A stretch of DNA of 64,000 nt from Loktanella sp. 3ANDIMAR09 (GTDB lineage: Bacteria; Pseudomonadota; Alphaproteobacteria; Rhodobacterales; Rhodobacteraceae): the NCBI RefSeq assembly GCF_001420005.1, contig NZ_LJAK01000003.1:248001-312000 (forward strand), in the 5' to 3' direction. Positions 1 to 64,000 of the stretch are shown in pieces. The stretch's first letter is position 1. Every line of letters begins with the position of its first letter. The notes below the pieces were generated by a model. That model did not search any database, was not told the DNA's origin, and saw only the letters and a program-made list of their open reading frames with translations. Both the position numbers and the translations under genes were made by a program.

Positions 1-1849
1 CCAGCTGCGCATAGGAGCTGTCGGCGCGGGCAGGGCTGTAGGTCAGCACATAGCGCGACAGGCCTTGTCCGACGGTTGCGGTCACGGCCTGGACGTCGTC
101 GCGGGCCAGCAGCCAGTCCTCGACCACGGCGATGTCGGCGGATGATTCCTCGATCGCGGTGCCCTGTGCCGCCTTGTAATCAAGATAGAAGATGGGTGTC
201 GTCGCCGCAGGGAAAAACTGCTGTTTGACCTGACCAAAGGCCATGATGCAGGCGACAGTCGTGCCCAGCAGGCCCGCGATCACCAGCCAGCGCAATTTCA
301 GCGCCCAGCGGACCAGTTTGCCGTAGGTGCGGAACACCGGGCCGTTGTAGCCGGAATCGTCTGCATCCAGCCCGCCGACCTTGAACAGGTAGTGACCCAG
401 CAACGGGGTGATGGTGACGCCGACGATCCATGACAGCATCAGCGAAATGCCGATCACCGCAAACAACGAGAACATGAATTCGCCGGACGCATCGGGTGAC
501 AGGCCGATCCCGGCAAAGGCCAGGATCCCGATGATCGTGGCCCCCAGCAACGGGATCTGGGTTTTCTGCGTGGCAATATCCGCCGCATCGCGGGAATTCT
601 TGCCCTTGCGCATTTCCTGCTGCATGCCTTCGGCCACCACGATGGCGTTATCGACCAGCATCCCCATCGCGATGATCAGCGCACCCAGGCTGATGCGTTC
701 GACCTTGACGTCGAACAGATACATGAAAAAGAACGTCGACAGCACGGTCAGCAGCAACGAGACACCGACGACAACCGCCGCCCGGGGACCCATGAAGATC
801 GCCAGCACCACGATCACGACCGCGACCGACAGGGCAAGCGACACCAGAAAGCTGCTGTTGGCCTCGTCCACGACCTGGTGCTGTTCGTAGACCGGGCTGA
901 CTTCGACGCCGACGGGCAGCAGCGTTTCCAGCACGGCCAGCTCTGCCTCGACCCGGCGACCGACATCCACGATATTTTCGGATACCAGGCCGGACACGCC
1001 CAATGTGAACACCTCCTGGCCATTGTGGCGCAGGATGTGGTCGGGGTTCTCGATGCGTGCGCGCTTGACGTCCGCAATGTCCAGCAGGTTCAGGACCTCG
1101 CCGCCGAAACCAAAGGTCAGGCCGCTGATTTCGCGCACGCTGTCCTCTGCCGATGGTCCCTGGATTTGCAGGTTTGCACTGCCGTTGTTGACGAAACCGG
1201 TCGGGTTGATCGCGGTGGAATCACTGATCGCGCCGATAATGACCGCCGGATCGACCCCCAGCTGCGACAGTGTCTGCGATGAGGGTTCGACGAAAATCGC
1301 CTCTTGTGGCAGGCCTTGCAGCTGGACATTGGCCACGCCGTCCACGGTCAGCAGTTCGCGGCGCATGAAACTGGCGATGTCCCAGATTTCCGAATCGCTA
1401 TAGCCGGGCGCCGCAACGGCATAGAGGATGCCATAGACGTCACCGAAATCGTCGTTCACGGTCGATGGCAACGCATCCGCCGGCAGGGATGCCCGCGCGT
1501 CGGACACACGGTCACGCAGGTCGTCCCAGACCTGCGGCAGCGTCTCACCGTCGTATTGATCCTCGACTTCGACCTCGATGACCGACACGCCCTGGGTATT
1601 GCGCGATTTGACGGTCTTTACCTCGTCCATCTGCTGGATCGCGGCTTCCAGCACCTCTGACACTTCGGTGGCGACCTCGGCCGATGTCGCGCCGGGATAG
1701 GGCGTGATGACCAGCGCATTCTTGAGCGTAAAGGTCGGGTCTTCCAGCTTGCCGACGGACATATAGCCGAACAATCCGCCAAAAATGGCGAACAGGATGA
1801 ACATCCAGGTATAGAGAGGGGATTCGATCGAAAAACGCGCGATTTTCAT
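1..1849 (-). CDS. RND efflux transporter permease (partial, C-terminus outside window)
   Basis: Inner-membrane proton-driven pump subunit of a resistance-nodulation-division tripartite exporter. The visible 616 codons are the N-terminal part of a protein usually about 1,000-1,050 residues; the rest lies before the window. It starts MKIARFSIESPLY and runs into a first membrane helix (MFILFAIFGGLFGY), then a porter-domain region, then a block of helices. The helix with GMLVDNAIVVAEG carries the proton-relay aspartate; it has DN where AcrB has DD, a common variant in this superfamily. The ATG lies 4 bases after the adaptor gene, so the two are one operon. The substrate cannot be told from sequence. 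Repression by the divergent TetR protein is likely. Confidence 0.93.
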   Translation of the reverse strand, partial: MKIARFSIESPLYTWMFILFAIFGGLFGYMSVGKLEDPTFTLKNALVITPYPGATSAEVATEVSEVLEAAIQQMDEVKTVKSRNTQGVSVIEVEVEDQYDGETLPQVWDDLRDRVSDARASLPADALPSTVNDDFGDVYGILYAVAAPGYSDSEIWDIASFMRRELLTVDGVANVQLQGLPQEAIFVEPSSQTLSQLGVDPAVIIGAISDSTAINPTGFVNNGSANLQIQGPSAEDSVREISGLTFGFGGEVLNLLDIADVKRARIENPDHILRHNGQEVFTLGVSGLVSENIVDVGRRVEAELAVLETLLPVGVEVSPVYEQHQVVDEANSSFLVSLALSVAVVIVVLAIFMGPRAAVVVGVSLLLTVLSTFFFMYLFDVKVERISLGALIIAMGMLVDNAIVVAEGMQQEMRKGKNSRDAADIATQKTQIPLLGATIIGILAFAGIGLSPDASGEFMFSLFAVIGISLMLSWIVGVTITPLLGHYLFKVGGLDADDSGYNGPVFRTYGKLVRWALKLRWLVIAGLLGTTVACIMAFGQVKQQFFPAATTPIFYLDYKAAQGTAIEESSADIAVVEDWLLARDDVQAVTATVGQGLSRYVLTYSPARADSSYAQL

Positions 1850-1853
1850 GGGG

Positions 1854-2930
1854 CTATTCCACCGTCAGGCCGATGAAAGGACGCACGGTTTCGCCCTCTG
1901 TCAGCATTTGCAGTCCGGCGGCCACGATCTGCGTGTCGCCCGCGATGCCGCTGACCAGCAGGTCCGTCCCGTTCGGAGAGCTGACCTCGACCGGTTGCCA
2001 GGCCACGGTTCCGTCGGTGCCGCCGGGGTTCGGCGTATAGACCAGAACGCGGGGCGATCCGCTGTCATAGGACACCGCTGACGGCGGCAACATCACCAGG
2101 CTTTCGTCCCCCAATGGCAGGGTCGCCGTCACGGTGATGGACGCGCCCGGAATGATTGCCTGTGGCACGTCGTCCTGCGTCAGGGCCAATGTGACCCGAT
2201 AGCTTTGCCCGATGTTCTGGGTTTCGGCGTTGAATTCGCGCAACTCCAGCGGGACGGGTGCGTCAAACAGCGGGGACGACCCGGTAAATTTCAGATCGCT
2301 GCCTTCGTCGACATTCTGGAACAGGCGTTCCGGCACGTCGATTTCGACGCGGACCTCTGACATGTCGTGCAGGCGGACAATGGGCTGACCGGGGCTGACG
2401 ATGGCAAAATTCGGTGTCAGGCGCGAGGCGACCAATGCCTCGAACGGGGCGTGCAGACTGGCATTCGCCAGCGCATCCTCCGCCTCGCGCAGGGCGACGG
2501 CAGCCAGATCGCGTGCGGTCTGGGCATCCTCTGCCTGTGTGGCCGACACAGCGTTCGTTGCCGCCAGCGTTTCGGCGCGGTTCAAGGCGCGTTCGGCCTG
2601 CGTCAGGTTGATCTGTGCCCGTTCCACCGCCCGTTCGAATGGGCCTACGTCCAGTGCTGCGATCTGCACGTCCTTTTGCAGGAACTGGCCCTCTTGGGCG
2701 TCGAACATGGTCATCTGCCCGCCGACCTCGAATGACAGATCGACCGTTTCCAAGGCGACCACCTGGCCAAAGAACGTCCTGTCCGTCAGTACGCTTTCGC
2801 CGGCGGCCCTGATCAGTTTCACAGCCCTCATCGGGGCGGGATCACCCGACGGTGTCAGTGTCTCGGCCTCTTGTGCGGACAATGGGACAGCGGCAGAAAG
2901 AGCAATCAGGACCGTGGCAATGCGAAGCAT
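1854..2930 (-). CDS. RND efflux periplasmic adaptor (membrane fusion protein)
   Basis: A 358-residue HlyD/AcrA-type adaptor that would link the inner-membrane pump to an outer-membrane channel. It begins with a Sec signal peptide (MLRIATVLIALSAAVPLSAQ). A lipoyl/barrel-sandwich half follows (FEVGGQMTMFDAQEGQFLQ), then an Ala/Glu/Arg-rich alpha-helical hairpin at about residues 110-165, the second barrel half, and a beta-barrel region. No lipobox cysteine follows the signal peptide, so it is probably soluble or anchored only through the pump. It is the first gene of the minus-strand pump operon. No outer-membrane factor gene is visible, so that partner is elsewhere. Confidence 0.93.
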   Translation of the reverse strand: MLRIATVLIALSAAVPLSAQEAETLTPSGDPAPMRAVKLIRAAGESVLTDRTFFGQVVALETVDLSFEVGGQMTMFDAQEGQFLQKDVQIAALDVGPFERAVERAQINLTQAERALNRAETLAATNAVSATQAEDAQTARDLAAVALREAEDALANASLHAPFEALVASRLTPNFAIVSPGQPIVRLHDMSEVRVEIDVPERLFQNVDEGSDLKFTGSSPLFDAPVPLELREFNAETQNIGQSYRVTLALTQDDVPQAIIPGASITVTATLPLGDESLVMLPPSAVSYDSGSPRVLVYTPNPGGTDGTVAWQPVEVSSPNGTDLLVSGIAGDTQIVAAGLQMLTEGETVRPFIGLTVE

Positions 2931-3036
2931 ATATAAATTCCATCGTAGAGTACGGCGTGGTACTTAACCCATCATGAGGCAGTGGCAAGGGGGAAGCTCT
3001 GTCTCATTTTGCCGTGAGGTTCCCACTTTCAATTCT

Positions 3037-3053
3037 GGTAGGCGCACCCTACC
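3037..3053. promoter_or_regulatory. Candidate TetR operator (inverted repeat)
   Basis: A perfect 6-bp inverted repeat, GGTAGG-CGCAC-CCTACC, ends 8 bases before the tetR ATG. It lies in the 131-bp divergent region between the efflux operon and its probable regulator. TetR proteins typically bind short palindromes placed this way and repress both directions. Binding is inferred from position and symmetry only. Confidence 0.45.
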
Positions 3054-3061
3054 GTTCAGTC

Positions 3062-3655
3062 ATGACCCAAAATCCGTCACAGACCCGTATTCTGGCAGCC
3101 GCCCGAAGCCTGTTTTTCAAACATGGTTTCGAAAAGGTATCCACCGACATGCTGGCCCGCGAGGCCGCCGTATCCAAAGCGACGATCTATCGCTACTATC
3201 AGAACATGACCGATCTGTTGGGCTGTGTCGCCACGGCAGAGGTCTGCCGGTTTCGCGACGCAAACCCACCGGCGGTCACGTCACGGGCTGAATTGCACGC
3301 GGGGCTGACTGCCTTTGGTACCCGGTTGCTGACCTTTCTCAATGATCCCGAAACCGTGGCTTTCGCTTGTCTGATCCACGAAGAGGCGCGTCATGCCCCC
3401 GACATGGGCGTGACATTCTACGATGCTGCGTTTCAGCAGACGTTGGATGATCTGGCGCGGATGTTTGATCAGGCCAAGGACTGCGGTGCACTGAAAACTG
3501 AATTCGCACCACAAGAGATTGCCGAGGATTTCATCGCCTTGCTCGAAGGGCAGGGGCTCAAGCGGGCGCAATTGGGCCTTTCTGGCCTGCCCTATCCGGA
3601 TGTGCCCGGAAAGGTGAACCGCGCGGTCACCACCCTGTTGCGGGCGCACGGTTAG
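3062..3655 (+). CDS. TetR/AcrR family transcriptional regulator
   Basis: A 197-residue one-component repressor. The N-terminal TetR helix-turn-helix is clear: TRILAAARSLFFKHGFEKVS, then DMLAREAAVSKATIYRYY as the DNA-contacting part. The C-terminal two-thirds is a helical ligand-binding domain with no recognisable specificity. I chose the ATG at 3062 over an in-frame codon 48 bases upstream because MTQNPSQTR gives the usual short lead before the first helix and places the palindrome at 3037-3053 outside the gene. It is divergent from the RND operon, so it most likely controls that pump and itself. Confidence 0.92.
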   Translation: MTQNPSQTRILAAARSLFFKHGFEKVSTDMLAREAAVSKATIYRYYQNMTDLLGCVATAEVCRFRDANPPAVTSRAELHAGLTAFGTRLLTFLNDPETVAFACLIHEEARHAPDMGVTFYDAAFQQTLDDLARMFDQAKDCGALKTEFAPQEIAEDFIALLEGQGLKRAQLGLSGLPYPDVPGKVNRAVTTLLRAHG

Positions 3656-3685
3656 GGCCGCTGCCGCAATCGCGGTGCAGCGGCC
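3656..3685. terminator. Bidirectional stem-loop between convergent genes
   Basis: GGCCGCTGC at 3656-3664 pairs perfectly with GCAGCGGCC at 3677-3685, with a few further pairs (CGC/GCG) inside. It sits directly after the tetR stop and just past the end of the minus-strand guanidine operon. No T-run follows on either strand, so it may act only as an mRNA 3' end protector or a weak terminator. Confidence 0.5.
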
Positions 3686-3692
3686 CCCAGGA

Positions 3693-3851
3693 TCACATGC
3701 GGCGCCAGGCCAGGTAGGCTGCCAGCGCGATGATACCGCCCATCAGCGACAGTGGAATTTCCATCCCATGCGGATGGATATGTGCGCCGCCATGGGCCAG
3801 CGCGGGCGAGGCCGCCAAAATCGCGGCAATCGTCAGTGACAGGTGTTTCAT
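3693..3851 (-). CDS. 52-residue histidine-containing membrane peptide, last gene of the guanidine operon
   Basis: A small gene whose ATG overlaps the TGA of the preceding histidine-rich gene (ATGA), a strong sign of translational coupling. The product starts with a signal-like segment (MKHLSLTIAAILAASPALA). It continues with a short metal-ligand-like stretch, HGGAHIHPHG, and ends in a hydrophobic helix closed by positive charges (GGIIALAAYLAWRRM). This leader-His motif-single helix layout resembles small DUF6732-like proteins common in Rhodobacteraceae; that comparison is from memory. The likely topology is a periplasmic histidine loop anchored in the inner membrane. Function is unknown; binding of nickel or another metal for the neighbouring enzyme is an inference from context. 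Confidence 0.7.
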   Translation of the reverse strand: MKHLSLTIAAILAASPALAHGGAHIHPHGMEIPLSLMGGIIALAAYLAWRRM

Positions 3852-4306
3852 GCGTCTATTTCCTTTTTGCGTTGGGATAGAAAATCGCGGATGTCCAAGA
3901 CCGATTTTTCATCCATCGAGACATAGATCAAGGACATGTTGGTGCGTTCCGTCACCATCTGGCCGGGGAACGGCAGATAGCTCAGTTCGCGTGATCCGAA
4001 TGAAGGTGATGCCGTTCCGACCTGCCATTCGGTTTTCAATTCCACGTCGATCAGTTTCAGCGCCTTGGGTCCTGCGGCGGCGGGGCGTTCAAACGGCACG
4101 CCCGCCAGCTTGAGGTAGGCCGCCTTGTCGCGGGCCTGCACGTAGCCGTCGATGAACTGCGCGGTCAGGACCTGCAGGTCCGCAGCCGCGTCGTGTTCAT
4201 GCATGTGGCTATGCAGGTGGTCGCCATGCGCGTGGTTATGGCCATGGCCATGGGGCGCGTGATCGTGGTGGTGATGGTGCCCGTCCGGGCCGTGATCATG
4301 TGGCAT
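3848..4306 (-). CDS. Histidine-rich protein, putative metal-handling partner of the guanidine hydrolase
   Basis: A 152-residue cytoplasmic-looking protein with no signal peptide or membrane helix. Residues 1-39 hold 18 histidines, many as HG, HD or HHHHH runs, a composition known from nickel and zinc storage or delivery proteins such as HypB and UreE tails. Residues 40-152 form an ordinary mixed-charge domain (AADLQVLTAQFIDGYVQARD near its start, ending LSQRKKEIDA) that I do not recognise. Its ATG overlaps the ureohydrolase gene by 11 bases and its stop overlaps the next ATG, so it belongs firmly to this operon. Guanidine hydrolases need nickel, so metallochaperone or nickel store is the best guess. 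It contains no GTPase motif and no HypA-type zinc site. Confidence 0.8.
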   Translation of the reverse strand: MPHDHGPDGHHHHHDHAPHGHGHNHAHGDHLHSHMHEHDAAADLQVLTAQFIDGYVQARDKAAYLKLAGVPFERPAAAGPKALKLIDVELKTEWQVGTASPSFGSRELSYLPFPGQMVTERTNMSLIYVSMDEKSVLDIRDFLSQRKKEIDA

Positions 4307-5561
4307 TGGACCACCTCTTGCCGCTGAATTCGCCGTGCGGAATGGAAACGGGTTTGTCGATATGCTGTTTATGCGCGCCCATTTTGCCGCTGGCGACCAT
4401 GGACCCCAGCACATCGACGATCACGCGCGTGCCCAGCAGCGCCGTGATGTCCGACGTGTCATAGGGGGGCGATACCTCGACCAGTTCCATCCCGCAAATC
4501 CCCTCGGCCGCGATGCCGGAGACCAGCGCCAGTGCCTCGCGCGGCAGGAACCCGCCGGGTTCGGGCCAGCCGGTGCCGGGCACGAAACCGCAGTCGATGC
4601 TGTCGATGTCGAACGACAGATAGACCATGTCCACGCCGTCCCAGGCCATGTCCAGCGCCATTTCCAGCGTCTTGTCGATCCCCATCTTTTCAACGTCGCC
4701 CATGGTGATGATGTTGGTCTCGCGTTCCCGCGCGACCTTGACCGCCTCGCGCGGGACCTGCCAGCCGCCGATGCCGATCTGCACAAGGTTCTTGGCCGAC
4801 ACATTGGGCATGTTGGTCGCGTGGAACCACGGCGTGGTATGCATCCGTTCGTCCAGGTCCTTTTCCTGAATGTCGGCGTGACGGTCGAAATGCACGATGC
4901 CGATTTTCTTGGACGTGCATTCCGCGATGCCGCGCAGGCAAGGGTAGCCGATGGAATGGTCGCCACCGATCATGATGGGCAGCGAGCCGGAGCTGAACAC
5001 ATGGCTGACACCACGGCTGATCTGGTCGAATGATTTCTCGATATTCGCCGGGATCGTGAATACGTCGCCCGCGTCGCACAGCGTCATCTGTTCGCGCAGA
5101 TCGACGCCCATTTCGTAGTTATAGGGCGTGTACAGCGCCGAGATCTTGCGCAGTGCCTGCGGTCCGAACCGGGTGCCGGGACGGTAGGTCGTGCCACCGT
5201 CAAAGGGGATGCCAAGGATCGTGGCGTCGTAGTTCGCCACCTCCAGCACGTCCTCGGCATAGGGGGCCTTGAGGAACGTGTTGATCCCGGCGAAATGCGG
5301 CAGCTCTCCGCGGGCGAATGTCGGGATGGATTTGTCCTCGATCGCGTCGGCCCCGGTCAGACCCATGCGCAGCGCCCAGCGGCGTTCCTCGTCGGCGCGG
5401 CCGGTGGGGATGTCGCCCTCTTTCTCCATGGCCTTCCAGCCTTGTAGCTGGGTCAGGTCCGGATGGTGCTGGCGTCTGCCCTGCGCGTTGATCCGCTGGG
5501 CCAGATCGCGGGGATGGTGCGACCGGCTGCGCCTGGCTTGGGGGCCTGTATCAGGAAACAT
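4296..5561 (-). CDS. gdmH: Ureohydrolase-family guanidine hydrolase (agmatinase-like)
   Basis: A 421-residue manganese/nickel-type ureohydrolase predicted to split guanidine into urea and ammonia. Metal motifs are present: GGDHS at 199-203, DRHAD at 226-230 and SFDIDSID at 316-323. They are followed by GTGWPEPGG at 329-337; agmatinases and arginases usually have Thr or Ser where Trp332 stands, and a Trp here is, as I recall, typical of the guanidine-specific Synechocystis enzyme Sll1077. GTTYRP at 123-128 lies in the substrate region. A roughly 100-residue N-terminal extension, absent from ordinary agmatinases, also matches that subgroup. The start overlaps the ATPase gene by 11 bases. The operon follows a guanidine riboswitch, which supports guanidine rather than agmatine. 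Confidence 0.85.
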   Translation of the reverse strand: MFPDTGPQARRSRSHHPRDLAQRINAQGRRQHHPDLTQLQGWKAMEKEGDIPTGRADEERRWALRMGLTGADAIEDKSIPTFARGELPHFAGINTFLKAPYAEDVLEVANYDATILGIPFDGGTTYRPGTRFGPQALRKISALYTPYNYEMGVDLREQMTLCDAGDVFTIPANIEKSFDQISRGVSHVFSSGSLPIMIGGDHSIGYPCLRGIAECTSKKIGIVHFDRHADIQEKDLDERMHTTPWFHATNMPNVSAKNLVQIGIGGWQVPREAVKVARERETNIITMGDVEKMGIDKTLEMALDMAWDGVDMVYLSFDIDSIDCGFVPGTGWPEPGGFLPREALALVSGIAAEGICGMELVEVSPPYDTSDITALLGTRVIVDVLGSMVASGKMGAHKQHIDKPVSIPHGEFSGKRWSNAT

Positions 5562-6309
5562 GGGTGTCCTCCGTTTGGATTTGGTGGGGAATGCCGCCGT
5601 TGCGGGCGTCAAAGTCGTAGGTGATCGTGGCCCCGAACAGACCCGGATCGTGCGGGTCCCAGCGGGGTTTATCAAAGACCAGCACACGGTCGCCCAGCTT
5701 GAACCCCTCTTCGAGGTCGTGGGTCACCATGAACACGGTCATGTTGGTCAGCGCGCGCAACTCCATCAGGAAGGCGTGCATTTGCAGGCGCGTGCCGGGG
5801 TCAAGCGCGCCGAATGGTTCGTCCAGCAGCAAGACGCGCGGCTTTGCGGTCATCGCCTGACCGATCGCCAGTCGCTGCTGCATACCGCCCGAAAGGGATG
5901 CGGGATATTGGTCGGCCACGTGGTTCAAACCGATCCGCACCAGCATTTCATCCGCGTCCTGCATCGCCTGACGCCGTGCCGCACCGCGCAGGTAACCGAA
6001 CCGCGTCTTGAACGCGGTGCCAGCCATCAGGTTGTCGCGCACGGTCAGATGCGGGAACACGGAATAGCGCTGGAACACCACGCCGCGCTCTACGTTCGGC
6101 TCGACCGCAGGCGGCCCGCCATCAATGCTGATCTCGCCGCGTGTGGGGCGTTCCTGCGCCAACAAGAGCCGCAGAAAGGTGGATTTTCCACAGCCAGAGG
6201 CACCCACGATGGAAATGAATTCGCCCTGATCGACCTCGACGTTGACCCGTTCGATGATCGACCGGTCACCGTAGGCCTGCCAGATGTTGCGGACGCTGAC
6301 AAAGCTCAT
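5551..6309 (-). CDS. ABC transporter ATPase, NitT/TauT type (guanidine import)
   Basis: A 252-residue nucleotide-binding subunit powering the importer made with the two upstream genes. It has Walker A GASGCGKST, the signature LSGGMQQR, Walker B LLLDEPFGALD and the H-loop VTHD, the full set of a nitrate/taurine-type ATPase. The C-terminal tail after residue 220 (WDPHDPGLFGATITYDFDAR) is longer than in simple TauB proteins. Its ATG overlaps the permease stop by 4 bases (ATGA), and its own end overlaps the hydrolase start, so all are co-translated. Guanidine as substrate is inferred from the riboswitch and the hydrolase. Confidence 0.92.
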   Translation of the reverse strand: MSFVSVRNIWQAYGDRSIIERVNVEVDQGEFISIVGASGCGKSTFLRLLLAQERPTRGEISIDGGPPAVEPNVERGVVFQRYSVFPHLTVRDNLMAGTAFKTRFGYLRGAARRQAMQDADEMLVRIGLNHVADQYPASLSGGMQQRLAIGQAMTAKPRVLLLDEPFGALDPGTRLQMHAFLMELRALTNMTVFMVTHDLEEGFKLGDRVLVFDKPRWDPHDPGLFGATITYDFDARNGGIPHQIQTEDTHVS

Positions 6310-7118
6310 AGCCCGGCCTCCAGCCATGGAAATGCCCGGCGGGACAGCGTTTTCAGCGCCCAGTCGATGAGGAACGCCAGCAGCGTGATCCAGATGACGT
6401 AGGTCAGAATAATGTCCATCGCGAGGTAGCGACGCACCAGAAAAATCCGGTAGCCAAGGCCCACATCCGACGCCACAGCCTCGGCCGCGATCAGGAACAG
6501 CCAGGCTGACCCCAGCGACAGGCGCACGTTTGCAATCAGGCGCGGCAGGATTTGCGGCAGTGTCACGCGCAGGGCGATGACCAGCGACGATGCGCCAATG
6601 GTCTGCGCCTTGATCAATTGTTCCGTGGGAATATCCAGCACGCGCTGTGACAGGTCGCGGATCATGAACGGCGTGATGCCTATGATGATCAACACGACCT
6701 TTGACAGCTCGCCCAGTCCGAATACGATGAACAGGATCGGCAGCAGCGCCAGCGGCGGCACCATCGACACCACGGCGACAAAACTGGAAAAACCGGACCT
6801 GATGACTGGCAACAGCCCAATCGCCATGCCGACACCCAGCGAGATAGCGGCCGAAATGCCGACACCCAGCAGCAGGCGCTGCAATGAGGCCCATGTATCC
6901 TGCCACAACAGGATGTCACCACTGCGACGGTCGGCCTCTGTGAACAGCCGGATCGCGGTGTCCAGGATCGTGGCAGGTGCCGGCAGCAGTTTGTCATTCG
7001 GGTTGGCCGTCAGCCGGATGTCCGAACTGATCGCATAGGCAATCATCACCGCGATGAATGGCAGCGCGGCAAGCAGTATGCCGCTGCGGCGCGATGGGAT
7101 ACGGTTGATCAGTCGCAT
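6306..7118 (-). CDS. ABC transporter permease, NitT/TauT type (guanidine import)
   Basis: A 270-residue integral membrane subunit with about six helices. The binding-protein-dependent transport EAA loop, which docks on the ATPase, lies at about residues 165-190 (EQLIKAQTIGASSLVIALR). The pattern fits the urea carboxylase-associated/NitT family that is often preceded by guanidine riboswitches. A GC-rich stem-loop separates it from the binding-protein gene upstream. It is followed by the ATPase with a 4-base overlap. It should form the inner-membrane channel as a homodimer. Confidence 0.92.
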   Translation of the reverse strand: MRLINRIPSRRSGILLAALPFIAVMIAYAISSDIRLTANPNDKLLPAPATILDTAIRLFTEADRRSGDILLWQDTWASLQRLLLGVGISAAISLGVGMAIGLLPVIRSGFSSFVAVVSMVPPLALLPILFIVFGLGELSKVVLIIIGITPFMIRDLSQRVLDIPTEQLIKAQTIGASSLVIALRVTLPQILPRLIANVRLSLGSAWLFLIAAEAVASDVGLGYRIFLVRRYLAMDIILTYVIWITLLAFLIDWALKTLSRRAFPWLEAGL

Positions 7119-7161
7119 GACAAGCCTCCGGTCAGGGGACGCATGAATGACGGGAATTGGG

Positions 7162-7187
7162 GGCGCGCGACGCGGTCGCCGCGCGCC
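7162..7187 (-). other. Intercistronic stem-loop between binding protein and permease genes
   Basis: GGCGCGCG at 7162-7169 pairs with CGCGCGCC at 7180-7187, with an inner GAC/GTC pairing. It lies in the 75-bp gap after the binding-protein stop. Such structures commonly protect the binding-protein mRNA or attenuate readthrough, giving more binding protein than membrane parts. No T-run follows. Confidence 0.5.
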
Positions 7188-7193
7188 AGAGGC

Positions 7194-8261
7194 TTACAGC
7201 GCGCCGTCGGCGGCCATCTGCATGTAGGTTGTGTCGAACCGGAACATGACGTTATCCGCGTCCCCCGTCACCACGTCACCCGGATAGGCGATGCCCACGA
7301 AATCGGCGCTGGGCGCGTTCACACCCAAAATGCCCTTGTCGAACAGGAATTCCGCAACCGTCGTCATCGTGGTCGGCAGATCGGGCGACGCGGCCTGTGC
7401 GACGGCATCGGCAGGATCATAGAACATCTCTGTCACGGCCAGCTGCGCCTGATACCCGGCCAGATCGGTGCCCGCTGCCTCTGCCATGGCGGTCAACGCC
7501 TCTTCGTCACCAGCGGCCATCAGGCCCATGACTTCGTACCAGGCACCGACCACGGCCTTGCCGAAATCGGGGTTGTCGGCCAGCGTCTGCGTGTTCACCA
7601 CCATCAGGTCGAGGATTTCACCGGGAATTTGCGAGCTGTCGAACAGCACGTTGGCATCGGGGTTCGATGCCGTGATTTCGGACACCAGCGGGTTCCATGT
7701 GACGACGGCGCTGACGTCGTCGGTCGCATAGGCCGCGATCATATCCGCGTCGGATGTGTTGATGACACCGTCCAGATCGGATTCCGACAGGCCGACCGTA
7801 TCCAGCCCCCGCGCCAGCAGGTAATGCGACACCGACAGTTCCACCAGATTGACCGGCTTGCCTGCAAGATCCTCCAGCGTGCCTTCGCCCTTGAGGATCA
7901 CCGCATCGTTGCCGTTGGAATAGTCACCGATGATCAGGGCCGTTGTATCGACGCCGCCGCCCGCGGGGATCGACAGCGTGTCCATGTTGGTGGCGCTGAC
8001 CCCGTCAAAGGCACCTGCCGTGTACTGGTTGATGGATTCGACATAGTCGTTGATCTGTACGATCTCGACCGTGATGCCGTATTTTTCGGCCCATTTGTCC
8101 ATGATCCCGCTGTCGGACAGATAACCCCAGGGCATCCAGCCCGCGTAGATCGACCATGCCAGTTTGAAATCTGTTTTTTCCTGCGCCAGTGCAGGCTGCG
8201 CCATCGCAGTCGCCAGTCCGGCCGAGAGCGCCGCAGCGGATAGAATGTTCTTGAATGTCAT
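7194..8261 (-). CDS. ABC transporter substrate-binding protein (guanidine/urea-type, NitT/TauT family)
   Basis: A 355-residue periplasmic solute receptor. The ATG at 8261 starts a clear Sec signal (MTFKNILSAAALSAGLATAM, cleavage probably after ALAQ near residue 27). The mature protein begins KTDFKLAWSIYAGWMPWGYL; this aromatic-rich opening is typical of the NitT/TauT receptors annotated as putative urea or urea carboxylase-associated binding proteins. It is the first gene after the riboswitch, 89 bases downstream, with GGGGAAAG as probable ribosome-binding site. Such receptors downstream of guanidine-I riboswitches are likely guanidine receptors; specificity here is inferred. Confidence 0.9.
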   Translation of the reverse strand: MTFKNILSAAALSAGLATAMAQPALAQEKTDFKLAWSIYAGWMPWGYLSDSGIMDKWAEKYGITVEIVQINDYVESINQYTAGAFDGVSATNMDTLSIPAGGGVDTTALIIGDYSNGNDAVILKGEGTLEDLAGKPVNLVELSVSHYLLARGLDTVGLSESDLDGVINTSDADMIAAYATDDVSAVVTWNPLVSEITASNPDANVLFDSSQIPGEILDLMVVNTQTLADNPDFGKAVVGAWYEVMGLMAAGDEEALTAMAEAAGTDLAGYQAQLAVTEMFYDPADAVAQAASPDLPTTMTTVAEFLFDKGILGVNAPSADFVGIAYPGDVVTGDADNVMFRFDTTYMQMAADGAL

Positions 8262-8350
8262 GACTTTCCCCGTTGTGCGTCCCGCCTGTTGTCCAGATGG
8301 ATTTCGCCGCGCTGGCGGAACAAGAGACAAAGAGCGCGGCCAAAACCTGC
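8262..8350 (-). promoter_or_regulatory. Riboswitch expression platform with competing hairpins
   Basis: Between the aptamer and the ATG, GCCGCGCT (8340-8333 on the minus strand) can pair with AGCGCGGC (8313-8306). Alternatively GTTCCGCC, which lies in that hairpin's loop, can pair with the downstream GGCGGGAC. The two folds exclude each other. I see no stem followed by a T-run, so control of translation initiation or Rho-dependent termination seems likelier than an intrinsic terminator. Folding was done by eye. Confidence 0.4.
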
Positions 8351-8464
8351 GCAGTAGCCTCCCGGGATTTTGCCCCGCCGTGTGCCGCCCCGGAATTTGC
8401 CGGCGCGGTAGCTCTTCTTGGACCAGGCTTGTCGCGGGCGACAACGGAACCCTAAGTGCTCTGC
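8351..8464 (-). ncRNA. Guanidine-I riboswitch (ykkC/yxkD)
   Basis: Read on the minus strand, the leader holds the conserved blocks of the guanidine-I class in order: AGGGTTCCG, CTGGTCCAAGA, ACACGGCGGGG, then AAAATCCCGGGAGG. The closing P1 stem is present: GCAGAGC at 8464-8458 pairs with GCT-A-CTGC at 8358-8351, with one bulged A. Known members bind guanidinium and switch on exporters, carboxylases, hydrolases and importers. Here it precedes a binding-protein gene and so controls the whole guanidine operon. I matched it by eye; a covariance-model search should score it highly. Confidence 0.93.
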
Positions 8465-8648
8465 CATCCCAGTAGCGGGCAGGGGGGTGCGCTGTGCAAC
8501 GCAGGCCGGGTCAGAAATGCGCGGTGCGAGCGCGTTGCCCGAAAATTGGGCGCTGTTCGCGGGCTGGCGCATCGAAATTCAGCGTCCAAGCGATACCGCA
8601 GTGATGGAATCGCCGCGCGCGGCAGGGCGCCGATGGCGCTTGTTTGAT

Positions 8649-8677
8649 TAGACCCGGCGCAGAATCTGCCGTATACA
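8649..8677 (+). promoter_or_regulatory. Candidate tol operon promoter
   Basis: TAGACC (8649-8654), a 17-base spacer and TATACA (8672-8677) resemble a sigma-70 promoter and lie 46 bases before the tolQ ATG. The match is partial. The rest of the 8465-8723 gap, which must also hold the guanidine-operon promoter on the other strand, shows nothing else I can name. Confidence 0.3.
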
Positions 8678-8723
8678 CAGGCCCAACACAGAGCCCCGCA
8701 GGGGCCGAACACAGAGCAGGCAC

Positions 8724-9398
8724 ATGGAACAGACACACGATTTCACGATGTGGAGCATGTTCGCGGACGCGACCATCCTCGTACAACTCGTCATGCTGGC
8801 ATTGGTCGCAGCCTCGGTCTGGTGCTGGGCGATCATCGTGGACAAGACGTTGCAATACCGCCGCGCCCGGCGCGAATCCGATGCCTTTGACGCGATGTTC
8901 TGGTCGGGCGAACCGCTGGATCAATTGTTCGACGACATCGGTGCCGCACCTCAGGGATCGGCTGAAACCATCTTTGCCGCGGGCATGACCGAATGGCGGC
9001 GCAGCCACAAACAGGACGGCGATCTGATCGCGGGCGCACAGGCACGGATCGACCGCAGCATGGATGTCGCCATCGCCAAGGAAGCGGCCAAACTGCAAAA
9101 GGGCCTTCCGGTGCTCGCGACAACCGGATCGACGGCCCCGTTCGTGGGCCTGTTCGGCACGGTGTTCGGGATCATGAATTCGTTCATCCAGATCGCGGAA
9201 TCCCAAAACACCAACCTGGCGGTCGTGGCCCCCGGTATCGCAGAGGCGCTCTTGGCCACGGGTCTTGGCCTGCTCGCGGCCATTCCGGCCGTTATCTATT
9301 ACAATAAGCTGAGTGCTGACGCCGACCGCATCATCGCCGGGTTCGAGGCCTTTGCCGACGAATTTTCCACCATCCTCAGCCGCCAGCTGGACAGCTGA
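8724..9398 (+). CDS. tolQ: Tol-Pal system protein TolQ
   Basis: A 224-residue inner-membrane ExbB/TolQ/MotA-type subunit that forms the proton channel with TolR and energises TolA. There are three helices: one near residues 13-35 (ILVQLVMLALVAASVWCWAI), and two late ones containing LATTGSTAPFVGLFGTVFGI and ALLATGLGLLAAIPAVIYYN, the conserved TolQ/ExbB signatures. The start fits the usual length of 225-235. tolR begins one base after the stop. First gene of the tol-pal cluster, which drives outer-membrane constriction at division. Confidence 0.96.
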   Translation: MEQTHDFTMWSMFADATILVQLVMLALVAASVWCWAIIVDKTLQYRRARRESDAFDAMFWSGEPLDQLFDDIGAAPQGSAETIFAAGMTEWRRSHKQDGDLIAGAQARIDRSMDVAIAKEAAKLQKGLPVLATTGSTAPFVGLFGTVFGIMNSFIQIAESQNTNLAVVAPGIAEALLATGLGLLAAIPAVIYYNKLSADADRIIAGFEAFADEFSTILSRQLDS

Positions 9399-9399
9399 C

Positions 9400-9876
9400 A
9401 TGGGGGCCGGTGTTCAGAAATCTGACGGAGGGGGCGGCGGGCGACGCGGGCGCCGCCGCAGTCGCGCCCAGCCGATGGCGGAAATCAACATCACGCCATT
9501 CGTGGACGTGATGCTGGTTTTGCTCATCATCTTCATGGTGGCCGCACCGCTGATGACCGTGGGCGTGCCGGTGGATCTGCCTGAAACGGCGGCCAACGCG
9601 CTGCCCAGCGACGACGAGGAACCACTGACCGTCACCATCGACGCATCCGGTGCGCTGTCGATCCAGAATACGCCCGTGGATCAGGCCGATCTGATCGCGC
9701 GCCTACAAGGCATTGCATCCGAAAGGGCCAGCGACCGCATCTTTCTGCGGGCCGACGGGGCCAACGACTGGAACCGTGTCGCACAGATCATGGGCGCGCT
9801 GAATGCGGCCGGGTTCAACAACATCGGTCTGGTGACGGATATCGGCGGGCCGGACCTGATGGGCACGGACGGCTGA
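9400..9876 (+). CDS. tolR: Tol-Pal system protein TolR
   Basis: A 158-residue ExbD/TolR protein. After a glycine/arginine-rich cytoplasmic tail (residues 1-27) comes MAEINITPFVDVMLVLLIIF, the single membrane helix with the proton-binding aspartate of the ITPFVDVMLVLL motif. A periplasmic domain follows. The ATG at 9400 directly follows the tolQ stop. The basic N-terminal tail is a little longer than in E. coli but usual for alphaproteobacteria. Confidence 0.95.
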   Translation: MGAGVQKSDGGGGGRRGRRRSRAQPMAEINITPFVDVMLVLLIIFMVAAPLMTVGVPVDLPETAANALPSDDEEPLTVTIDASGALSIQNTPVDQADLIARLQGIASERASDRIFLRADGANDWNRVAQIMGALNAAGFNNIGLVTDIGGPDLMGTDG

Positions 9877-9880
9877 TCCC

Positions 9881-11032
9881 ATGCAATGGACGCCCGGCAG
9901 CACGGTTTCGGCGGTGGGACACACGGCTCTCTTGATCTGGTTGATCGGGGGCTGGGGGTTTCAGGCTGACCCCATGCCGTTCGAGGTGTCGGACGTGTCC
10001 ATCGTGACCTCCGAGGAATATGCGGCCATCGTCAGCGCGACGACGCCGAACCCCAGTGACGTGGCCCCGGATGCGCCCGTGGCACCGCCCGTCGAACAGA
10101 CCCCGGATACGCCGTCCCCGGATGAGGTGCCGCCACCACCGCCGCCGCCGCCGCCGCCAGAGCCACCCGTGGCCGAGGCCCCGCCGCCGCCCGCACCCGA
10201 TGCGCTGCCAGTGCCGCCCGAAACGCAGGCACCCGTCGCAACCGGCCCGGTCCAGGACGAGGTGGTCGCCGCGCCGAACCTGAATGACGCACCACGCGCG
10301 ATCCCGCGTCCGTCCACCCGTGTCATGGCCCAGCCCGTTGCCCCGCCGCCGCCTGATGCGACCCCGGACGAGGTCGTGCGCCAGCAGGTCGCGCCCGAGG
10401 CCGCCCCCGATGCCCCGGTGGTCGAAGAAGCACAGGAAGAAACCGCGCCCGAAGAAGCGGTGACCGAAATCGTGACCGAGGCGGAAACACCCACAGGCCG
10501 CGTGACCGAGGCACCACGCCCGCCGCAACGCCCCAATCGCCCGACGCCCGCGCCCGAGGTCGAGCCCGAGGTGGAGGTCGCCGCGGAAACCCCGGCCCCC
10601 GCGCCGGAACCCGAACCCGATCCGGCCCCCCAGACGGACGAGGACGCGATTGCCGCGGCCCTTGCCGCGGCCGCCGCGGTGTCGGCCCCGGAACCGGATC
10701 TGGCACCCGGCCCGCCGATGACCGGTGCCGAACAAGAGGGTTTTCGCGTAGCGGTCAACGCCTGCTGGAACGTCGATCCCGGCTCTCAGGCGGCGATGGT
10801 GACGATGACGGTGGCATTCGATCTCGACCAATCTGGCCGTGTCACGGGTGACGTGCGGCAGGTCGGCGCGATGGGTGGCGACGCCAGTGCAACGGAAATC
10901 GCATTTCAGGCGGCCCGCCGCGCGATCCTGCGTTGTCAGGGGCAGGACGGCTATGATCTGCCTGCGGAAAAATACGACCAGTGGCGGGAGGTGGAAATCA
11001 CCTTTGACCCGTCGGGAATGCGGTTGCGGTAG
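9881..11032 (+). CDS. tolA: TolA-like energy transducer, proline-rich
   Basis: A 383-residue protein with one N-terminal helix (TALLIWLIGGWGF), a long Pro/Ala/Glu-rich periplasmic linker at about residues 60-280 including a run of ten prolines, and a C-terminal globular domain with two cysteines (VNACWNVD and ILRCQGQ) like TolA domain III. Position between tolR and tolB makes TolA near certain. Unlike E. coli TolA, whose domain II is an Ala/Lys/Glu helix, the linker here resembles that of TonB. It should span the periplasm to contact Pal/TolB. The stop is followed by a 102-bp gap before tolB. Confidence 0.88.
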   Translation: MQWTPGSTVSAVGHTALLIWLIGGWGFQADPMPFEVSDVSIVTSEEYAAIVSATTPNPSDVAPDAPVAPPVEQTPDTPSPDEVPPPPPPPPPPEPPVAEAPPPPAPDALPVPPETQAPVATGPVQDEVVAAPNLNDAPRAIPRPSTRVMAQPVAPPPPDATPDEVVRQQVAPEAAPDAPVVEEAQEETAPEEAVTEIVTEAETPTGRVTEAPRPPQRPNRPTPAPEVEPEVEVAAETPAPAPEPEPDPAPQTDEDAIAAALAAAAAVSAPEPDLAPGPPMTGAEQEGFRVAVNACWNVDPGSQAAMVTMTVAFDLDQSGRVTGDVRQVGAMGGDASATEIAFQAARRAILRCQGQDGYDLPAEKYDQWREVEITFDPSGMRLR

Positions 11033-11134
11033 GCGGGAAATCGCCAAGTCGTGATGGCGGTGATACGGTTGCGCTGTTAACCTGCGCAGAATGACGCAAA
11101 AGGGCGAAAAACGCCCGTGGTTGAGGGATTGGGT

Positions 11135-12466
11135 ATGACATTGAAGGCAGTTGTGATCGCAGGGCTGATGGCCATTGCATCAATCGGGCAGACCTTGCCG
11201 GCGCTGGCGCAATCCGGCCCGCTGCGGTTGACCATCACCGACGGCGTGATCGAACCGCTGCCCTTTGCGGTGCCGACTTTCACCGCCGAGACACCGGGCG
11301 CAGAGGCGCTTGCCGCCGATATCAGCGGGCTGGTCGCGCAGGACCTGACCGGCACGGGGCTGTTTCGCGAAATCCCCGCCAGCGCCTATATCAGCCAGCT
11401 GGGTCCCTTTGGCACGCCGCCTGCATACCCCGACTGGCGCGCGATCAACGCACAGGCCGTCATCGCCGGGGCCGTTGCGGTCAACGGATCGCAGCTGACG
11501 GTGAAATTCCGTCTCTATGACATCTTTACCGGTGCCGAACTGGGACAGGGCCTGCAATTTGCCGGCACGACCCAGGGCTGGCGCCGCATGGCGCACAAGG
11601 TCGCCGATGCTGCCTATTCCCGCATCACGGGCGAGTCCGGCTATTTCGACAGCCGCGTCGTTTTCGTAAGCGAGGCAGGCCCCAAGGACAACCGCCTGAA
11701 ACGTCTTGCGATCATGGATTACGACGGGGCGAACGTGCAGTTTCTGACCGACAGTTCGTCGCTGGTGCTGGCCCCCCGGTTTTCGCCCAACGGTGACCGT
11801 GTCCTCTATACCAGCTACGAATCGGGCTTTCCCCGGATCAACATTCTCGACGTGGGTTCTGTTTCGCAGCGACAATTGCCGACGGCCCCCGGCGAAATGG
11901 CATTCAGCCCCCGGTTTTCGCGTGACGGCAGCCGGGTGATCTACAGTCTTGCGAATGGCGGCAATACTGATCTGTATATCGGTGACATCGGCAGCGGGGC
12001 CTCGACCCGCCTGACCAGCGCACCGTCGATCGAAACCGCCCCCAGCTTCAGCCCCGACGGCAGCCAGATCGTGTTCGAGAGCGACCGGTCCGGTGGCAGC
12101 CAACTGTACATCATGTCCGCAAACGGTGGCGAACCGCGCCGCATCAGCTTTGGCGACGGGCGCTATGGCACACCTGTCTGGTCGCCACGTGGTGATCTCG
12201 TGGCCTTTACCAAGCAGAACGCAGGCCGGTTCCACATCGGCGTGATGCGCACCGACGGATCAGAGGAACGTCTGCTGACCTCCAGTTTCCTCGACGAGGG
12301 GCCGACCTGGTCCCCGAATGGTCGCGTGCTGATGTTCACCCGCGAAACACAGGGCGCATCAGGCACCAGCCAGCTGTATTCGGTGGATATTTCCGGGCGA
12401 AACCTGAAACCCGTACCGTTGCAGGGCGGGGCATCAGACCCAGCCTGGGGCCCGCTGCAACCGTGA
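11135..12466 (+). CDS. tolB: Tol-Pal system beta-propeller protein TolB
   Basis: A 443-residue periplasmic protein. The signal peptide ([20 protein letters not shown], ending ALAQ near residue 26) is followed by a small N-terminal domain and then a six-bladed WD40-like propeller, seen as repeated FSPDG/FSPNG and SRDGSRV elements from about residue 200 onward. I preferred the ATG at 11135 to an earlier in-frame codon because it begins the signal peptide. TolB binds Pal and TolA. It is followed by pal after 65 bases. Confidence 0.96.
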
Positions 12467-12531
12467 TTCCCAAATACGCTGTCGCGTGATACCCTGCGAC
12501 CAAAGAGCGGTTCAAAAAGGACATTGAAACA

Positions 12532-13050
12532 ATGCACATCTTGACAAAAGTGGCCCTGATCGGCCTTGCGCTGGCGACATCTGCCTGCACGCGCCCGGAC
12601 CGTTTCGGCGGGATGGACCCGTTGACGGGCAGTGGCGTGGATGCCAATGCCGCAGGCACCGCGACCGGGGCCTCTGACCCGCGCAGCCCCGAATTCTTTC
12701 AGCAGACCATCGGGGACCGCGTGCTGTTCGTCGTCGACTCCAGTTCATTGACCCCGCAGGGCATTGCCACGCTGGACGGGCAGGCCGGCTGGTTGCAGAC
12801 CAACGCAGACTACCTCGCCATCATCGAAGGTCACGCCGACGAACAGGGCACACGCGAATACAACCTCGCATTGGGCGCGCGCCGCGCCAATGCGGTGCGC
12901 GAATACCTGATCTCGCGCGGGGTTTCGGCCAACCGCCTGCGGACCGTCAGCTATGGCAAGGAACGCCCGGTCGAGGTCTGCTCGAACGAGGCATGTTATG
13001 CCCAGAACCGCCGTGCTGTGACTGTCATCTCGATCGGACAGCTCAGCTGA
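12532..13050 (+). CDS. pal: Peptidoglycan-associated lipoprotein Pal
   Basis: A 172-residue outer-membrane lipoprotein. The lipobox LATSAC places the lipidated cysteine at residue 19. A flexible Gly/Ala/Asp-rich stretch leads to an OmpA-like peptidoglycan-binding domain with the conserved stretch EGHADEQGTREYNLALGARR. It anchors the outer membrane to the cell wall in concert with TolB. An AAAAAGGA ribosome-binding region precedes the ATG. The stop overlaps the ATG of cpoB by one base (TGATG). Confidence 0.97.
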   Translation: MHILTKVALIGLALATSACTRPDRFGGMDPLTGSGVDANAAGTATGASDPRSPEFFQQTIGDRVLFVVDSSSLTPQGIATLDGQAGWLQTNADYLAIIEGHADEQGTREYNLALGARRANAVREYLISRGVSANRLRTVSYGKERPVEVCSNEACYAQNRRAVTVISIGQLS

Positions 13051-13856
13051 TGCGGGCGCTGGCGTTTGTCCTCGCACTCGCCGCGGGTCCGGCGTTGGCG
13101 CAGGACGCGACCCTTGCCGACATCCGGCAGCAGTTGACCGTGCTTTACGGTGACATCGAGGCGCTGCGCGGTGAATTGTCGGCCAGCGGTGCGCTGTCGA
13201 CCGGCGTGACCGGCAGCACTCCGCTTGATCGTCTGAACGCGATCGAGGCCGAGTTGCAGCGCCTCACTTCCAAGACCGAAGAGCTGGAATTCCGGGTCAA
13301 CCGGATCACCGTGGACGGCACCAACCGTGTCGGTGATCTGGAATTCCGACTGTGCGAACTTGAACCGGCCTGTGACATCGCGCTGCTGGGCAATACGCCG
13401 TCACTGGGCGGCGTGGATTCGGCGGCGAATGTGCCGGTGCCTGCCGCACCCGTGGCGCAGGGCCCCGATCTTGCGCTGGGTGAACAGCAGGATTTCGAGG
13501 CCGCGCAACAGGCGCTGGCTGCGGGTGATTTTCAGGTGGCCGTTGATCGGCTGGCCGCCTTTGGTGCTACCTATCCCGGGTCACCGCTTGAGGTGCAGGC
13601 CAACATCGCACTGGGCCAGGCGCAGGCAGGGCTGGGACAGAACGGCGACGCGGCACGCGCCTATCTGGCGGCGTTTTCCGCAGAACCAGAGGGACCATTT
13701 GCACCCGAGGCGCTGTTCCGGCTGGGGCGTGCGCTGGGTGACGTGGGACAGATCCCCGATGCCTGCGTGACGCTGGCAGAGGTCGGCGTGCGGTTCCCCA
13801 ACAGCACCTATGTCGCCGAAGCGAACAGCGCACGCGGCCTGCTGGGATGCACCTGA
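13050..13856 (+). CDS. cpoB: Tol-Pal cell division coordinator CpoB (YbgF)
   Basis: A 268-residue periplasmic protein coupling outer-membrane constriction to wall synthesis. It has a signal peptide (MRALAFVLALAAGPALAQ), a coiled-coil region at about residues 20-100 rich in Leu/Glu/Arg (RLNAIEAELQRLTSKTEELE), and C-terminal TPR repeats (for example FEAAQQALAAGDFQVAVDRL). Typical length is 240-320. Coupled to pal by a one-base overlap, and its end overlaps tilS by 10 bases. Confidence 0.93.
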   Translation: MRALAFVLALAAGPALAQDATLADIRQQLTVLYGDIEALRGELSASGALSTGVTGSTPLDRLNAIEAELQRLTSKTEELEFRVNRITVDGTNRVGDLEFRLCELEPACDIALLGNTPSLGGVDSAANVPVPAAPVAQGPDLALGEQQDFEAAQQALAAGDFQVAVDRLAAFGATYPGSPLEVQANIALGQAQAGLGQNGDAARAYLAAFSAEPEGPFAPEALFRLGRALGDVGQIPDACVTLAEVGVRFPNSTYVAEANSARGLLGCT

Positions 13857-15091
13857 CAGGTCTGCCCGACCGCTTTGCCGGTGAAATGGGGCATTTGCTG
13901 GGACCTGATTTCCCGGATGCCATCGGCGTTGCCGTGTCAGGCGGTGGCGACAGCATGGCGCTGTTGCATCTGACGGCCGGTTGGGCGCGAATCTATGGTG
14001 TGGCGATGTCGGTCGTCACGGTCGATCACGGCCTGCGCGATGCCAGCGCATCAGAGGCCGCAATGGTCGCTGAGGAATGCGCAGGGCTTGGCGTTGCGCA
14101 CGACACCTTGCAGTGGAAATGGGACGGAAACGGCAACCTGCAGGATGCGGCCCGCAACGGCCGCCGGGCGCTGATCGGTGCCTGGGCGGAGGGCCGCCCG
14201 GTCCTGTTGGGGCATACCCGCGACGATCAGGCCGAAACGCTGCTGATGCGGCTCGCACGTGGATCAGGCGTCGACGGTCTCGCGGCGATGGCGGGGCTGC
14301 GTTGCGCGGGGGGCTGGCAGATCGTGCGACCGATGCTGCCCATGGGGCGTGACGAGTTGCGCCACTATCTCAGGGTTTTGAACATTCCCTTTGTCGATGA
14401 TCCAACCAATGACGATGCGACCTATGCGCGGGTCCGCATGCGACAGCTGATCGGGCAAGAGGGACTGGATACGGTGCGGTTGGCCGATACGGCGCAGGCC
14501 ATGGCGCGCGCGCGCGTGGCCTTGGCCGCGCGTGCGCATGATGCCGCAACCGCGATGATGCACCCGACGACGCAGGGATGCATTGCACTGGACCGCGACG
14601 GCCTGACCCGGATCGAGGCTGAAACGCAGTTGCGCATTCTGGCCGGTGCCATTGGCGCGGTGACGGGTGCCGTCTATCGGCCAAGGCTCTCTGCCCTGAC
14701 ACAGACTCTGGACAGGGTGCTGGCTGGCGGCACAACGACACTTCAAGGCGCAATCCTTGTGCCCAAGGGGGGGCACCTGTTCATCGCGCGCGAACATCAG
14801 GCCGTCGCGGATCATCAGGTGTCTGTCCAGAGTGGTGAATTGTGGGACGGGCGCTGGATGCCCGTCGGGCAGGACCTGTCAGGTGCTGTGCTGCGTGCGC
14901 TGGGGGCGGACGGATTGCAGCAGATCACGGTGCGGCCTGAGGACGCGGCCCCCCGCGCCTGCCTGCTGGGCCTGCCGTCGATCTGGGCTGATGATCGCCT
15001 TATCGCTTGTCCTGCCTTGAATTTCGGCACGGATGCCTGGCTCGAAGACCAGTTGCGCGGAAGTTTTCCGCAATCCCTCCTTGTGCATTGA
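13847..15091 (+). CDS. tilS: tRNA(Ile)-lysidine synthase
   Basis: A 414-residue enzyme that attaches lysine to C34 of the CAU-anticodon tRNA-Ile, changing it to read AUA. The PP-loop motif SGGGDS is at residues 31-36, followed by [12 protein letters not shown] and a [20 protein letters not shown] block, all diagnostic. The C-terminal region is divergent, as usual in alphaproteobacteria. It starts inside the end of cpoB, a 10-base overlap, and precedes ftsH, a very common tilS-ftsH pairing. Confidence 0.95.
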
Positions 15092-15173
15092 AGATAAGCG
15101 CAGAACCTCTATTTTAGGTCCATCGCGACGCCGTCCCGCGCGTCGCACCATTCGCCGTCGGAGGAGCCTCGTT

Positions 15174-17084
15174 TTGGGCAACGCACGTAATATCGTATTT
15201 TGGGTCGTTCTGTTCCTGCTGGTCCTGACGCTGTTCAACCTGTTCAGCAACCCGGCAACCAGCGCCAGCAACACCAAGAGCTATTCCGAATTCGTCAGCG
15301 CCGTTGAAAACGACGCGGTCGCCAGTGTCACGCTGGATGGCGAACAGGTTCGCTATCGCGGAACCGACGGGCGCGACTATGTCACGATCCGTCCCGGCGA
15401 CGCCGAAGTGACCAACCTGCTTATCGCGCAGGACATTCCCGTCACCGCGCAAAGCCAGGAACAATCCGGCCTGCAATCGTTCCTGATCGGTCTGCTGCCC
15501 TTCGTGCTGCTGATCGGCGTCTGGGTCTATTTCATGAACCGGATGCAGGGCGGCGGCAAAGGCGGGGCGATGGGCTTTGGCAAATCCAAGGCCAAGCTGC
15601 TGACCGAAAAGCATGGCCGCGTCACCTTTGACGAGGTCGCCGGCATCGACGAAGCCAAGGACGAGCTGGAAGAGATCGTCGAATTCCTGCGCAATCCACA
15701 GAAATTCAGCCGGCTCGGTGGTAAAATCCCCAAGGGTGCGCTGCTTGTCGGCCCTCCGGGCACCGGTAAGACGTTGCTGGCGCGTGCCATCGCAGGCGAG
15801 GCAGGGGTGCCGTTCTTCACGATCTCGGGTTCTGATTTCGTCGAAATGTTTGTCGGTGTGGGTGCATCCCGTGTCCGCGACATGTTCGAGCAGGCGAAAA
15901 AGAACGCGCCCTGCATCGTGTTCATCGACGAAATCGATGCCGTGGGCCGGTCCCGTGGCGCAGGTTACGGCGGCGGGAACGACGAACGCGAACAGACGCT
16001 GAACCAGCTGCTGGTCGAAATGGACGGTTTCGAGGCGAACGAGGGTATCATCATCATCGCCGCCACCAACCGTCCCGACGTGCTGGACCCCGCGCTGCTG
16101 CGCCCCGGTCGTTTCGACCGTCAGGTGCAGGTGCCGAACCCGGACATCAAAGGCCGCGAGAAAATCCTTGGCGTGCATGCGCGCAAGGTGCCGCTGGGCC
16201 CCGATGTCGATCTGCGCATCATCGCGCGCGGCACGCCCGGTTTCTCTGGTGCGGACCTTGCAAACCTCGTGAACGAAAGCGCGCTGATGGCTGCGCGTGT
16301 CGGTCGCCGTTTTGTCACCATGACGGATTTCGAATCCGCCAAGGACAAGGTGATGATGGGGTCGGAACGTCGGTCCATGGTCATGACCGAGGACGAGAAA
16401 AAGCTGACCGCCTACCACGAGGCCGGCCACGCCATCGTCGGGTTGAACGTGCCGCAGCATGATCCCATCCACAAGGCAACAATCATCCCGCGCGGTCGTG
16501 CGCTGGGTCTGGTGCTGTCCCTGCCGGAACGCGACCAGCTGAGCGTCAGCTGGACAAAATACACCTCGAAAATCGCGATGGCGATGGGTGGCCGCGTTGC
16601 CGAAGAGCTGGTCTTTGGCAAGGAAAACGTCACCTCTGGTGCCGCGTCGGACATCCAGCAGGTGTCGAAAATCGCACGCGCCATGGTCACGCAGTTTGGC
16701 TACGCCGAAGAGTTGGGTTTCGTGGATTACGCCAACGAACAGTCCAGCTATCTGGGCAACTATGGCGGTGGCACCAACCATTCTGCCGACACGCAAAAGA
16801 TCATTGACGACAAGGTCAAGGAGCTGGTGCAGGTCGGTTATGAAACGGCCAAGCGTATCCTGACCGAAAAGCGTGACGATCTGGAACGTCTGGCGCAGGG
16901 TCTATTGGAATACGAAACCCTGACCGGCAACGAGATCACGCGCGTCATCGCAGGTGAAACGCTGAACCGTGGCGAAGATCTGGATGACACGCCCCCATCG
17001 GGTGGCAATGCGATCCCCTCGGTGCCCAAGATCAAGAAAAAGCCAAGCGGTGACAGCGGTATGGAACCAGAACCCACCGCATAA
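15174..17084 (+). CDS. ftsH: ATP-dependent zinc metalloprotease FtsH (TTG start)
   Basis: A 636-residue membrane-anchored AAA protease that degrades misfolded membrane proteins and short-lived regulators. I place the start at a TTG (15174), giving [20 protein letters not shown], with GGAGGAG about 8 bases before it. Longer in-frame starts would put Arg-rich junk ahead of the first helix. Features: two N-terminal membrane helices around a periplasmic loop, Walker A GPPGTGKT, Walker [12 protein letters not shown], the second region of homology with [18 protein letters not shown], and the zinc site HEAGH in the C-terminal protease domain. Followed by a strong terminator. Confidence 0.97.
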
Positions 17085-17100
17085 TCCGCAAGATTCAAGA

Positions 17101-17130
17101 GGCCCCGCGCGGATCGTGCGGGGCCTTTTT
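17101..17130 (+). terminator. Rho-independent terminator of ftsH
   Basis: GGCCCCGC-GCGGATCGT-GCGGGGCC followed directly by TTTTT, 16 bases after the ftsH stop. Textbook intrinsic terminator closing the tilS-ftsH unit. Confidence 0.92.
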
Positions 17131-17150
17131 CTATGGGGCAGGGGAATAAG

Positions 17151-17732
17151 ATGCCGCAACTGGTCAAAACAGAACATACGGGGCGGATCGTCTGGATGGG
17201 GCGGGTGCCGCACCGTGATCGGGCCGAGATCGCAGGCCAGCCTGTCACGACGATGGATCTGGATTTTTCAGGTGCCGCCGGCGAGGTACACGCCGGTTTG
17301 ACCCGGCCCAGCTGCGTGCGCGTGACGACGCAGTATCCCAAGGGCACCGAAATCCGCAACGTACGGCAGGTCTCTATCGTCAGTGCCGAGGAACTTGGGA
17401 TGATTGCGGATGATTTGGGGCTGGAGCAGGTCGATCCGGCCTGGCTGGGCGCATCGCTTGTCATCGAGGGGATCGCCGATTTCAGCCATATCCCGCCTTC
17501 AGCCCGCCTTCAGTCTCAAGACGGGACGACACTGACCGTCGATATGCAGAATGCCCCGTGTACGCTGGTGGCCAAAACCATCGAAGAGGCGCGCCCTGGC
17601 CACGGCAAGGGTTTCAAGGCCGCCGCAAAAGGGCGGCGCGGCGTGACCGCATGGGTCGAACGCCCGGGCCGTCTGGCCTTGGGCGATGTGATCACGCTCC
17701 ATGTCCCGAACCAGCGGGCATGGCGACCCTGA
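17151..17732 (+). CDS. MOSC domain-containing protein
   Basis: A 193-residue protein of the MOSC family, related to the C-terminal domain of molybdenum cofactor sulfurases and to YiiM/YcbX. Conserved stretches are GLTRPSCVRVTTQYPKGTEI and RNVRQVSIVSAEEL; a cysteine (in RPSC) is available as in other MOSC proteins. The ATG at 17151 has GGGGAAT as ribosome-binding site. Its role is probably in molybdopterin-enzyme or sulfur handling, but no substrate can be assigned. It stands alone between the ftsH terminator and fhs. Confidence 0.85.
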   Translation: MPQLVKTEHTGRIVWMGRVPHRDRAEIAGQPVTTMDLDFSGAAGEVHAGLTRPSCVRVTTQYPKGTEIRNVRQVSIVSAEELGMIADDLGLEQVDPAWLGASLVIEGIADFSHIPPSARLQSQDGTTLTVDMQNAPCTLVAKTIEEARPGHGKGFKAAAKGRRGVTAWVERPGRLALGDVITLHVPNQRAWRP

Positions 17733-17741
17733 ACCGACGCT

Positions 17742-17765
17742 TTTTCCGGTCGATCGGTCGGAAAA
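17742..17765. promoter_or_regulatory. Inverted repeat between MOSC gene and fhs
   Basis: TTTTCCG (17742-17748) and CGGAAAA (17759-17765) are perfect 7-bp arms around a 10-base centre, 10 bases after the MOSC stop and about 64 bases before the fhs ATG. It could be a poor terminator or an operator. There is no T-run after it on the plus strand. Confidence 0.35.
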
Positions 17766-17828
17766 TGGGCGATTTCGATACGCGGCGCGCCTAGGCTGAT
17801 GCGAATGCAGCTCAGTAAAAGGCCCGCC

Positions 17829-19505
17829 ATGACCGATATGTCCGACATTGCCATCGCCCGCGCCGCACGGAAATTGCCCATCCAGCAGATTGGCGCAAAA
17901 CTGGGGATCGGCCCGGACGATCTGCTGCCCTATGGCCATGACAAGGCAAAGGTTGGCCAGGCCTTTATCGACAGCGTTCAGGACAGACCCGATGGCAAAC
18001 TGATCCTTGTCACCGCGATCAACCCGACCCCCGCAGGCGAGGGCAAGACGACGACGACCGTGGGGCTGGGCGACGGCCTGTGTGCCATCGGCAAACAGGC
18101 CGCGATCTGCATCCGCGAGGCGTCATTGGGCCCCTGTTTCGGGATGAAGGGTGGTGCCGCAGGTGGCGGCTATGCGCAGGTTATCCCGATGGAGGACATG
18201 AACCTGCATTTCACGGGGGATTTTCACGCCATCACCAGTGCCCACAACCTGTTGGCGGCAATGATCGACAACCACATCTACTGGGGCAATGCGCTGGATA
18301 TCGACATCCGCCGTATCGTCTGGCGCAGGGTGCTGGACATGAACGACCGGGCGCTGCGGCAGGTCAACGTGTCGCTGGGCGGTGTGTCGAACGGGTTTCC
18401 GCGCGAAACCGGGTTCGACATCACCGTCGCGTCCGAGGTCATGGCGATCCTGTGCCTGGCGCGCAATCTGGACGATCTGCAACAACGTCTGGGCGACATC
18501 ATCGTGGCCTATACCCGCGACCGCACCCCCATCACCTGCCGCCAGATCAAGGCGGATGGTGCAATGACGGTGCTGCTGCGCGACGCGATGCAGCCGAATC
18601 TGGTGCAGACCCTCGAAAACAACCCGGCCTTTGTGCACGGTGGGCCTTTTGCCAATATCGCACATGGCTGCAACTCTGTGACAGCGACCACGACCGCGCT
18701 CAAACTTGCGGATTATGTCGTGACTGAGGCCGGTTTCGGGGCCGATCTGGGGGCGGAAAAGTTTCTGAACATCAAGTGCCGCAAGGCCGGGTTGTCGCCC
18801 GCAGTCGTGGTATTGGTCGCCACGGTGCGCGCCATGAAAATGAACGGCGGTGTCGCCAAGGGGGATCTGAGTCTTGAAAATGTCACCGCCGTGCAGGCGG
18901 GCTGCGCGAACCTTGGCCAGCATATCGCCAATGTGCAGGGTTTCGGGGTGCCGGTCGTGGTGGCGATCAACCATTTCAGCGGCGACACGCAGACCGAAAT
19001 CGACGCGGTCACGGCCTATGTCGCGGACCAGGGATCAGAGGCGATCCTGTGTCGCCACTGGGCCAAAGGGTCAGCTGGAACGCGCGATCTGGCCACCCGC
19101 GTCGCCGCTATCGCGGATGCGGGGACGGCGCATTTCCAGATGCTCTATCCCGACGAGATGCCGCTGCTGGACAAGATCGAGACAATCGCCACCCGCATCT
19201 ACCGCGCCGATGGCATTGCAGCGGATGCCAGGATCCGTGCGCAGCTGACCCAATGGGAGGCGCAGGGGTTCGGCCACCTGCCGATCTGCATGGCAAAAAC
19301 ACAATATTCGTTCAGCACGGACCCCGACCTGCGCGGCGCACCACGTGGACACACTGTCCCCATCCGCGAAGTGCGCCTGTCCGCCGGGGCTGGTTTCATC
19401 GTTGCGATCTGCGGCGATATCATGACCATGCCCGGCCTGCCGCGCGTTCCCGCGGCTGAATCCATCGGATTGAACGCCAGAGGCGAAATCGAGGGTTTGT
19501 TCTGA
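17829..19505 (+). CDS. fhs: Formate--tetrahydrofolate ligase
   Basis: A 558-residue cytosolic enzyme making 10-formyl-THF from formate, ATP and THF. The nucleotide-binding loop [17 protein letters not shown] lies at about residues 62-78, followed by the family hallmarks [20 protein letters not shown] and [14 protein letters not shown]. Full length for the family (about 555-560). I chose the ATG at 17829 ([13 protein letters not shown]) over one 30 bases earlier because AAAGG lies 7-8 bases upstream. Together with folD immediately downstream it links formate to the one-carbon pool. Confidence 0.97.
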
Positions 19506-19520
19506 CGCCGTCCGGCGCTA

Positions 19521-19541
19521 TTGCCCCCGTAAAGGGGGCAA
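19521..19541. other. Stem-loop between fhs and folD
   Basis: TTGCCCCC (19521-19528), loop GTAAA, GGGGGCAA (19534-19541): a perfect 8-bp hairpin 16 bases after the fhs stop. No T-run follows, so fhs and folD are probably co-transcribed with this as a processing or attenuation site. Confidence 0.5.
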
Positions 19542-19577
19542 GGCGCCCCGCCCACCGTCCCAAGCAGAGGTGATGAC

Positions 19578-20456
19578 ATGACGGCGACCGTGATTGATGG
19601 AAAGGCATTTGCCGCAAAGGTGCGCGCAAAGGTCGGCACCCATGTGGCGCGACTGAAAGATGAACATGGGATCACCCCCGGCCTCGCGGTGGTGCTGGTC
19701 GGTGAAGACCCTGCCAGTCAGGTCTACGTCAAGATGAAGGGCAAGATGACCAAGGAGGTCGGCATGCTGTCGCTGGAATACCGCCTGAATGCGGATGCAG
19801 CCCAGGACGACGTGTTGCGACTGGTCGCCGATCTGAACGCCAACCCAGAGGTGCACGGTATCCTCGTGCAGTTGCCGCTGCCAAAACACATGGAAGAAGC
19901 CAAGGTGCTGGCCGCGATCGACCCTGCCAAGGATGTCGACGGCTTTCACATCTCGAATGTCGGTCTGCTGGCCACCGGGCAAAAGGCGATGATCCCCTGC
20001 ACGCCGCTGGGGTGCCTCATGATGCTGCGGGACCATCACGGTGATCTGTCGGGGATGAATGCCGTGGTCATTGGCCGGTCCAACATCGTGGGCAAGCCGA
20101 TGGCCCAACTGCTGTTGGGCGACAGCTGCACCGTGACCGTCGCCCATTCGCGGACCCGCGATCTGGCCGAGGTGGTGCGCCGCGCTGATATCGTCGTGGC
20201 CGCCGTCGGACGGCCAAAGATGGTGGGCGCGGATTGGATCAAACCGGGGGCCACCGTCATCGACGTGGGCATCAACCGCACGGACGACGGTCTGGTCGGT
20301 GACGTGGATTATGCGCCCGTGGCAGAGGTCGCAGGTGCCATCACGCCCGTGCCCGGTGGTGTAGGCCCCATGACCATCGCCTGCCTGCTTGCCAACACGG
20401 TTACGGCCTGCTGCCGCGCAAACGACCTGGCGGAACCGGACGGGTTGACGGCATAA
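19578..20456 (+). CDS. folD: Bifunctional methylene-THF dehydrogenase/methenyl-THF cyclohydrolase FolD
   Basis: A 292-residue enzyme interconverting 5,10-methylene-THF, 5,10-methenyl-THF and 10-formyl-THF with NADP. The catalytic lysine region reads [16 protein letters not shown], and the cofactor-binding site carries [15 protein letters not shown]; the C-terminal [16 protein letters not shown] is diagnostic. GAGGTGA precedes the ATG. It directly follows fhs, so the two carry formate to methylene-THF. Its 3' end overlaps the convergent pdeM gene by 56 bases. Confidence 0.97.
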
Positions 20457-21096
20457 CGGGCACGGCAATCGCACGCCTGCCCGTCAGCACCGCGCAGGGT
20501 CGATCAAACAGCGCTGCCAACACGGGATCGGTCGCACGCAGACCGCCCGTGTAGGCCCCAAAGGCCGGCAGGATCAGCCGGTTGCGGTCGAACAGGAAAC
20601 AGGGGCGCGCGGACCCCGCGCCGGGGATCGCGTATTTCGGATGATAGTGGCCGGACACCTCGCCCGGCTGTGCCGTGGCGATGTGGCGAAAGACCAACGG
20701 ACCGCAGTGATAGGCGGCCAGATGCGTGCCACCGAATTCCACCGGGCCGGGGTCATGATTGCCTTCGATCCAGATCCACTGGCGGCCCGCCTGCATCGCC
20801 GTCAGACTGCCCGCATCCTCGGCTGACAGGGTCTCTGCCGCAAGCAGGTCATCGAAACTGTCACCCAGGCAAACCACCGTCGCGGGATCACAGGCGGTGA
20901 TGTCAGCGGTCAGACGCGCAAGCGTCTCGCGCGTCTCATAGGGGGGGAGCATCTGGCCAGACCGACGCGCCACCCGGTCGGATTTGCACAGGTGCAGGTC
21001 CGACACGCACAACAGACGCTGATCCGGCCACCACAGCGCACCCGATGGCAGCGCGTGCAGCGTTGTGTCGCAAAAGCTGAAGGCGTAGGCGTTCAT
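20401..21096 (-). CDS. pdeM: Ligase-associated DNA damage response endonuclease PdeM
   Basis: A 231-residue calcineurin-type metallophosphoesterase. The metal-binding motifs are in order: [23 protein letters not shown] and GHYHPK. This family occurs next to Lhr-type helicases and ATP-dependent DNA ligases in a predicted repair module. The helicase gene lies 38 bases upstream on the same strand, so both are likely one transcript. The last 18 or so codons run antisense over the folD end. Confidence 0.88.
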
Positions 21097-21134
21097 GGTC
21101 CGTTCCTGCCGCGCTTTGTCAGGCGATGCAAGCG

Positions 21135-23534
21135 CTAGAGATCGGCAAGCCCGGCGTCCCTCATCAGCTGTGCGGCGGTGTCTTCCATCAAACGTTCGGC
21201 CCCCGCGCCCTTGATCGGGATGCGGCCCATTTCCAGCAGCATGGGTGCCGCCAGCGGGGTCGGGCGGTTCAGCGTGACGTGATCGACACGGCCTGCGGTA
21301 CGCGTCAGCATTTCCTCGATCCGGCCAAAATCCACGAGGCCGCGCAGCGCCTCTTCGCGGGTGATCTGCAACATCAGATGGTCGGGGTCGTATTTTGCGA
21401 GCGTGTCATACAGGATGTCCGACGAAAACGTGGCCTGCCGCCCTGATTTGCGTGCCTGCGGCAGATTGCGCTGGATCAGCCCCGCAATGGTGGCCGAGGC
21501 GCGAAAGGTGCGTTTCATCACCGCATTGCCGCCCAGCCAGTCGTTGAACCCGTCCAGCATCGCATCGCGGTCGAACAGCGGCGCGGGATCGGTCACGGGG
21601 TTCAGGCCCCAAACCAGCGTGGCGTAGTCGGTCGCGACAAACCCCAGAGGATCGAGACCTTCTTCTTCCATCCGTTTGGTCAGCAGCAGACCCAGCGTTT
21701 GTTGCGCGTTGCGCCCGGCAAAGCCGTAGAAACAGGTATGTGCGCGATCGTTGTGTGGAAAGGATTCGACCAGAATGCGATCGGCCTCGGGCAGTTTGGA
21801 CACCCGACGCTGCATGTGCAGCCAGTCGGACGTATGGCCGGGCAGTTGCGGCCAGTCCTCCTGCTGGAACATGCGCAGCACGCGCTGCGACAATTGCGTG
21901 GATGTCGCAAATTTGGTGCCCATGAAGGTGGCGATCTTGGGCGGTTTGTCGGCGCGACGCGTCACCTCGACACTGACTTCGCGCAGGCCCTCGTACCGGA
22001 CGATTTCGCCGCCGATCAGGAATGTATCGCCCTTGGTCAGCTGTGCTGCAAAGGCTTCTTCGACTTCGCCCAATGGTTTGAACCCACCCTTCAGCCGCAC
22101 CTTGAGCCGGTCGGCATCCTGAATGGTGCCGATGTTCATGCGGATATCGCGGGCCGCACGCGGGTCGCGCAGATACCACAACCCGTCGCGCAGAAGCAGC
22201 CGTTTCCAGCGGTCGTAGGCGCGCAGGGCGTAGCCACCAGTGGCGCAGAAATCGAGGCAATCATCGAATTCCGCCCGTGTCAGACTGGCGAATGCGCCGA
22301 CCGTTTGCACTTCGGCAAACAGGGCATCGGCATCGAACGGCCCCGCACAGGCGCGGATCAGAATGTGCTGGCACAGAACGTCGCGCGGACCCGCCCCCTT
22401 GGGGTCGCCGTCCAGATCATGCGCGCGTGCGGCCTCGAGGGCGGCCACACATTCCACGACCTCGAACCGGTTCGCGGGCACCAGCAGCGCCTTTGACGGA
22501 GCATTATAGCGGTGGTTGGCACGTCCGATGCGCTGGATCAGGCGTTTGACGTTTTTCGGCGCACCAATCTGGATCACCAGATCGACGTCACCCCAGTCGA
22601 TCCCCAGATCCAGACTGCCCGTGCAGACAATCGCTCGCAAATCACCGCGCACCATCGCGGATTCGACCTTTTCCCGCTGGGCACGGTCAAGACTGCCGTG
22701 GTGGATGCCGATGGGCAAATCGGTGTCATTTGCCAGCCAGAGGTTGTGAAAAAACAGCTCTGCCTGCGCGCGGGTGTTGTGGAAAATCAGTGTCGTCTTG
22801 TGTTGTTTGACCTGTTCCAGCACCGCCGGAATCGCATGGCGGGCGTTGCCGCCGGACCAAGGCGGACGTTCCTGGGTCACCAGCATCGCGATATCGGGGT
22901 CGGGGCCGGGATCGGCATAGAGGATTTCGCAAGGATCGGGATGACAGGCCAGACCATGGGCGATGGCGGCAGGGTCCTCGACCGTGGCGGACAGGCCGAC
23001 GCGGCGCAGGTTCGGGCACATCGCCTGCAGGCGCGACAGCGCCAGCATCAGCTGATCGCCCCGTTTGGATTCCGCCAATGCATGAATTTCGTCCACGACA
23101 ATGCGTTGCAGCCCCGCGAACATGCGCGGCGCGTCCTCGTAGGATGTCAGCAGGGCCAGGCTTTCCGGTGTGGTCAGCAGGATGTGCGGCGGGTCGGCAC
23201 GCTGGCGTTTCTTGGCGGTGGCGGTCGTGTCGCCCGTGCGGTCCTCGACCCGGATCGGCAGGCCCATCTCATCAATCGGGGTGCGCAGGTTGCGTTTGAT
23301 ATCCGCGGCCAGCGCCTTCAACGGCGAGACATACAGTGTATGCAACCCGTCGTGTTCGCCGTCCGCCAGTTCCGCCAATGTGGGCAGAAACCCCGCCAGA
23401 GTCTTGCCGCCGCCAGTCGGCGCGATCAGCAGCAGCGACGCGGCATCGGCGCGGTCCAGCATATCCTGCTGGTGCGGGTGCACGGACCAGCCGCGCGCTG
23501 CAAACCAATCATGAAAGACAGGGGGGAGGTTCAT
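21135..23534 (-). CDS. Ligase-associated DNA damage response DEXH box helicase (Lhr family)
   Basis: A 799-residue superfamily 2 helicase. Motifs: Walker A LIAPTGGGKTLAGFLPTL near residue 35, DEXH box VVDEIHALAES, motif III SATVEDP, motif VI QRIGRANHRYN. A large C-terminal region follows, as in Lhr-core proteins. Lhr enzymes unwind RNA:DNA or DNA duplexes 3' to 5' and are induced by DNA damage in some bacteria. It pairs with pdeM downstream. The ligase and exonuclease that usually complete the module are not in this window. Confidence 0.92.
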   Translation of the reverse strand: MNLPPVFHDWFAARGWSVHPHQQDMLDRADAASLLLIAPTGGGKTLAGFLPTLAELADGEHDGLHTLYVSPLKALAADIKRNLRTPIDEMGLPIRVEDRTGDTTATAKKRQRADPPHILLTTPESLALLTSYEDAPRMFAGLQRIVVDEIHALAESKRGDQLMLALSRLQAMCPNLRRVGLSATVEDPAAIAHGLACHPDPCEILYADPGPDPDIAMLVTQERPPWSGGNARHAIPAVLEQVKQHKTTLIFHNTRAQAELFFHNLWLANDTDLPIGIHHGSLDRAQREKVESAMVRGDLRAIVCTGSLDLGIDWGDVDLVIQIGAPKNVKRLIQRIGRANHRYNAPSKALLVPANRFEVVECVAALEAARAHDLDGDPKGAGPRDVLCQHILIRACAGPFDADALFAEVQTVGAFASLTRAEFDDCLDFCATGGYALRAYDRWKRLLLRDGLWYLRDPRAARDIRMNIGTIQDADRLKVRLKGGFKPLGEVEEAFAAQLTKGDTFLIGGEIVRYEGLREVSVEVTRRADKPPKIATFMGTKFATSTQLSQRVLRMFQQEDWPQLPGHTSDWLHMQRRVSKLPEADRILVESFPHNDRAHTCFYGFAGRNAQQTLGLLLTKRMEEEGLDPLGFVATDYATLVWGLNPVTDPAPLFDRDAMLDGFNDWLGGNAVMKRTFRASATIAGLIQRNLPQARKSGRQATFSSDILYDTLAKYDPDHLMLQITREEALRGLVDFGRIEEMLTRTAGRVDHVTLNRPTPLAAPMLLEMGRIPIKGAGAERLMEDTAAQLMRDAGLADL

Positions 23535-23570
23535 CCCCCCTAGGTGTAGCGCAGGCGGCCCGTCGTCAAG

Positions 23571-24881
23571 TCAGCGGACGATGTCCTCGTCCTTGACGAA
23601 CATGTTGGCCCAAGCGCGGTCCATCAGCTCCGGCGTCATCTGATAGGGGATTCCTTCGAATTCGCAGATCGCGATCATCTGGTCGATCAGGAATACGGGC
23701 TGATAGTTCGCATAGACGTTGTCGATCGTCGGGTAGAGCTTGTTCAGCAGATGCAGCAGCGTGCCCTCATCCAGCGGCATCTTTTTCTTGCGCGCGACAA
23801 GCGAGAAGATTTTCAGGAAATCGGACTGGCTGGGGCCGTCGATCTTGATCTTGTAGAAAATCCGGCGCAACGCGGCCTGGTCGAAAATCGCGTTGGGGTG
23901 AAAGTTGGTGGAAAAGATCACCAGCGTGTCGAACGGCACCTCGAATTTTTCGCCCGATTGCAGCGCCAGAATATCCTTGTTTTCCTCAAGCGGGACGATC
24001 CAGCGGTTGACCAGCGCCTGTGGCGGTTCGGCCTGACGGCCAAGGTCGTCGACGATAAAAATGCCGCCCGTGGATTTCATCTGCAACGGTGCCTGATAGG
24101 TCCGCGCCACGGGGTTGTAGACCAGATCCAGCATGTCCAGCGACAATTCACCGCCCGTGATGACCGTGGGACGTTCGCAGCGCACGTAGCGCGTGTCGAA
24201 CATGCCCGTCGTGCGGCGCAGCGAATTGGGGTCCTGTTCATCGGCCTCGGCCTGCGAATGCACGATCGGGTCATAGACCGAGATGATCTGGCCCGAATAT
24301 TCCACGGCACGCGGGACATAGATCTTGTCCCCCATGGCGTCGCGAATCCCGTTCGAGATGGACGATTTCCCGTTGCCCGGCGGGCCATACATCAGGATCG
24401 ACCGGCCGGAACTGACGGCAGGGCCCAGGTTTCCGATCAGCGCGGGCGGCAGGATCAGGTGGCCCATCGCGCCCGTCAACTGATCGCGGGTGACCTGGAT
24501 ATTGCGGATCGACTGGCGTTTGATCTGTTCGTGATAGACCGACAGCGGCACCGGCATCGCACCGTAGTATTCCGATTGCGCCAGCGCCTCATTCGCGCGG
24601 TTCCGGCCTGCGTCGGTCAGTTGGTAGCCCATTTCAGACCCCGACGACGCCGACAGCGTGCCTGTCGCCTCGAGCAAGAGCTGGCTGCGGGCGATGTCGA
24701 TCAGTTCCTGTGTGACGTTGATCGGCAGGCAGATGACCTTGGCGATGGCGGCCGCCTCGGTCAGGTTGGTGCGGAACATCGACTTGATCAGGATGTCGCG
24801 CATCATCGGCAGCGCCAGCTTCATTTCGCTCAGCGTTTTGGGGCGGGGGGGCGCGACAACGCCGGAAACTTGCATGTTCAT
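23571..24881 (-). CDS. AAA ATPase of the tad pilus locus, unknown role
   Basis: A 436-residue ATPase with Walker A YGPPGNGKSS at about residues 165-174 and Walker B GIFIVDDLGRQ, then a sensor-like IFSTNFHPN. The N-terminal part contains GYQLTDAGRNRANEAL at about 85-100, a winged-helix-like pattern. It lies at the 3' end of the tad gene cluster, 105 bases after the prepilin peptidase gene, on the same strand. It is not one of the standard Tad ATPases (CpaF, CpaE). I recall it as conserved beside rhodobacterial tad loci, but its target is unknown to me. Confidence 0.85.
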   Translation of the reverse strand: MNMQVSGVVAPPRPKTLSEMKLALPMMRDILIKSMFRTNLTEAAAIAKVICLPINVTQELIDIARSQLLLEATGTLSASSGSEMGYQLTDAGRNRANEALAQSEYYGAMPVPLSVYHEQIKRQSIRNIQVTRDQLTGAMGHLILPPALIGNLGPAVSSGRSILMYGPPGNGKSSISNGIRDAMGDKIYVPRAVEYSGQIISVYDPIVHSQAEADEQDPNSLRRTTGMFDTRYVRCERPTVITGGELSLDMLDLVYNPVARTYQAPLQMKSTGGIFIVDDLGRQAEPPQALVNRWIVPLEENKDILALQSGEKFEVPFDTLVIFSTNFHPNAIFDQAALRRIFYKIKIDGPSQSDFLKIFSLVARKKKMPLDEGTLLHLLNKLYPTIDNVYANYQPVFLIDQMIAICEFEGIPYQMTPELMDRAWANMFVKDEDIVR

Positions 24882-24887
24882 TGGATG

Positions 24888-24941
24888 ACCCTGGCTGCTG
24901 GCAGGGTCGCATCCCCGCCTATGGGTCAATGCATGGCGGGG
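24888..24941. other. Two adjacent hairpins upstream of the AAA ATPase gene
   Basis: ACCCTG/CAGGGT (24888-24893 with 24902-24907) and CCCCGCC/GGCGGGG (24913-24919 with 24935-24941) fill most of the 105-bp gap between the peptidase stop and the ATPase ATG. TTTT follows the second stem only on the plus strand, where no gene ends. On the minus strand they form a structured 5' leader. Confidence 0.4.
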
Positions 24942-24986
24942 TTTTATGGCCGAATGATGGACAAATTCGTGTCAGGCTGGGGCAGA

Positions 24987-25487
24987 TCAGCCGCCAAAGG
25001 CCGCCAGCCCCAGATACAGTGTCAGCGCCATGGCCAGCGGCAGGCCCATCGGGAAACGATTGCCTGATGTCCAGCTTTCCCAATGGGGATAGCGGGCGCG
25101 CAAGGGGGTCAGACGCAGCAGACGGTGCAGGATGATCCCGATGATCATGCAGGCCGACAGCATCAGCATCATCGCGCTGATATCGCCGGCCGCGACCATC
25201 GGCGCACCGGCGGCCATGAATTTCGCGTCACCCGCCCCCAGCCAGCCTGTCATGTTCAGCAAGATGCCGATCACCAGCATCACGACCAGATGCAGATAGT
25301 TCCACAGATAAACGTCCAGCGGCAATGCCACCAATCCCAGCACGGCATAGGCCGCGAACAGGGCCAGCACGGCCTTGTTCGGGATTTTCATGGTCGAGAC
25401 GTCCTTGAAGGCGACCCAGATCGAAATCGGGATGGCGGGAATCAGAAACAGCAATGCAGCGAACGCAGGCAGCGCGAACATGATCAC
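24987..25487 (-). CDS. cpaA: Prepilin peptidase CpaA/TadV
   Basis: A 166-residue inner-membrane aspartic protease that cleaves Flp prepilins. The two catalytic aspartates lie in VAFKDVSTMKIPN and in GAGDAKFMAAG (the GxGD motif). Several hydrophobic helices cover most of the length. It lacks the N-terminal methylase domain of PilD, as usual for TadV. The start may be a GTG at 25487 that overlaps the previous stop (GTGA) or the ATG two codons later at 25481. Confidence 0.9.
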   Translation of the reverse strand: MIMFALPAFAALLFLIPAIPISIWVAFKDVSTMKIPNKAVLALFAAYAVLGLVALPLDVYLWNYLHLVVMLVIGILLNMTGWLGAGDAKFMAAGAPMVAAGDISAMMLMLSACMIIGIILHRLLRLTPLRARYPHWESWTSGNRFPMGLPLAMALTLYLGLAAFGG

Positions 25488-26323
25488 GCCTCAAGCGCGC
25501 GCAACGAACGGGCGGCTTCCTCAAAATGCTGGGGATGGGTGTCGATCGCCTCGGTCAACAGACCCTTGCCGATGGTCAGATCGTTCTGTTTGATCGCTGT
25601 CAGGGCCATCGTGTACAGCAGTTGCGCGCGTTCCACCTGCGTCATCGGAATGACGGGCAGGTCGTAGCGGCGCTGCGCCCCGCGGGCCAGCACCAGATTG
25701 TTTTTCGCGGTGAACATCGTGCTGTCCTGACGCAGCGCGTCGTTGAACAGACGTTCGGCACCCGCGTAATCGCCGCGCGTCAGCTTGGAAAAGCCCCAGT
25801 TGTTGATCACGCCAGCGGGTGTGGTCGTCAGCCCGGCCGCGGTCTGATAAAACGAGTCTGCCTTTTCCCACTGTTTCTTGCTGTCGGCGACCATGGCCTC
25901 CAGCTTGTAGCGGTCGAATGTTTCGTGGGTCGGCGGGATCGCATTCAGCGTGGTGGCGGCGGCGTCCCACTGGTTGGCGCGGATCTGTGCATCTGCCAGG
26001 TTCACGCGGTCGTCGCTGTTGGATTGGGGATGAGCAATCACGTTGTTCCATGCGGTGATCGCCTCGGTGGCGCGACCAGCCCGGACCAGCGATTTCGCCA
26101 GTCCCCGCATCAGGTCGACCCGGCCCGGATCGTTGGCATTGGCCCCGGCAAAATAACGGACGGCCTCGTCGGGATCACCGACGGTCAGCATCACGTCATT
26201 CAGGTTTGTTTCGTCGACGACGTTCAGATCCTGGAGGGCGCGTTGCACCTCGGCATCGCCGTTCTTGGCGCATGCCGACAGGACAAGGGTCCCGGCCAGG
26301 GCGATCAGAATAGGGTGGCGCAT
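25484..26323 (-). CDS. TPR lipoprotein of the tad locus
   Basis: A 279-residue protein with a lipoprotein signal (lipobox LVLSAC, Cys18) and several tetratricopeptide-like repeats, for example GLAKSLVRAGRATEAITAWN and WGFSKLTRGDYAGAERLFND. TadD-type TPR lipoproteins help assemble or localise the secretin. This locus has two in tandem; this is the second and longer. It ends within the start of cpaA. Which of the two is the true TadD orthologue is not clear from sequence. Confidence 0.85.
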   Translation of the reverse strand: MRHPILIALAGTLVLSACAKNGDAEVQRALQDLNVVDETNLNDVMLTVGDPDEAVRYFAGANANDPGRVDLMRGLAKSLVRAGRATEAITAWNNVIAHPQSNSDDRVNLADAQIRANQWDAAATTLNAIPPTHETFDRYKLEAMVADSKKQWEKADSFYQTAAGLTTTPAGVINNWGFSKLTRGDYAGAERLFNDALRQDSTMFTAKNNLVLARGAQRRYDLPVIPMTQVERAQLLYTMALTAIKQNDLTIGKGLLTEAIDTHPQHFEEAARSLRALEA

Positions 26324-26349
26324 TTTTTGCGTCCTTTGCTGCTACTGCC

Positions 26350-26898
26350 TCAGAGCGGTTCGACGGTCACACCATCGTCCCTGACGACCAGTTGGAACTG
26401 GTTCTGTTGGCTGTCAGCGTAAATCGCGCCATCGCGTTTGGCGAGCGCCAAGGCCAAGTTCTGCCGAATAGCGTCCGAATTCCCGTTATCCGTGGCAAAA
26501 GCGCGACGGAAAACCTCGGCGGCTTCGGCGAATTTACCCTGTTCCATCAGCAACACCCCCAGATTGTTCCAGGCTGGTGGAAAATCGGGGGCATCCTCTG
26601 CTGCGCGGCGTAACAGGTCTTCGGCCTGGCCCAGTCGGCCCAGCCGCAGGTTGGCGGACCCCAGCGCCGACAGTGTATCGACGTTCAGACCATCGCGTGC
26701 GGCGGCGCGGGTATAGGCGCGCAGGGCCAGTTCGTATTCCCCGGCGGCCATCAGGCGGTGTCCGACCACCAGACCGTCGGTTTCCGCCTCACCGGCGATA
26801 CCGGGTGCGAAAACCGGCTGTTCGGGTTCATCGAAAAACCCGCAGCCGGTCATCAGCAAACACAGACCCGCCAGTGCCAAACCGCGCCAACCGATCAT
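26350..26898 (-). CDS. tadD: TadD-like TPR lipoprotein
   Basis: A 182-residue lipoprotein: lipobox LLMTGC, Cys19, then TPR repeats (HRLMAAGEYELALRAYTRAA; WNNLGVLLMEQGKFAEAAEV). Size and repeat content fit TadD, proposed to act as a pilotin-like factor for the Tad secretin. It follows tadC by 13 bases and precedes a second TPR lipoprotein by 26 bases, all on the minus strand. The C-terminal 25 residues have no repeat. Confidence 0.83.
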   Translation of the reverse strand: MIGWRGLALAGLCLLMTGCGFFDEPEQPVFAPGIAGEAETDGLVVGHRLMAAGEYELALRAYTRAAARDGLNVDTLSALGSANLRLGRLGQAEDLLRRAAEDAPDFPPAWNNLGVLLMEQGKFAEAAEVFRRAFATDNGNSDAIRQNLALALAKRDGAIYADSQQNQFQLVVRDDGVTVEPL

Positions 26899-26911
26899 AT
26901 GTCACGTCCCC

Positions 26912-27904
26912 TTAGCCGCCAGCGGATCCCAGAATATCACCCATGGCGTATACCGAGGGTCCGATCAAGATGAGCAGTAGCGGCGGCACCGTCAACATCA
27001 TCGTGGCCAGCGTCATCTTGGTCGGCAGCTTGTTTGCCTTTTCCTCGGCCCGCATCACGCGTTTATCGCGCATTTCGCCGGCATAGACGCGCAGTGCGTC
27101 AGCAATGGATGTACCGAATTGCTGGCTCTGGATCAGGACGGTCACGAAACTGGTGATGTCCGGCGTGCCGCAGCGTTCGGCCATGTCGCGCATGACGGCT
27201 TCCTTGTCCTTGCCGGCCTTCAGTTCCTGCGACACCATTTCGTATTCGCCCGCCAGATCGGGGAAACCCGATTTCATTTCGCGGGCGACGCGCATGATCG
27301 ACTGATCCAGCGACTGACCGGCCTCGACGCAGACCAGCATCAGGTCGAGGCTGTCGGGAAACCCGTCCTCGATATTCTGCTGCCGCGTCGCCTGACGGCG
27401 GGTGATCCAGTACATCGGGAACATGTAGCCGGCAAAACCGGGGATCACGATCATGAACGCCACCGCCTGACCGGTCAGCTCTTCGTTGGTAAGCGAGTCG
27501 AGATAGGCATAGATACAGCCCAGGATCAGGCCGATGATTCCCAGGGCGAACTTTGCAAAGTGAAAATTGCGCACCGCGTTGCGGCTCTTGTAGCCCGCCT
27601 GAAGCAGCTTCAGCTTCATCGCGGAATAGGCTTCCTCGTCCTGCGGCTCGAGGAAGGTCGCGTATTTTTCCAGCTGGTCCTTTTTCTTTTCCTCGCGCAG
27701 ACGCTGTCGTTTGTTGTCTGACTTGTCGGGCTTGGGTGGCTGGTTCGCGGCCTTCAGGCGATCCAGCGGGTCCTCTTGCTTTTTCAACAGGACCGGCAGC
27801 GTTGCGACGACCATGGTGAAACCAATGGCCCCGAGCAGCATCACCAGACCAAAGGGGCCCAGCATATCGGTGATCGTGGTATTCGCGTATTCCAGAAAAC
27901 TCAT
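26912..27904 (-). CDS. tadC: Tad platform protein TadC (type II secretion F domain)
   Basis: A 330-residue inner-membrane protein with a helix at each end and a central pair around the T2SSF domain (LDLMLVCVEAGQSLDQSIMR is the conserved block). It forms the pilus assembly platform with TadB. A Lys/Arg/Asp-rich cytoplasmic stretch at about 40-85 (KSDNKRQRLREEKKKDQLEK) is typical of TadC. Only 8 bases separate it from tadB. Confidence 0.92.
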   Translation of the reverse strand: MSFLEYANTTITDMLGPFGLVMLLGAIGFTMVVATLPVLLKKQEDPLDRLKAANQPPKPDKSDNKRQRLREEKKKDQLEKYATFLEPQDEEAYSAMKLKLLQAGYKSRNAVRNFHFAKFALGIIGLILGCIYAYLDSLTNEELTGQAVAFMIVIPGFAGYMFPMYWITRRQATRQQNIEDGFPDSLDLMLVCVEAGQSLDQSIMRVAREMKSGFPDLAGEYEMVSQELKAGKDKEAVMRDMAERCGTPDITSFVTVLIQSQQFGTSIADALRVYAGEMRDKRVMRAEEKANKLPTKMTLATMMLTVPPLLLILIGPSVYAMGDILGSAGG

Positions 27905-27912
27905 GTCAGACC

Positions 27913-28878
27913 TCAGACTTTGATGTTCACAAGGGTTTTCATCACGAACAGGTTCACGATGAGAAATGCGGCAACAACCAGACAGGCCGGGATAAAGATC
28001 GGTTTATCCATGACCTCGTCGTAATAGCCCGGCTGCACCAGGTTGATGCCCACCAGTGCCAGGATCGGGAAACCCGACAGCAGTTTGCCGGACCATTTGG
28101 CTTCTGCCGTGATCGCCTTGACCCGGCGAAACAGGCGGAACCGCGCGCGGATCACCTTGCCCAGACCGTCCAGCACCTCGGCCAGGTTACCGCCCGACGT
28201 GGCCTGAATGGTCACGGCCACGGCCAGGAACCGCATGTCCTGCATGTCCAGCCGTTCGGCGAGTGTTTTCAGACATTCGCCCATGTCACGGCCATAGGCG
28301 GCCTCGTCCGACACGATTCCCATTTCGGTGCCCAGCGGGTCGGGCACCTCGCGTGCGACGATCGCCACGGCAGACGCAAAGGGGTGGCCGACGCGCAGCG
28401 ACCGCACCATCAGTTCGACGGCCTCGGGCAGCTGTTCTTCCAGCATGGCCGTGCGCTTGGTCGCCTTGCCGTTGATCCAGGTATAGACCGCGCCGATCCC
28501 CATCGCGACCGCGACGACCGCGCGGGTGGGGGCCTCGACACTGGTGGCCACCGACAGACCGATGAAGGCCATGACGCTGACGCCAGCCATCAGCATGATG
28601 ATCTGCGAGGGTGTGAATGCGATATTGGCCTTTTGCGCCTTGGTCGCGAGGATCGAATACAGCGGGATGCGCTGTGATCGCATGTGCTGGGTCATCTCCT
28701 TGCGGAGTTGTTCCAGCACCTTTTCGCGGTTGCCACCTTTTTCCAGCATGTCCAGACGGCGGTTGACCTTGCCGTCCATCGAAATGGATTTGCCGAAAAT
28801 GACCAGATACACGCCCTGAACCGTCGCCAGAACGGCGGCAAAGATCACGGCGTAGATGACGGGTTCCATTGAAATCAT
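27913..28878 (-). CDS. tadB: Tad platform protein TadB (type II secretion F domain)
   Basis: A 321-residue membrane protein, paired with TadC. It has an N-terminal helix (VIYAVIFAAVLATVQGVYLV), a cytoplasmic basic segment, two central helices and the T2SSF block EAVELMVRSLRVGHPFASAV, then C-terminal helices. The ATG at 28878 is used here; a second ATG three codons later (MEPVIY) is possible. It lies 5 bases after cpaF, so translation is probably coupled. Confidence 0.92.
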   Translation of the reverse strand: MISMEPVIYAVIFAAVLATVQGVYLVIFGKSISMDGKVNRRLDMLEKGGNREKVLEQLRKEMTQHMRSQRIPLYSILATKAQKANIAFTPSQIIMLMAGVSVMAFIGLSVATSVEAPTRAVVAVAMGIGAVYTWINGKATKRTAMLEEQLPEAVELMVRSLRVGHPFASAVAIVAREVPDPLGTEMGIVSDEAAYGRDMGECLKTLAERLDMQDMRFLAVAVTIQATSGGNLAEVLDGLGKVIRARFRLFRRVKAITAEAKWSGKLLSGFPILALVGINLVQPGYYDEVMDKPIFIPACLVVAAFLIVNLFVMKTLVNIKV

Positions 28879-28883
28879 GATGA

Positions 28884-30350
28884 TTACTCCGCGGCCATGG
28901 GTTCAAAGATCTGCGGCGGCAGGTCGTAGCCCCACAGCTTGAAACGATCGGAAAAGTGACTGCGCACGCCGGTCGCCGTGAAATGACCGATGATCTTGTT
29001 TTCCGGTGTCAGGCCGACGCGCTGATACTTGAAAATTTCCTGCATCGAGATGACGTCGCCCTCCATCCCGGTGATCTCGGTGATGGATGTCATGCGACGC
29101 GAACCGTCCTGCAGGCGGGAGGCCTGCACGATCAGGTTCACAGCCGATGAAATCTGGCTGCGCATCGCCTTGATCGGCATCTCGATGCCTGCCATCGCGA
29201 TCATATTTTCCAGACGGCTGACACCGTCGCGGGCGCTGTTGGCGTGGATCGTGGTCATGGATCCGTCGTGGCCGGTGTTCATGGCCTGCAACATGTCGAT
29301 AACTTCCTCGCCGCGGGTTTCACCCACGATGATCCGGTCAGGGCGCATCCGCAGCGCGTTTTTCAGACAGTCCCGCTGGCTGACACCACCCTTGCCCTCG
29401 ACGTTGGGCGGGCGGCTTTCCATCCGGCCCACATGGGTCTGTTGCAGCTGGAGTTCGGCAGTATCCTCGATCGTCAGGATACGTTCACTGTTGTCGATAA
29501 AGGACGACAGCGCGTTCAGCGTCGTGGTCTTGCCCGAACCCGTACCGCCCGACACGATGACGTTCAGACGGGTTGCGACGGCGGCCTGCAGATAGGCGGC
29601 CATTTCCTCGGAAAACGCGCCAAAGGCGACCAGATCGTCGATCCCCAGCTTGTCCTTTTTGAATTTACGAATGGATACCAGACTGCCGTCCACGGCCACG
29701 GGCGGCACCATCGCGTTGAAACGCGACCCATCGGCCAGACGCGCGTCGACATAGGGGTTGGATTCGTCAACACGCCGGCCCACGGCGGACACGATCTTGT
29801 CGATGATCCGCAGCAGGTGCTTTTCGTCCTTGAACGTGATGTCGGTCAGTTCCAGCTTGCCCGCGCGTTCGACGAAAATCTGTTGCGGACCGTTGACCAG
29901 AATATCGTTGACGGTGTCATCCTTGAGCAGGGTTTCCAGCGGCCCCAGACCCGTCACCTCGAAAAACAGGTCCTGCGACAGGGTCACCCGTTCATCGCGA
30001 GTCAGGACGATTCCCATTTCCTCGAGCGATTCAGTCGCGATTGCGTTGATCTCGTTGCGCAGATCGGTCTCAGAGGCATTTTCCAGCGCGGCCAAGTTCA
30101 GGTTGTCCAGCAGTGCCTTGTGCAGTTCCAGCTTGATCTCGCCCAGACGCTCCTTGCGCTTTTTCTCGCGGTCGGCGGCGGGCACCTCTGCGGGCCGTGC
30201 CGCGCGCGGTTTCATCAGGCTGACCTTTTCGACAGCGGGTGGTGTTGCTGCGGGGACGGGCGCGGGTGCGGGCCTGGGGGGCGCTTTGCCAAGGGCCGGT
30301 TTTTCCGCCCGTGCACCCGCGTCGCCCGGTTTCTTGTATTTGGAAAACAT
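28884..30350 (-). CDS. cpaF: Tad secretion ATPase CpaF/TadA
   Basis: A 488-residue hexameric ATPase that powers Flp pilus extension and retraction. It has a Pro/Ala-rich N-terminal tail (about 1-60), a helical N-domain, Walker A SGGTGSGKTTTLNALS, an Asp box, and Walker B region RPDRIIVGETRGEE followed by the His box GHDGSMTTIHANSARD. All catalytic motifs are intact. It follows cpaE by 11 bases. Confidence 0.95.
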   Translation of the reverse strand: MFSKYKKPGDAGARAEKPALGKAPPRPAPAPVPAATPPAVEKVSLMKPRAARPAEVPAADREKKRKERLGEIKLELHKALLDNLNLAALENASETDLRNEINAIATESLEEMGIVLTRDERVTLSQDLFFEVTGLGPLETLLKDDTVNDILVNGPQQIFVERAGKLELTDITFKDEKHLLRIIDKIVSAVGRRVDESNPYVDARLADGSRFNAMVPPVAVDGSLVSIRKFKKDKLGIDDLVAFGAFSEEMAAYLQAAVATRLNVIVSGGTGSGKTTTLNALSSFIDNSERILTIEDTAELQLQQTHVGRMESRPPNVEGKGGVSQRDCLKNALRMRPDRIIVGETRGEEVIDMLQAMNTGHDGSMTTIHANSARDGVSRLENMIAMAGIEMPIKAMRSQISSAVNLIVQASRLQDGSRRMTSITEITGMEGDVISMQEIFKYQRVGLTPENKIIGHFTATGVRSHFSDRFKLWGYDLPPQIFEPMAAE

Positions 30351-30361
30351 CAGTTCACCTT

Positions 30362-31624
30362 TCAGGCAGCGTCGGCTGCTTCGGATTTATTGACCGCATG
30401 GACAGATGCCGCGAGTTTCGCGAGTTCCTTGCGCAGGGCGTTCTTGGGGGCCGCGACGGCCAGCGGTGTGCCGTGATCGCAGCTTTGTGCGACCTGGCGG
30501 CCGCCGTCGGGCATCATGACCTCGATGGGGATGCCCAGTGAATCGGCCATGCGCTTGACCCGTGCCTTGCCTGACAGATCGGTGAATCCGGGCGCGCGGT
30601 TCATGACGAACCGCAGCTTGTCGAATGGCAGATCCTCGGATTGCAGCGTCCGTTTCAGGCGCAGCGTGTTTTGCGCCGACCGCATGTCCAGTTCCAGCAT
30701 CGCGAAATAGACATGCGATGCCTCCAGCACGGTCTGCGACCATTCCACCATCGCCGTCGGCATGTCGATGATGACGTAGTCGAAATTCGTCCGGGCCATT
30801 TCCAGCAGGCGGCCCACGTCGTCCGTGTCGATCAGTTCCAGGGGCACCATGTCGCTGGGCGCTGTCAGCACGTGCAGTTTTTCGTCAAAGGACACCAGCG
30901 CCTGCATGAAGGCGGTGCTGTCCATCATGTCGGTGGCCGACAGCAGTTCCAGCACGGCCTCGCGGCGGGGCAGGTCCAGATAGGTGGACATGCTGCCGTA
31001 TTGCAGATCCAGGTCAAGCACACAGACCCGCGGCTGTTCGCCCTTTTTGTTCACGTTAGCCAGTTCCCACGCCAGGTTCAGGCCGAACGTGGTCGCACCC
31101 GTCCCGCCCGCCATGCCGTGCACGGCGATCAACACCGCCTCGTGGGTGCCGGTCGGTTTCAGGGCCTTGGGCTCGTCCACCAGCGCGGGCGGTGCGGCAG
31201 GCGTTTCGGCTGGCGGGGCCAGAACCCGGTCAATGGCCTGTGACAATTCGTTTTCGGGCAGCGGGTAGGGGACGAATTCATCGCCACCGTCGCGCAACAG
31301 CCGGTGCAAGGTGGTCGGGGACACATCCTCGGTAATCAGGATCACCTTGATTCCCTGATCGCGGGCGGCGCGCACGACTTCGGAAATCTGGTCCAGATCG
31401 TCTTCGTCCTCGGCGTCCATCGCAACGGCGAGGAATTGCAATTCCGCCGCTTCCGGTTGGCTCAGAAAAGCCAGCGCCTCGTCAAACCGCAAGTCACCCC
31501 AGCGTTCGCCCAGCGCAGTTTCCATGTCCTCGATCAGCAGGTCAAAGACCTGCACATCCCGGCTGACGGTGCATGCGATCAATTCGGTGCTGTCGATCAG
31601 TGCCGCTGCTGCTGCGTTATTCAT
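30362..31624 (-). CDS. cpaE: Tad localisation ATPase-like protein CpaE/TadZ
   Basis: A 420-residue ParA/MinD-superfamily protein that positions the pilus machine. An N-terminal receiver-like domain (about 1-140) is followed by the ATPase domain starting VHGMAGGTGATTFGLNLAWE, a deviant Walker A with GGTGATT, and later DLDLQYGSM. The missing canonical second lysine/serine arrangement is normal in TadZ. A 227-bp gap with a stem-loop separates it from the ompA-like gene, so it may have its own promoter. Confidence 0.92.
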   Translation of the reverse strand: MNNAAAAALIDSTELIACTVSRDVQVFDLLIEDMETALGERWGDLRFDEALAFLSQPEAAELQFLAVAMDAEDEDDLDQISEVVRAARDQGIKVILITEDVSPTTLHRLLRDGGDEFVPYPLPENELSQAIDRVLAPPAETPAAPPALVDEPKALKPTGTHEAVLIAVHGMAGGTGATTFGLNLAWELANVNKKGEQPRVCVLDLDLQYGSMSTYLDLPRREAVLELLSATDMMDSTAFMQALVSFDEKLHVLTAPSDMVPLELIDTDDVGRLLEMARTNFDYVIIDMPTAMVEWSQTVLEASHVYFAMLELDMRSAQNTLRLKRTLQSEDLPFDKLRFVMNRAPGFTDLSGKARVKRMADSLGIPIEVMMPDGGRQVAQSCDHGTPLAVAAPKNALRKELAKLAASVHAVNKSEAADAA

Positions 31625-31817
31625 TGCCTGACGTCCTCATTACTGCGACGCGGTCCGGGCAGGCATGGGGCGGTGTTAATCCCGCACATCCGACCCGGAT
31701 CGCATGTCCCCACCCAAAGGGGGGAACGATCCTAATGATCAGGATATGACGGGCAATCTGGGCAAGATTGGGTCAAATTCATCGTCATTGTGCGGTATTT
31801 GGCGACGATGGCAGACA

Positions 31818-31838
31818 GGGCGGAACACTGTTCCGCCC
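31818..31838 (-). terminator. Stem-loop after the OmpA-like gene
   Basis: GGGCGGAAC (31818-31826), ACT, GTTCCGCCC (31830-31838): a perfect 9-bp hairpin 14 bases past the stop of the OmpA-like gene on the minus strand. No T-run follows, so it is a partial terminator or RNA-stabilising element. Confidence 0.5.
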
Positions 31839-31851
31839 GGCAGGGGGGGGG

Positions 31852-32502
31852 TTATTGCCCCCCGGCACCACCTTCGGTGGCTGAAATTTCGGTCGTTGGC
31901 ACCGCGCTCAGCACATATTCACGGAACACGACCTGCGCGTATCTGCCGTTCAGCAGCATCGGTGACCCGGCAACAAAGCCGGACACCTCGGTCACGGTGC
32001 GCCGGTTGCGCATCTCGGGCTGCTGGGTGGCAACGACGGGGCGTGTTTCACCGAATGACACCAGCGCCTCCAGCCGGTTACGGCTGATCCCCTGGGTCGC
32101 CAGATAGGCCACCACGGCATTGGCGCGCTCGCGGCCAAGGCGTTCATTATAGGCGGCGGATCCGACCAGATCGGTATGGCCATACACCCGGAACCGGATT
32201 TCGGGGAATTGCCGGATCCAGTTGGCCTGCTGTTGCAACACGGCCTGCGCCTGCGGTGTCAACACACTGGAATTGAACGGAAAGGTGACGGTGCTTTCGA
32301 CTTCGGTCGCGAATCGAACGGCCAGTGCATCAGTTGCCTGCTGCGGGTTCGTCATGGCCTGAATATTGGCCGCCGTTGCGGCACCGAATGACGCGTCAGC
32401 CGGCTGGACCGCTGCACTTTCATCGGGGAACATGCCGGCAGGGCGGTTGGAACACCCTGCGACGGTCAACACCGTCAGGCCCAGGATCAACGTCGTTTTC
32501 AT
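31852..32502 (-). CDS. OmpA-family lipoprotein of the tad locus
   Basis: A 216-residue protein with a lipobox (TVLTVAGC, Cys15) and a C-terminal OmpA/MotB peptidoglycan-binding domain (IRFRVYGHTDLVGSAAYNER, GRERANAVVAYL). I chose the ATG at 32502 because MKTTLILGLTV begins the signal. It sits between the secretin and cpaE, where CpaD is found in Caulobacter. In rhodobacterial tad loci an OmpA-like protein commonly holds this place; it may tie the secretin to the wall. Confidence 0.88.
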   Translation of the reverse strand: MKTTLILGLTVLTVAGCSNRPAGMFPDESAAVQPADASFGAATAANIQAMTNPQQATDALAVRFATEVESTVTFPFNSSVLTPQAQAVLQQQANWIRQFPEIRFRVYGHTDLVGSAAYNERLGRERANAVVAYLATQGISRNRLEALVSFGETRPVVATQQPEMRNRRTVTEVSGFVAGSPMLLNGRYAQVVFREYVLSAVPTTEISATEGGAGGQ

Positions 32503-32516
32503 GGCCACGGCTCCCA

Positions 32517-33941
32517 TCAATCCATCACGTATCCGTAGGACCCGGAAAAGTCCTGACGAGCGACCTCGCCTGCACCGCCGCTGCGCGGAGCATTTGCGGC
32601 AGAAACACGGCCGAACAGGAACAATTCCTTTTCCGACGGCGGCTGAATGCGATCCGTGGGCAACGCCAGCGCCTCGCCGCGGGTCGGTGTCACCAGATGC
32701 GGTGTGACGATGATGACCAGCTCTGTCTGCTGGCGGGAATATTCGGCCGACCGGAACAGGGCACCCAGTACCGGAATGTCACCCAGCCACGGCACCTGAC
32801 CGTTCAGATCGGTGAAATCATCCGACAGCAGACCCGCGATGGCAAAGCTTTCGCCGTCGCGCATTTCAACCGTGGTGGATGTTTCGCGGCGGCGGAACGC
32901 ATCGACGGTGAAACCGTTGTTCGTGAAACCGTTTGACGGATCGATCGAGGACACGGCCGCGATCAGTTCCAGATTGATGATGTCGCCATCAACGACCCGC
33001 GGGGTAAAGTTCAGTTCAACGCCAAAGGGTTTGAATTCGACGGCGATCTGGCCGCCTTCCTGTGCCACGGGGACAGGGTATTCGCCACCGGCGAGGAATT
33101 TTGCCTCTTGGCCGGACAATGCGGTCAGGTTCGGTTCGGCCAGGGTGCGCACGACGCCGCGGCTCTCGAGTGCTTCGAGCAGGATGCCGACTTCGACACC
33201 ACCGGCGTTGAACCCGAACAAAAACGCACCGTTGTTGGCATTGCTGGAGGGCGTGGACCCGGTGAACGTGTTCTGGACCGCTGCATTGCCGACCAGTGAA
33301 CCCGTGCCACCCGAAAGGCCCAGATCACCGCCCAGCGATGTGCCCTGTGCTGCGATAGAGGACGACAACGACTTGGAAACCGACCGCTGCATCTCGGCAA
33401 AGCGGACCTTCAACATGACTTGCTGGGTGCCGCCGACGCTCATCAGGTTGGACACCCGCTCTGGCGCATAACGCTCGGCCAGTTCCAGCGCGCGATCCAG
33501 ACGCGCGATCGAGCTGACTGTGCCTGACAGCACGATGCCGTTGTTGGCGGTGCGCACTTCGATGGGTTCGCCCGGCAGGATCTGTTCCAGCCGTTCCTTG
33601 AATTCTGCAATATCAGGGGTGACCTGCACCTCGACGTTGCTGATCAGGCGTCCATCGACGCCCAGGATCGTCATCGTCGTGCGGCCAGGCTCTTTGCCCA
33701 GCAGATAGATCGTGCGGTCCGACAGCGACAGGATGTCGGCGATGCCGGGGTTCGCAATAGAAAGTTCGGTAAAGGGCTCGTCGCTTTCGACCACGATGGC
33801 GCGGTTCATGGGGACGGCCAGCGCGCTGGATGGCGCACCACGCAAAACACGCAGGTTTTGCGCATCAGCCACGTCCGGAACGTGTACCAAAGATAGGGAA
33901 AGGCACGCAAAAACGGCCTTGATCGTCGTTTTGTAGCTCAT
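32517..33941 (-). CDS. cpaC: Tad outer-membrane secretin CpaC/RcpA
   Basis: A 474-residue secretin forming the pilus channel. It has a signal peptide (MSYKTTIKAVFACLSLSLVH), an N-terminal pilus-assembly domain (NRAIVVESDEPFTELSIANP), a BON-like domain at about 110-165 (NNGIVLSGTVSSIARLDRAL), and the secretin core from about 180 with VGILLEALESRGVVRTLAEP and PWLGDIPVLGALFRS, the classical end motif. GAGGCAGG serves as ribosome-binding site. Upstream lies an inverted repeat and, before that, the cpaB terminator, implying a separate promoter. Confidence 0.95.
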   Translation of the reverse strand: MSYKTTIKAVFACLSLSLVHVPDVADAQNLRVLRGAPSSALAVPMNRAIVVESDEPFTELSIANPGIADILSLSDRTIYLLGKEPGRTTMTILGVDGRLISNVEVQVTPDIAEFKERLEQILPGEPIEVRTANNGIVLSGTVSSIARLDRALELAERYAPERVSNLMSVGGTQQVMLKVRFAEMQRSVSKSLSSSIAAQGTSLGGDLGLSGGTGSLVGNAAVQNTFTGSTPSSNANNGAFLFGFNAGGVEVGILLEALESRGVVRTLAEPNLTALSGQEAKFLAGGEYPVPVAQEGGQIAVEFKPFGVELNFTPRVVDGDIINLELIAAVSSIDPSNGFTNNGFTVDAFRRRETSTTVEMRDGESFAIAGLLSDDFTDLNGQVPWLGDIPVLGALFRSAEYSRQQTELVIIVTPHLVTPTRGEALALPTDRIQPPSEKELFLFGRVSAANAPRSGGAGEVARQDFSGSYGYVMD

Positions 33942-33982
33942 TGTGACCTGCCTCTCGGATCACGACCAGCGGAAATTATTTT

Positions 33983-34007
33983 CCGTCATTACGACCATCT
34001 ATGACGG
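33983..34007. promoter_or_regulatory. Inverted repeat upstream of cpaC
   Basis: CCGTCAT (33983-33989) and ATGACGG (34001-34007) are perfect 7-bp arms 11 bases apart, about 42-66 bases before the cpaC ATG. Spacing of arm centres is about 18 bases, near two helical turns, fitting a dimeric regulator site. No regulator can be named. Confidence 0.4.
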
Positions 34008-34093
34008 ACGGTCGCTAATATTGCAAGAATCAATGACTTGCCTTGCGAACCTGATGTGGGCTGTGGGCAACAGCGGGACAAACTGTCCTGCAT

Positions 34094-34129
34094 AAAAAGG
34101 CATCTGGCCGCCCCGCGAGGGACGGCCAG
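34094..34129 (-). terminator. Rho-independent terminator after cpaB
   Basis: On the minus strand CTGGCCGTCCC-TCGC-GGGGCGGCCAG forms an 11-bp stem with one G-T pair and a 4-base loop, followed by TGCC and TTTTT. It lies just past the cpaB stop and splits the tad locus into a pilin/cpaB unit and a cpaC-onward unit. Confidence 0.88.
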
Positions 34130-34139
34130 ACGACAAGGA

Positions 34140-35015
34140 TCAGTTCGAGCAGGCGATTTCGGTCTGGACGGCTTCGGTGCCGCGACGGACGGTCGTGAAA
34201 CACCGTTCCGGGGGCGCAACCGGGGCCGGGGCTGCGACAGGTGCCTCGACAACCTGGACCTCTTCCTCTGGGGGTTCAGGCAGGAAAATGGCCTGATCAC
34301 CAATCGGGACGGCGGATTCCTCGTTGCCCTTGCCCACCAATGCCAGGCTCAACCGGCCTTCGGATTGTGCCTGCGCCAGGCGGGCCACGTCGGCGGGGAT
34401 CACCTCGACCGTCACCGTGCTCGGGATTGATGTCCGGGACCGGTTTCTGTCGGTGCTCTGGTCCACGGCGATTAGGCGGATCGAACTGCCGATCAGGTGG
34501 GTTTCTTCGGCGCTGTTGCGGCCTGCCACACGACCCGTCCAATAGACATCAACGCGGTCGTTGGGGCGCAGGAAACCGGACACCGCGGTGGATGCGTCAA
34601 CACGGATCGTGAAGGCACGCATCAGCGGGTTCAATTCTTGGGTGATGCTGGCAATCTGACCGGGCGCGGTGGTGTCGGTCATCAAGATGACCTCGTTGGC
34701 CTCGATCGGGCGGATCAGGCTGCGCACGACCTCTGGACCTTCGGGGAACAGGTCGGTGATTTCGGTGAATGTGCCTTCTGGCAGGAATTCGGTCGCATAT
34801 TTCACATAGACCACGTCGTCCGCGGTCAGGGGATCACCGAACGAAAGTGATTTGTTCGCGGCCAGCACGTTGACGGTCTCGATGACCTGTGCGGCACGCG
34901 CTCGCTCTTCTTGAAGTGCGACCTGCTGGTCGCTCATGTATCCGCGGACCATGAATACGGCAAAGCCTGCCAGTCCCATGCCCAGGATCAGAACCAATCC
35001 GAAAACTACGCGCAT
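34140..35015 (-). CDS. cpaB: Tad assembly protein CpaB/RcpC
   Basis: A 291-residue periplasmic protein anchored by an N-terminal helix (MRVVFGLVLILGMGLAGFAV). It has the SAF/RcpC region (LAANKSLSFGDPLTADDVVY; TIRVDASTAVSGFLRPNDRV) seen in CpaB, then an Ala/Pro-rich segment and two cysteines near the end. CpaB works with the secretin, possibly through peptidoglycan binding. It follows the second pilin gene by 52 bases and ends at a strong terminator. Confidence 0.92.
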   Translation of the reverse strand: MRVVFGLVLILGMGLAGFAVFMVRGYMSDQQVALQEERARAAQVIETVNVLAANKSLSFGDPLTADDVVYVKYATEFLPEGTFTEITDLFPEGPEVVRSLIRPIEANEVILMTDTTAPGQIASITQELNPLMRAFTIRVDASTAVSGFLRPNDRVDVYWTGRVAGRNSAEETHLIGSSIRLIAVDQSTDRNRSRTSIPSTVTVEVIPADVARLAQAQSEGRLSLALVGKGNEESAVPIGDQAIFLPEPPEEEVQVVEAPVAAPAPVAPPERCFTTVRRGTEAVQTEIACSN

Positions 35016-35067
35016 TGCCTTGCCTCTCGTTTTTTGGTGATCGACTAAAGTCTGATCGTTCTCGCCG

Positions 35068-35226
35068 TTATTCGGTAACTTCCAGGGAACTTGCGATTTC
35101 CGTGGTCAGGTCACCCGCGCCGCCTGCCACTGCCATTGCGGCAGCGATCGGCAGCAATACCATTGCGGCGGCCAATACGACCCAGTCGACTGTCACCGCA
35201 CCGTTTTCGTCATTCAGAAAATTCAT
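35068..35226 (-). CDS. Second Flp-type pilin (52 residues)
   Basis: A short pilin gene. The product starts MNFLNDENGAVTVDWVVLAA and continues as one hydrophobic helix, ending TTEIASSLEVTE. The prepilin cleavage site would follow the Gly of DENG, leaving AVTVDW as the mature N-terminus, the same as the first pilin, but without that pilin's longer C-terminal region. Its helix contains a proline (LLPIAAAM), unusual for a major pilin. It may be a minor subunit. It lies between the first pilin's terminator-like hairpin and cpaB. Confidence 0.8.
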   Translation of the reverse strand: MNFLNDENGAVTVDWVVLAAAMVLLPIAAAMAVAGGAGDLTTEIASSLEVTE

Positions 35227-35349
35227 GTTGCCTACTCTCGCTTATATTGGACCTGCATGATGCGACAAAGTGGCATGAGCATGTCCTCGCGGGGGTATTG
35301 TTGTTTCAAACCGACGGGATTGTGGTGAAACGCAGGCCGCCAGGTAGAC

Positions 35350-35377
35350 AAAGGGCCGCGCCGGAATGGCGCGGCCC
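35350..35377 (-). terminator. Terminator/attenuator after the first pilin gene
   Basis: GGGCCGCGCC (35353-35362), GGAAT, GGCGCGGCCC (35368-35377): a perfect 10-bp stem, followed on the minus strand by TTTGTCT. Probably stops most pilin transcripts, with some readthrough into the second pilin and cpaB. Confidence 0.75.
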
Positions 35378-35416
35378 CATAGAACCAGGTCGTGGAATGA
35401 CCCGTTCAGGCGTTGC

Positions 35417-35629
35417 TTAGCCTTCTTCGCCGCCAGCGCCGAACGTGATGTCGGGAACGGTGGTGGTGGACAGCTCGGTTGCGATGTTGTCGGCCATTGC
35501 GTTTGCACCGCCAGCGACCTTTGCGCCGACTGCCACACCCAGAACAACGATACCTGCGGTCAGAACGACCCAGTCAACCGTCACTGCACCGTCTTCGTCG
35601 TTGTAGAAAGCTTTGATAAAGTTCATCAT
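35417..35629 (-). CDS. flp: Flp family type IVb pilin (major candidate)
   Basis: A 70-residue pilin, MMNFIKAFYNDEDGAVTVDW at the start. Cleavage after the Gly of DEDG gives a mature protein beginning AVTVDWVVLTAGIVVLGVAV, one hydrophobic helix, then a small polar C-terminus. Classic Flp proteins have Glu-Tyr at mature positions 5-6; here they are Asp-Trp, as in the second pilin. The ribosome-binding site GAGGAGGGA, 8 bases before the ATG, is the strongest in the region and fits high expression. First gene of the tad locus. Confidence 0.9.
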   Translation of the reverse strand: MMNFIKAFYNDEDGAVTVDWVVLTAGIVVLGVAVGAKVAGGANAMADNIATELSTTTVPDITFGAGGEEG

Positions 35630-35996
35630 TTTGTAGTCCCTCCTCAGGGGTTTAGCTGGTTTGCATCCCTTGCCGGATCTAAGCGCGCCGGCCTCTTCTT
35701 GGCCCGCTCCCCGTCTTGGATGAACACTTATTGCCGTCGGAATGCGTCATCATTTGGACTTGTCTGGTGCTTTTTCAGGTCGCCAATAAAAACTGCGCGA
35801 AAATAAGCTAAGCCATTGAAATTCAATAATATAAAAATGTATAATACCTTTATAAACCCTGACTTTGCGTGACATATTGCGACCAATTTGCCGCGCTCGT
35901 GGCGGACTGTTTCGCCACCGGTATCAATCGGCCGCAAAAAATGGTTCAGTTCGACAAAACAGATGCGCCAATCGCATCGTCGGGCAGGACAATGTT
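35630..35996. other. AT-rich divergent region between flp and the lytic transglycosylase gene
   Basis: 367 bp with no gene. The stretch from about 35785 to 35870 is far richer in A+T than the rest of the window (AATAATATAAAAATGTATAA lies inside it), which suits promoters for the pilin on one strand and the transglycosylase on the other. I could not fix -35/-10 boxes with confidence. Nearer flp a small stem GCCGG/CCGGC (35672-35692) lies in the leader. Confidence 0.5.
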
Positions 35997-36830
35997 ATGA
36001 TGAACGTGACGCGACTTTGCGGGGCGGCGACCTTTGCGGCAGTTCTGTCGGCACCCGTGTGCGCGCAGGATCGGCTGCAACCGGACTTTACCTTCAAACG
36101 TGTGGGCCTGCCCGAGGCAGGTGCCCGGCGTCTGACCATCCAGATCGATCCCAGCGCGCCCTCTGCGACCACATTCCCCAAATCGCAGGCCCAGCCAGAG
36201 GATATCGTGGCCGGGGTCGCGCTGCCGCGGCCGTCCGGGCTGGACTGGTTCTGGTCAACGGTGTCGCCGGACCGTGCGGATACCGGACCCGGTCGCCTGC
36301 AAGAGGCCCTGCGGGTGATGGCCGATCCACCCCAAGGCGCGGCAGTGCCCGAACCGCGGCTGGAAACGCTCAATGATATTGCCCGCGTGCACGGGATCGA
36401 CATCATCCGCGCCACGGTCGGCACAAAGGTATCGCCCGCCCTCGTGCTGGCCCTTATCTCGGTCGAGAGTGGTGGCCGTGCGGATGCCGTCAGCCGGGCA
36501 GGGGCCCAAGGTCTGATGCAGCTCATGCCGGACACGGCTGCCCGGTTCAACGTATCAAACAGCCTGTCACCGGCGGACAATATCCGCGGCGGTGTGGCCT
36601 ATCTGGATTGGTTGATGGGTCATTTCGACAGCGACCCCATTCTGGTCCTCGCAGGCTACAACGCCGGCGAGGGGTCGGTCCGGGACGCCAATGGCGTCCC
36701 GCCCTTTCCTGAAACCCGTGGCTACGTGCCAAAGGTGCTGGCCGCGTTCAACGTCGCCCGCAACCTGTGCCTGACCCCGCCAGAGCTGGTCAGCGACGGT
36801 TGCGTGTTCGCGGTGAACACCTCCGGGTGA
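35997..36830 (+). CDS. Lytic transglycosylase (SLT domain)
   Basis: A 277-residue secreted peptidoglycan hydrolase. The start at 35997 (or the ATG one codon later) gives a signal peptide ending in PVCAQ, with AGGAC upstream. The C-terminal half is a Slt domain: catalytic glutamate in ALISVESGGRADAVSRAGAQ, then GLMQLMPDTAARFNV and LAGYNAGEGSV. The middle 100 residues look unstructured. It is divergent from the pilin gene; opening the wall for the pilus is plausible but unproven. It abuts scoB tail to tail with no gap. Confidence 0.92.
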   Translation: MMNVTRLCGAATFAAVLSAPVCAQDRLQPDFTFKRVGLPEAGARRLTIQIDPSAPSATTFPKSQAQPEDIVAGVALPRPSGLDWFWSTVSPDRADTGPGRLQEALRVMADPPQGAAVPEPRLETLNDIARVHGIDIIRATVGTKVSPALVLALISVESGGRADAVSRAGAQGLMQLMPDTAARFNVSNSLSPADNIRGGVAYLDWLMGHFDSDPILVLAGYNAGEGSVRDANGVPPFPETRGYVPKVLAAFNVARNLCLTPPELVSDGCVFAVNTSG

Positions 36831-37457
36831 TCAGTTGATGATCGTGGCCTCGGTCGCGGCGCGCAACTCTTCTTCGGTCACGCCATCGGCGCATTCGATG
36901 ATCTTCAGGCCACCCTCGACCACGTCGAACACGCCCAGGTTGGTGATCACACGGTCCACGACACCCGCACCCGTCAGGGGCAGGGTGCAGGATTTGAGCA
37001 GCTTGGACTCACCCTTCTTGTTCTGGTGATCCATGACGACGACGACGCGTTTGACACCGGCAACCAGGTCCATCGCGCCGCCCATGCCCTTGACCAGCTT
37101 GCCCGGGATCATCCAGTTCGCCAGATCGCCGTTTTCGGCCACCTCCATGGCACCCAGGATCGCGCAGGCGATCTTGCCGCCCCGGATCATGCCGAAACTG
37201 GTGGCGCTGTCGAAATAGGACGTGCGGTCCAGTTCGGTGATCGTCTGCTTGCCTGCGTTGATGACGTCTGCGTCCTCTTCACCCTCGAACGGAAACGCAC
37301 CCATCCCCAGCATGCCGTTTTCGGATTGCAGGGTGATATCCTTGTCGCCGGTATAGTTCGCCACCAGCGTCGGGATCCCGATGCCAAGGTTCACATACAT
37401 CCCGTCTTCCAGTTCCTCTGCCGCACGCGCGGCCATCTGATTGCGATCCCAGGGCAT
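36831..37457 (-). CDS. scoB: Succinyl-CoA:3-ketoacid CoA-transferase subunit B
   Basis: A 208-residue beta subunit of a class I CoA-transferase that moves CoA from succinyl-CoA to acetoacetate. The catalytic glutamate is in SENGMLGMG; GIGIPTLVANY and GGAMDLVAGVKRVVVVMDHQ are typical. Its ATG shares one base with the scoA stop (TAATG), giving coupled translation. The family also includes 3-oxoadipate CoA-transferases, but similarity of the pair favours SCOT. Confidence 0.93.
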   Translation of the reverse strand: MPWDRNQMAARAAEELEDGMYVNLGIGIPTLVANYTGDKDITLQSENGMLGMGAFPFEGEEDADVINAGKQTITELDRTSYFDSATSFGMIRGGKIACAILGAMEVAENGDLANWMIPGKLVKGMGGAMDLVAGVKRVVVVMDHQNKKGESKLLKSCTLPLTGAGVVDRVITNLGVFDVVEGGLKIIECADGVTEEELRAATEATIIN

Positions 37458-38161
37458 TATGCGGACTCCTTCTTGCGCGTGGTGCGCTGTTCGATACGCT
37501 TTTCGTGCGTGCCTTGCACAATGCGGTGCACATAGACGCCGGGCAGGTGGATATGGTCAGGGTCCAGCGACCCGCGCGGTACGATTTCCTCGACCTCTGC
37601 GACACAGACCTTGCCGCACATCGCGGCGGGGACGTTGAAATTGCGTGCCGTCTTGCGGAAAATCAGGTTACCCGTGTCATCGGCCTTCCAGGCCTTGACG
37701 ATGGCCAGATCGGCGACGATGCCGCGTTCCATGATATAGGTTTCTCCGTCGAATTCCTTGTGGTCCTTGCCTTCGGCAATCTGGGTGCCCACACCGGTTT
37801 TCGTATAGAAACCGGGGATGCCCGCACCACCGGCGCGCATCCGTTCGGCCAGCGTGCCTTGCGGATTGAATTCGACCTCCAGCTCCCCCTCGAGGTATTG
37901 GCGCATGAATTCGGCGTTCTCACCGACATAGGACGACATCATTTTGCGCACCTGTTTGGTCTGCAACAAGATGCCGATGCCGAAATCATCGACACCCGCG
38001 TTGTTGGACGCAAACGTCAGGTCCTTTGTCCCGGCATCGCGGATCGCGGACAGCAGCAGTTCGGGGATACCGCACAGGCCAAATCCACCAGCAGCGATGA
38101 GCATGTCATCGAACAAGAGCCCATCAAGGGCCTCGCCCGCAGAGCTATAGACTTTCTTCAT
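37457..38161 (-). CDS. scoA: Succinyl-CoA:3-ketoacid CoA-transferase subunit A
   Basis: A 234-residue alpha subunit. It carries the CoA-binding glycine motif GGFGLCGIPE near residues 25-34 and the region GGAGIPGFYTKTGVGTQIAE. The start at 38161 (MKKVYSSAGEAL) is the family's usual one and is preceded by GGAGGGATCC. First gene of the scoAB pair, used in ketone body or polyhydroxybutyrate breakdown. Confidence 0.93.
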   Translation of the reverse strand: MKKVYSSAGEALDGLLFDDMLIAAGGFGLCGIPELLLSAIRDAGTKDLTFASNNAGVDDFGIGILLQTKQVRKMMSSYVGENAEFMRQYLEGELEVEFNPQGTLAERMRAGGAGIPGFYTKTGVGTQIAEGKDHKEFDGETYIMERGIVADLAIVKAWKADDTGNLIFRKTARNFNVPAAMCGKVCVAEVEEIVPRGSLDPDHIHLPGVYVHRIVQGTHEKRIEQRTTRKKESA

Positions 38162-38307
38162 GGATCCCTCCGGCAAACCAGTTTGCAAGAAACTGGCGCG
38201 GGGGCGCCCAAGTGTCAACGTGATGCTGTGGACAAGCGGTATTGGCGCAATCAATGGCTGCGCATGTCCCCGCCCTGTCATGACAGGGCGGGGTGCCATG
38301 ATCCGGC

Positions 38308-40929
38308 CTAGTCGGCAGATTTCTTGGCGGGGGCTTTCTTTTTCGCGGCAGGCTTTTTGGTGGCGGCCTTCTTGGTCGGTGCCTTTTTCGGCGCGGCCTT
38401 TTTCTTGGTCACCTTCTTGCCGGATTTGGCCGCGCGTTCGTCGATCAGATCAATCGCCTGCGCCAGGGTCAGATCGGCCGGTTCAACCGTGTCGGGGATC
38501 GTCGCGTTGATTTTTTCCCATTTCACATAGGGTCCGTATTTGCCGTCGTAGATATTGACCGGGCCGCCTGCCTGAGGGTGTTCACCCAGTTCGCGGATCG
38601 GCACCGCCGCCTTGCCGCGACCGCCGCGACTGGCGACCTTTTCGGCCAGCAGTTGCACCGCGCGGTTCATGCCGACGGTCCAGACGTCCTCCAGCTCTTC
38701 GAGGTTGGCATTGGTGCCGCCCTTATGCGACGTCGTATCGGCATGTTTGATGTAGGGGCCATAGCGCCCGATGTTGGCCCAGACGTTCACCCCATCCTCG
38801 GGGTGCGTGCCGATCAGCCGCGGCAGGGCCAGCAGGCGCACGCCTTCTTCCAGCGTCAGCGCCTCTGGTTCCCATGCGGCAGGCACGGACTGACGCGGTG
38901 GTTTTGGCGTCTCTTCGGTTGCGGCACCGCGCTGCACATAGGGGCCGAAACGCCCCTTGAAGATGCGGATTTCGTCGCCCTGATCCTCGCCCAGCAGTTT
39001 GCCGTCGGGGGGAATGGCGCTGGCTTCTGCCTCGGGGTCGGGCGGACCAAAGGGGCGTGTATAGCGGCATTCGGGATACTGGGAACAGCCGATGAATGCG
39101 CCACCGGACCGTGCGGTGCGCATGGACAACCGCCCTTCGCCGCAGTTGGGGCACAGACGCGGGTCGGTGCCGTCCTCGGTGGGGGGGAACAGATGCGGTT
39201 CCAGCACCTCGTTGATCTTGTCCAGCACCTCGCCGATGCGCAGATCGGCGGTTTCCGCGATGGCCGCGGAAAAATCGCGCCAGAACCGTTCCAACACCTT
39301 TTTGTAGTCGGCATCGCCGGCGCTGACCGCATCCAGCTGGTTTTCCAGATCGGCGGTAAAGTCGTATTCGACATAGCGGTGAAAGTAGTTCGACAGGAAC
39401 GCCGTCACGAGGCGTCCCTTGTCCTGCGGAATCAGGCGATTGCGGTCCTTTTCGACGTAGCCGCGATCTTGGATGGTCGTCACGATGCTGGCATAGGTCG
39501 ACGGGCGGCCGATCCCCAGCTCTTCCATGCGCTTGACCAATGTGGCTTCGGTATAACGGGGCGGCGGCTGGGTGAAATGCTGTTCACTGTCGACCGACTG
39601 CTTGGCGGTTTTCTCGCCCTGATCGATCTGCGGCAGACGCATGTCATCTTCGTCTGGGGTGTCGTCGCGGCCTTCTTCGTAGACGCGCAGAAAACCGTCG
39701 AACAACATGACCTGACCGTTGGCGCGCAAACCGACCTGACCGTCCGCGCTGCCGATCTCGACGACCGTGCGTTCCAGACGCGCGGCCGACATCTGGCTGG
39801 CCAGCGTCCGTTTCCAGATCAGATCATACAGCTTGCGCTGATCGGCGTCCGCGATTTTCGCGTCCTCGACACTGACCATCATGTCGGTCGGGCGGACACA
39901 TTCGTGCGCCTCTTGCGCATTCTTGGCCTTGTTCTTGTAGATGCGTGGCTCGGCGGGCACGTATTCCTTGCCGAATTTCGCGCTGATTGCGTCGCGCGCG
40001 CCGGTCACGGCCTCGGGGGCCATGTCGATGCCATCGGTCCGCATGTAGGTGATCAGACCGGCCTCATACAGCCGCTGGGCGACGCTCATGCAATGTTTTG
40101 CACCCATGCCGAACTTGCGGCTGGCCTCTTGTTGCAGGGTCGAGGTCATGAACGGCGGGCTGGGATTGCGGGTTGCCGGTTTCGCCTCGACCGATTGCAC
40201 GGTCAGGTCGCGGCTGTTGACCGCCTGAACGGCCATTTCGGCCTGCGTTGCATCGGCCAGATCGAACTTGTCCAGCTTCTTGCCGGCCAAGGTCGTCAGG
40301 CGCGCTTCAAAGGATTGGCCCCGCGCGTTGGTCAGCACGGCCTTGACTGTCCAGAACTCGCGGTTCTTGAACGCCTCGATCTCCATCTCGCGTTCGACGA
40401 TCAGGCGCAGGGTGACCGACTGCACACGGCCTGCCGATTTCGCACCGGGCAACTTGCGCCACAACACAGGCGACAGGTTGAACCCCACCAGATAGTCCAG
40501 CGCACGCCGGGCCAGATAGGCCTCGACCAGCGGCGCATCCACGCTGCGGGGATTTTTCATCGCCTCGGTGACGGCCGTTTTCGTGATCGCGTTGAAAACC
40601 ACGCGCGACGCGCTCTGGATTTTCAGGCCGCGCTTGTTGTTCAATTCCTGTTCAAGATGCCAGCTGATCGCCTCGCCCTCGCGGTCGGGGTCGGTGGCGA
40701 GGATCAGGTTGGGGTCTTCTTTCAGCGCGTCGACGATCGCCTTGATGTGTTTTTTCGAGTCGCTTGCGACTTCCCAGATCATGTCGAAATCGTTGTCGGG
40801 GTCGACTGACCCGTTCTTGGGCGGCAAGTCGCGAATATGTCCATAAGACGCCAGCACAGTGTAGTCACTGCCCAGATATTTGTTGATTGTCTTGGCTTTG
40901 GCGGGGGATTCGACAACGACGACGGGCAT
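38308..40929 (-). CDS. topA: DNA topoisomerase I
   Basis: An 873-residue type IA topoisomerase relaxing negative supercoils. The TOPRIM domain opens it (VVVESPAKAKTINKYLGSDY). The catalytic tyrosine is in GLITYMRTDG. A four-cysteine zinc motif appears at CPNCGEG...CSQYPEC. Alphaproteobacterial C-terminal repeats follow, and the protein ends in a Lys/Ala/Pro-rich tail of about 40 residues, as in many family members. The ATG at 40929 gives the standard MPVVVVESPAKA start. It lies 213 bases after dprA, the usual dprA-topA pairing. Confidence 0.97.
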   Translation of the reverse strand: MPVVVVESPAKAKTINKYLGSDYTVLASYGHIRDLPPKNGSVDPDNDFDMIWEVASDSKKHIKAIVDALKEDPNLILATDPDREGEAISWHLEQELNNKRGLKIQSASRVVFNAITKTAVTEAMKNPRSVDAPLVEAYLARRALDYLVGFNLSPVLWRKLPGAKSAGRVQSVTLRLIVEREMEIEAFKNREFWTVKAVLTNARGQSFEARLTTLAGKKLDKFDLADATQAEMAVQAVNSRDLTVQSVEAKPATRNPSPPFMTSTLQQEASRKFGMGAKHCMSVAQRLYEAGLITYMRTDGIDMAPEAVTGARDAISAKFGKEYVPAEPRIYKNKAKNAQEAHECVRPTDMMVSVEDAKIADADQRKLYDLIWKRTLASQMSAARLERTVVEIGSADGQVGLRANGQVMLFDGFLRVYEEGRDDTPDEDDMRLPQIDQGEKTAKQSVDSEQHFTQPPPRYTEATLVKRMEELGIGRPSTYASIVTTIQDRGYVEKDRNRLIPQDKGRLVTAFLSNYFHRYVEYDFTADLENQLDAVSAGDADYKKVLERFWRDFSAAIAETADLRIGEVLDKINEVLEPHLFPPTEDGTDPRLCPNCGEGRLSMRTARSGGAFIGCSQYPECRYTRPFGPPDPEAEASAIPPDGKLLGEDQGDEIRIFKGRFGPYVQRGAATEETPKPPRQSVPAAWEPEALTLEEGVRLLALPRLIGTHPEDGVNVWANIGRYGPYIKHADTTSHKGGTNANLEELEDVWTVGMNRAVQLLAEKVASRGGRGKAAVPIRELGEHPQAGGPVNIYDGKYGPYVKWEKINATIPDTVEPADLTLAQAIDLIDERAAKSGKKVTKKKAAPKKAPTKKAATKKPAAKKKAPAKKSAD

Positions 40930-41142
40930 GGGAATCCTTAATATTCGGACGATATGGCTATGGCCGCGCAACATGTGGCGGTTGGTCAAAGGATGTCAAT
41001 GCAGCTTGTCGATATCGCACAAGGCGTGTGATCACGATGTTTTTGACGTTTGATCCGTGATCGGTGATGCGCGACGTGCCGCGATCCGTCGTCGCGTACC
41101 CTGGCGGTTGGCCGGCGCGAACGGGCCGCGGCTGCGGGTCGG

Positions 41143-42330
41143 TCAGGCGATGCGCGACAGCAATCCGCCGGGCTGGCGCATGATCTTGCCGTCCAGTTCC
41201 AGATCGACCAGCGCGGGTGCCACCTGCATCGGTTTGGCTGACAGGTCGCGGATCAGCTGATCCTCGGCCATGGGCGAGGGGCCCAGCCGTGACAGGATCT
41301 GTTCGTGCAGCCGGGCAGCACTGGACAGATCGCGGGCCGGCGGCCCCTGCGGGACCTCTGCCGCGGTACAAGCGCCGGCGGAACGGGATGCGGGGGCCTG
41401 ATCGATGACGTCCAGCACCGTCTGGACCGGCACAGGGGCGGCGACCGGCCCCAGCGCGTCGATGATGTCTGCGGCACTGCGGACCAGCGTGGCGCCGTCA
41501 CGGATCAGCATGTTGCAGCCCGCCGCCCGCGCGTCAAAGGGATGTCCGGGCACCGCCAGCACGTCGCGGTGCCGGTCCAGCGCATTGCGTGCCGTGATGA
41601 GGCTGCCCGATTTTGCCGCGGCTTCGACCACGACGACAGCGTGCGACAGGCCCGCGATGATCCGGTTCCGGGCCGGAAAATGCCGTGCCTGCGGCTGCAG
41701 GCCCATCGGCATTTCGGACAGTCGCAATCCACGGTCGGCGATGGCGTGGGCCAGTTCAGCGTTTTCTGACGGATAGATGACATCGACACCGCCTGCCTGC
41801 ACCGCCACCGTCCCGCCGTCCAGCGCAGCCAGATGCGCTGCCGCATCGACGCCGCGCGCAAGGCCCGACACCACCACATAGCCTGCGTCGGTCAGATCGG
41901 CGGCCAGTTTGCGCGCCATGCGCGTGCCCAATGACGACGCGTTGCGCGCCCCCACCATGGCGATCATGGGGCGCGCCAGCAGTGACGCATCGCCCAATGT
42001 CCACAACAAGGGCGGCGCATCGGCCATGTCGTACAGGGCGGCAGGATACAGCGGATCACCCGCTGCGACCAGAACGGCCCCTGCAGCCCGTGCCGCGCGT
42101 ATTTCCGCGGCAATCACCGCCTCGGGGCAAATGTGGTATTCGGTGACGCCCGCTGCCCGGGCCACATCGGGCAACGCGTCCAGCGCCGCACGGGCAGTGC
42201 GATGTTCCATGATCAGGCGGTGGTATGTCGCGGGTCCCACCCTGCGCGATCGCAGCAGACGAAGCCGGTCAAACAGGTCGCCATCCGACGGGGGGATGCA
42301 AGGTGTCTGCTGGGTGTCGGCCAAAGTCAT
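41143..42330 (-). CDS. dprA: DNA-processing protein DprA
   Basis: A 395-residue single-strand-DNA binding protein that loads RecA during transformation. The Rossmann-like core has MVGARNASSLGTRMARKLAA, VVSGLARGVDAAAH, and the signature ARNRIIAGLSHAVVVVEAAAKSGSLITA. A C-terminal winged-helix domain follows about residue 320. Full length. It precedes topA on the same strand. Confidence 0.95.
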   Translation of the reverse strand: MTLADTQQTPCIPPSDGDLFDRLRLLRSRRVGPATYHRLIMEHRTARAALDALPDVARAAGVTEYHICPEAVIAAEIRAARAAGAVLVAAGDPLYPAALYDMADAPPLLWTLGDASLLARPMIAMVGARNASSLGTRMARKLAADLTDAGYVVVSGLARGVDAAAHLAALDGGTVAVQAGGVDVIYPSENAELAHAIADRGLRLSEMPMGLQPQARHFPARNRIIAGLSHAVVVVEAAAKSGSLITARNALDRHRDVLAVPGHPFDARAAGCNMLIRDGATLVRSAADIIDALGPVAAPVPVQTVLDVIDQAPASRSAGACTAAEVPQGPPARDLSSAARLHEQILSRLGPSPMAEDQLIRDLSAKPMQVAPALVDLELDGKIMRQPGGLLSRIA

Positions 42331-42400
42331 GCGTGCCTCGTCTGCTGCAAGACACAGGTTAGAATCGAACTCTTAACCGCAGATGAACGGCTGACGGATT

Positions 42401-43819
42401 TTACGCGGACCCGCCGACCGTCAGGCCGCCGATCATCAGGCTGGGCTGGCCTACGCCCACTGGGACCCATTGTCCGGCCTTGCCGCAATTCCCGATCCCG
42501 GGGTCCAGCGCCAGATCATTGCCGATGGCGCGAATCTGTTTCAGCGCGGTCGCCCCGTCGCCGATCAGCGTGGCGCCCTTGACCGGTGCACCGATCCGCC
42601 CGTCCCTGACCCGGTAGGCCTCGGTGCAGGAAAACACGAACTTGCCGTTGGTGATATCGACCTGACCGCCTCCGAAACCCACGGCATAGATCCCGTCCTT
42701 GAGGTCGCGCACCATGTCCTGGGGGTCGGCATCACCCGCCAACATGTAGGTATTCGTCATGCGCGGCATCGGCGCATGGGCATAGCTTTCGCGGCGTCCG
42801 TTGCCGGTCGGTTCCACCCCCATCAGCCGCGCGTTCTGGCGGTCCTGCATGTAGCCGACCAGCACACCATCCTCGATCAGCGTGTTCCTGGCGCTGGGCG
42901 TGCCTTCGTCATCGACGGTGATCGACCCGCGCCGGTCGGGGATCGTGCCGTCATCCAGCACGGTCACGCCCTTGGCTGCAATCTGCTGGCCCATCAACCC
43001 GGCAAAGGCCGAACTGCCCTTGCGGTTGAAGTCGCCCTCCAGCCCGTGACCGATCGCCTCGTGCAGCAGGATGCCGGGCCAGCCCGGTCCCAACACCACG
43101 TCCAGCACGCCGGCGGGGGCCGGTTCCGCCTGAAGATTGATCAATGCGATGCGCAGCGCCTCGCGGGCAATGCCCTGCCAATGGTCCCGGTCGATCAGGC
43201 CCAGCAGCGACGCACGGCCGCCGCCGCCCATGCCACCCGATTCCCGTCGTCCGTCCTGTTCGACGATGACGCCGATGTTGATCCGGCTCATCGGGCGGGT
43301 GTCGGTGACCAGCACGCCGTCGGGGCGTAGGATCGCGACCTCTTGCAACGACGCCCCGAGAGAGACGGTCGCCTGCACCACGCGCGGGTCCAGATCGCGA
43401 CAAAAGGCGTCGATCTCGCGCAGCAGGTCAATTTTTGCGGGAAACGTCGCCTCGCTGACCGGATCGACATCACTATATAACCGCTCGTTCGTGCCCTTGG
43501 GCCCGGCGGCCAGCGTGCCGCCACCATCTCCCACGGCCAGCCGTGCAGTCGACACCGCACGCCCCAGCGCGTGTTCGTCGATGGTCGTGGAATGCGCGTA
43601 TCCTGCGGTTTCGCCGCGCACGGCGCGCAGCCCGAACCCTTCGGCAGCATCAAAGCTGGCGGTTTTCACATGACCATCGTCCAGCACCAGACTCTCCGAC
43701 CGGCGCCGTTCGATGAACAGCTCTCCGTCGTCGGCCCCGCGGACCGCCTCTTGCAGATGAGACAGCGCCGTGTCCCGGTCCAGATGGGTCTCGAACGGGC
43801 GAAATGGGGCGTCTGACAT
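42401..43819 (-). CDS. tldD: Metalloprotease TldD
   Basis: A 472-residue component of the TldD/TldE (PmbA) protease that degrades unfolded peptides and matures some modified peptides. The zinc motif is in ILLHEAIGHGLEGDFNRKGS (HExxxH). The end GQPSLMIGGLTVGG is typical. TldE is not in this window. It is divergent from the ctaC gene with a 162-bp gap that should hold promoters for both. Confidence 0.95.
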   Translation of the reverse strand: MSDAPFRPFETHLDRDTALSHLQEAVRGADDGELFIERRRSESLVLDDGHVKTASFDAAEGFGLRAVRGETAGYAHSTTIDEHALGRAVSTARLAVGDGGGTLAAGPKGTNERLYSDVDPVSEATFPAKIDLLREIDAFCRDLDPRVVQATVSLGASLQEVAILRPDGVLVTDTRPMSRINIGVIVEQDGRRESGGMGGGGRASLLGLIDRDHWQGIAREALRIALINLQAEPAPAGVLDVVLGPGWPGILLHEAIGHGLEGDFNRKGSSAFAGLMGQQIAAKGVTVLDDGTIPDRRGSITVDDEGTPSARNTLIEDGVLVGYMQDRQNARLMGVEPTGNGRRESYAHAPMPRMTNTYMLAGDADPQDMVRDLKDGIYAVGFGGGQVDITNGKFVFSCTEAYRVRDGRIGAPVKGATLIGDGATALKQIRAIGNDLALDPGIGNCGKAGQWVPVGVGQPSLMIGGLTVGGSA

Positions 43820-43981
43820 CGTGCTCTCCGGTAGGGGCGCGGCCGGATGGGCGTCCGATTGCCGCAAGCTGGGTTCTTGAGTTGTCCGTCAAGATATGGG
43901 ACACGGTGCCGAAGTTACAACGGGATTCCGTCTCGCCACGGATCGGATCGCGCAGGGCGCGGACAACGAAGGGAAGCGAAA

Positions 43982-44812
43982 ATGGGTTTGAGCAACGTCG
44001 CCAAAACCGGATGGGCCACATTGGGTCTGATGATGGCCGGCAGCATGGCTGCGGCACAGGATGTCAGCCAGGATCTGCCGGTCATCGGCGCACCCGAACA
44101 AGGGGGCATGGGCTTTCAGGCGGCTGCGACATCCATCGCGCGTGACGTGCACTGGCTGGACAATCTGCTGTTGGTCATCATCACCATCATCACGCTGTTC
44201 GTTACGGGTCTGCTGGCCTGGGTCGTGATCAAGTACAATCACAAGTCCAACCCGACACCCGCGCGGTTCACCCACAACAGTCCGCTGGAAATCGCATGGA
44301 CCGTCGTGCCGATCGTAATTCTGGTCTTTATCGGCGCCTTCAGCCTGCCGGTGCTGTTCAACCAGCAGGAAATCCCCGAGGGTGACATCACGATCAAGGT
44401 AACGGGCTACCAGTGGTACTGGGGTTACGAATACGTCGATGACGGCGTGTCCTTTGAATCCTTCATGCTGGCCGAGGACGAACTGGCCGACTACGGCTAT
44501 GACGAAAGCCTGTATCGCCTCGCCACCGACCAGCCGGTCGTGATTCCCGTGGGTGCAACCATCGTGATGCAGCTGACGGGTGCTGACGTGATCCACTCGT
44601 GGACCATCCCCGCATTCGGGGTCAAGCAGGACACCGTTCCCGGTCGTCTGGCGCAGCTGTGGTTCGCCGCCGAAGAAGAAGGCGTCTATTTCGGTCAGTG
44701 CTCTGAGCTGTGCGGCAAGGACCACGCCTACATGCCGATCACGGTCAAGGTTGTCAGCGAAGAGGCATATGCCGACTGGCTGGAAGAGGCAAAGGTCCAG
44801 AACCCCGCCTGA
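43982..44812 (+). CDS. ctaC: Cytochrome c oxidase subunit II
   Basis: A 276-residue subunit of aa3-type oxidase. It has a signal peptide (residues 1-25, ending AAAQ), two membrane helices (LLLVIITIITLFVTGLLAWV; IVPIVILVFIGAFSLPVLF), the aromatic electron-entry patch VTGYQWYWGYEY and the CuA site with CSELCGKDH. All copper ligands are present. First gene of the cta cluster; subunit I is not here, as in Paracoccus, where ctaD lies elsewhere. Confidence 0.97.
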   Translation: MGLSNVAKTGWATLGLMMAGSMAAAQDVSQDLPVIGAPEQGGMGFQAAATSIARDVHWLDNLLLVIITIITLFVTGLLAWVVIKYNHKSNPTPARFTHNSPLEIAWTVVPIVILVFIGAFSLPVLFNQQEIPEGDITIKVTGYQWYWGYEYVDDGVSFESFMLAEDELADYGYDESLYRLATDQPVVIPVGATIVMQLTGADVIHSWTIPAFGVKQDTVPGRLAQLWFAAEEEGVYFGQCSELCGKDHAYMPITVKVVSEEAYADWLEEAKVQNPA

Positions 44813-44860
44813 TCCGGCACGCGGGCCAGCCCCGCGACGGCACATACCGCAAGATCTGAA

Positions 44861-44890
44861 CGGCCTTGCCCCCGCTGGCAGGGCCGCTCT
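44861..44890 (+). terminator. Stem-loop/attenuator between ctaC and ctaB
   Basis: CGGCCTTGCC (44861-44870), CCCGCT, GGCAGGGCCG (44877-44886) form a 10-bp stem with one G-T pair, then CTCTTTG. It could reduce readthrough so subunit II exceeds the assembly factors downstream. Confidence 0.6.
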
Positions 44891-44916
44891 TTGATGAATG
44901 ATTGGAAGGCACGACC

Positions 44917-45852
44917 ATGTCCGACATGAGCCTGCACGAAACAGTCGCAGAAACCGAGTACGAGGCGCAGATGGGCGATTATTTCGCCCTGCTCAAGCCG
45001 CGTGTGATGTCGCTGGTGGTTTTTACCGCGCTGGTCGGTCTGATCGTGGCACCCGTCGGCGTGCATCCGTTCATCGGTTTCGTTGCGATCCTGTGCATCG
45101 CTGTGGGGGCAGGGGCGTCCGGCGCGCTGAACATGTGGTGGGATGCCGACATCGACGCACGCATGCGCCGCACGGCCAAGCGCCCAATCCCCGATGGCCG
45201 CGTCAAACCCGGCGAGGCGCTGGGCATCGGCATGGCGCTGTCGGGCTTTTCCATCGTGTTGCTGGCACTGGCGACTAATTTCGTGGCGGCAGGCTTGCTT
45301 GCGTTCACGATCTTTTTCTACGCGGTCGTCTATTCGATGTGGCTGAAACGCGCGACGCCGCAGAACATCGTGATCGGCGGGGCAGCCGGGTCGTTCCCTC
45401 CGATGATCGGCTGGGCTGTGGCGACAGGCGGTGTCGGGATCGAATCGATCCTGATGTTTGCGCTGATCTTCATGTGGACGCCGCCGCATTTCTGGGCGCT
45501 CGCGTTGTTTGTGAAAACCGACTACGGCGATGCAGGTGTGCCGATGCTGACCGAAACCCATGGCCGGCGCAGCACCCGCAACCATGTTCTGGCCTATTGC
45601 CTGCCACTGGTGGCCGTGGCCATCGGGCTTGGTTTCACATCCATCGGCGGCTGGGTCTATCTGACGGTTGCCGTCGTGTTCAACGGTTGGTTCCTGAAGG
45701 GGTGTTACGACATCTGGCGCCGTGACGAGGCGCAGGCCGAGGCCGACAAGTACAAGGTCGAAATCCAGACCTTCAAGGTCTCGCTTTACTACCTGTTCGC
45801 GCATTTCGGTGCGCTTTTGATTGAGGCCGCGCTGCGGTCAGGAGGGCTGTAA
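44917..45852 (+). CDS. ctaB: Protoheme IX farnesyltransferase
   Basis: A 311-residue UbiA-family prenyltransferase converting heme b to heme o. It has about nine membrane helices. The substrate-binding motif is NMWWDADIDARMRRTAKRPI; PPHFWALALFVKTDYGDAGV is another family hallmark. The ATG at 44917 has GGAAGG 7 bases upstream. The stop shares one base with the next ATG (TAATG). Confidence 0.96.
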   Translation: MSDMSLHETVAETEYEAQMGDYFALLKPRVMSLVVFTALVGLIVAPVGVHPFIGFVAILCIAVGAGASGALNMWWDADIDARMRRTAKRPIPDGRVKPGEALGIGMALSGFSIVLLALATNFVAAGLLAFTIFFYAVVYSMWLKRATPQNIVIGGAAGSFPPMIGWAVATGGVGIESILMFALIFMWTPPHFWALALFVKTDYGDAGVPMLTETHGRRSTRNHVLAYCLPLVAVAIGLGFTSIGGWVYLTVAVVFNGWFLKGCYDIWRRDEAQAEADKYKVEIQTFKVSLYYLFAHFGALLIEAALRSGGL

Positions 45853-46067
45853 TGGCTTTACGTGTCGAACATGAACTGCATAGCCGCCGCCGCGGTCGCA
45901 ACACTGGCGTGGGCCTGCTGTTGATCGGTTTTCTGGTCATCGTCTTTGGCCTGACCATCACCAAGGTCCTGCAACTGGGCGACGCCCGCAAGTTTGAGAC
46001 ATTTGACCACGTGGCGCGTCCCCAGATTATCCCTCAAGATGAGGTCGAAACAGGAGGGACCAACTGA
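45852..46067 (+). CDS. Small single-helix protein of the cta operon (orf2)
   Basis: A 71-residue protein: a basic N-terminus (HELHSRRRGRN), one membrane helix (VGLLLIGFLVIVFGLTITKV), and a short polar tail likely in the periplasm. Overlaps both neighbours by one base (TAATG and TGATG). The same position in the Paracoccus and Rhodobacter cta cluster is held by a small gene called orf2. Its role is unknown to me; oxidase assembly is suggested by context. Confidence 0.85.
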   Translation: MALRVEHELHSRRRGRNTGVGLLLIGFLVIVFGLTITKVLQLGDARKFETFDHVARPQIIPQDEVETGGTN

Positions 46068-46678
46068 TGCTATTTCCGAAACTTCAGGGACCGAACCGGA
46101 CCGTTGCACAACTGGTCAGCGTGGTTGTGCTGATGGGGGGGCTGGCCTGGGCATCGGTGCCGTTTTACGACTGGTTCTGCCGGGTCACCGGCTTTGGCGG
46201 GGCGACCAACGTGGCCGAGGCCGGGTCCGATACGATTCTCGACCAGACGATCACCGTCCGGTTCGATTCCAGCCTTGATCGCGACATGCCTTGGACGTTC
46301 AAACCGGTCGAACGTGAAATGACCCTGCGCATCGGCGAAACCGGTCTGGCCTTTTACGAGGCGCACAACCCGACCGACCGCCCCGTGGCCGGACAGGCTG
46401 CCTATAACGTCACCCCCTACGAGGCAGGCGGCTTTTTCGACAAGATCGAATGCTTCTGTTTCACCGAACAGGTGCTGCAACCGGGTGAAACGGTTCTGAT
46501 GCCCGTCAGCTTCTTTGTGGACCCGGCCATCGTGAACGATCGCGACGCGAAATTCGTGCACACCATCACGCTGGGCTATACCTTTTATGAAATCGAGGAT
46601 TTCGAGCCGATCGAACAGGCCGCGATTGATCCTCAAAGCTTGACCACACCGTCGGTCACCGCCATAGACAACGACTAA
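46067..46678 (+). CDS. ctaG: Cytochrome c oxidase assembly protein CtaG (Cox11)
   Basis: A 203-residue copper chaperone that delivers Cu to the CuB site of subunit I. It has one N-terminal helix followed by [20 protein letters not shown], and the copper-binding CFCF in [10 protein letters not shown]. The periplasmic immunoglobulin-like domain is complete. Coupled to orf2 by a one-base overlap. Confidence 0.96.
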
Positions 46679-46701
46679 CGACAGCCGCAGGGAACGCTCA
46701 A

Positions 46702-47508
46702 ATGGCCCACGAAAAAGACCACGACTATCACATTCTTCCGCCCTCCGTCTGGCCGTTCCTCGGTTCGGTCGGCGCGTTCATCATGCTGTTCGGCGCTGTC
46801 CTTTGGATGCCGAAACAGGGCGGTGGCCCCTGGATGTTCCTCGTCGGTCTGGCGATCGTGCTCTACGTCATGTGGGGCTGGTGGGGCGACGTCATCAAGG
46901 AAAGCCTTGTTGGCGACCACACCCCCGTCGTCCGCATTGGTCTGCGCTACGGCTTCATCATGTTCATCATGTCCGAAGTCATGTTCTTTGCCGCGTGGTT
47001 CTGGTCGTTCTTCAAGAACGCCATGTACCCGATGGGCCCCGACAGCCCCGCCGTTGACGGTGTCTGGCCGCCCGTGGGGATCGAAACATTCGACCCCTGG
47101 CACCTGCCGCTGATCAACACGCTGATTCTGCTGTGCTCGGGCGCTGCCGCGACGTGGGCGCACCACGCTCTGGTGCACGAGGACAACCGCGAGGACGTGA
47201 AATACGGTCTGATTCTCGCCGTTGCGCTGGGTGTGATCTTTACCTTCTTCCAGGCTTATGAATACAGCCACGCCGCATTCGGCCTTGCTGGCAACGTTTA
47301 TGGCGCGAACTTCTTCATGGCGACGGGTTTCCATGGCGCGCATGTGATCATCGGCACCATCTTCCTCGCTGTCTGCCTGATCCGCGTCTACAAGGGCCAC
47401 TTTACCCAGGAAAAGCACGTCGGCTTCGAGGCTGCCGCCTGGTACTGGCACTTTGTCGACGTGGTCTGGCTGTTCCTCTTTGCCGCCGTCTACGTCTGGG
47501 GCGGCTGA
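46702..47508 (+). CDS. ctaE: Cytochrome c oxidase subunit III
   Basis: A 268-residue integral membrane subunit with seven helices. Conserved stretches include [30 protein letters not shown] and [18 protein letters not shown] at the C-terminus. GCAGGGAACG lies upstream as ribosome-binding site. Last structural gene of the cluster; a terminator-like hairpin follows. Confidence 0.97.
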
Positions 47509-47524
47509 CACCCTGTTTCATGAC

Positions 47525-47560
47525 GACGCAAGGGCGGCCCTCGGGTCGCCCTTTTGCGTC
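47525..47560 (+). terminator. Terminator after ctaE
   Basis: GGGCG and CGCCC around CCCTCGGG, closed by GACGCAA/TTGCGTC outside with TT unpaired. The inner form AAGGGCG...CGCCCTTTT reads as an intrinsic terminator with a short T-run. It lies 17-52 bases past the ctaE stop. Confidence 0.7.
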
Positions 47561-47623
47561 AGACCCTTCACCCCTCCGGTCAAACAGGCTAAGGCTGCGC
47601 GACCGCAACAACTGGTGATCCGC

Positions 47624-48292
47624 GTGCGCAAACTGATCTTTCCGATCCTGCTGGCCCTGTCGGGGACGGCCATCCTGATCAGCCTTGGCGTCTGGCAGAT
47701 TCAGCGCCTGCAATGGAAAACCGCAATTCTCGCGCAGATCGAAACGGAAATCGCGGCACCGCCCGTGGCCGTCCCTGCCGCCCCTGATGCGACCACCGAC
47801 CGCTATCTGCCCGTGACAGCGACCGGCACCCTGACCGGCGACGTTCTGCACGTCCTCGTCAGCACCGAGGAAAACGGCGCAGGCTACCGCACCGTCAGCG
47901 CCTTTGAAACGGACGGGCGGCGCGTGCTGCTGGACCTTGGTTTCGTGGGCTTCGACGACCGGGACATCGCACTGCCTGCGGGCGAAATCACCGTCACCGG
48001 AAACCTGTTGTGGCCGGATGAGGTTGACGGTTTCACCCCGGATCCCGAACCCACTGGCCTGTGGTTTGCCCGCGATGCGGACGCCATGTCCGCCGCCCTC
48101 GGGACAGAACCGTTTTTCATCGTGGCCCGGGATATCCAGCCGGGCAGCCCGACCGTGCCCATGCCCGTCGGCACCAGTGGCATCCCGAACGACCACCTGT
48201 CCTATGCGGTGACGTGGTTTTTGCTGGCCCTCGGCTGGCTGGCCATGTCGGGCCTCTTCATTTTCCGCACGCTGCGACCCAAGGAACACTGA
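47624..48292 (+). CDS. SURF1 family oxidase assembly protein
   Basis: A 222-residue protein with one helix at each end (KLIFPILLALSGTAILISLG; YAVTWFLLALGWLAMSGLF), the SURF1/Shy1 topology, acting in heme a insertion into subunit I. The start is a GTG; I chose 47624 (MRKLIFPILL) because it places the helix directly, but a GTG at 47615 is equally possible. No strong ribosome-binding site is seen for either. It directly precedes thrC. Confidence 0.85.
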   Translation: MRKLIFPILLALSGTAILISLGVWQIQRLQWKTAILAQIETEIAAPPVAVPAAPDATTDRYLPVTATGTLTGDVLHVLVSTEENGAGYRTVSAFETDGRRVLLDLGFVGFDDRDIALPAGEITVTGNLLWPDEVDGFTPDPEPTGLWFARDADAMSAALGTEPFFIVARDIQPGSPTVPMPVGTSGIPNDHLSYAVTWFLLALGWLAMSGLFIFRTLRPKEH

Positions 48293-48293
48293 C

Positions 48294-49679
48294 ATGCGCT
48301 ATATTTCCACCCGTGGGCAGGCCCCTGTCCTGACGTTTGAACAGGCGATGCTGACCGGGTTGGCCCGCGACGGCGGTCTGTATGTGCCCGAATCCATACC
48401 GACGCTTTCGACCGATCAGATCGCCGCCATGGCGGGGCAAAGCTACGAAGAAATCGCCTATACCGTCATGCGCCCGTTCATCGGTGACACCTTCAGCGAC
48501 GACCAGTTTCGCGACCTGATCGCGCGGGCCTATGCAGGGTTCGGCCACGCCGCCCGCGCGCCACTGGTGCAGCTGGCCCCCAATCACTTCCTGTTGGAAT
48601 TGTTCCACGGCCCGACCCTGGCGTTCAAGGATTTCGCCATGCAGCTGATCGGCCAGATGTTCGAGGCCGCCCTGACCCGGTCCGGCGACCGTGTGACCAT
48701 CGTGGGGGCGACGTCAGGTGACACCGGGTCCGCCGCGATCGAGGCGTTCCGCGGTCTCGACGCCGTGGATGTCTTTATCCTCTATCCGCATGGCCGCGTG
48801 TCAGAGGTCCAGCGCCGCCAGATGACGACGCCCACCGAATCCAACGTCCACGCCATCGCGGTGGACGGCGATTTCGATGACTGTCAGGCGATGGTCAAGG
48901 ACATGTTCAACGACTTTCAGTTCCGCGAGGATGTGCGCCTTGCCGGTGTGAACAGCATCAACTGGGGCCGTGTTCTGGCGCAGGTGGTCTATTACTTCTC
49001 CTCTGCTGTCTCCTTGGGCGCGCCCCTGCGCGAGGTCAGCTTTACCGTGCCGACGGGCAATTTCGGCGATGTTTTCGCAGGCTTTATCGCCAAGCAGATG
49101 GGTCTGCCGGTCCGTGATCTGGTCGTCGCCACCAACACCAATGATATTCTGCACCGCACGTTGCAAACCGGCGCCTATACCAAGGGAACGGTCACGCCGA
49201 CCATCAGCCCCTCAATGGACATTCAGGTGTCGTCCAACTTTGAACGCGCGTTGTTCTATGCCTACGGGCAGGACGGCGCGGCGGTCGCAGGCCAGATGGA
49301 TGACCTGAAACGGGGCGGGTTTACCGTGTCACAGGGGGCCATCGACGCGCTGCGCGATATCTACAAATCCGGTCGCGCCTCCGAACAGGAAACATCGGAC
49401 GCCATTACTGCCTATGTCCGCGATCACGGCGAACTGCTGTGCCCGCACACCGCCGTCGGCACCCATGTGGCCGAGGCGCATCTGGGCACCACCCCTATGG
49501 TGACGCTGGCGACGGCGCACCCGGCGAAATTCCCGGCGGCGGTGGAACGCGCCACAGGCATCCACCCCCCCTTGCCCCCGCGCATGGCCGACCTGTATGA
49601 CCGCGACGAACGGATCACACGCGCGGCCCACGACCTGCCCGCCATCCAGAAAATCATCAAGGATCGGATCGCCACTTGA
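48294..49679 (+). CDS. thrC: Threonine synthase
   Basis: A 461-residue PLP enzyme converting O-phosphohomoserine to threonine. PLP lysine is in FHGPTLAFKDFAMQLIGQ; GATSGDTGSAAIEAFRG and FTVPTGNFGDVFAG are family blocks. Length fits the longer (yeast/E. coli-like) type. Its TGA overlaps the TTG start of the M16 peptidase gene. Confidence 0.97.
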   Translation: MRYISTRGQAPVLTFEQAMLTGLARDGGLYVPESIPTLSTDQIAAMAGQSYEEIAYTVMRPFIGDTFSDDQFRDLIARAYAGFGHAARAPLVQLAPNHFLLELFHGPTLAFKDFAMQLIGQMFEAALTRSGDRVTIVGATSGDTGSAAIEAFRGLDAVDVFILYPHGRVSEVQRRQMTTPTESNVHAIAVDGDFDDCQAMVKDMFNDFQFREDVRLAGVNSINWGRVLAQVVYYFSSAVSLGAPLREVSFTVPTGNFGDVFAGFIAKQMGLPVRDLVVATNTNDILHRTLQTGAYTKGTVTPTISPSMDIQVSSNFERALFYAYGQDGAAVAGQMDDLKRGGFTVSQGAIDALRDIYKSGRASEQETSDAITAYVRDHGELLCPHTAVGTHVAEAHLGTTPMVTLATAHPAKFPAAVERATGIHPPLPPRMADLYDRDERITRAAHDLPAIQKIIKDRIAT

Positions 49680-50938
49680 CCATCGAGCTGCATACGCTGT
49701 CCAACGGCCTCCGCGTCGTCACCGAACACATGCCCGGACTGGCTTCGGCCTCGGTCGGGATCTGGGTGAACGCGGGCGGACGGCACGAAACGGCATCCCA
49801 GAACGGCATCGCGCATTTTCTGGAACACATGGCGTTCAAGGGCACGAAACGGCGCAGCAGTCTGCAAATAGCGGAGGCGATCGAGGACGTGGGCGGCTAT
49901 ATCAACGCCTACACCAGCCGCGAAACCACCGCCTATTACGCCCGCGTGCTCGAGGCTGACGTGGGTCTTGGTATCGACGTGATTTCCGACATCCTGCTGA
50001 ACCCCCTGTTCGAGGACCGCGAGATCGAGGTCGAGCGCGGCGTGATCCTGCAAGAGATCGGTCAGGCGCTGGACACGCCGGATGACATCATTTTCGACTG
50101 GCTGCAGGAAACCGCATATCCCGGTCAGGCCCTCGGGCGCACCATTCTGGGACCAGAGGAACGTGTCGCACAATTTACCCGCGACGATCTGACGGGCTTT
50201 GTCGGTCAGCACTATGGCCCGAACCAGATGATCCTGGCGGCCGCCGGTGCCGTCGATCATGACGCCATCGTGGCCGAGGCGGAACGCCTGTTCGGCCATC
50301 TGCCGCCCGCACCCCGCGCCGGTCTGATCGAACCCGCCCGCTTTGCCGGGGGGGAACGCCGCGAAACCAAATCGCTGGAACAGGTGCATTTCGCACTGGG
50401 ATTCGAGGGGCCGGACTACCGCGACCCGGAAATCTACACAGCGCAGATCTATGCCAGCGCCATGGGCGGCGGCATGTCGTCCCGCCTGTTTCAGGAAATC
50501 CGCGAAAACCGCGGGCTGTGCTACACGATCTTTGCCCAGGCCGGTGCCTACGAGGATACCGGCATGACCACGATCTACGCAGGCACCAGTGCCGCCGAGA
50601 TCGCCCAACTGGCCACCGTGACCATCGACGAGATGAAACGTGCCGTGGACGATCTGTCCGCAGCCGAGGTCGCCCGCGCCCGCGCCCAGATGAAGGCAGG
50701 CCTTTTGATGGGGCTTGAAAGCCCGTCGAACCGTGTCGAACGTCTGGCCCGTGTGTTGGCGATCTGGGACCGTATCCCGCCGCTGTCGGAAACCATCGAA
50801 CGCATCGACGCCGTGACCACCGGCGATGTGCGCAAATTTGCAGAACGCACGCTGAAATCTGGGGCCGCGCTGACCCTTTATGGTCCGGCCAACAACGCAC
50901 CCACACTTGACGCGCTGCGGGCGCAGATTGCGGCCTGA
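49676..50938 (+). CDS. M16 family zinc peptidase (mitochondrial processing peptidase-like)
   Basis: A 420-residue insulinase/MPP-beta-like protease. The inverted zinc motif HFLEH is in GIAHFLEHMAFKGT, and the distant glutamate region EVERGVILQEIGQ is present; YAGTSAAEIAQL and RENRGLCYTIFAQ are typical. The start is TTG at 49676 overlapping the thrC stop; this gives MTIELHTLSNGLRV, the normal family start. Located after thrC as in many alphaproteobacteria. Confidence 0.95.
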   Translation: MTIELHTLSNGLRVVTEHMPGLASASVGIWVNAGGRHETASQNGIAHFLEHMAFKGTKRRSSLQIAEAIEDVGGYINAYTSRETTAYYARVLEADVGLGIDVISDILLNPLFEDREIEVERGVILQEIGQALDTPDDIIFDWLQETAYPGQALGRTILGPEERVAQFTRDDLTGFVGQHYGPNQMILAAAGAVDHDAIVAEAERLFGHLPPAPRAGLIEPARFAGGERRETKSLEQVHFALGFEGPDYRDPEIYTAQIYASAMGGGMSSRLFQEIRENRGLCYTIFAQAGAYEDTGMTTIYAGTSAAEIAQLATVTIDEMKRAVDDLSAAEVARARAQMKAGLLMGLESPSNRVERLARVLAIWDRIPPLSETIERIDAVTTGDVRKFAERTLKSGAALTLYGPANNAPTLDALRAQIAA

Positions 50939-50940
50939 CG

Positions 50941-51522
50941 GTGCTGCGCGCGCGCAAGGTCCGTTTGGAAACGGAACGGCTGACGCTGCGCGCACCCGTC
51001 CACGCCGATTTTCGCGCCTGGGCCGCCCTGCGGCGCGACAGCGTCGATTTTCTGCAAAAATGGGAACCCACCTGGGCCGCTGACCATTTCAGCCGCAAGA
51101 GTTTTACCAACCGCGTCTATTGGTCCCAGCGGTCGATCACGCAGGGCACCGCTGTTCCGCTGTTCCTGATCCGCCGTGACGACAACACGCTGCTGGGCGC
51201 AATCACGCTGGACAACATCCGGCGCGGCCCTGCGCAGGCAGGGACCACAGGCTACTGGATCGGTGCGCCTTTTGCGCGTCAGGGCTACATGCGCGAGGCG
51301 ATCGAGGCCGTGGTGCACTACGCCTTTACCAAACTCGATCTCAGCCGGATCGAGGCGGGTTGCCTGCCCGAAAACACCGCGTCGCGTCGCCTTTTGGAAC
51401 AGACGGGCTACAAATACGAAGGGGTGGCGCAAAGCTATCTGCAGATCGACGGGCGCTGGCGCAACCATGTGCTCTACGCCAACCTGCGACACGACCGACG
51501 GGGCAAGACGGACGCCGGTTAG
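50941..51522 (+). CDS. GNAT acetyltransferase, RimJ/RimL type
   Basis: A 193-residue N-acetyltransferase probably acting on a ribosomal protein N-terminus. It starts with a GTG two bases after the M16 stop (MLRARKVRLETERLTLRAPV, the RimJ-type opening). The acetyl-CoA loop region is ARQGYMREAIEAVVHYAF, and the C-terminal LPENTASRRLLEQTGYKYEG is diagnostic. Likely co-transcribed with the protease gene upstream. Confidence 0.9.
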   Translation: MLRARKVRLETERLTLRAPVHADFRAWAALRRDSVDFLQKWEPTWAADHFSRKSFTNRVYWSQRSITQGTAVPLFLIRRDDNTLLGAITLDNIRRGPAQAGTTGYWIGAPFARQGYMREAIEAVVHYAFTKLDLSRIEAGCLPENTASRRLLEQTGYKYEGVAQSYLQIDGRWRNHVLYANLRHDRRGKTDAG

Positions 51523-51539
51523 GCGGTCCGGCCCGATAA

Positions 51540-52964
51540 ATGGGGCAAGACATGTTCACACCAGCCACTGACGCCAACCTCGCGGACCTACGGGCTGCAT
51601 TGCCGGACGGCACGTTCAAGGATGCGACCGACAGCTACCTGACCGAACCGCGCGGCCGCTGGCAGGGGGCCGGCACCGTCGTTGCCCCCGGCACCACCGA
51701 CGCGGTGTCCCGCATCCTTGCCTATTGCAACGACCACCGCATTGCAGTCGTGCCCTACGGTGGCGGGACGGGTCTGGTCGGCGGACAGTTGATGGGCGAC
51801 GGGGCCGTACCGCTGGTGTTGTCGCTGGAACGCATGACCGCCATCCGTGACCGGTTCCCGTCCGAGAACGTGCTGGTGGTCGAGGCGGGTGCCATCCTTG
51901 CCGACGTGCAGGCCGAGGCGGAACGCCTGGGCCGCCATTTTCCGCTGTCGCTCGCATCCGAAGGGTCAGCGCGCATCGGCGGTTTGCTGTCCACCAACGC
52001 AGGCGGTGTGAACGTCCTGCGCTACGGCAACGCCCGCGCACAATGTCTGGGGCTCGAGGTGGTGCGCCCCGACGGCACGATCTGGCACGGGCTGACACGC
52101 CTGCGCAAGGACAACACCGGATACGACCTGCGCGATCTGTTCATCGGCGCCGAAGGCACGCTGGGCATCATTACTGCCGCGGCCCTGCGGCTGGTGCCGC
52201 AGCCCGTGCGCATCGGTGCGGCGATGATGGCCGTGCCCTCGCCGCAGGCGGCCCTCGATCTGCTGGGGGTGGCGCAGGGGCGGTTGGGCGACGGCATCTC
52301 TGCGTTTGAAATCATCCACCGTCAGGGTCTCGATTTTCTGGCCGAGGTCGGGCCGGATGTGAAACCGCCCTTTGCCGAAACGCCCGAATGGATGGTGCTG
52401 ATCGACGTGGGCCTGCCCGCAGGACTGTCGCCGGACACGGCACTGGAGGATCTGTTCACCGAGGCCGTCGCCGCCGATCTGGTCATCGACGGCGTTATCG
52501 CGCAATCCATGGCCGACCGTGCCGCGTTCTGGAAAATCCGCGAAAGCATCCCCGAGGCGAACCGCCGCATCGGGTCGATCAGTTCGCATGACATTTCTGT
52601 CCCACTGAGCGCGGTGCCGGAATTCATTGCCCGTGGCGCACCGGTGCTGGCCGAAATCGGGCATTTCCGGATCAATTGTTTTGGGCATCTGGGCGACGGC
52701 AACCTGCACTACAACGTCTTTCCCATGCCCGGCCGCAACCGCGCCGATTACGAGGCCGAACGCCCTGCCGTGAAAAAGGCGGTGCACGATCTGGCCCATG
52801 CCTTTGGCGGGTCGGTCAGCGCCGAACACGGTGTCGGCAGGCTCAAGGTGGGCGATCTGGAAACCTACAGCGATCCGGCCAAGCTGGCGATGATGCGCGC
52901 GATCAAGGATGCGCTGGACCCGCACGGCATCATGAACCCCGGAGCCGTGCTGCGGCAGGCCTAG
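51540..52964 (+). CDS. FAD-binding oxidoreductase, GlcD/D-2-hydroxyglutarate dehydrogenase family
   Basis: A 474-residue flavoprotein of the PCMH/VAO superfamily. The FAD-binding region has VVPYGGGTGLVGGQL and GLLSTNAGGVNVLRYGNARA; the C-terminal FAD-oxidase half has GHLGDGNLHYNVFPM and EHGVGRLKVGDL. These fit glycolate, D-lactate or D-2-hydroxyglutarate dehydrogenases; the substrate is not settled. The start may instead be the ATG at 51552. No GlcE/GlcF partner follows, favouring a stand-alone enzyme. Confidence 0.9.
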   Translation: MGQDMFTPATDANLADLRAALPDGTFKDATDSYLTEPRGRWQGAGTVVAPGTTDAVSRILAYCNDHRIAVVPYGGGTGLVGGQLMGDGAVPLVLSLERMTAIRDRFPSENVLVVEAGAILADVQAEAERLGRHFPLSLASEGSARIGGLLSTNAGGVNVLRYGNARAQCLGLEVVRPDGTIWHGLTRLRKDNTGYDLRDLFIGAEGTLGIITAAALRLVPQPVRIGAAMMAVPSPQAALDLLGVAQGRLGDGISAFEIIHRQGLDFLAEVGPDVKPPFAETPEWMVLIDVGLPAGLSPDTALEDLFTEAVAADLVIDGVIAQSMADRAAFWKIRESIPEANRRIGSISSHDISVPLSAVPEFIARGAPVLAEIGHFRINCFGHLGDGNLHYNVFPMPGRNRADYEAERPAVKKAVHDLAHAFGGSVSAEHGVGRLKVGDLETYSDPAKLAMMRAIKDALDPHGIMNPGAVLRQA

Positions 52965-53003
52965 CCTGTCGGCTTAACCATTCGTTCACCCGAATCGTTC
53001 AAA

Positions 53004-53033
53004 CACGTCACAGCGGTAAATCCGCTGCACGTG
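53004..53033. other. Hairpin downstream of the flavoprotein gene
   Basis: CACGT (53004-53008) pairs with ACGTG (53029-53033), and inside it AGCGG (53012-53016) with CCGCT (53022-53026) around TAAAT. An imperfect two-part stem 40 bases after the stop. Possible RNA 3' element or protein site. Confidence 0.4.
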
Positions 53034-53043
53034 TGGGTGCAAT

Positions 53044-53109
53044 GACCCCGCTGCGGGCCTCGAACGGGCCAAACTGGCAAAGTCAGCGCAGCGGGGGCGT
53101 CTTGTTTTT
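53044..53109 (+). terminator. Long-stem terminator-like structure between convergent genes
   Basis: CCCCGCTGCG (from 53046) pairs perfectly with CGCAGCGGGG about 32 bases later, followed on the plus strand by GCGTCTTG and TTTTT. It would end the flavoprotein transcript and faces the 3' end of apt. The large loop makes it less than ideal. Confidence 0.5.
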
Positions 53110-53113
53110 CGGC

Positions 53114-53644
53114 CTATTCGCCTGCGTAGGCACACAGCGCATGGACATCCATGTTCATGCCTTCCAGCTTGGCCCGTCCGCCCAGATCGGGCAGGTCGAT
53201 GATGAACGCACAGCCAACGACCTGCGCACCCAGCTTTTCGCACAGCTTGATCCCGGCCTCGGCGGTGCCGCCCGTCGCCAGCAGATCGTCCACGATCAAC
53301 ACGCGTTCTCCCGGCTGCAACGCGTCATCGTGAATTTCCACGATCGCCTCACCGTATTCCAGCGTATAGGCCTGTTCGATGGTCCGCGCGGGCAGCTTGC
53401 CCTTTTTGCGGATCGGCACGAACCCCTTGGACAGTTGGTGTGCGATGGCCCCGCCCAAAATGAAACCGCGCGCCTCCAGTCCCACGACCTTGTCGATCTG
53501 CATGCCCGCATAGGGGTGCAGCAACTGGTCGATCGCAATGCGGAACCCGCGCGGGTCCGCAAACAGGGTCGTCACATCGCGGAACATGATCCCCTCATGC
53601 GGGAAATCGGGGATCGTGCGGATATAGTCTTCGACGGTTTTCAT
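53114..53644 (-). CDS. apt: Adenine phosphoribosyltransferase
   Basis: A 176-residue enzyme converting adenine and PRPP to AMP. The PRPP-binding motif is [14 protein letters not shown]; the start [20 protein letters not shown] is typical, as is [17 protein letters not shown]. The ATG overlaps the mtnP stop (ATGA), so adenine released by MTA phosphorolysis is directly salvaged. Second gene of the pair. Confidence 0.97.
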
Positions 53645-54519
53645 GTCTTGTCCTTTGGGGTCAGCACACGGCCAGCGACCGCATCCAGTTTTGCAATCAG
53701 ATCGGGGTCGCACCGGTCGGGCGCGGTCATGATGGCATGGGTCAACGCGGTATCACAGCCCACGGCGCAGTCTGTTGGCAGATCCGCAGCCAGCGCCACC
53801 ACCAGATCACGGGCCTTGGTGCCGTTGCCCTGCAAGGTGGCGATCACATCCGATACATCCACCGCCCCGTGGTCGGGGTGCCAGCTGTCGAAATCGGTGA
53901 TCATCGCGACGGACGCATAATGCAGCTCTGCCTCGCGGGCGAGTTTGGCCTCTGGCATGTTGGTCATGCCGATCACGTCGGCCCCCCAGACGTCGCGGTA
54001 CATCACGCTTTCCGCGCGGGTGGAAAACTGCGGACCTTCCATCGCAAGGTATGTGCCGCCCGCGTGGACAGTGATGCCCACTCTGCGGGCCGCCGCGACA
54101 CAGGCCGCCGACAGCGCGTCGCAGACCGGGTGGGCCACGCTGACGTGCCCCACACAGCCGGGGCCAAAGAATGATTTGTCCCGCGCAAACGTCCGGTCGA
54201 TGAACTGATCGACCACGACGAAATCACCCGGCGCCATGTCCGCACGGAACGATCCGCAGGCCGACAGGCTGACCACATGGGTGCAGCCCAGCCGTTTCAG
54301 CGCGTCGATATTCGCCCGATACGGGACAGAGGTCGGCGTATGCACATGGCCGCGCCCGTGACGCGGCAAAAACGCCAGCGGCTGATCGCCCAGCGCGCCC
54401 GTCAGGATCGCGTCCGATGGCGCACCAAAGGGGCTGGCCACCTCCTGCCATGCCGCATCCGTCAGGCCGGGAATGTCATACAGACCCGAACCACCGATAA
54501 TCCCCAATCTGCCGCGCAT
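53641..54519 (-). CDS. mtnP: S-methyl-5'-thioadenosine phosphorylase
   Basis: A 292-residue phosphorylase splitting methylthioadenosine into adenine and methylthioribose-1-phosphate. Motifs: [23 protein letters not shown], the substrate site [16 protein letters not shown] and [19 protein letters not shown], the full MTAP pattern. ATG at 54519 gives the standard start. Coupled with apt. The 138-bp gap to the divergent sulP gene must hold both promoters. Confidence 0.95.
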
Positions 54520-54657
54520 GACACCCTTGTGCGTTATACCGATCCTGTTGTGACCAGTGTGCAAGGGCCGCGCAACCCGTTACCCTGCAACGGGGGTGAC
54601 ATTCGGGCCTTCGTGTCGTAGGCGCGGCACAACACATATCAGACACAGGTTTTATTC

Positions 54658-56280
54658 ATGGCCCGCCGTGCACTCCTGGCGAATTTCGCCGATTCCATCG
54701 CCCTGACAGATCCCAGTGCGCCGCTGAACGCAGGCCGCATCCGGATCGAGGTGCTGTCGGGACTGACCGTGGCCCTCGCATTGGTGCCAGAGGCGGTGGC
54801 CTTTGCCTTTGTCGCAGGCGTGCCGCCGCTGGTGGGCCTTTACGCCGCGTTCATCGTGGGGCTGGTGACGGCGCTGATCGGTGGGCGTCCGGGGATGATT
54901 TCCGGGGCGACGGGCGCGCTGGCCGTGGTCATGGTCAGCCTCGTTGCCGTCCACGGCATCGAATACCTCTTTGCCACCGTCGTCCTGATGGGCTTGATCC
55001 AGCTGGTTGTGGGCATCATGCGCTGGGGGAAATTCATCCGTCTTGTCCCACACCCCGTCATGCTGGGCTTTGTGAACGGGCTGGCGATCGTGATTTTCAT
55101 GGCGCAGCTGTCGCAATTTCAGGTGCCCGGCACCGCCGTCGCGACCGGACATGGCATGTCGGGTGGTGAATGGCTGTCTGGCCTGCCGCTGATCATCATG
55201 CTGGTCCTGACGTTCCTGACCATGGCGATCATCTGGCTCATGCCCAAGATCACCAGTTTTGTCCCCGCCCCGCTGGCCGGGATCGGGATCGTCGCCGCCA
55301 TCGTGATCCTGTTCGGCGTGGATACACCCGTAGTCGGCGACCTTGCATCCATCGAGGGCGGCCTGCCGCCGTTCCATATCCCCCAGGTGCCGTTCACGCT
55401 GGAAACCTTGCAGATCATCCTGCCCTACGCGCTGATCCTCGCGGCCATCGGCCTGATCGAAAGCTTGCTGACGCTGAACCTGGTGGGCGAGATGACCAAC
55501 CAGCGCGGCGGCGCAAGCCAGGAATGCATCGCCCAGGGGGCGGCCAACACGATCACCGGTTTCTTTGGCGGCATGGGCGGTTGCGCGATGATCGGTCAGT
55601 CGATGATCAACGTGAAATCGGGTGGCCGGACACGGATCGCGGGCATCGCCGCGGCGCTGTTCCTGCTGGCCTTCATCCTGTTTGCATCCGGTCTGATCGC
55701 ACGGATCCCGCTGGCCGCACTCGTGGGCGTGATGTTCATGGTCGTGATCGGAACCTTTGCCTGGAACAGCTTTACCATCATGCGCAAGGTGCCCAAATCC
55801 GACGCCTTCGTCATCGTGCTTGTGACGGTTGTCACTGTCATGACCGACCTCGCCACCGCCGTTCTGGTCGGTGTCGTGGTCTCCGCGCTGGTCTATGCCT
55901 GGGGCAACGCCAGCCGCATCTACGCCAGCACCTACACCACGCCCGAAGGTGCCAAGGTCTACCAGATCCAGGGGCCGCTGTTCTTTGGCTCTGCCGAAGG
56001 ATTCTCCGAACTCTTTAAACCAGAAGAGGACCCCGGCTTGGTGATTGTCGATTTCGAAAACAGCCGTGTCGTTGACCAGTCCGCGCTTCAGGCGATCGAG
56101 GCTGTCGCCGCGAAATACAACGCGGCAGGCAAACATATCCAGCTGCGCCACCTCAGCCGCGACTGCCATCGCTTGCTGTCAAAGGCGGGTCACCTGATGG
56201 TCGACAGCGACGATGACCCCGATTACGCGCTGGCCGTCGATTATTCGGTGCGCACGGGCATTTTCGGCGCGGGCCACTGA
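54658..56280 (+). CDS. SulP family anion transporter with STAS domain
   Basis: A 540-residue inner-membrane transporter. The SulP helices run from about residue 30 to 425, beginning with EVLSGLTVALALVPEAVAFA and including the FVNGLAIVIFMAQL and TNQRGGASQECIAQG regions. A C-terminal STAS domain follows (about 435-525), with DFENSRVVDQSALQAIEAVA. Members carry sulfate, bicarbonate or other anions, so the substrate is open. Divergent from mtnP. Confidence 0.93.
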   Translation: MARRALLANFADSIALTDPSAPLNAGRIRIEVLSGLTVALALVPEAVAFAFVAGVPPLVGLYAAFIVGLVTALIGGRPGMISGATGALAVVMVSLVAVHGIEYLFATVVLMGLIQLVVGIMRWGKFIRLVPHPVMLGFVNGLAIVIFMAQLSQFQVPGTAVATGHGMSGGEWLSGLPLIIMLVLTFLTMAIIWLMPKITSFVPAPLAGIGIVAAIVILFGVDTPVVGDLASIEGGLPPFHIPQVPFTLETLQIILPYALILAAIGLIESLLTLNLVGEMTNQRGGASQECIAQGAANTITGFFGGMGGCAMIGQSMINVKSGGRTRIAGIAAALFLLAFILFASGLIARIPLAALVGVMFMVVIGTFAWNSFTIMRKVPKSDAFVIVLVTVVTVMTDLATAVLVGVVVSALVYAWGNASRIYASTYTTPEGAKVYQIQGPLFFGSAEGFSELFKPEEDPGLVIVDFENSRVVDQSALQAIEAVAAKYNAAGKHIQLRHLSRDCHRLLSKAGHLMVDSDDDPDYALAVDYSVRTGIFGAGH

Positions 56281-56299
56281 CCCGCGCCCGCCGTCCCGG

Positions 56300-56905
56300 T
56301 CATTCGCCGGGGCGGCCCATCTCGAACACGTTTTCCACCACTGAAAAATCGCGATAGCCCAACCGGCTGACCGGTCTGACTGCGGTGACGTCGAACATCC
56401 CGTCCTTGATGAATCGATCATCGATGTGAATGCCGACCACCTCGCCGAACACGGCATAGTTGGCGGCACCTTCCAGCTTGATGATCTGGCGCAATTCGCA
56501 TTCCAGCACGGCGGGGGCTGCTGCGACAAAGGGACAGTCGATGGTGGTGCACTGGCCCTTTTCCAGACCCGTCAGTTCAAATTCGTCGACATCCGCGCGC
56601 CAGCCGCCGGAACTGTGGTTCATCTGCTCCTTCAGGTCGAACGACACCACGTTGCAGGCAAACACGCCGGTGTCGTTGATATTGGCCAGCGAATCCTTGG
56701 TCCCCGGACGGTCGGGTTTCGCGCCCAGTGACGCGAACATCACCTGCGGCGGCGTATAGGCGACAGCATTGAAAAACGAATAGGGGGCCAGATTGTCCCG
56801 CCCATCCGCGCCGCGTGTCGAAATCCAGCCGATGGGGCGCGGGGTGACCAGCGCATTGAACGGGTTGTGCGGCAGGTCGTGGCCGTCTTTGGGGCGATAG
56901 AACAT
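56300..56905 (-). CDS. Flavin reductase family protein
   Basis: A 201-residue FMN-binding split-barrel protein. The start MFYRPKDGHDLPHNPFNALV and the segments PRPIGWISTRGADG and NLAPYSFFNAVAYTPPQVMF are typical of the flavin reductase-like/DIM6-NTAB group. It probably reduces or binds FMN; a partner oxygenase is not visible. Convergent with sulP (19-base gap) and divergent from the acetyltransferase gene. Confidence 0.9.
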   Translation of the reverse strand: MFYRPKDGHDLPHNPFNALVTPRPIGWISTRGADGRDNLAPYSFFNAVAYTPPQVMFASLGAKPDRPGTKDSLANINDTGVFACNVVSFDLKEQMNHSSGGWRADVDEFELTGLEKGQCTTIDCPFVAAAPAVLECELRQIIKLEGAANYAVFGEVVGIHIDDRFIKDGMFDVTAVRPVSRLGYRDFSVVENVFEMGRPGE

Positions 56906-56979
56906 GGCGGTCTCTTTCCTATGGGTGCGATGAAGTTTAGCCTGCCCAAAAGGCACGACCAGAGCAGAAGACGAACAGC

Positions 56980-57477
56980 ATGGATATCACCACCGCACAA
57001 GAGCGGCCCGACGACTACTGGGAGGTCGAGGCTCTCTATGACCTCTGCTTTGCGCCCGGTCGGACCGCCCTGTCGTCCTATCGCCTGCGGGATGGCGTCG
57101 ATCCCGTGGCGCAGCTCTGCCTTGTCGCCCGCGATGCCTATGGGCAGGTCGCGGGCGCGATCCGTCACTGGCCCGTCTGCGTGGGCGGTCATCCGGCCGT
57201 CTTGCTGGGCCCCGTGGCCGTGCACCCCACCCATCAGGGCGAAGGCATCGCGGCCCTGCTGATCTGGCGCTGTCTGGAAATCGCAGCCAAGGCGGGTCAT
57301 CCGCGCATGATGCTGGTCGGTGACGAACCCTACTATGGCCGTTTCGGATTTCGCCGCCTGGCCGATGTAACCATGCCGCCGCCCACCAACCCCGACCGCG
57401 TCCTGGGGATCGCCCTGCGGCGCGGTGGCTGGGACGGCGTGACAGGGTCGGTGACCCCGGCCACAGATTGCAAATGA
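56980..57477 (+). CDS. GNAT acetyltransferase, YhbS-like
   Basis: A 165-residue N-acetyltransferase. The acetyl-CoA site is AVLLGPVAVHPTHQGEGIAA, followed by GHPRMMLVGDEPYYGRFGFR, the YhbS-type block. The substrate is unknown. Precedes the EcsC gene by 42 bases on the same strand. Confidence 0.9.
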   Translation: MDITTAQERPDDYWEVEALYDLCFAPGRTALSSYRLRDGVDPVAQLCLVARDAYGQVAGAIRHWPVCVGGHPAVLLGPVAVHPTHQGEGIAALLIWRCLEIAAKAGHPRMMLVGDEPYYGRFGFRRLADVTMPPPTNPDRVLGIALRRGGWDGVTGSVTPATDCK

Positions 57478-57519
57478 CCGCGCCGCGCATATCTGTGTGA
57501 CAGCGCTGCGGAGGCTGAC

Positions 57520-58308
57520 ATGACCGACCCCGACACCACGACAGACGATCACCTGCCCCTTACGCCCGCGGTCGAGGACCGCATCCGCGCGCTGGCACAC
57601 CGCCAGCGCCGGGCCAATGGCCTGATGATGCGGGCGATCAATTTCGTGGGCGGGCAGGTGGATGATACGCTCAAACTGCTGCCTGCCGGTGCGCGCGGCC
57701 AGATCGACACTGCCGTGCGCGCGGCACTGGAACGCAGTTTCGACATTGCCGCCAGATCACGCGAAGGGGCCGCCGGTCAGGCCGTCCAATCCGATGCCGC
57801 CCACAAGGCGATGGCGACCCTGTCTGGGGCCATCGGCGGCTTTGGCGGGTTGCCCACGGCGCTGGCGGAATTGCCCGTGGCCACCACGATGATCTTTCGT
57901 GCGGTGCAGGGTGTCGCCGCGCAATACGGCGAGGACCCGACCAGCGTGCAGACCCGCATGGATTGTCTGGCCGTCTTTGGTGCCGGCAGCGCCGAGGGCG
58001 AAAGCATCGACACCGCCTTTATCGGGGCGCGGCTGGGGCTGACGGGGGCCGCGGTGCATGGCCTGATCGGTCGTGTCGCCCCGCGTTTCGCAACCCTGCT
58101 GACGCAGAAACTGGCGACACAGGCCGTCCCGATCCTGGGGGCTGCCGCCGGGGCCGGGACCAACTATGCCTTTACCCAGTATTTCGTCGAAATGGCCCAT
58201 GTGCATTTCGGCCTGCGCCAACTGTCGCGCCGCCACGGCGAAGACGCCGTGCTGACCCTGTTTCACGCCACGCTCAGCGACGCGCGCCCGCCCGCCAAAA
58301 CCGCCTAA
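57520..58308 (+). CDS. EcsC family protein
   Basis: A 262-residue protein of the EcsC family, named after a Bacillus subtilis protein encoded with an ABC exporter; function is not known. It shows VEDRIRALAHRQRRANGLMM, a Gly-rich region (LSGAIGGFGGLPTALAELPV) and a hydrophobic stretch near residues 165-215 but no clear export signal. Its TAA overlaps the TAG of ptsP on the other strand. Possibly co-transcribed with the acetyltransferase gene. Confidence 0.87.
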   Translation: MTDPDTTTDDHLPLTPAVEDRIRALAHRQRRANGLMMRAINFVGGQVDDTLKLLPAGARGQIDTAVRAALERSFDIAARSREGAAGQAVQSDAAHKAMATLSGAIGGFGGLPTALAELPVATTMIFRAVQGVAAQYGEDPTSVQTRMDCLAVFGAGSAEGESIDTAFIGARLGLTGAAVHGLIGRVAPRFATLLTQKLATQAVPILGAAAGAGTNYAFTQYFVEMAHVHFGLRQLSRRHGEDAVLTLFHATLSDARPPAKTA

Positions 58309-60548
58309 AGCCGGTTTTTCAGATATCTGCTGACGGCGTCGCGTGCGGACAGATCACCCTTGGCCCATGCGTCATCCATGGCGGCCCGCACCTCGGTCAG
58401 ATCGACACGGCGCAGCAGGTGTTTCACGGGGCCGACCGATGCAGGCCGCATCGACAGCGACCGGAACCCGCAAGCCGCAAGGCAGACTGCCTCCAGCGGG
58501 CGGCCCGCATCCTCGCCGCAGAACGACAGGTGGGTGCCCGCATCGGCGCAGCGCTTGACGACCATTTGCAGGAACGTCAGGAAACTGTGGTTCAGCGTGT
58601 CATAGCGACGCCGCACCCGTTCGTTTTCGCGGTCAGCCGCATAGAAAAACTGTTTCAGGTCGTTGCCCCCGACCGAGATGAAATCGACCTCCTTGAAAAA
58701 CGCATCCGGGGCAAAGCCCAGCGACGGCGTTTCCAGCATGGCGCCCACATTCAGCGGCGCGGGCAGGGGGTTGCCCAGGATCTTTTCGCGGGCCAGCACC
58801 TTGTCCAGCTCGGCCCGTGCCGCGCGGTATTCCGACAGCAGCGTGATGAAGGGGAACATCACCGTCAGCGGCCCGCCGTTTGCGGCCCGCACCAGCGCCT
58901 GCAACTGCATCCGCAGGATGCCAGGCTTGTCCAGTCCGACCCGGATCGCACGCCAGCCCATCGCGGGGTTGGGTTCGTCGTTGGGTTTCATGTAGGGCAG
59001 GACCTTGTCCGACCCGATATCCAGCGTCCGGAATGCGATCGGTTTGCCACCCGAGGCCTTCATCACCCGCGCATATAGCGCCGACAGCTCTGACCGCTTG
59101 GGCATGTGGCTGCGGATCAGGAATTGCAGCTCCGTGCGAAACAGGCCCACACCCAAGGCACCCGACCCTTCGAGTGACGGCAGGTCCGCCAGCAGGCCCG
59201 CGTTCATGTAAAGCCCCAGTTTCGTGCCGCATTGCGTCAGCGCCGGTTCGTCCCGAATCGACGCATAGCGTTCCTGCGCGCGCGTCTGCATCGCCAGCTT
59301 GTCGCGGAACGCGGCGTGCACGGCTTCGTCAGGACGCAGGTGCACGACGCCCTGATCGCCGTCCACCAGGATGGGGTCGCCGTTCAGCGCCTCGGTGGTA
59401 ATGCCCTTGGCGTTGATGACCAGCGGGATCGCCCAGGCGCGGGCGACAACCGTGGCATGACTGCCCACAGAGCCTTCTTCCAACACGATGCCGCGCAGCT
59501 TCTTGCCATAGTCCAGCAGCTCTCCGGGGCCGATGTTGCGCGCCACCAGGATCGGATTGTCGGGCATATCGGCACCGGTGTCCTTGCCCTGTCCGGTCAG
59601 GATCCGCAGCAGGCGGTTCGACAGGTCGTCCAGATCGTTCAGACGCTCGCGCATATAGGCGTCACCGGCCTGGTTCAGCCGGGTCCGGGCCAGCGATTGT
59701 TCCTTTTCCACCGCGGCCTCTGCGGTCAGGCCGTTGCTGATGTCGGCTTCCATCCGGCGCATCCAGCTGCGCGAATTGGCGAACATGCGGTAGGCCTCGA
59801 AAATCTCCAGCTGGTCCGTCGTCATCTGGCGATTGCCCGACAACAGCGCATCGACCGACGACCGCAGTTCCTCGACCGCGTCGCGCAGACGTTGCAGTTC
59901 CAGATCGGGATCGTCCGAGATCGGGTTGGTGACGACCACCCGCGCCTCGTGCAGGAACACATTGCCGGACGAGGCACCTTCTTGTGCGATCGACCCGCGG
60001 AACAGCACCGGGTTCTGGTGCCGCGCGGACAGGGCCGCACCTTCGCCGACGAATGCGCCAAGTTCGGTCATTTCAGCCAGCACCATGGCCACGACTTCCA
60101 GCGCGTAAACCTCGTCGGCACTGAATTCGCGGGCGTCCTTGGACTGCACGACCAGCACGCCCAGCGCATCGCCCAGCCGCTGAATGGGCACGCCGCAGAA
60201 CGATGAATATCGTTCTTCTCCGGTTTCGGGCATATAACGGAAACCGCGCGCGCTGGGGGCGTCGGCGGCATTGATGACCCGCCGGGTCCGCGCCACGCGA
60301 CCCACCAGACCCTCGCCCAGCCGCAGCCGGGTCTTGTGCACTGATTCCTCGGCCAGACCCTGCGTGGCGCACAGTTCCAGCGTTTCGTTGTCCCGGAACA
60401 GATAGATCGAACAGACCTCGGTCTGCATCGAACTGGCGATCAGGCCGACGATCTTGTCCAGCCGCTCTTGTCCCTCGCCACCCTCGGCCAGCGCATGACG
60501 CAACCGTTCCAGCAGCTTGCGGCTCTCTGATTCAACGCGCTCCGGCAT
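58305..60548 (-). CDS. ptsP: Nitrogen PTS phosphoenolpyruvate-protein phosphotransferase
   Basis: A 747-residue enzyme I-Ntr. Domain order: GAF sensor (about 20-155, EVCSIYLFRDNETLELCATQ), enzyme I N-terminal helical region, phospho-histidine swivel with GSVGSHATVVARAWAIP, and the PEP-binding TIM barrel ending with the active cysteine in LSFCGEDAGRPLE. The GAF domain in E. coli PtsP senses glutamine and 2-oxoglutarate. NPr and EIIA-Ntr genes are elsewhere. The ATG at 60548 was chosen over one five codons earlier. Confidence 0.96.
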   Translation of the reverse strand: MPERVESESRKLLERLRHALAEGGEGQERLDKIVGLIASSMQTEVCSIYLFRDNETLELCATQGLAEESVHKTRLRLGEGLVGRVARTRRVINAADAPSARGFRYMPETGEERYSSFCGVPIQRLGDALGVLVVQSKDAREFSADEVYALEVVAMVLAEMTELGAFVGEGAALSARHQNPVLFRGSIAQEGASSGNVFLHEARVVVTNPISDDPDLELQRLRDAVEELRSSVDALLSGNRQMTTDQLEIFEAYRMFANSRSWMRRMEADISNGLTAEAAVEKEQSLARTRLNQAGDAYMRERLNDLDDLSNRLLRILTGQGKDTGADMPDNPILVARNIGPGELLDYGKKLRGIVLEEGSVGSHATVVARAWAIPLVINAKGITTEALNGDPILVDGDQGVVHLRPDEAVHAAFRDKLAMQTRAQERYASIRDEPALTQCGTKLGLYMNAGLLADLPSLEGSGALGVGLFRTELQFLIRSHMPKRSELSALYARVMKASGGKPIAFRTLDIGSDKVLPYMKPNDEPNPAMGWRAIRVGLDKPGILRMQLQALVRAANGGPLTVMFPFITLLSEYRAARAELDKVLAREKILGNPLPAPLNVGAMLETPSLGFAPDAFFKEVDFISVGGNDLKQFFYAADRENERVRRRYDTLNHSFLTFLQMVVKRCADAGTHLSFCGEDAGRPLEAVCLAACGFRSLSMRPASVGPVKHLLRRVDLTEVRAAMDDAWAKGDLSARDAVSRYLKNRL

Positions 60549-60684
60549 GCAGCCCCCAAACAAATTCGGACCACCTATAGGCGATTGCGTGGGGGCGGGG
60601 GAAGGTCAAAGGTCCGGCACATCCCGGCTCTGCCAGCGCTTTGGGCGAATCCCGCCGCCGGGGCCGGGCGAACAGGCAGTTGTG

Positions 60685-61509
60685 TCACCGCGGATCGCGC
60701 GCCTGCATCCACAGCCAGGGCGTCGGTCCCATGCGCCATTCCCACAGGCACAACAGACGGTCGAGGTCGGACAGCTGTTCCATCCAGTCGGGCAGGGCGG
60801 CCGTGTCGGCGCTGCGTCCGATCCGCTGCACGCGGTGGGTCGGCGCGAAACGCTGCGTCATCTCGTCCGTGAGGCCGGGGGTGAAACACTCATGCACCTC
60901 GACCAGGATATCGGCATGGATCAGCGCGGGCGCCCGTTCAGGGTCCAGCAGCACCGCCTCGGCCCCTTCGATATCGCACAGGATCAGCGTGCGCTGGTCT
61001 GCACAGACAGCTAGGTCGGCATGGTCCAGCGTGCCGTGAATGGTCACCCGCCCGTCGACCCCGTTGCGCCGGGCCAGCGCAGCACAGGCGGCCCGTGCCT
61101 CGGGATTGCTGTCGCAGGCCATGATGCGCGTATCGGGCATGCGCCGCGCAAGGCCGACTGCGTAATATCCCTCTGCACAGCCCACATCGACAACCAGCGG
61201 ATAGGCCCCTGCGATGATCTGCTCGAACACCGGCGCAAGGGATGCCTCGTAGCACCCGATCAGACGCGCCACGCCTGCGCCTTCGGTGGCCGGGGTGTCA
61301 TAGATCAGCCCTTTGAATGGACCGGACAGCACGTTGCACCCGTTGCGGGCGGTCAGCGTGTTCTGGATCAGTCTTGCGCGCCATTTCGCCAGATGCCGCA
61401 ACGCCTGTTCCAGACGTCCCGCGTCAGGAGGACCATCCAGCAACGCCAGCACGTCAAGGGTGACCGCCTGTGTCAGCGCGCTGGGTTTTTCCGATCTGCC
61501 GTTCGGCAT
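60685..61509 (-). CDS. Class I SAM-dependent methyltransferase
   Basis: A 274-residue protein with an N-terminal helical part (1-85) and a Rossmann methyltransferase core: motif I PLVVDVGCAEGYYAVGLARR, acidic residue in IMACDSNPEA, and a later LILCDIEGAEAVLLD. This last pattern recalls FkbM-type enzymes, where an acidic residue sits in DIEG. The substrate is unknown. Lies between the lysC terminator and ptsP. Confidence 0.82.
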   Translation of the reverse strand: MPNGRSEKPSALTQAVTLDVLALLDGPPDAGRLEQALRHLAKWRARLIQNTLTARNGCNVLSGPFKGLIYDTPATEGAGVARLIGCYEASLAPVFEQIIAGAYPLVVDVGCAEGYYAVGLARRMPDTRIMACDSNPEARAACAALARRNGVDGRVTIHGTLDHADLAVCADQRTLILCDIEGAEAVLLDPERAPALIHADILVEVHECFTPGLTDEMTQRFAPTHRVQRIGRSADTAALPDWMEQLSDLDRLLCLWEWRMGPTPWLWMQARDPR

Positions 61510-61573
61510 GCCGCCCCCTGCCTGTTCCCGATCCGTCGCGTGGCAGGGTCGCCGATCACACAGCGCAAGGCAA

Positions 61574-61609
61574 AGAAAAACGCGCCGCGATCCCCCGATC
61601 GCGGCGCGT
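61574..61609 (-). terminator. Rho-independent terminator of lysC
   Basis: A perfect 13-bp stem, ACGCGCCGCGATC (61580-61592) with GATCGCGGCGCGT (61597-61609), 4-base loop, followed on the minus strand by TTTTCTTT. It lies 25 bases past the lysC stop, one of the strongest terminators in the window. Confidence 0.92.
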
Positions 61610-61634
61610 CATCTGCAAATCCGGCGCTGATGGC

Positions 61635-62873
61635 TCAGGCGGCCTTTTCCAGCTCGAACGCATCATGCAGCGCCTGCACGGCCAGTTCCATGTACTTGCG
61701 GTCGATCAGAACGCTGACCTTGATTTCCGAGGTCGTGATGACCTTGATGTTGATGCCTTCGTCGCGCAGCGTCGCGAACATCTTGGCCGCGACACCGGCG
61801 TGGGACCGCATGCCGATGCCCACGATGCTGACCTTGGCGACGCCTTCGTCGGCGACCAGATCGTGGAAATTGATCGACCCTGACGCCTTGGCGTCTTCCA
61901 TCGCCTTTTGTGCGCGTTTCACCTGGTCAAAGGGGCAGGAGAACGTCATGTCCGTGCGCCCTTCCTCCGAGATGTTCTGCACGATCATGTCGACGTTCAC
62001 ACCGGCATCAGCCAGCGGGCCAAAGATGGCGGCGGCGATACCGGGGCGGTCGGCGACCGAAATCAGGGTCATCTTTGCCTCGTCACGGGAATAGGCCACA
62101 CCGGCCACGACGTTGTTTTCCATTATGTCCTCCTCGGCGCACACCAGCGTGCCCGCATTGTCTGATGGTTCTTCGAAACTGGACAGCACCCGCAGTTTCA
62201 CGCGGTAGCGCATCGCCAGTTCGACCGAACGGGTCTGCAACACCTTGGCCCCCAGGGAGGCCAGTTCCAGCATTTCCTCGAACGCGATGCGGTCCAGTTT
62301 GCGCGCCTTGCTCGTGATGCGCGGGTCGGTGGTATAGACGCCGTCCACGTCCGTGTAGATATCGCAGCGTTCCGCACCGAATGCGGCGGCAAAGGCGACG
62401 GCGGTCGTGTCAGACCCGCCGCGCCCAAGCGTCGTGATCCGGCCTTCGGGGCTGATCCCCTGAAAACCTGCGACCACCGCGACCTTCATGCCGTCGGCGA
62501 ATTTCGCCTCGATGTTGTCGGTCGGGATCGCCTCGATCCGGGCGTTGGCATGCGCGGACGTCGTCTGCACCGGCACCTGCCAGCCCTGCCACGACCGTGC
62601 GGGAATATCCATTTCCTGCAACCGCAGCGCCATCAGACCGGCGGTGACGTTTTCGCCCGACGACACCACGGCATCATATTCGCGCGCGTCATACAGCGGG
62701 GACGTCTCGTTGACCCAGCCCACCAGCTCGTTCGTCTTGCCCGACATCGCCGACACCACGACGATCACGTTGTAGCCATTGGCCACCTCGCGTGCCACGC
62801 GTTTGGACGCCCGCGCGATGCGGTCAAGGTTTGCGACCGAAGTGCCGCCGAATTTCATCACGAGGGTGGGCAT
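61635..62873 (-). CDS. lysC: Aspartate kinase
   Basis: A 412-residue enzyme phosphorylating aspartate, first step to lysine, threonine and methionine. The N-terminal kinase domain starts MPTLVMKFGGTSVANLDRIA and has TLGRGGSDTTAVAFAAAFGA; two ACT regulatory domains fill about 260-412 (MTLISVADRPGIAAAIFGPL; VSIVGIGMRSHAGVAAKMFA), implying feedback control by end products. No lysine riboswitch is seen in the 69-base leader. Confidence 0.97.
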   Translation of the reverse strand: MPTLVMKFGGTSVANLDRIARASKRVAREVANGYNVIVVVSAMSGKTNELVGWVNETSPLYDAREYDAVVSSGENVTAGLMALRLQEMDIPARSWQGWQVPVQTTSAHANARIEAIPTDNIEAKFADGMKVAVVAGFQGISPEGRITTLGRGGSDTTAVAFAAAFGAERCDIYTDVDGVYTTDPRITSKARKLDRIAFEEMLELASLGAKVLQTRSVELAMRYRVKLRVLSSFEEPSDNAGTLVCAEEDIMENNVVAGVAYSRDEAKMTLISVADRPGIAAAIFGPLADAGVNVDMIVQNISEEGRTDMTFSCPFDQVKRAQKAMEDAKASGSINFHDLVADEGVAKVSIVGIGMRSHAGVAAKMFATLRDEGINIKVITTSEIKVSVLIDRKYMELAVQALHDAFELEKAA

Positions 62874-62942
62874 GTCTGGTCCCCATTCTGTTCCGACAGG
62901 CGCTTTAAGCCAGCACCGGCCCAAGGGCAATGCGTATCGCCG

Positions 62943-63590
62943 TCAAACCGGGTGGGTTTGGCCGTCCCAGGTCAGAAATTCGCCCGTCGTGGCCAGCGAC
63001 AGCGCGGCAAAGCGTCTGATCAATCCGGCAGCGGACGCCTCTGGCGTGATCGCCGCCGTGGCCCCGCCCATGTCGGTCTGCACCCAACCGGGGTGATAGA
63101 TGCCGACGGCGATCCCCTTTGGGGCCAGGTCATGCGCCAGGTTGCGGCCAAGGTTCAGCGCCGCGGCCTTGGATGCGCGGTAGGCATAGCGGCCGCCGTT
63201 GGCCAGCGTGTTCGATCCCAGTTGCGACGAAATGATCACGATCTTGCCGCCCGCCCGGCGCAGATGCGGCAGCACGGCCTGCACCGTCAGAAACACACCC
63301 GTGACATTCACGGCAAAGGACTGCGCCCAGATGTCGGGGGAATATCCGTGATCCAGCGTCTCATCGCCGTCCAGTAGCACGCCCGCGTTGCACACCAGCA
63401 GATCCAGCCCACGGTCGCCCAGCGTGCCCGCCAGATCGCACTGGCTGTCCGGGTCGGTCACATCCAGCTGCACGAACGGTCCGTTTGCTGCGTCGCGATG
63501 CGTGCCCAGAACATCCCGGCCGTCCGCCAGCATCGCGTCCAGCAGGGCGCGCCCGATGCCGCGATTGGCCCCCGTGATCAATGTGGTCAT
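62943..63590 (-). CDS. Short-chain dehydrogenase/reductase
   Basis: A 215-residue NAD(P)-binding enzyme. Cofactor motif TGANRGIGRAL at residues 6-16, NAG at LLVCNAGVLL, catalytic Ser in IISSQLGS and the YAYRASKAA motif with Tyr and Lys. Substrate not assignable. It lies 69 bases before lysC and 13 bases after the DUF1178 gene, all on the minus strand. Confidence 0.92.
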   Translation of the reverse strand: MTTLITGANRGIGRALLDAMLADGRDVLGTHRDAANGPFVQLDVTDPDSQCDLAGTLGDRGLDLLVCNAGVLLDGDETLDHGYSPDIWAQSFAVNVTGVFLTVQAVLPHLRRAGGKIVIISSQLGSNTLANGGRYAYRASKAAALNLGRNLAHDLAPKGIAVGIYHPGWVQTDMGGATAAITPEASAAGLIRRFAALSLATTGEFLTWDGQTHPV

Positions 63591-63603
63591 GGCGTCGTCC
63601 CTT

Positions 63604-63990
63604 TTAGTTGGTTGATTTGCGCGACCGGAACGGCAGCGGCAGGACCGGCACCTCGTCCGCGATCAATGCGCGGACCTCTGCGCCCGTCGCCTCGCCGTAG
63701 ATGGGGCGTTCGGGGGCGCTGCCGTCATGCTGTGCGCGTGCCTCCTTGGCGAATGATCCACCGACATAGGTCGCCGTGCTCTCGACATGTTTCCGCAGCT
63801 TTTCCAGCGGGGCGGGGTCGGGGGCCTTGGCTTGCACCTTGGGCGCCATCAGCGCCTTTTTGACGCGGATGGACCCACAGGTCGGACAGGACAAATGTCC
63901 TGATCCGGACAGGCTGTCATAGGCTGCCGCATTGGCAAACCAACTGTCAAAGCTGTGGTCATTGTCGCAGATCAGACTGTAACGGATCAC
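63604..63990 (-). CDS. DUF1178 family protein
   Basis: A 128-residue protein starting at a GTG (MIRYSLICDNDHSFDSWFAN), the family's normal opening, near the window edge. A CPTCGS pair sits in SGHLSCPTCGSIRVKKALMA, and a Cys-x-x-x-His (CDNDH) near the N-terminus could complete a zinc site. The central part is Pro/Ala-rich. Function unknown; conserved in alpha- and betaproteobacteria. Confidence 0.9.
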   Translation of the reverse strand: MIRYSLICDNDHSFDSWFANAAAYDSLSGSGHLSCPTCGSIRVKKALMAPKVQAKAPDPAPLEKLRKHVESTATYVGGSFAKEARAQHDGSAPERPIYGEATGAEVRALIADEVPVLPLPFRSRKSTN

Positions 63991-64000
63991 CGGCGCGGTC

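Follow-up and report, generated by a model that had tools for sequence, protein, structure and literature searches.

Gene content of the locus

The window, that is, the whole 64,000-nucleotide stretch of Loktanella DNA that was analysed, contains a guanidine-I riboswitch aptamer (RF00442) on the minus strand at 8357..8466, detected over the whole model with 78.7 bits against a gathering score of 63 (E 2.5e-12). The end of this feature, 8466, lies 2 bases past the end given for the piece shown (8464). On the same strand are genes for an ABC substrate-binding protein, probably for guanidine (7194..8261; 514.9 bits to TIGR03427, cut-off 333.9, a family labelled putative urea binding protein in NCBIfam), an ABC permease (6306..7118; PF00528, 68.9 bits), an ABC ATPase (5551..6309; PF00005, 114 bits) and GdmH, a guanidine hydrolase of the ureohydrolase family (4296..5561; PF00491, 269 bits). 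The two remaining genes, also on the minus strand, encode histidine-rich products for which the names HisR and HisTM were coined here. HisR (3848..4306), a 152-residue member of a gdmH-linked family and the proposed nickel chaperone of GdmH, consists of an N-terminal MPHD motif, a His tract and a conserved core, while HisTM (3693..3851), of 52 residues, has an apparent signal peptide, a His motif, one hydrophobic helix and a basic end. From the permease onward, successive genes overlap by 4, 11, 11 and 4 bases. Thus, the operon described in an earlier note on this DNA, in which a guanidine-I riboswitch heads an ABC importer, a guanidine hydrolase and two histidine-rich genes joined by short overlaps downstream of the permease, was recovered in all its parts. 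The order binding protein-permease-ATPase-gdmH-HisR was found again in most same-family relatives and the riboswitch scored at least the gathering score in 9/9 same-family loci scanned (36 such loci in all), which places the arrangement beyond chance.

Identity of GdmH

The guanidine hydrolase features that the earlier note had seen in the ureohydrolase were evident from comparison with solved structures, the nearest of which were the characterised guanidine hydrolases 7esr/7oi1 (540 bits) and 9fek (531 bits), as opposed to 181 bits for the next solved ureohydrolase. Identical residues occupied 229/355 aligned columns (64.5%) in the alignment with 7esr, which we take to be Sll1077 of Synechocystis. 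By analogy with these homologues, nickel is the probable metal of this GdmH. 

Search for HypA and HypB

Homologous nickel ureohydrolases are described as requiring HypA and HypB (PMC11399263, in the part available). The claim that no such helper is present here was upheld: HypA (PF01155) had no match anywhere in this 99.99%-complete genome, and for HypB (TIGR00073, cut-off 121.2) the top match, at 77.3 bits, stayed below threshold; it sits next to the urease genes and resembles UreG. HypB-like matches of 28-30% at two other loci (L197 and L202) were taken for UreG by inspection. Among same-family genomes, with kinship ignored, HypA was not enriched with gdmH (9/36 gdmH genomes vs 35/212, p 0.24), and in the nine gdmH genomes with HypA over cut-off it lay on another contig in eight and about 254 kb away in one. 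Thus, HypA did not track gdmH in the co-occurrence comparison that the earlier note had suggested, and was never near it. Action of HypA from elsewhere in the genome was rejected on the same count of 9/36 and on the appearance of the two HypA loci examined, both of which looked like hydrogenase clusters.

Association of HisR and HisTM with gdmH

HisR was present in 48/48 sampled alphaproteobacterial genomes with gdmH (raw counts, kinship ignored). Among the best 80 of 218 HisR relatives from a scan of 84,980 species, 80/80 loci had a same-strand gdmH upstream of HisR at a distance of at most 551 bases, and the only HisR genes lacking gdmH, among sampled genomes and matches listed, were two broken remnants. 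These results answer the search for gene order and co-occurrence proposed in the earlier note in favour of HisR, the homologues being found beside gdmH and not, as that note had considered, mostly away from it. The pairing was also noted where the importer had no match nearby (L159 and L220, the latter with riboswitch, gdmH and HisR alone and no recognisable importer) or lay 3 kb off (L096 and L097). The gdmH-HisR gap of L097 used in the overlap count given below is too large as a result of an internal stop in its gdmH; in one sampled genome (G194), gdmH was broken by a stop and the adjoining HisR was intact. Beyond Pseudomonadota, gdmH was seen on plasmid records only (7 of 11 records examined), and the actinobacterial gdmH loci (4/4 examined) lacked HisR as well as HypA/HypB out to 7 kb.

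The HisTM pattern followed HisR in 61/80 loci (again the best 80 of 218 relatives), compared with 0 in 1600 random draws. HisTM was variable, however, and by the criteria used was missing from 19/80 of these loci, so that it can be at most auxiliary.

Sequence and predicted structure of HisR

HisR had no sequence relative in Pfam, NCBIfam or PDB and was a "hypothetical protein" in one annotated record examined. No description of it was found in the literature searched, coverage of which was partial, and an earlier mention is possible. With start codons picked by preference for the motif, the N-terminus was MPHD in 122/131 homologues and a clear Met-His in 5 more; the motif was absent from one homologue (L199) and starts were uncertain in three others. 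Conservation of MPHD merely through overlap with the end of gdmH was rejected, since the motif was kept in 45/52 loci without such overlap. Most members carry the His tract, with up to 28 histidines. In three loci (L201-L203) the tract is almost lost while core and MPHD are kept, and in the last of these the histidine of MPHD is the sole histidine of the protein and the adjacent gdmH frame is intact. The core is strongly conserved, between subfamilies down to 23% identity, and includes a conserved flexible segment near residues 97-117.

An AlphaFold2 model (mean pLDDT 70.9, pTM 0.54) predicted a confident alpha/beta core, with helices at 40-57, 61-67 and 139-151 and strands at 73-76, 79-96, 118-129 and 134-138; the N-terminus was disordered in the model and residues 99-110 were weakly predicted. 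A fold relative was rejected, as Foldseek returned no match in PDB at E <= 0.001, the best being a COMM domain at E 0.24. Also rejected were homology of HisR to HypA (no PF01155 match, hhalign probability 0.8%) and to UreE (no NCBIfam UreE match, hhalign probability 0.3%). At its N-terminus HisR would resemble HypA, with Xaa-His ahead of an acidic residue; this motif is MHE in HypA, where it binds nickel (PMC7055735, in part), and a predicted mature PHD in HisR. HisR lacks the zinc CXXC site of HypA and any profile similarity. Likeness to UreE, another nickel-enzyme helper, lies in a core domain with a His-rich tail, which is dispensable in Klebsiella UreE (PMC7055735, in part); the tail is C-terminal in UreE as opposed to N-terminal in HisR, profile similarity is again absent, and the helper role of HisR is a proposal.

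Discussion

We consider it probable that HisR is a dedicated nickel metallochaperone for GdmH, replacing HypA/HypB within an operon for scavenging guanidine nitrogen. Guanidine would switch on the operon through the riboswitch and enter by the ABC importer, GdmH would convert it to urea and ammonia, and the separate urease of the genome would complete urea breakdown; urease was found in this genome and in 6/6 other gdmH genomes tested. From the sequences we infer that removal of Met would leave a Pro-His-Asp end (Met-His in other subgroups) as an NH2-Xaa-His nickel site like the MHE of HypA, a resemblance that is a further reason for suspecting nickel. The His tract would hold nickel in reserve and be dispensable, docking on GdmH for delivery would fall to the conserved core, perhaps by the flexible segment, and HisTM may collect or hand on nickel at the membrane. 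Thus, of the distinct route of metal loading through two histidine-rich proteins envisaged in the earlier note, the part concerning HisR gains support from its pairing with gdmH and its HypA-like motif, whereas the part concerning HisTM is weakened by the loci that lack it. Points that weigh against the chaperone reading of HisR are the intact HisR next to a broken gdmH in G194 and the missing motif in L199. Held more tentatively, and falling a little short of likely, is the further proposal that HisR founds an unrelated, GTPase-free alphaproteobacterial family of nickel chaperones in which one small protein would do the job of cyanobacterial HypA and HypB, with a convergent NH2-Xaa-His-Asp nickel site.

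Histidine-rich nickel storage proteins are known, and the long tracts of most HisR members would suit an Hpn-like store or sponge that is co-induced with a nickel enzyme and buffers the metal without delivering it. This reading is unlikely in view of the near loss of the tract in three loci that retain core and MPHD, the conservation of the core between distant subfamilies and the tie of HisR to gdmH and not to urease. Strict pairing and a strongly conserved core with its flexible segment would also fit HisR as a subunit of GdmH with a structural or regulatory task, the histidines being secondary. That role appears quite unlikely, however, because the enzymes of 7esr/7oi1 and 9fek are known to work without such a partner, and because the N-terminal His and the tract would be left unexplained.

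Because binding by Xaa-His motifs and His tracts extends to several metals, HisR might be a chaperone for cobalt, zinc or manganese, whichever alphaproteobacterial GdmH used, but the closeness of GdmH to enzymes described as nickel-dependent makes this improbable. A role of HisR and HisTM in transport of guanidine or nickel, and not in enzyme maturation, would be in keeping with an operon shared with the importer and with the membrane-bound appearance of HisTM; it is highly improbable given the loci in which gdmH and HisR remain paired with the importer distant or without a nearby match.

The metallochaperone reading of HisR can be set against related systems. The guanidine operon of Synechocystis (gdmH sll1077) shares the guanidine-I riboswitch, a NitT/TauT-type importer and the closely similar GdmH but carries hypA and hypB (PMC8390497, PMC10119275, both in part), to which HisR and HisTM are unrelated in sequence. 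Metformin hydrolase operons likewise place a nickel ureohydrolase (MefH) beside metal-handling genes, although MefH is described as needing both HypA and HypB (PMC11399263, in part). The comammox guanidinase of Nitrospira inopinata resembles the present system in GdmH, riboswitch and lack of HypA/HypB nearby and differs in its APC permease and in that no nickel chaperone is reported there in the available part of PMC11410670. From the same part, comammox GdmH made without chaperones was active yet poorly nickel-loaded. This result, together with the actinobacterial loci that lack both HisR and HypA/HypB, suggests that a chaperone may aid GdmH rather than being essential.

How comammox guanidine hydrolase obtains nickel without HypA/HypB is stated to be unclear (PMC11410670, in part). 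For a group of marine and soil Alphaproteobacteria, HisR would be a concrete and testable answer, and a single conserved residue offers itself for mutation. The protein would extend the metallochaperones by one without known sequence relative, would help to recognise gdmH operons that now pass under agmatinase and urea transporter annotations, and would offer a co-expression partner for fully loaded guanidine hydrolase.

Results

The operon, a guanidine-I riboswitch followed by six genes, runs from 8466 to 3693 on the minus strand of the window and encodes, in order, a substrate-binding protein, a permease, an ATPase, GdmH, HisR (152 residues) and HisTM (52 residues). Overlaps of 4, 11, 11 and 4 bases were noted from the permease onward, and the riboswitch-headed operon with short overlaps described in the earlier note was present in all its parts. 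The binding protein (7194-8261, minus strand) is named 'putative urea ABC transporter' by NCBIfam TIGR03427; because this member sits behind a guanidine riboswitch, its position suggests that many TIGR03427 members in fact bind guanidine. A divergent Tol-Pal cluster (8724-15091, plus strand) adjoins the riboswitch, with TolQ, TolB and Pal over NCBIfam cut-offs and TolR-, TolA-, YbgF- and TilS-like frames seen by inspection only. Downstream of the operon (1854-3655) are a periplasmic adaptor of RND efflux type, which scored 171.6 bits against TIGR01730, and, divergent from it, a TetR-like regulator frame noted by inspection.

Among solved structures, GdmH scored 540 bits against 7esr/7oi1 and 531 bits against 9fek, the next solved ureohydrolase scoring 181, and 229 of 355 aligned columns were identical to 7esr. 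The former entries, which we take to be Synechocystis Sll1077, and the latter, presumably the Nitrospira inopinata enzyme, all bear the database title 'agmatinase 2'. By sequence, the window hydrolase groups with guanidine hydrolases.

The HisR core was kept down to 23% identity and had no family or PDB sequence match, one of 18 members matching an unrelated model at E 0.13. Membership of HisR in HypA or UreE was rejected, the likeness being one of functional analogy only. Helices and strands were confident in an AlphaFold2 model, and the strongly conserved stretch at approximately 97-117, which was weak in the model, would suit a partner-binding loop. In the one annotated record examined, that of L219, HisR and HisTM are hypothetical proteins (NCBI).

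A scan of genome contigs with the HisR core gave 218 relatives, of which the best 80 were examined for neighbours; the nearest named relative among these was from Loktanella sp. DSM 29012 (99% in the HisR core). These 80 relatives sat with gdmH rather than apart from it, gdmH being upstream on the same strand in every one, with 41-551 bases between the end of the gdmH match and the HisR core.

Co-occurrence was counted in 248 family genomes (247 genera) at cut-offs of E 1e-100 for gdmH and E 0.001 for HisR. HisR was found in 39 genomes, including all 36 with gdmH, one of which (G194) had a stop inside gdmH and an intact HisR. The three other matches were a broken HisR in G159, where a HisTM-like frame comes next and the 13 kb taken hold no gdmH, and weak matches to the histidine-rich half (G045 and G050; E 9.5e-4 and 4.5e-4). 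In 337 class genomes, gdmH was found in 11 and HisR in the same 11 plus G371, a HisR fragment with no gdmH in 15 kb, and G320, which was rejected as noise by inspection (E 0.005, within a long frame). The broken copies of G159 (L101, still with its HisTM-like frame) and G371 (L200) look like leftovers of lost operons. In the phylum samples, gdmH was found in 5 of 329 genomes, all Alphaproteobacteria and 2 of them new, and HisR in 4 of 244, each with gdmH. In total, HisR accompanied gdmH in 48 of 48 distinct genomes (36 + 10 + 2; raw counts, relatedness ignored). HypA was over cut-off in 44 of the 248 family genomes, 9 of 36 with gdmH versus 35 of 212 without (p 0.24, ignoring relatedness).

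HisR lay after gdmH in 35 of 35 family genomes unsplit by a contig end (G098 was split). The same order was noted in 9 of 12 class loci by tblastn and in a tenth (L205) by profile, the remaining two being G371 and G320, and on both Sinorhizobium fredii plasmids examined, of five with gdmH. All nine family loci scanned had a riboswitch that reached the gathering score, as did 10 of the 14 further alphaproteobacterial loci in which gdmH and HisR occur together; it was below that score in L197, L198, L204 and L201, the last cut near there by a contig end. The importer was a looser companion than HisR: in L096 and L097 approximately 3 kb and several intervening frames set it apart, in L159 it had no match in 18 kb, and in L220, which has riboswitch, gdmH and HisR, the 17 kb searched gave no match to the binding protein or the permease and a sole ATPase match 34% identical and more than 5 kb off. 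By inspection, a DUF1989/urea-carboxylase-associated-like frame (L096) and a Rieske-type oxygenase-like frame (L096, L097) were seen after HisR; a Rieske protein is described as adjoining the Synechococcus guanidinase cluster (PMC10119275). No HisR or HypA/HypB was seen within 7 kb in any of the four actinobacterial gdmH loci examined, one of which had the riboswitch. A Rubrobacter indicoceani plasmid locus (L213) carries gdmH preceded by a guanidine-I riboswitch, together with a sodium:solute symporter (an importer of another type), formamidase and urease genes, with no helper seen.

By criteria set after examples had been seen, 61 of 80 loci showed the HisTM pattern after HisR, and 56 of these 61 had an ATGA overlap. 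The pattern starts with what looks like a signal peptide, continues with a short motif (for example AHxxxHxHPHG) and a single hydrophobic helix, and in most cases finishes with a basic end. No random draw matched it out of 1600, a total that includes draws passed over because they fell less than 600 bases from the true place. The HisTM sequence was otherwise variable.

Among 132 loci, a set that contains the window and counts some genomes twice, 131 yielded HisR, the miss being the contig end of G098. An MPHD start was noted in 122 of the 131; Met-His stood at the only ATG before the core in five (L197, L217, L218, L220, L221), three (L198, L204, L205) had Met-His or GTG-His with start sites unsure, and L199 had neither end. 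MPHD began 108 of 116 distinct sequences, residues 2-4 of which were fixed by a start choice that favoured PHD or H after ATG; among these 108, histidine was at residue 5 in 92 and at residues 7-14 in 53 to 77. The tract was shrunk to 5, 4 and 1 histidines in L201, L202 and L203, the single histidine of L203 being that of MPHD, with the gdmH frame intact. Methionine before proline is normally removed, and the mature end would therefore be Pro-His-Asp.

Discussion

The best account of these results is that HisR would be a dedicated nickel chaperone for GdmH, replacing the HypA/HypB described in cyanobacterial guanidine operons (PMC8390497, PMC10119275, PMC12186494) and also as needed by metformin hydrolase (PMC11399263). 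As for the proposal that the histidine-rich genes load metal into GdmH, the gdmH-HisR association was borne out, the HisTM pattern recurred, and nickel transfer is what we infer from the association. HisTM may, as a guess, collect nickel at the membrane.

The nickel site of HypA is described as an N-terminal MHE using the N-terminal amine and His2 (PMC7055735). According to the same paper, removal of the histidine tail from Klebsiella UreE leaves urease activity undiminished, whereas the tail of SlyD is required for hydrogenase. By analogy, HisR would share with HypA and UreE a plan of defined terminal site and optional reservoir. In comammox, the route of nickel loading is called unclear by the authors, and the enzyme made without chaperones was active and incompletely loaded (PMC11410670). 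A chaperone may therefore raise loading without being strictly needed.

The absence of a HypA/HypB-like helper extended to the whole genome (99.99% complete), in which PF01155 (HypA) had no match and no HypB was over cut-off; the best HypB match (77.3 bits) looks like UreG and adjoins urease genes. The urease cluster, on a contig other than that of the operon, includes a UreE-like protein with its own histidine-rich tail (220.8 bits, just below the model cut-off of 237). From the 35 other gdmH genomes of the family sample, six were tested for urease alpha and all six had it. Thus, guanidine-derived urea should be usable by these cells, which handle nickel.
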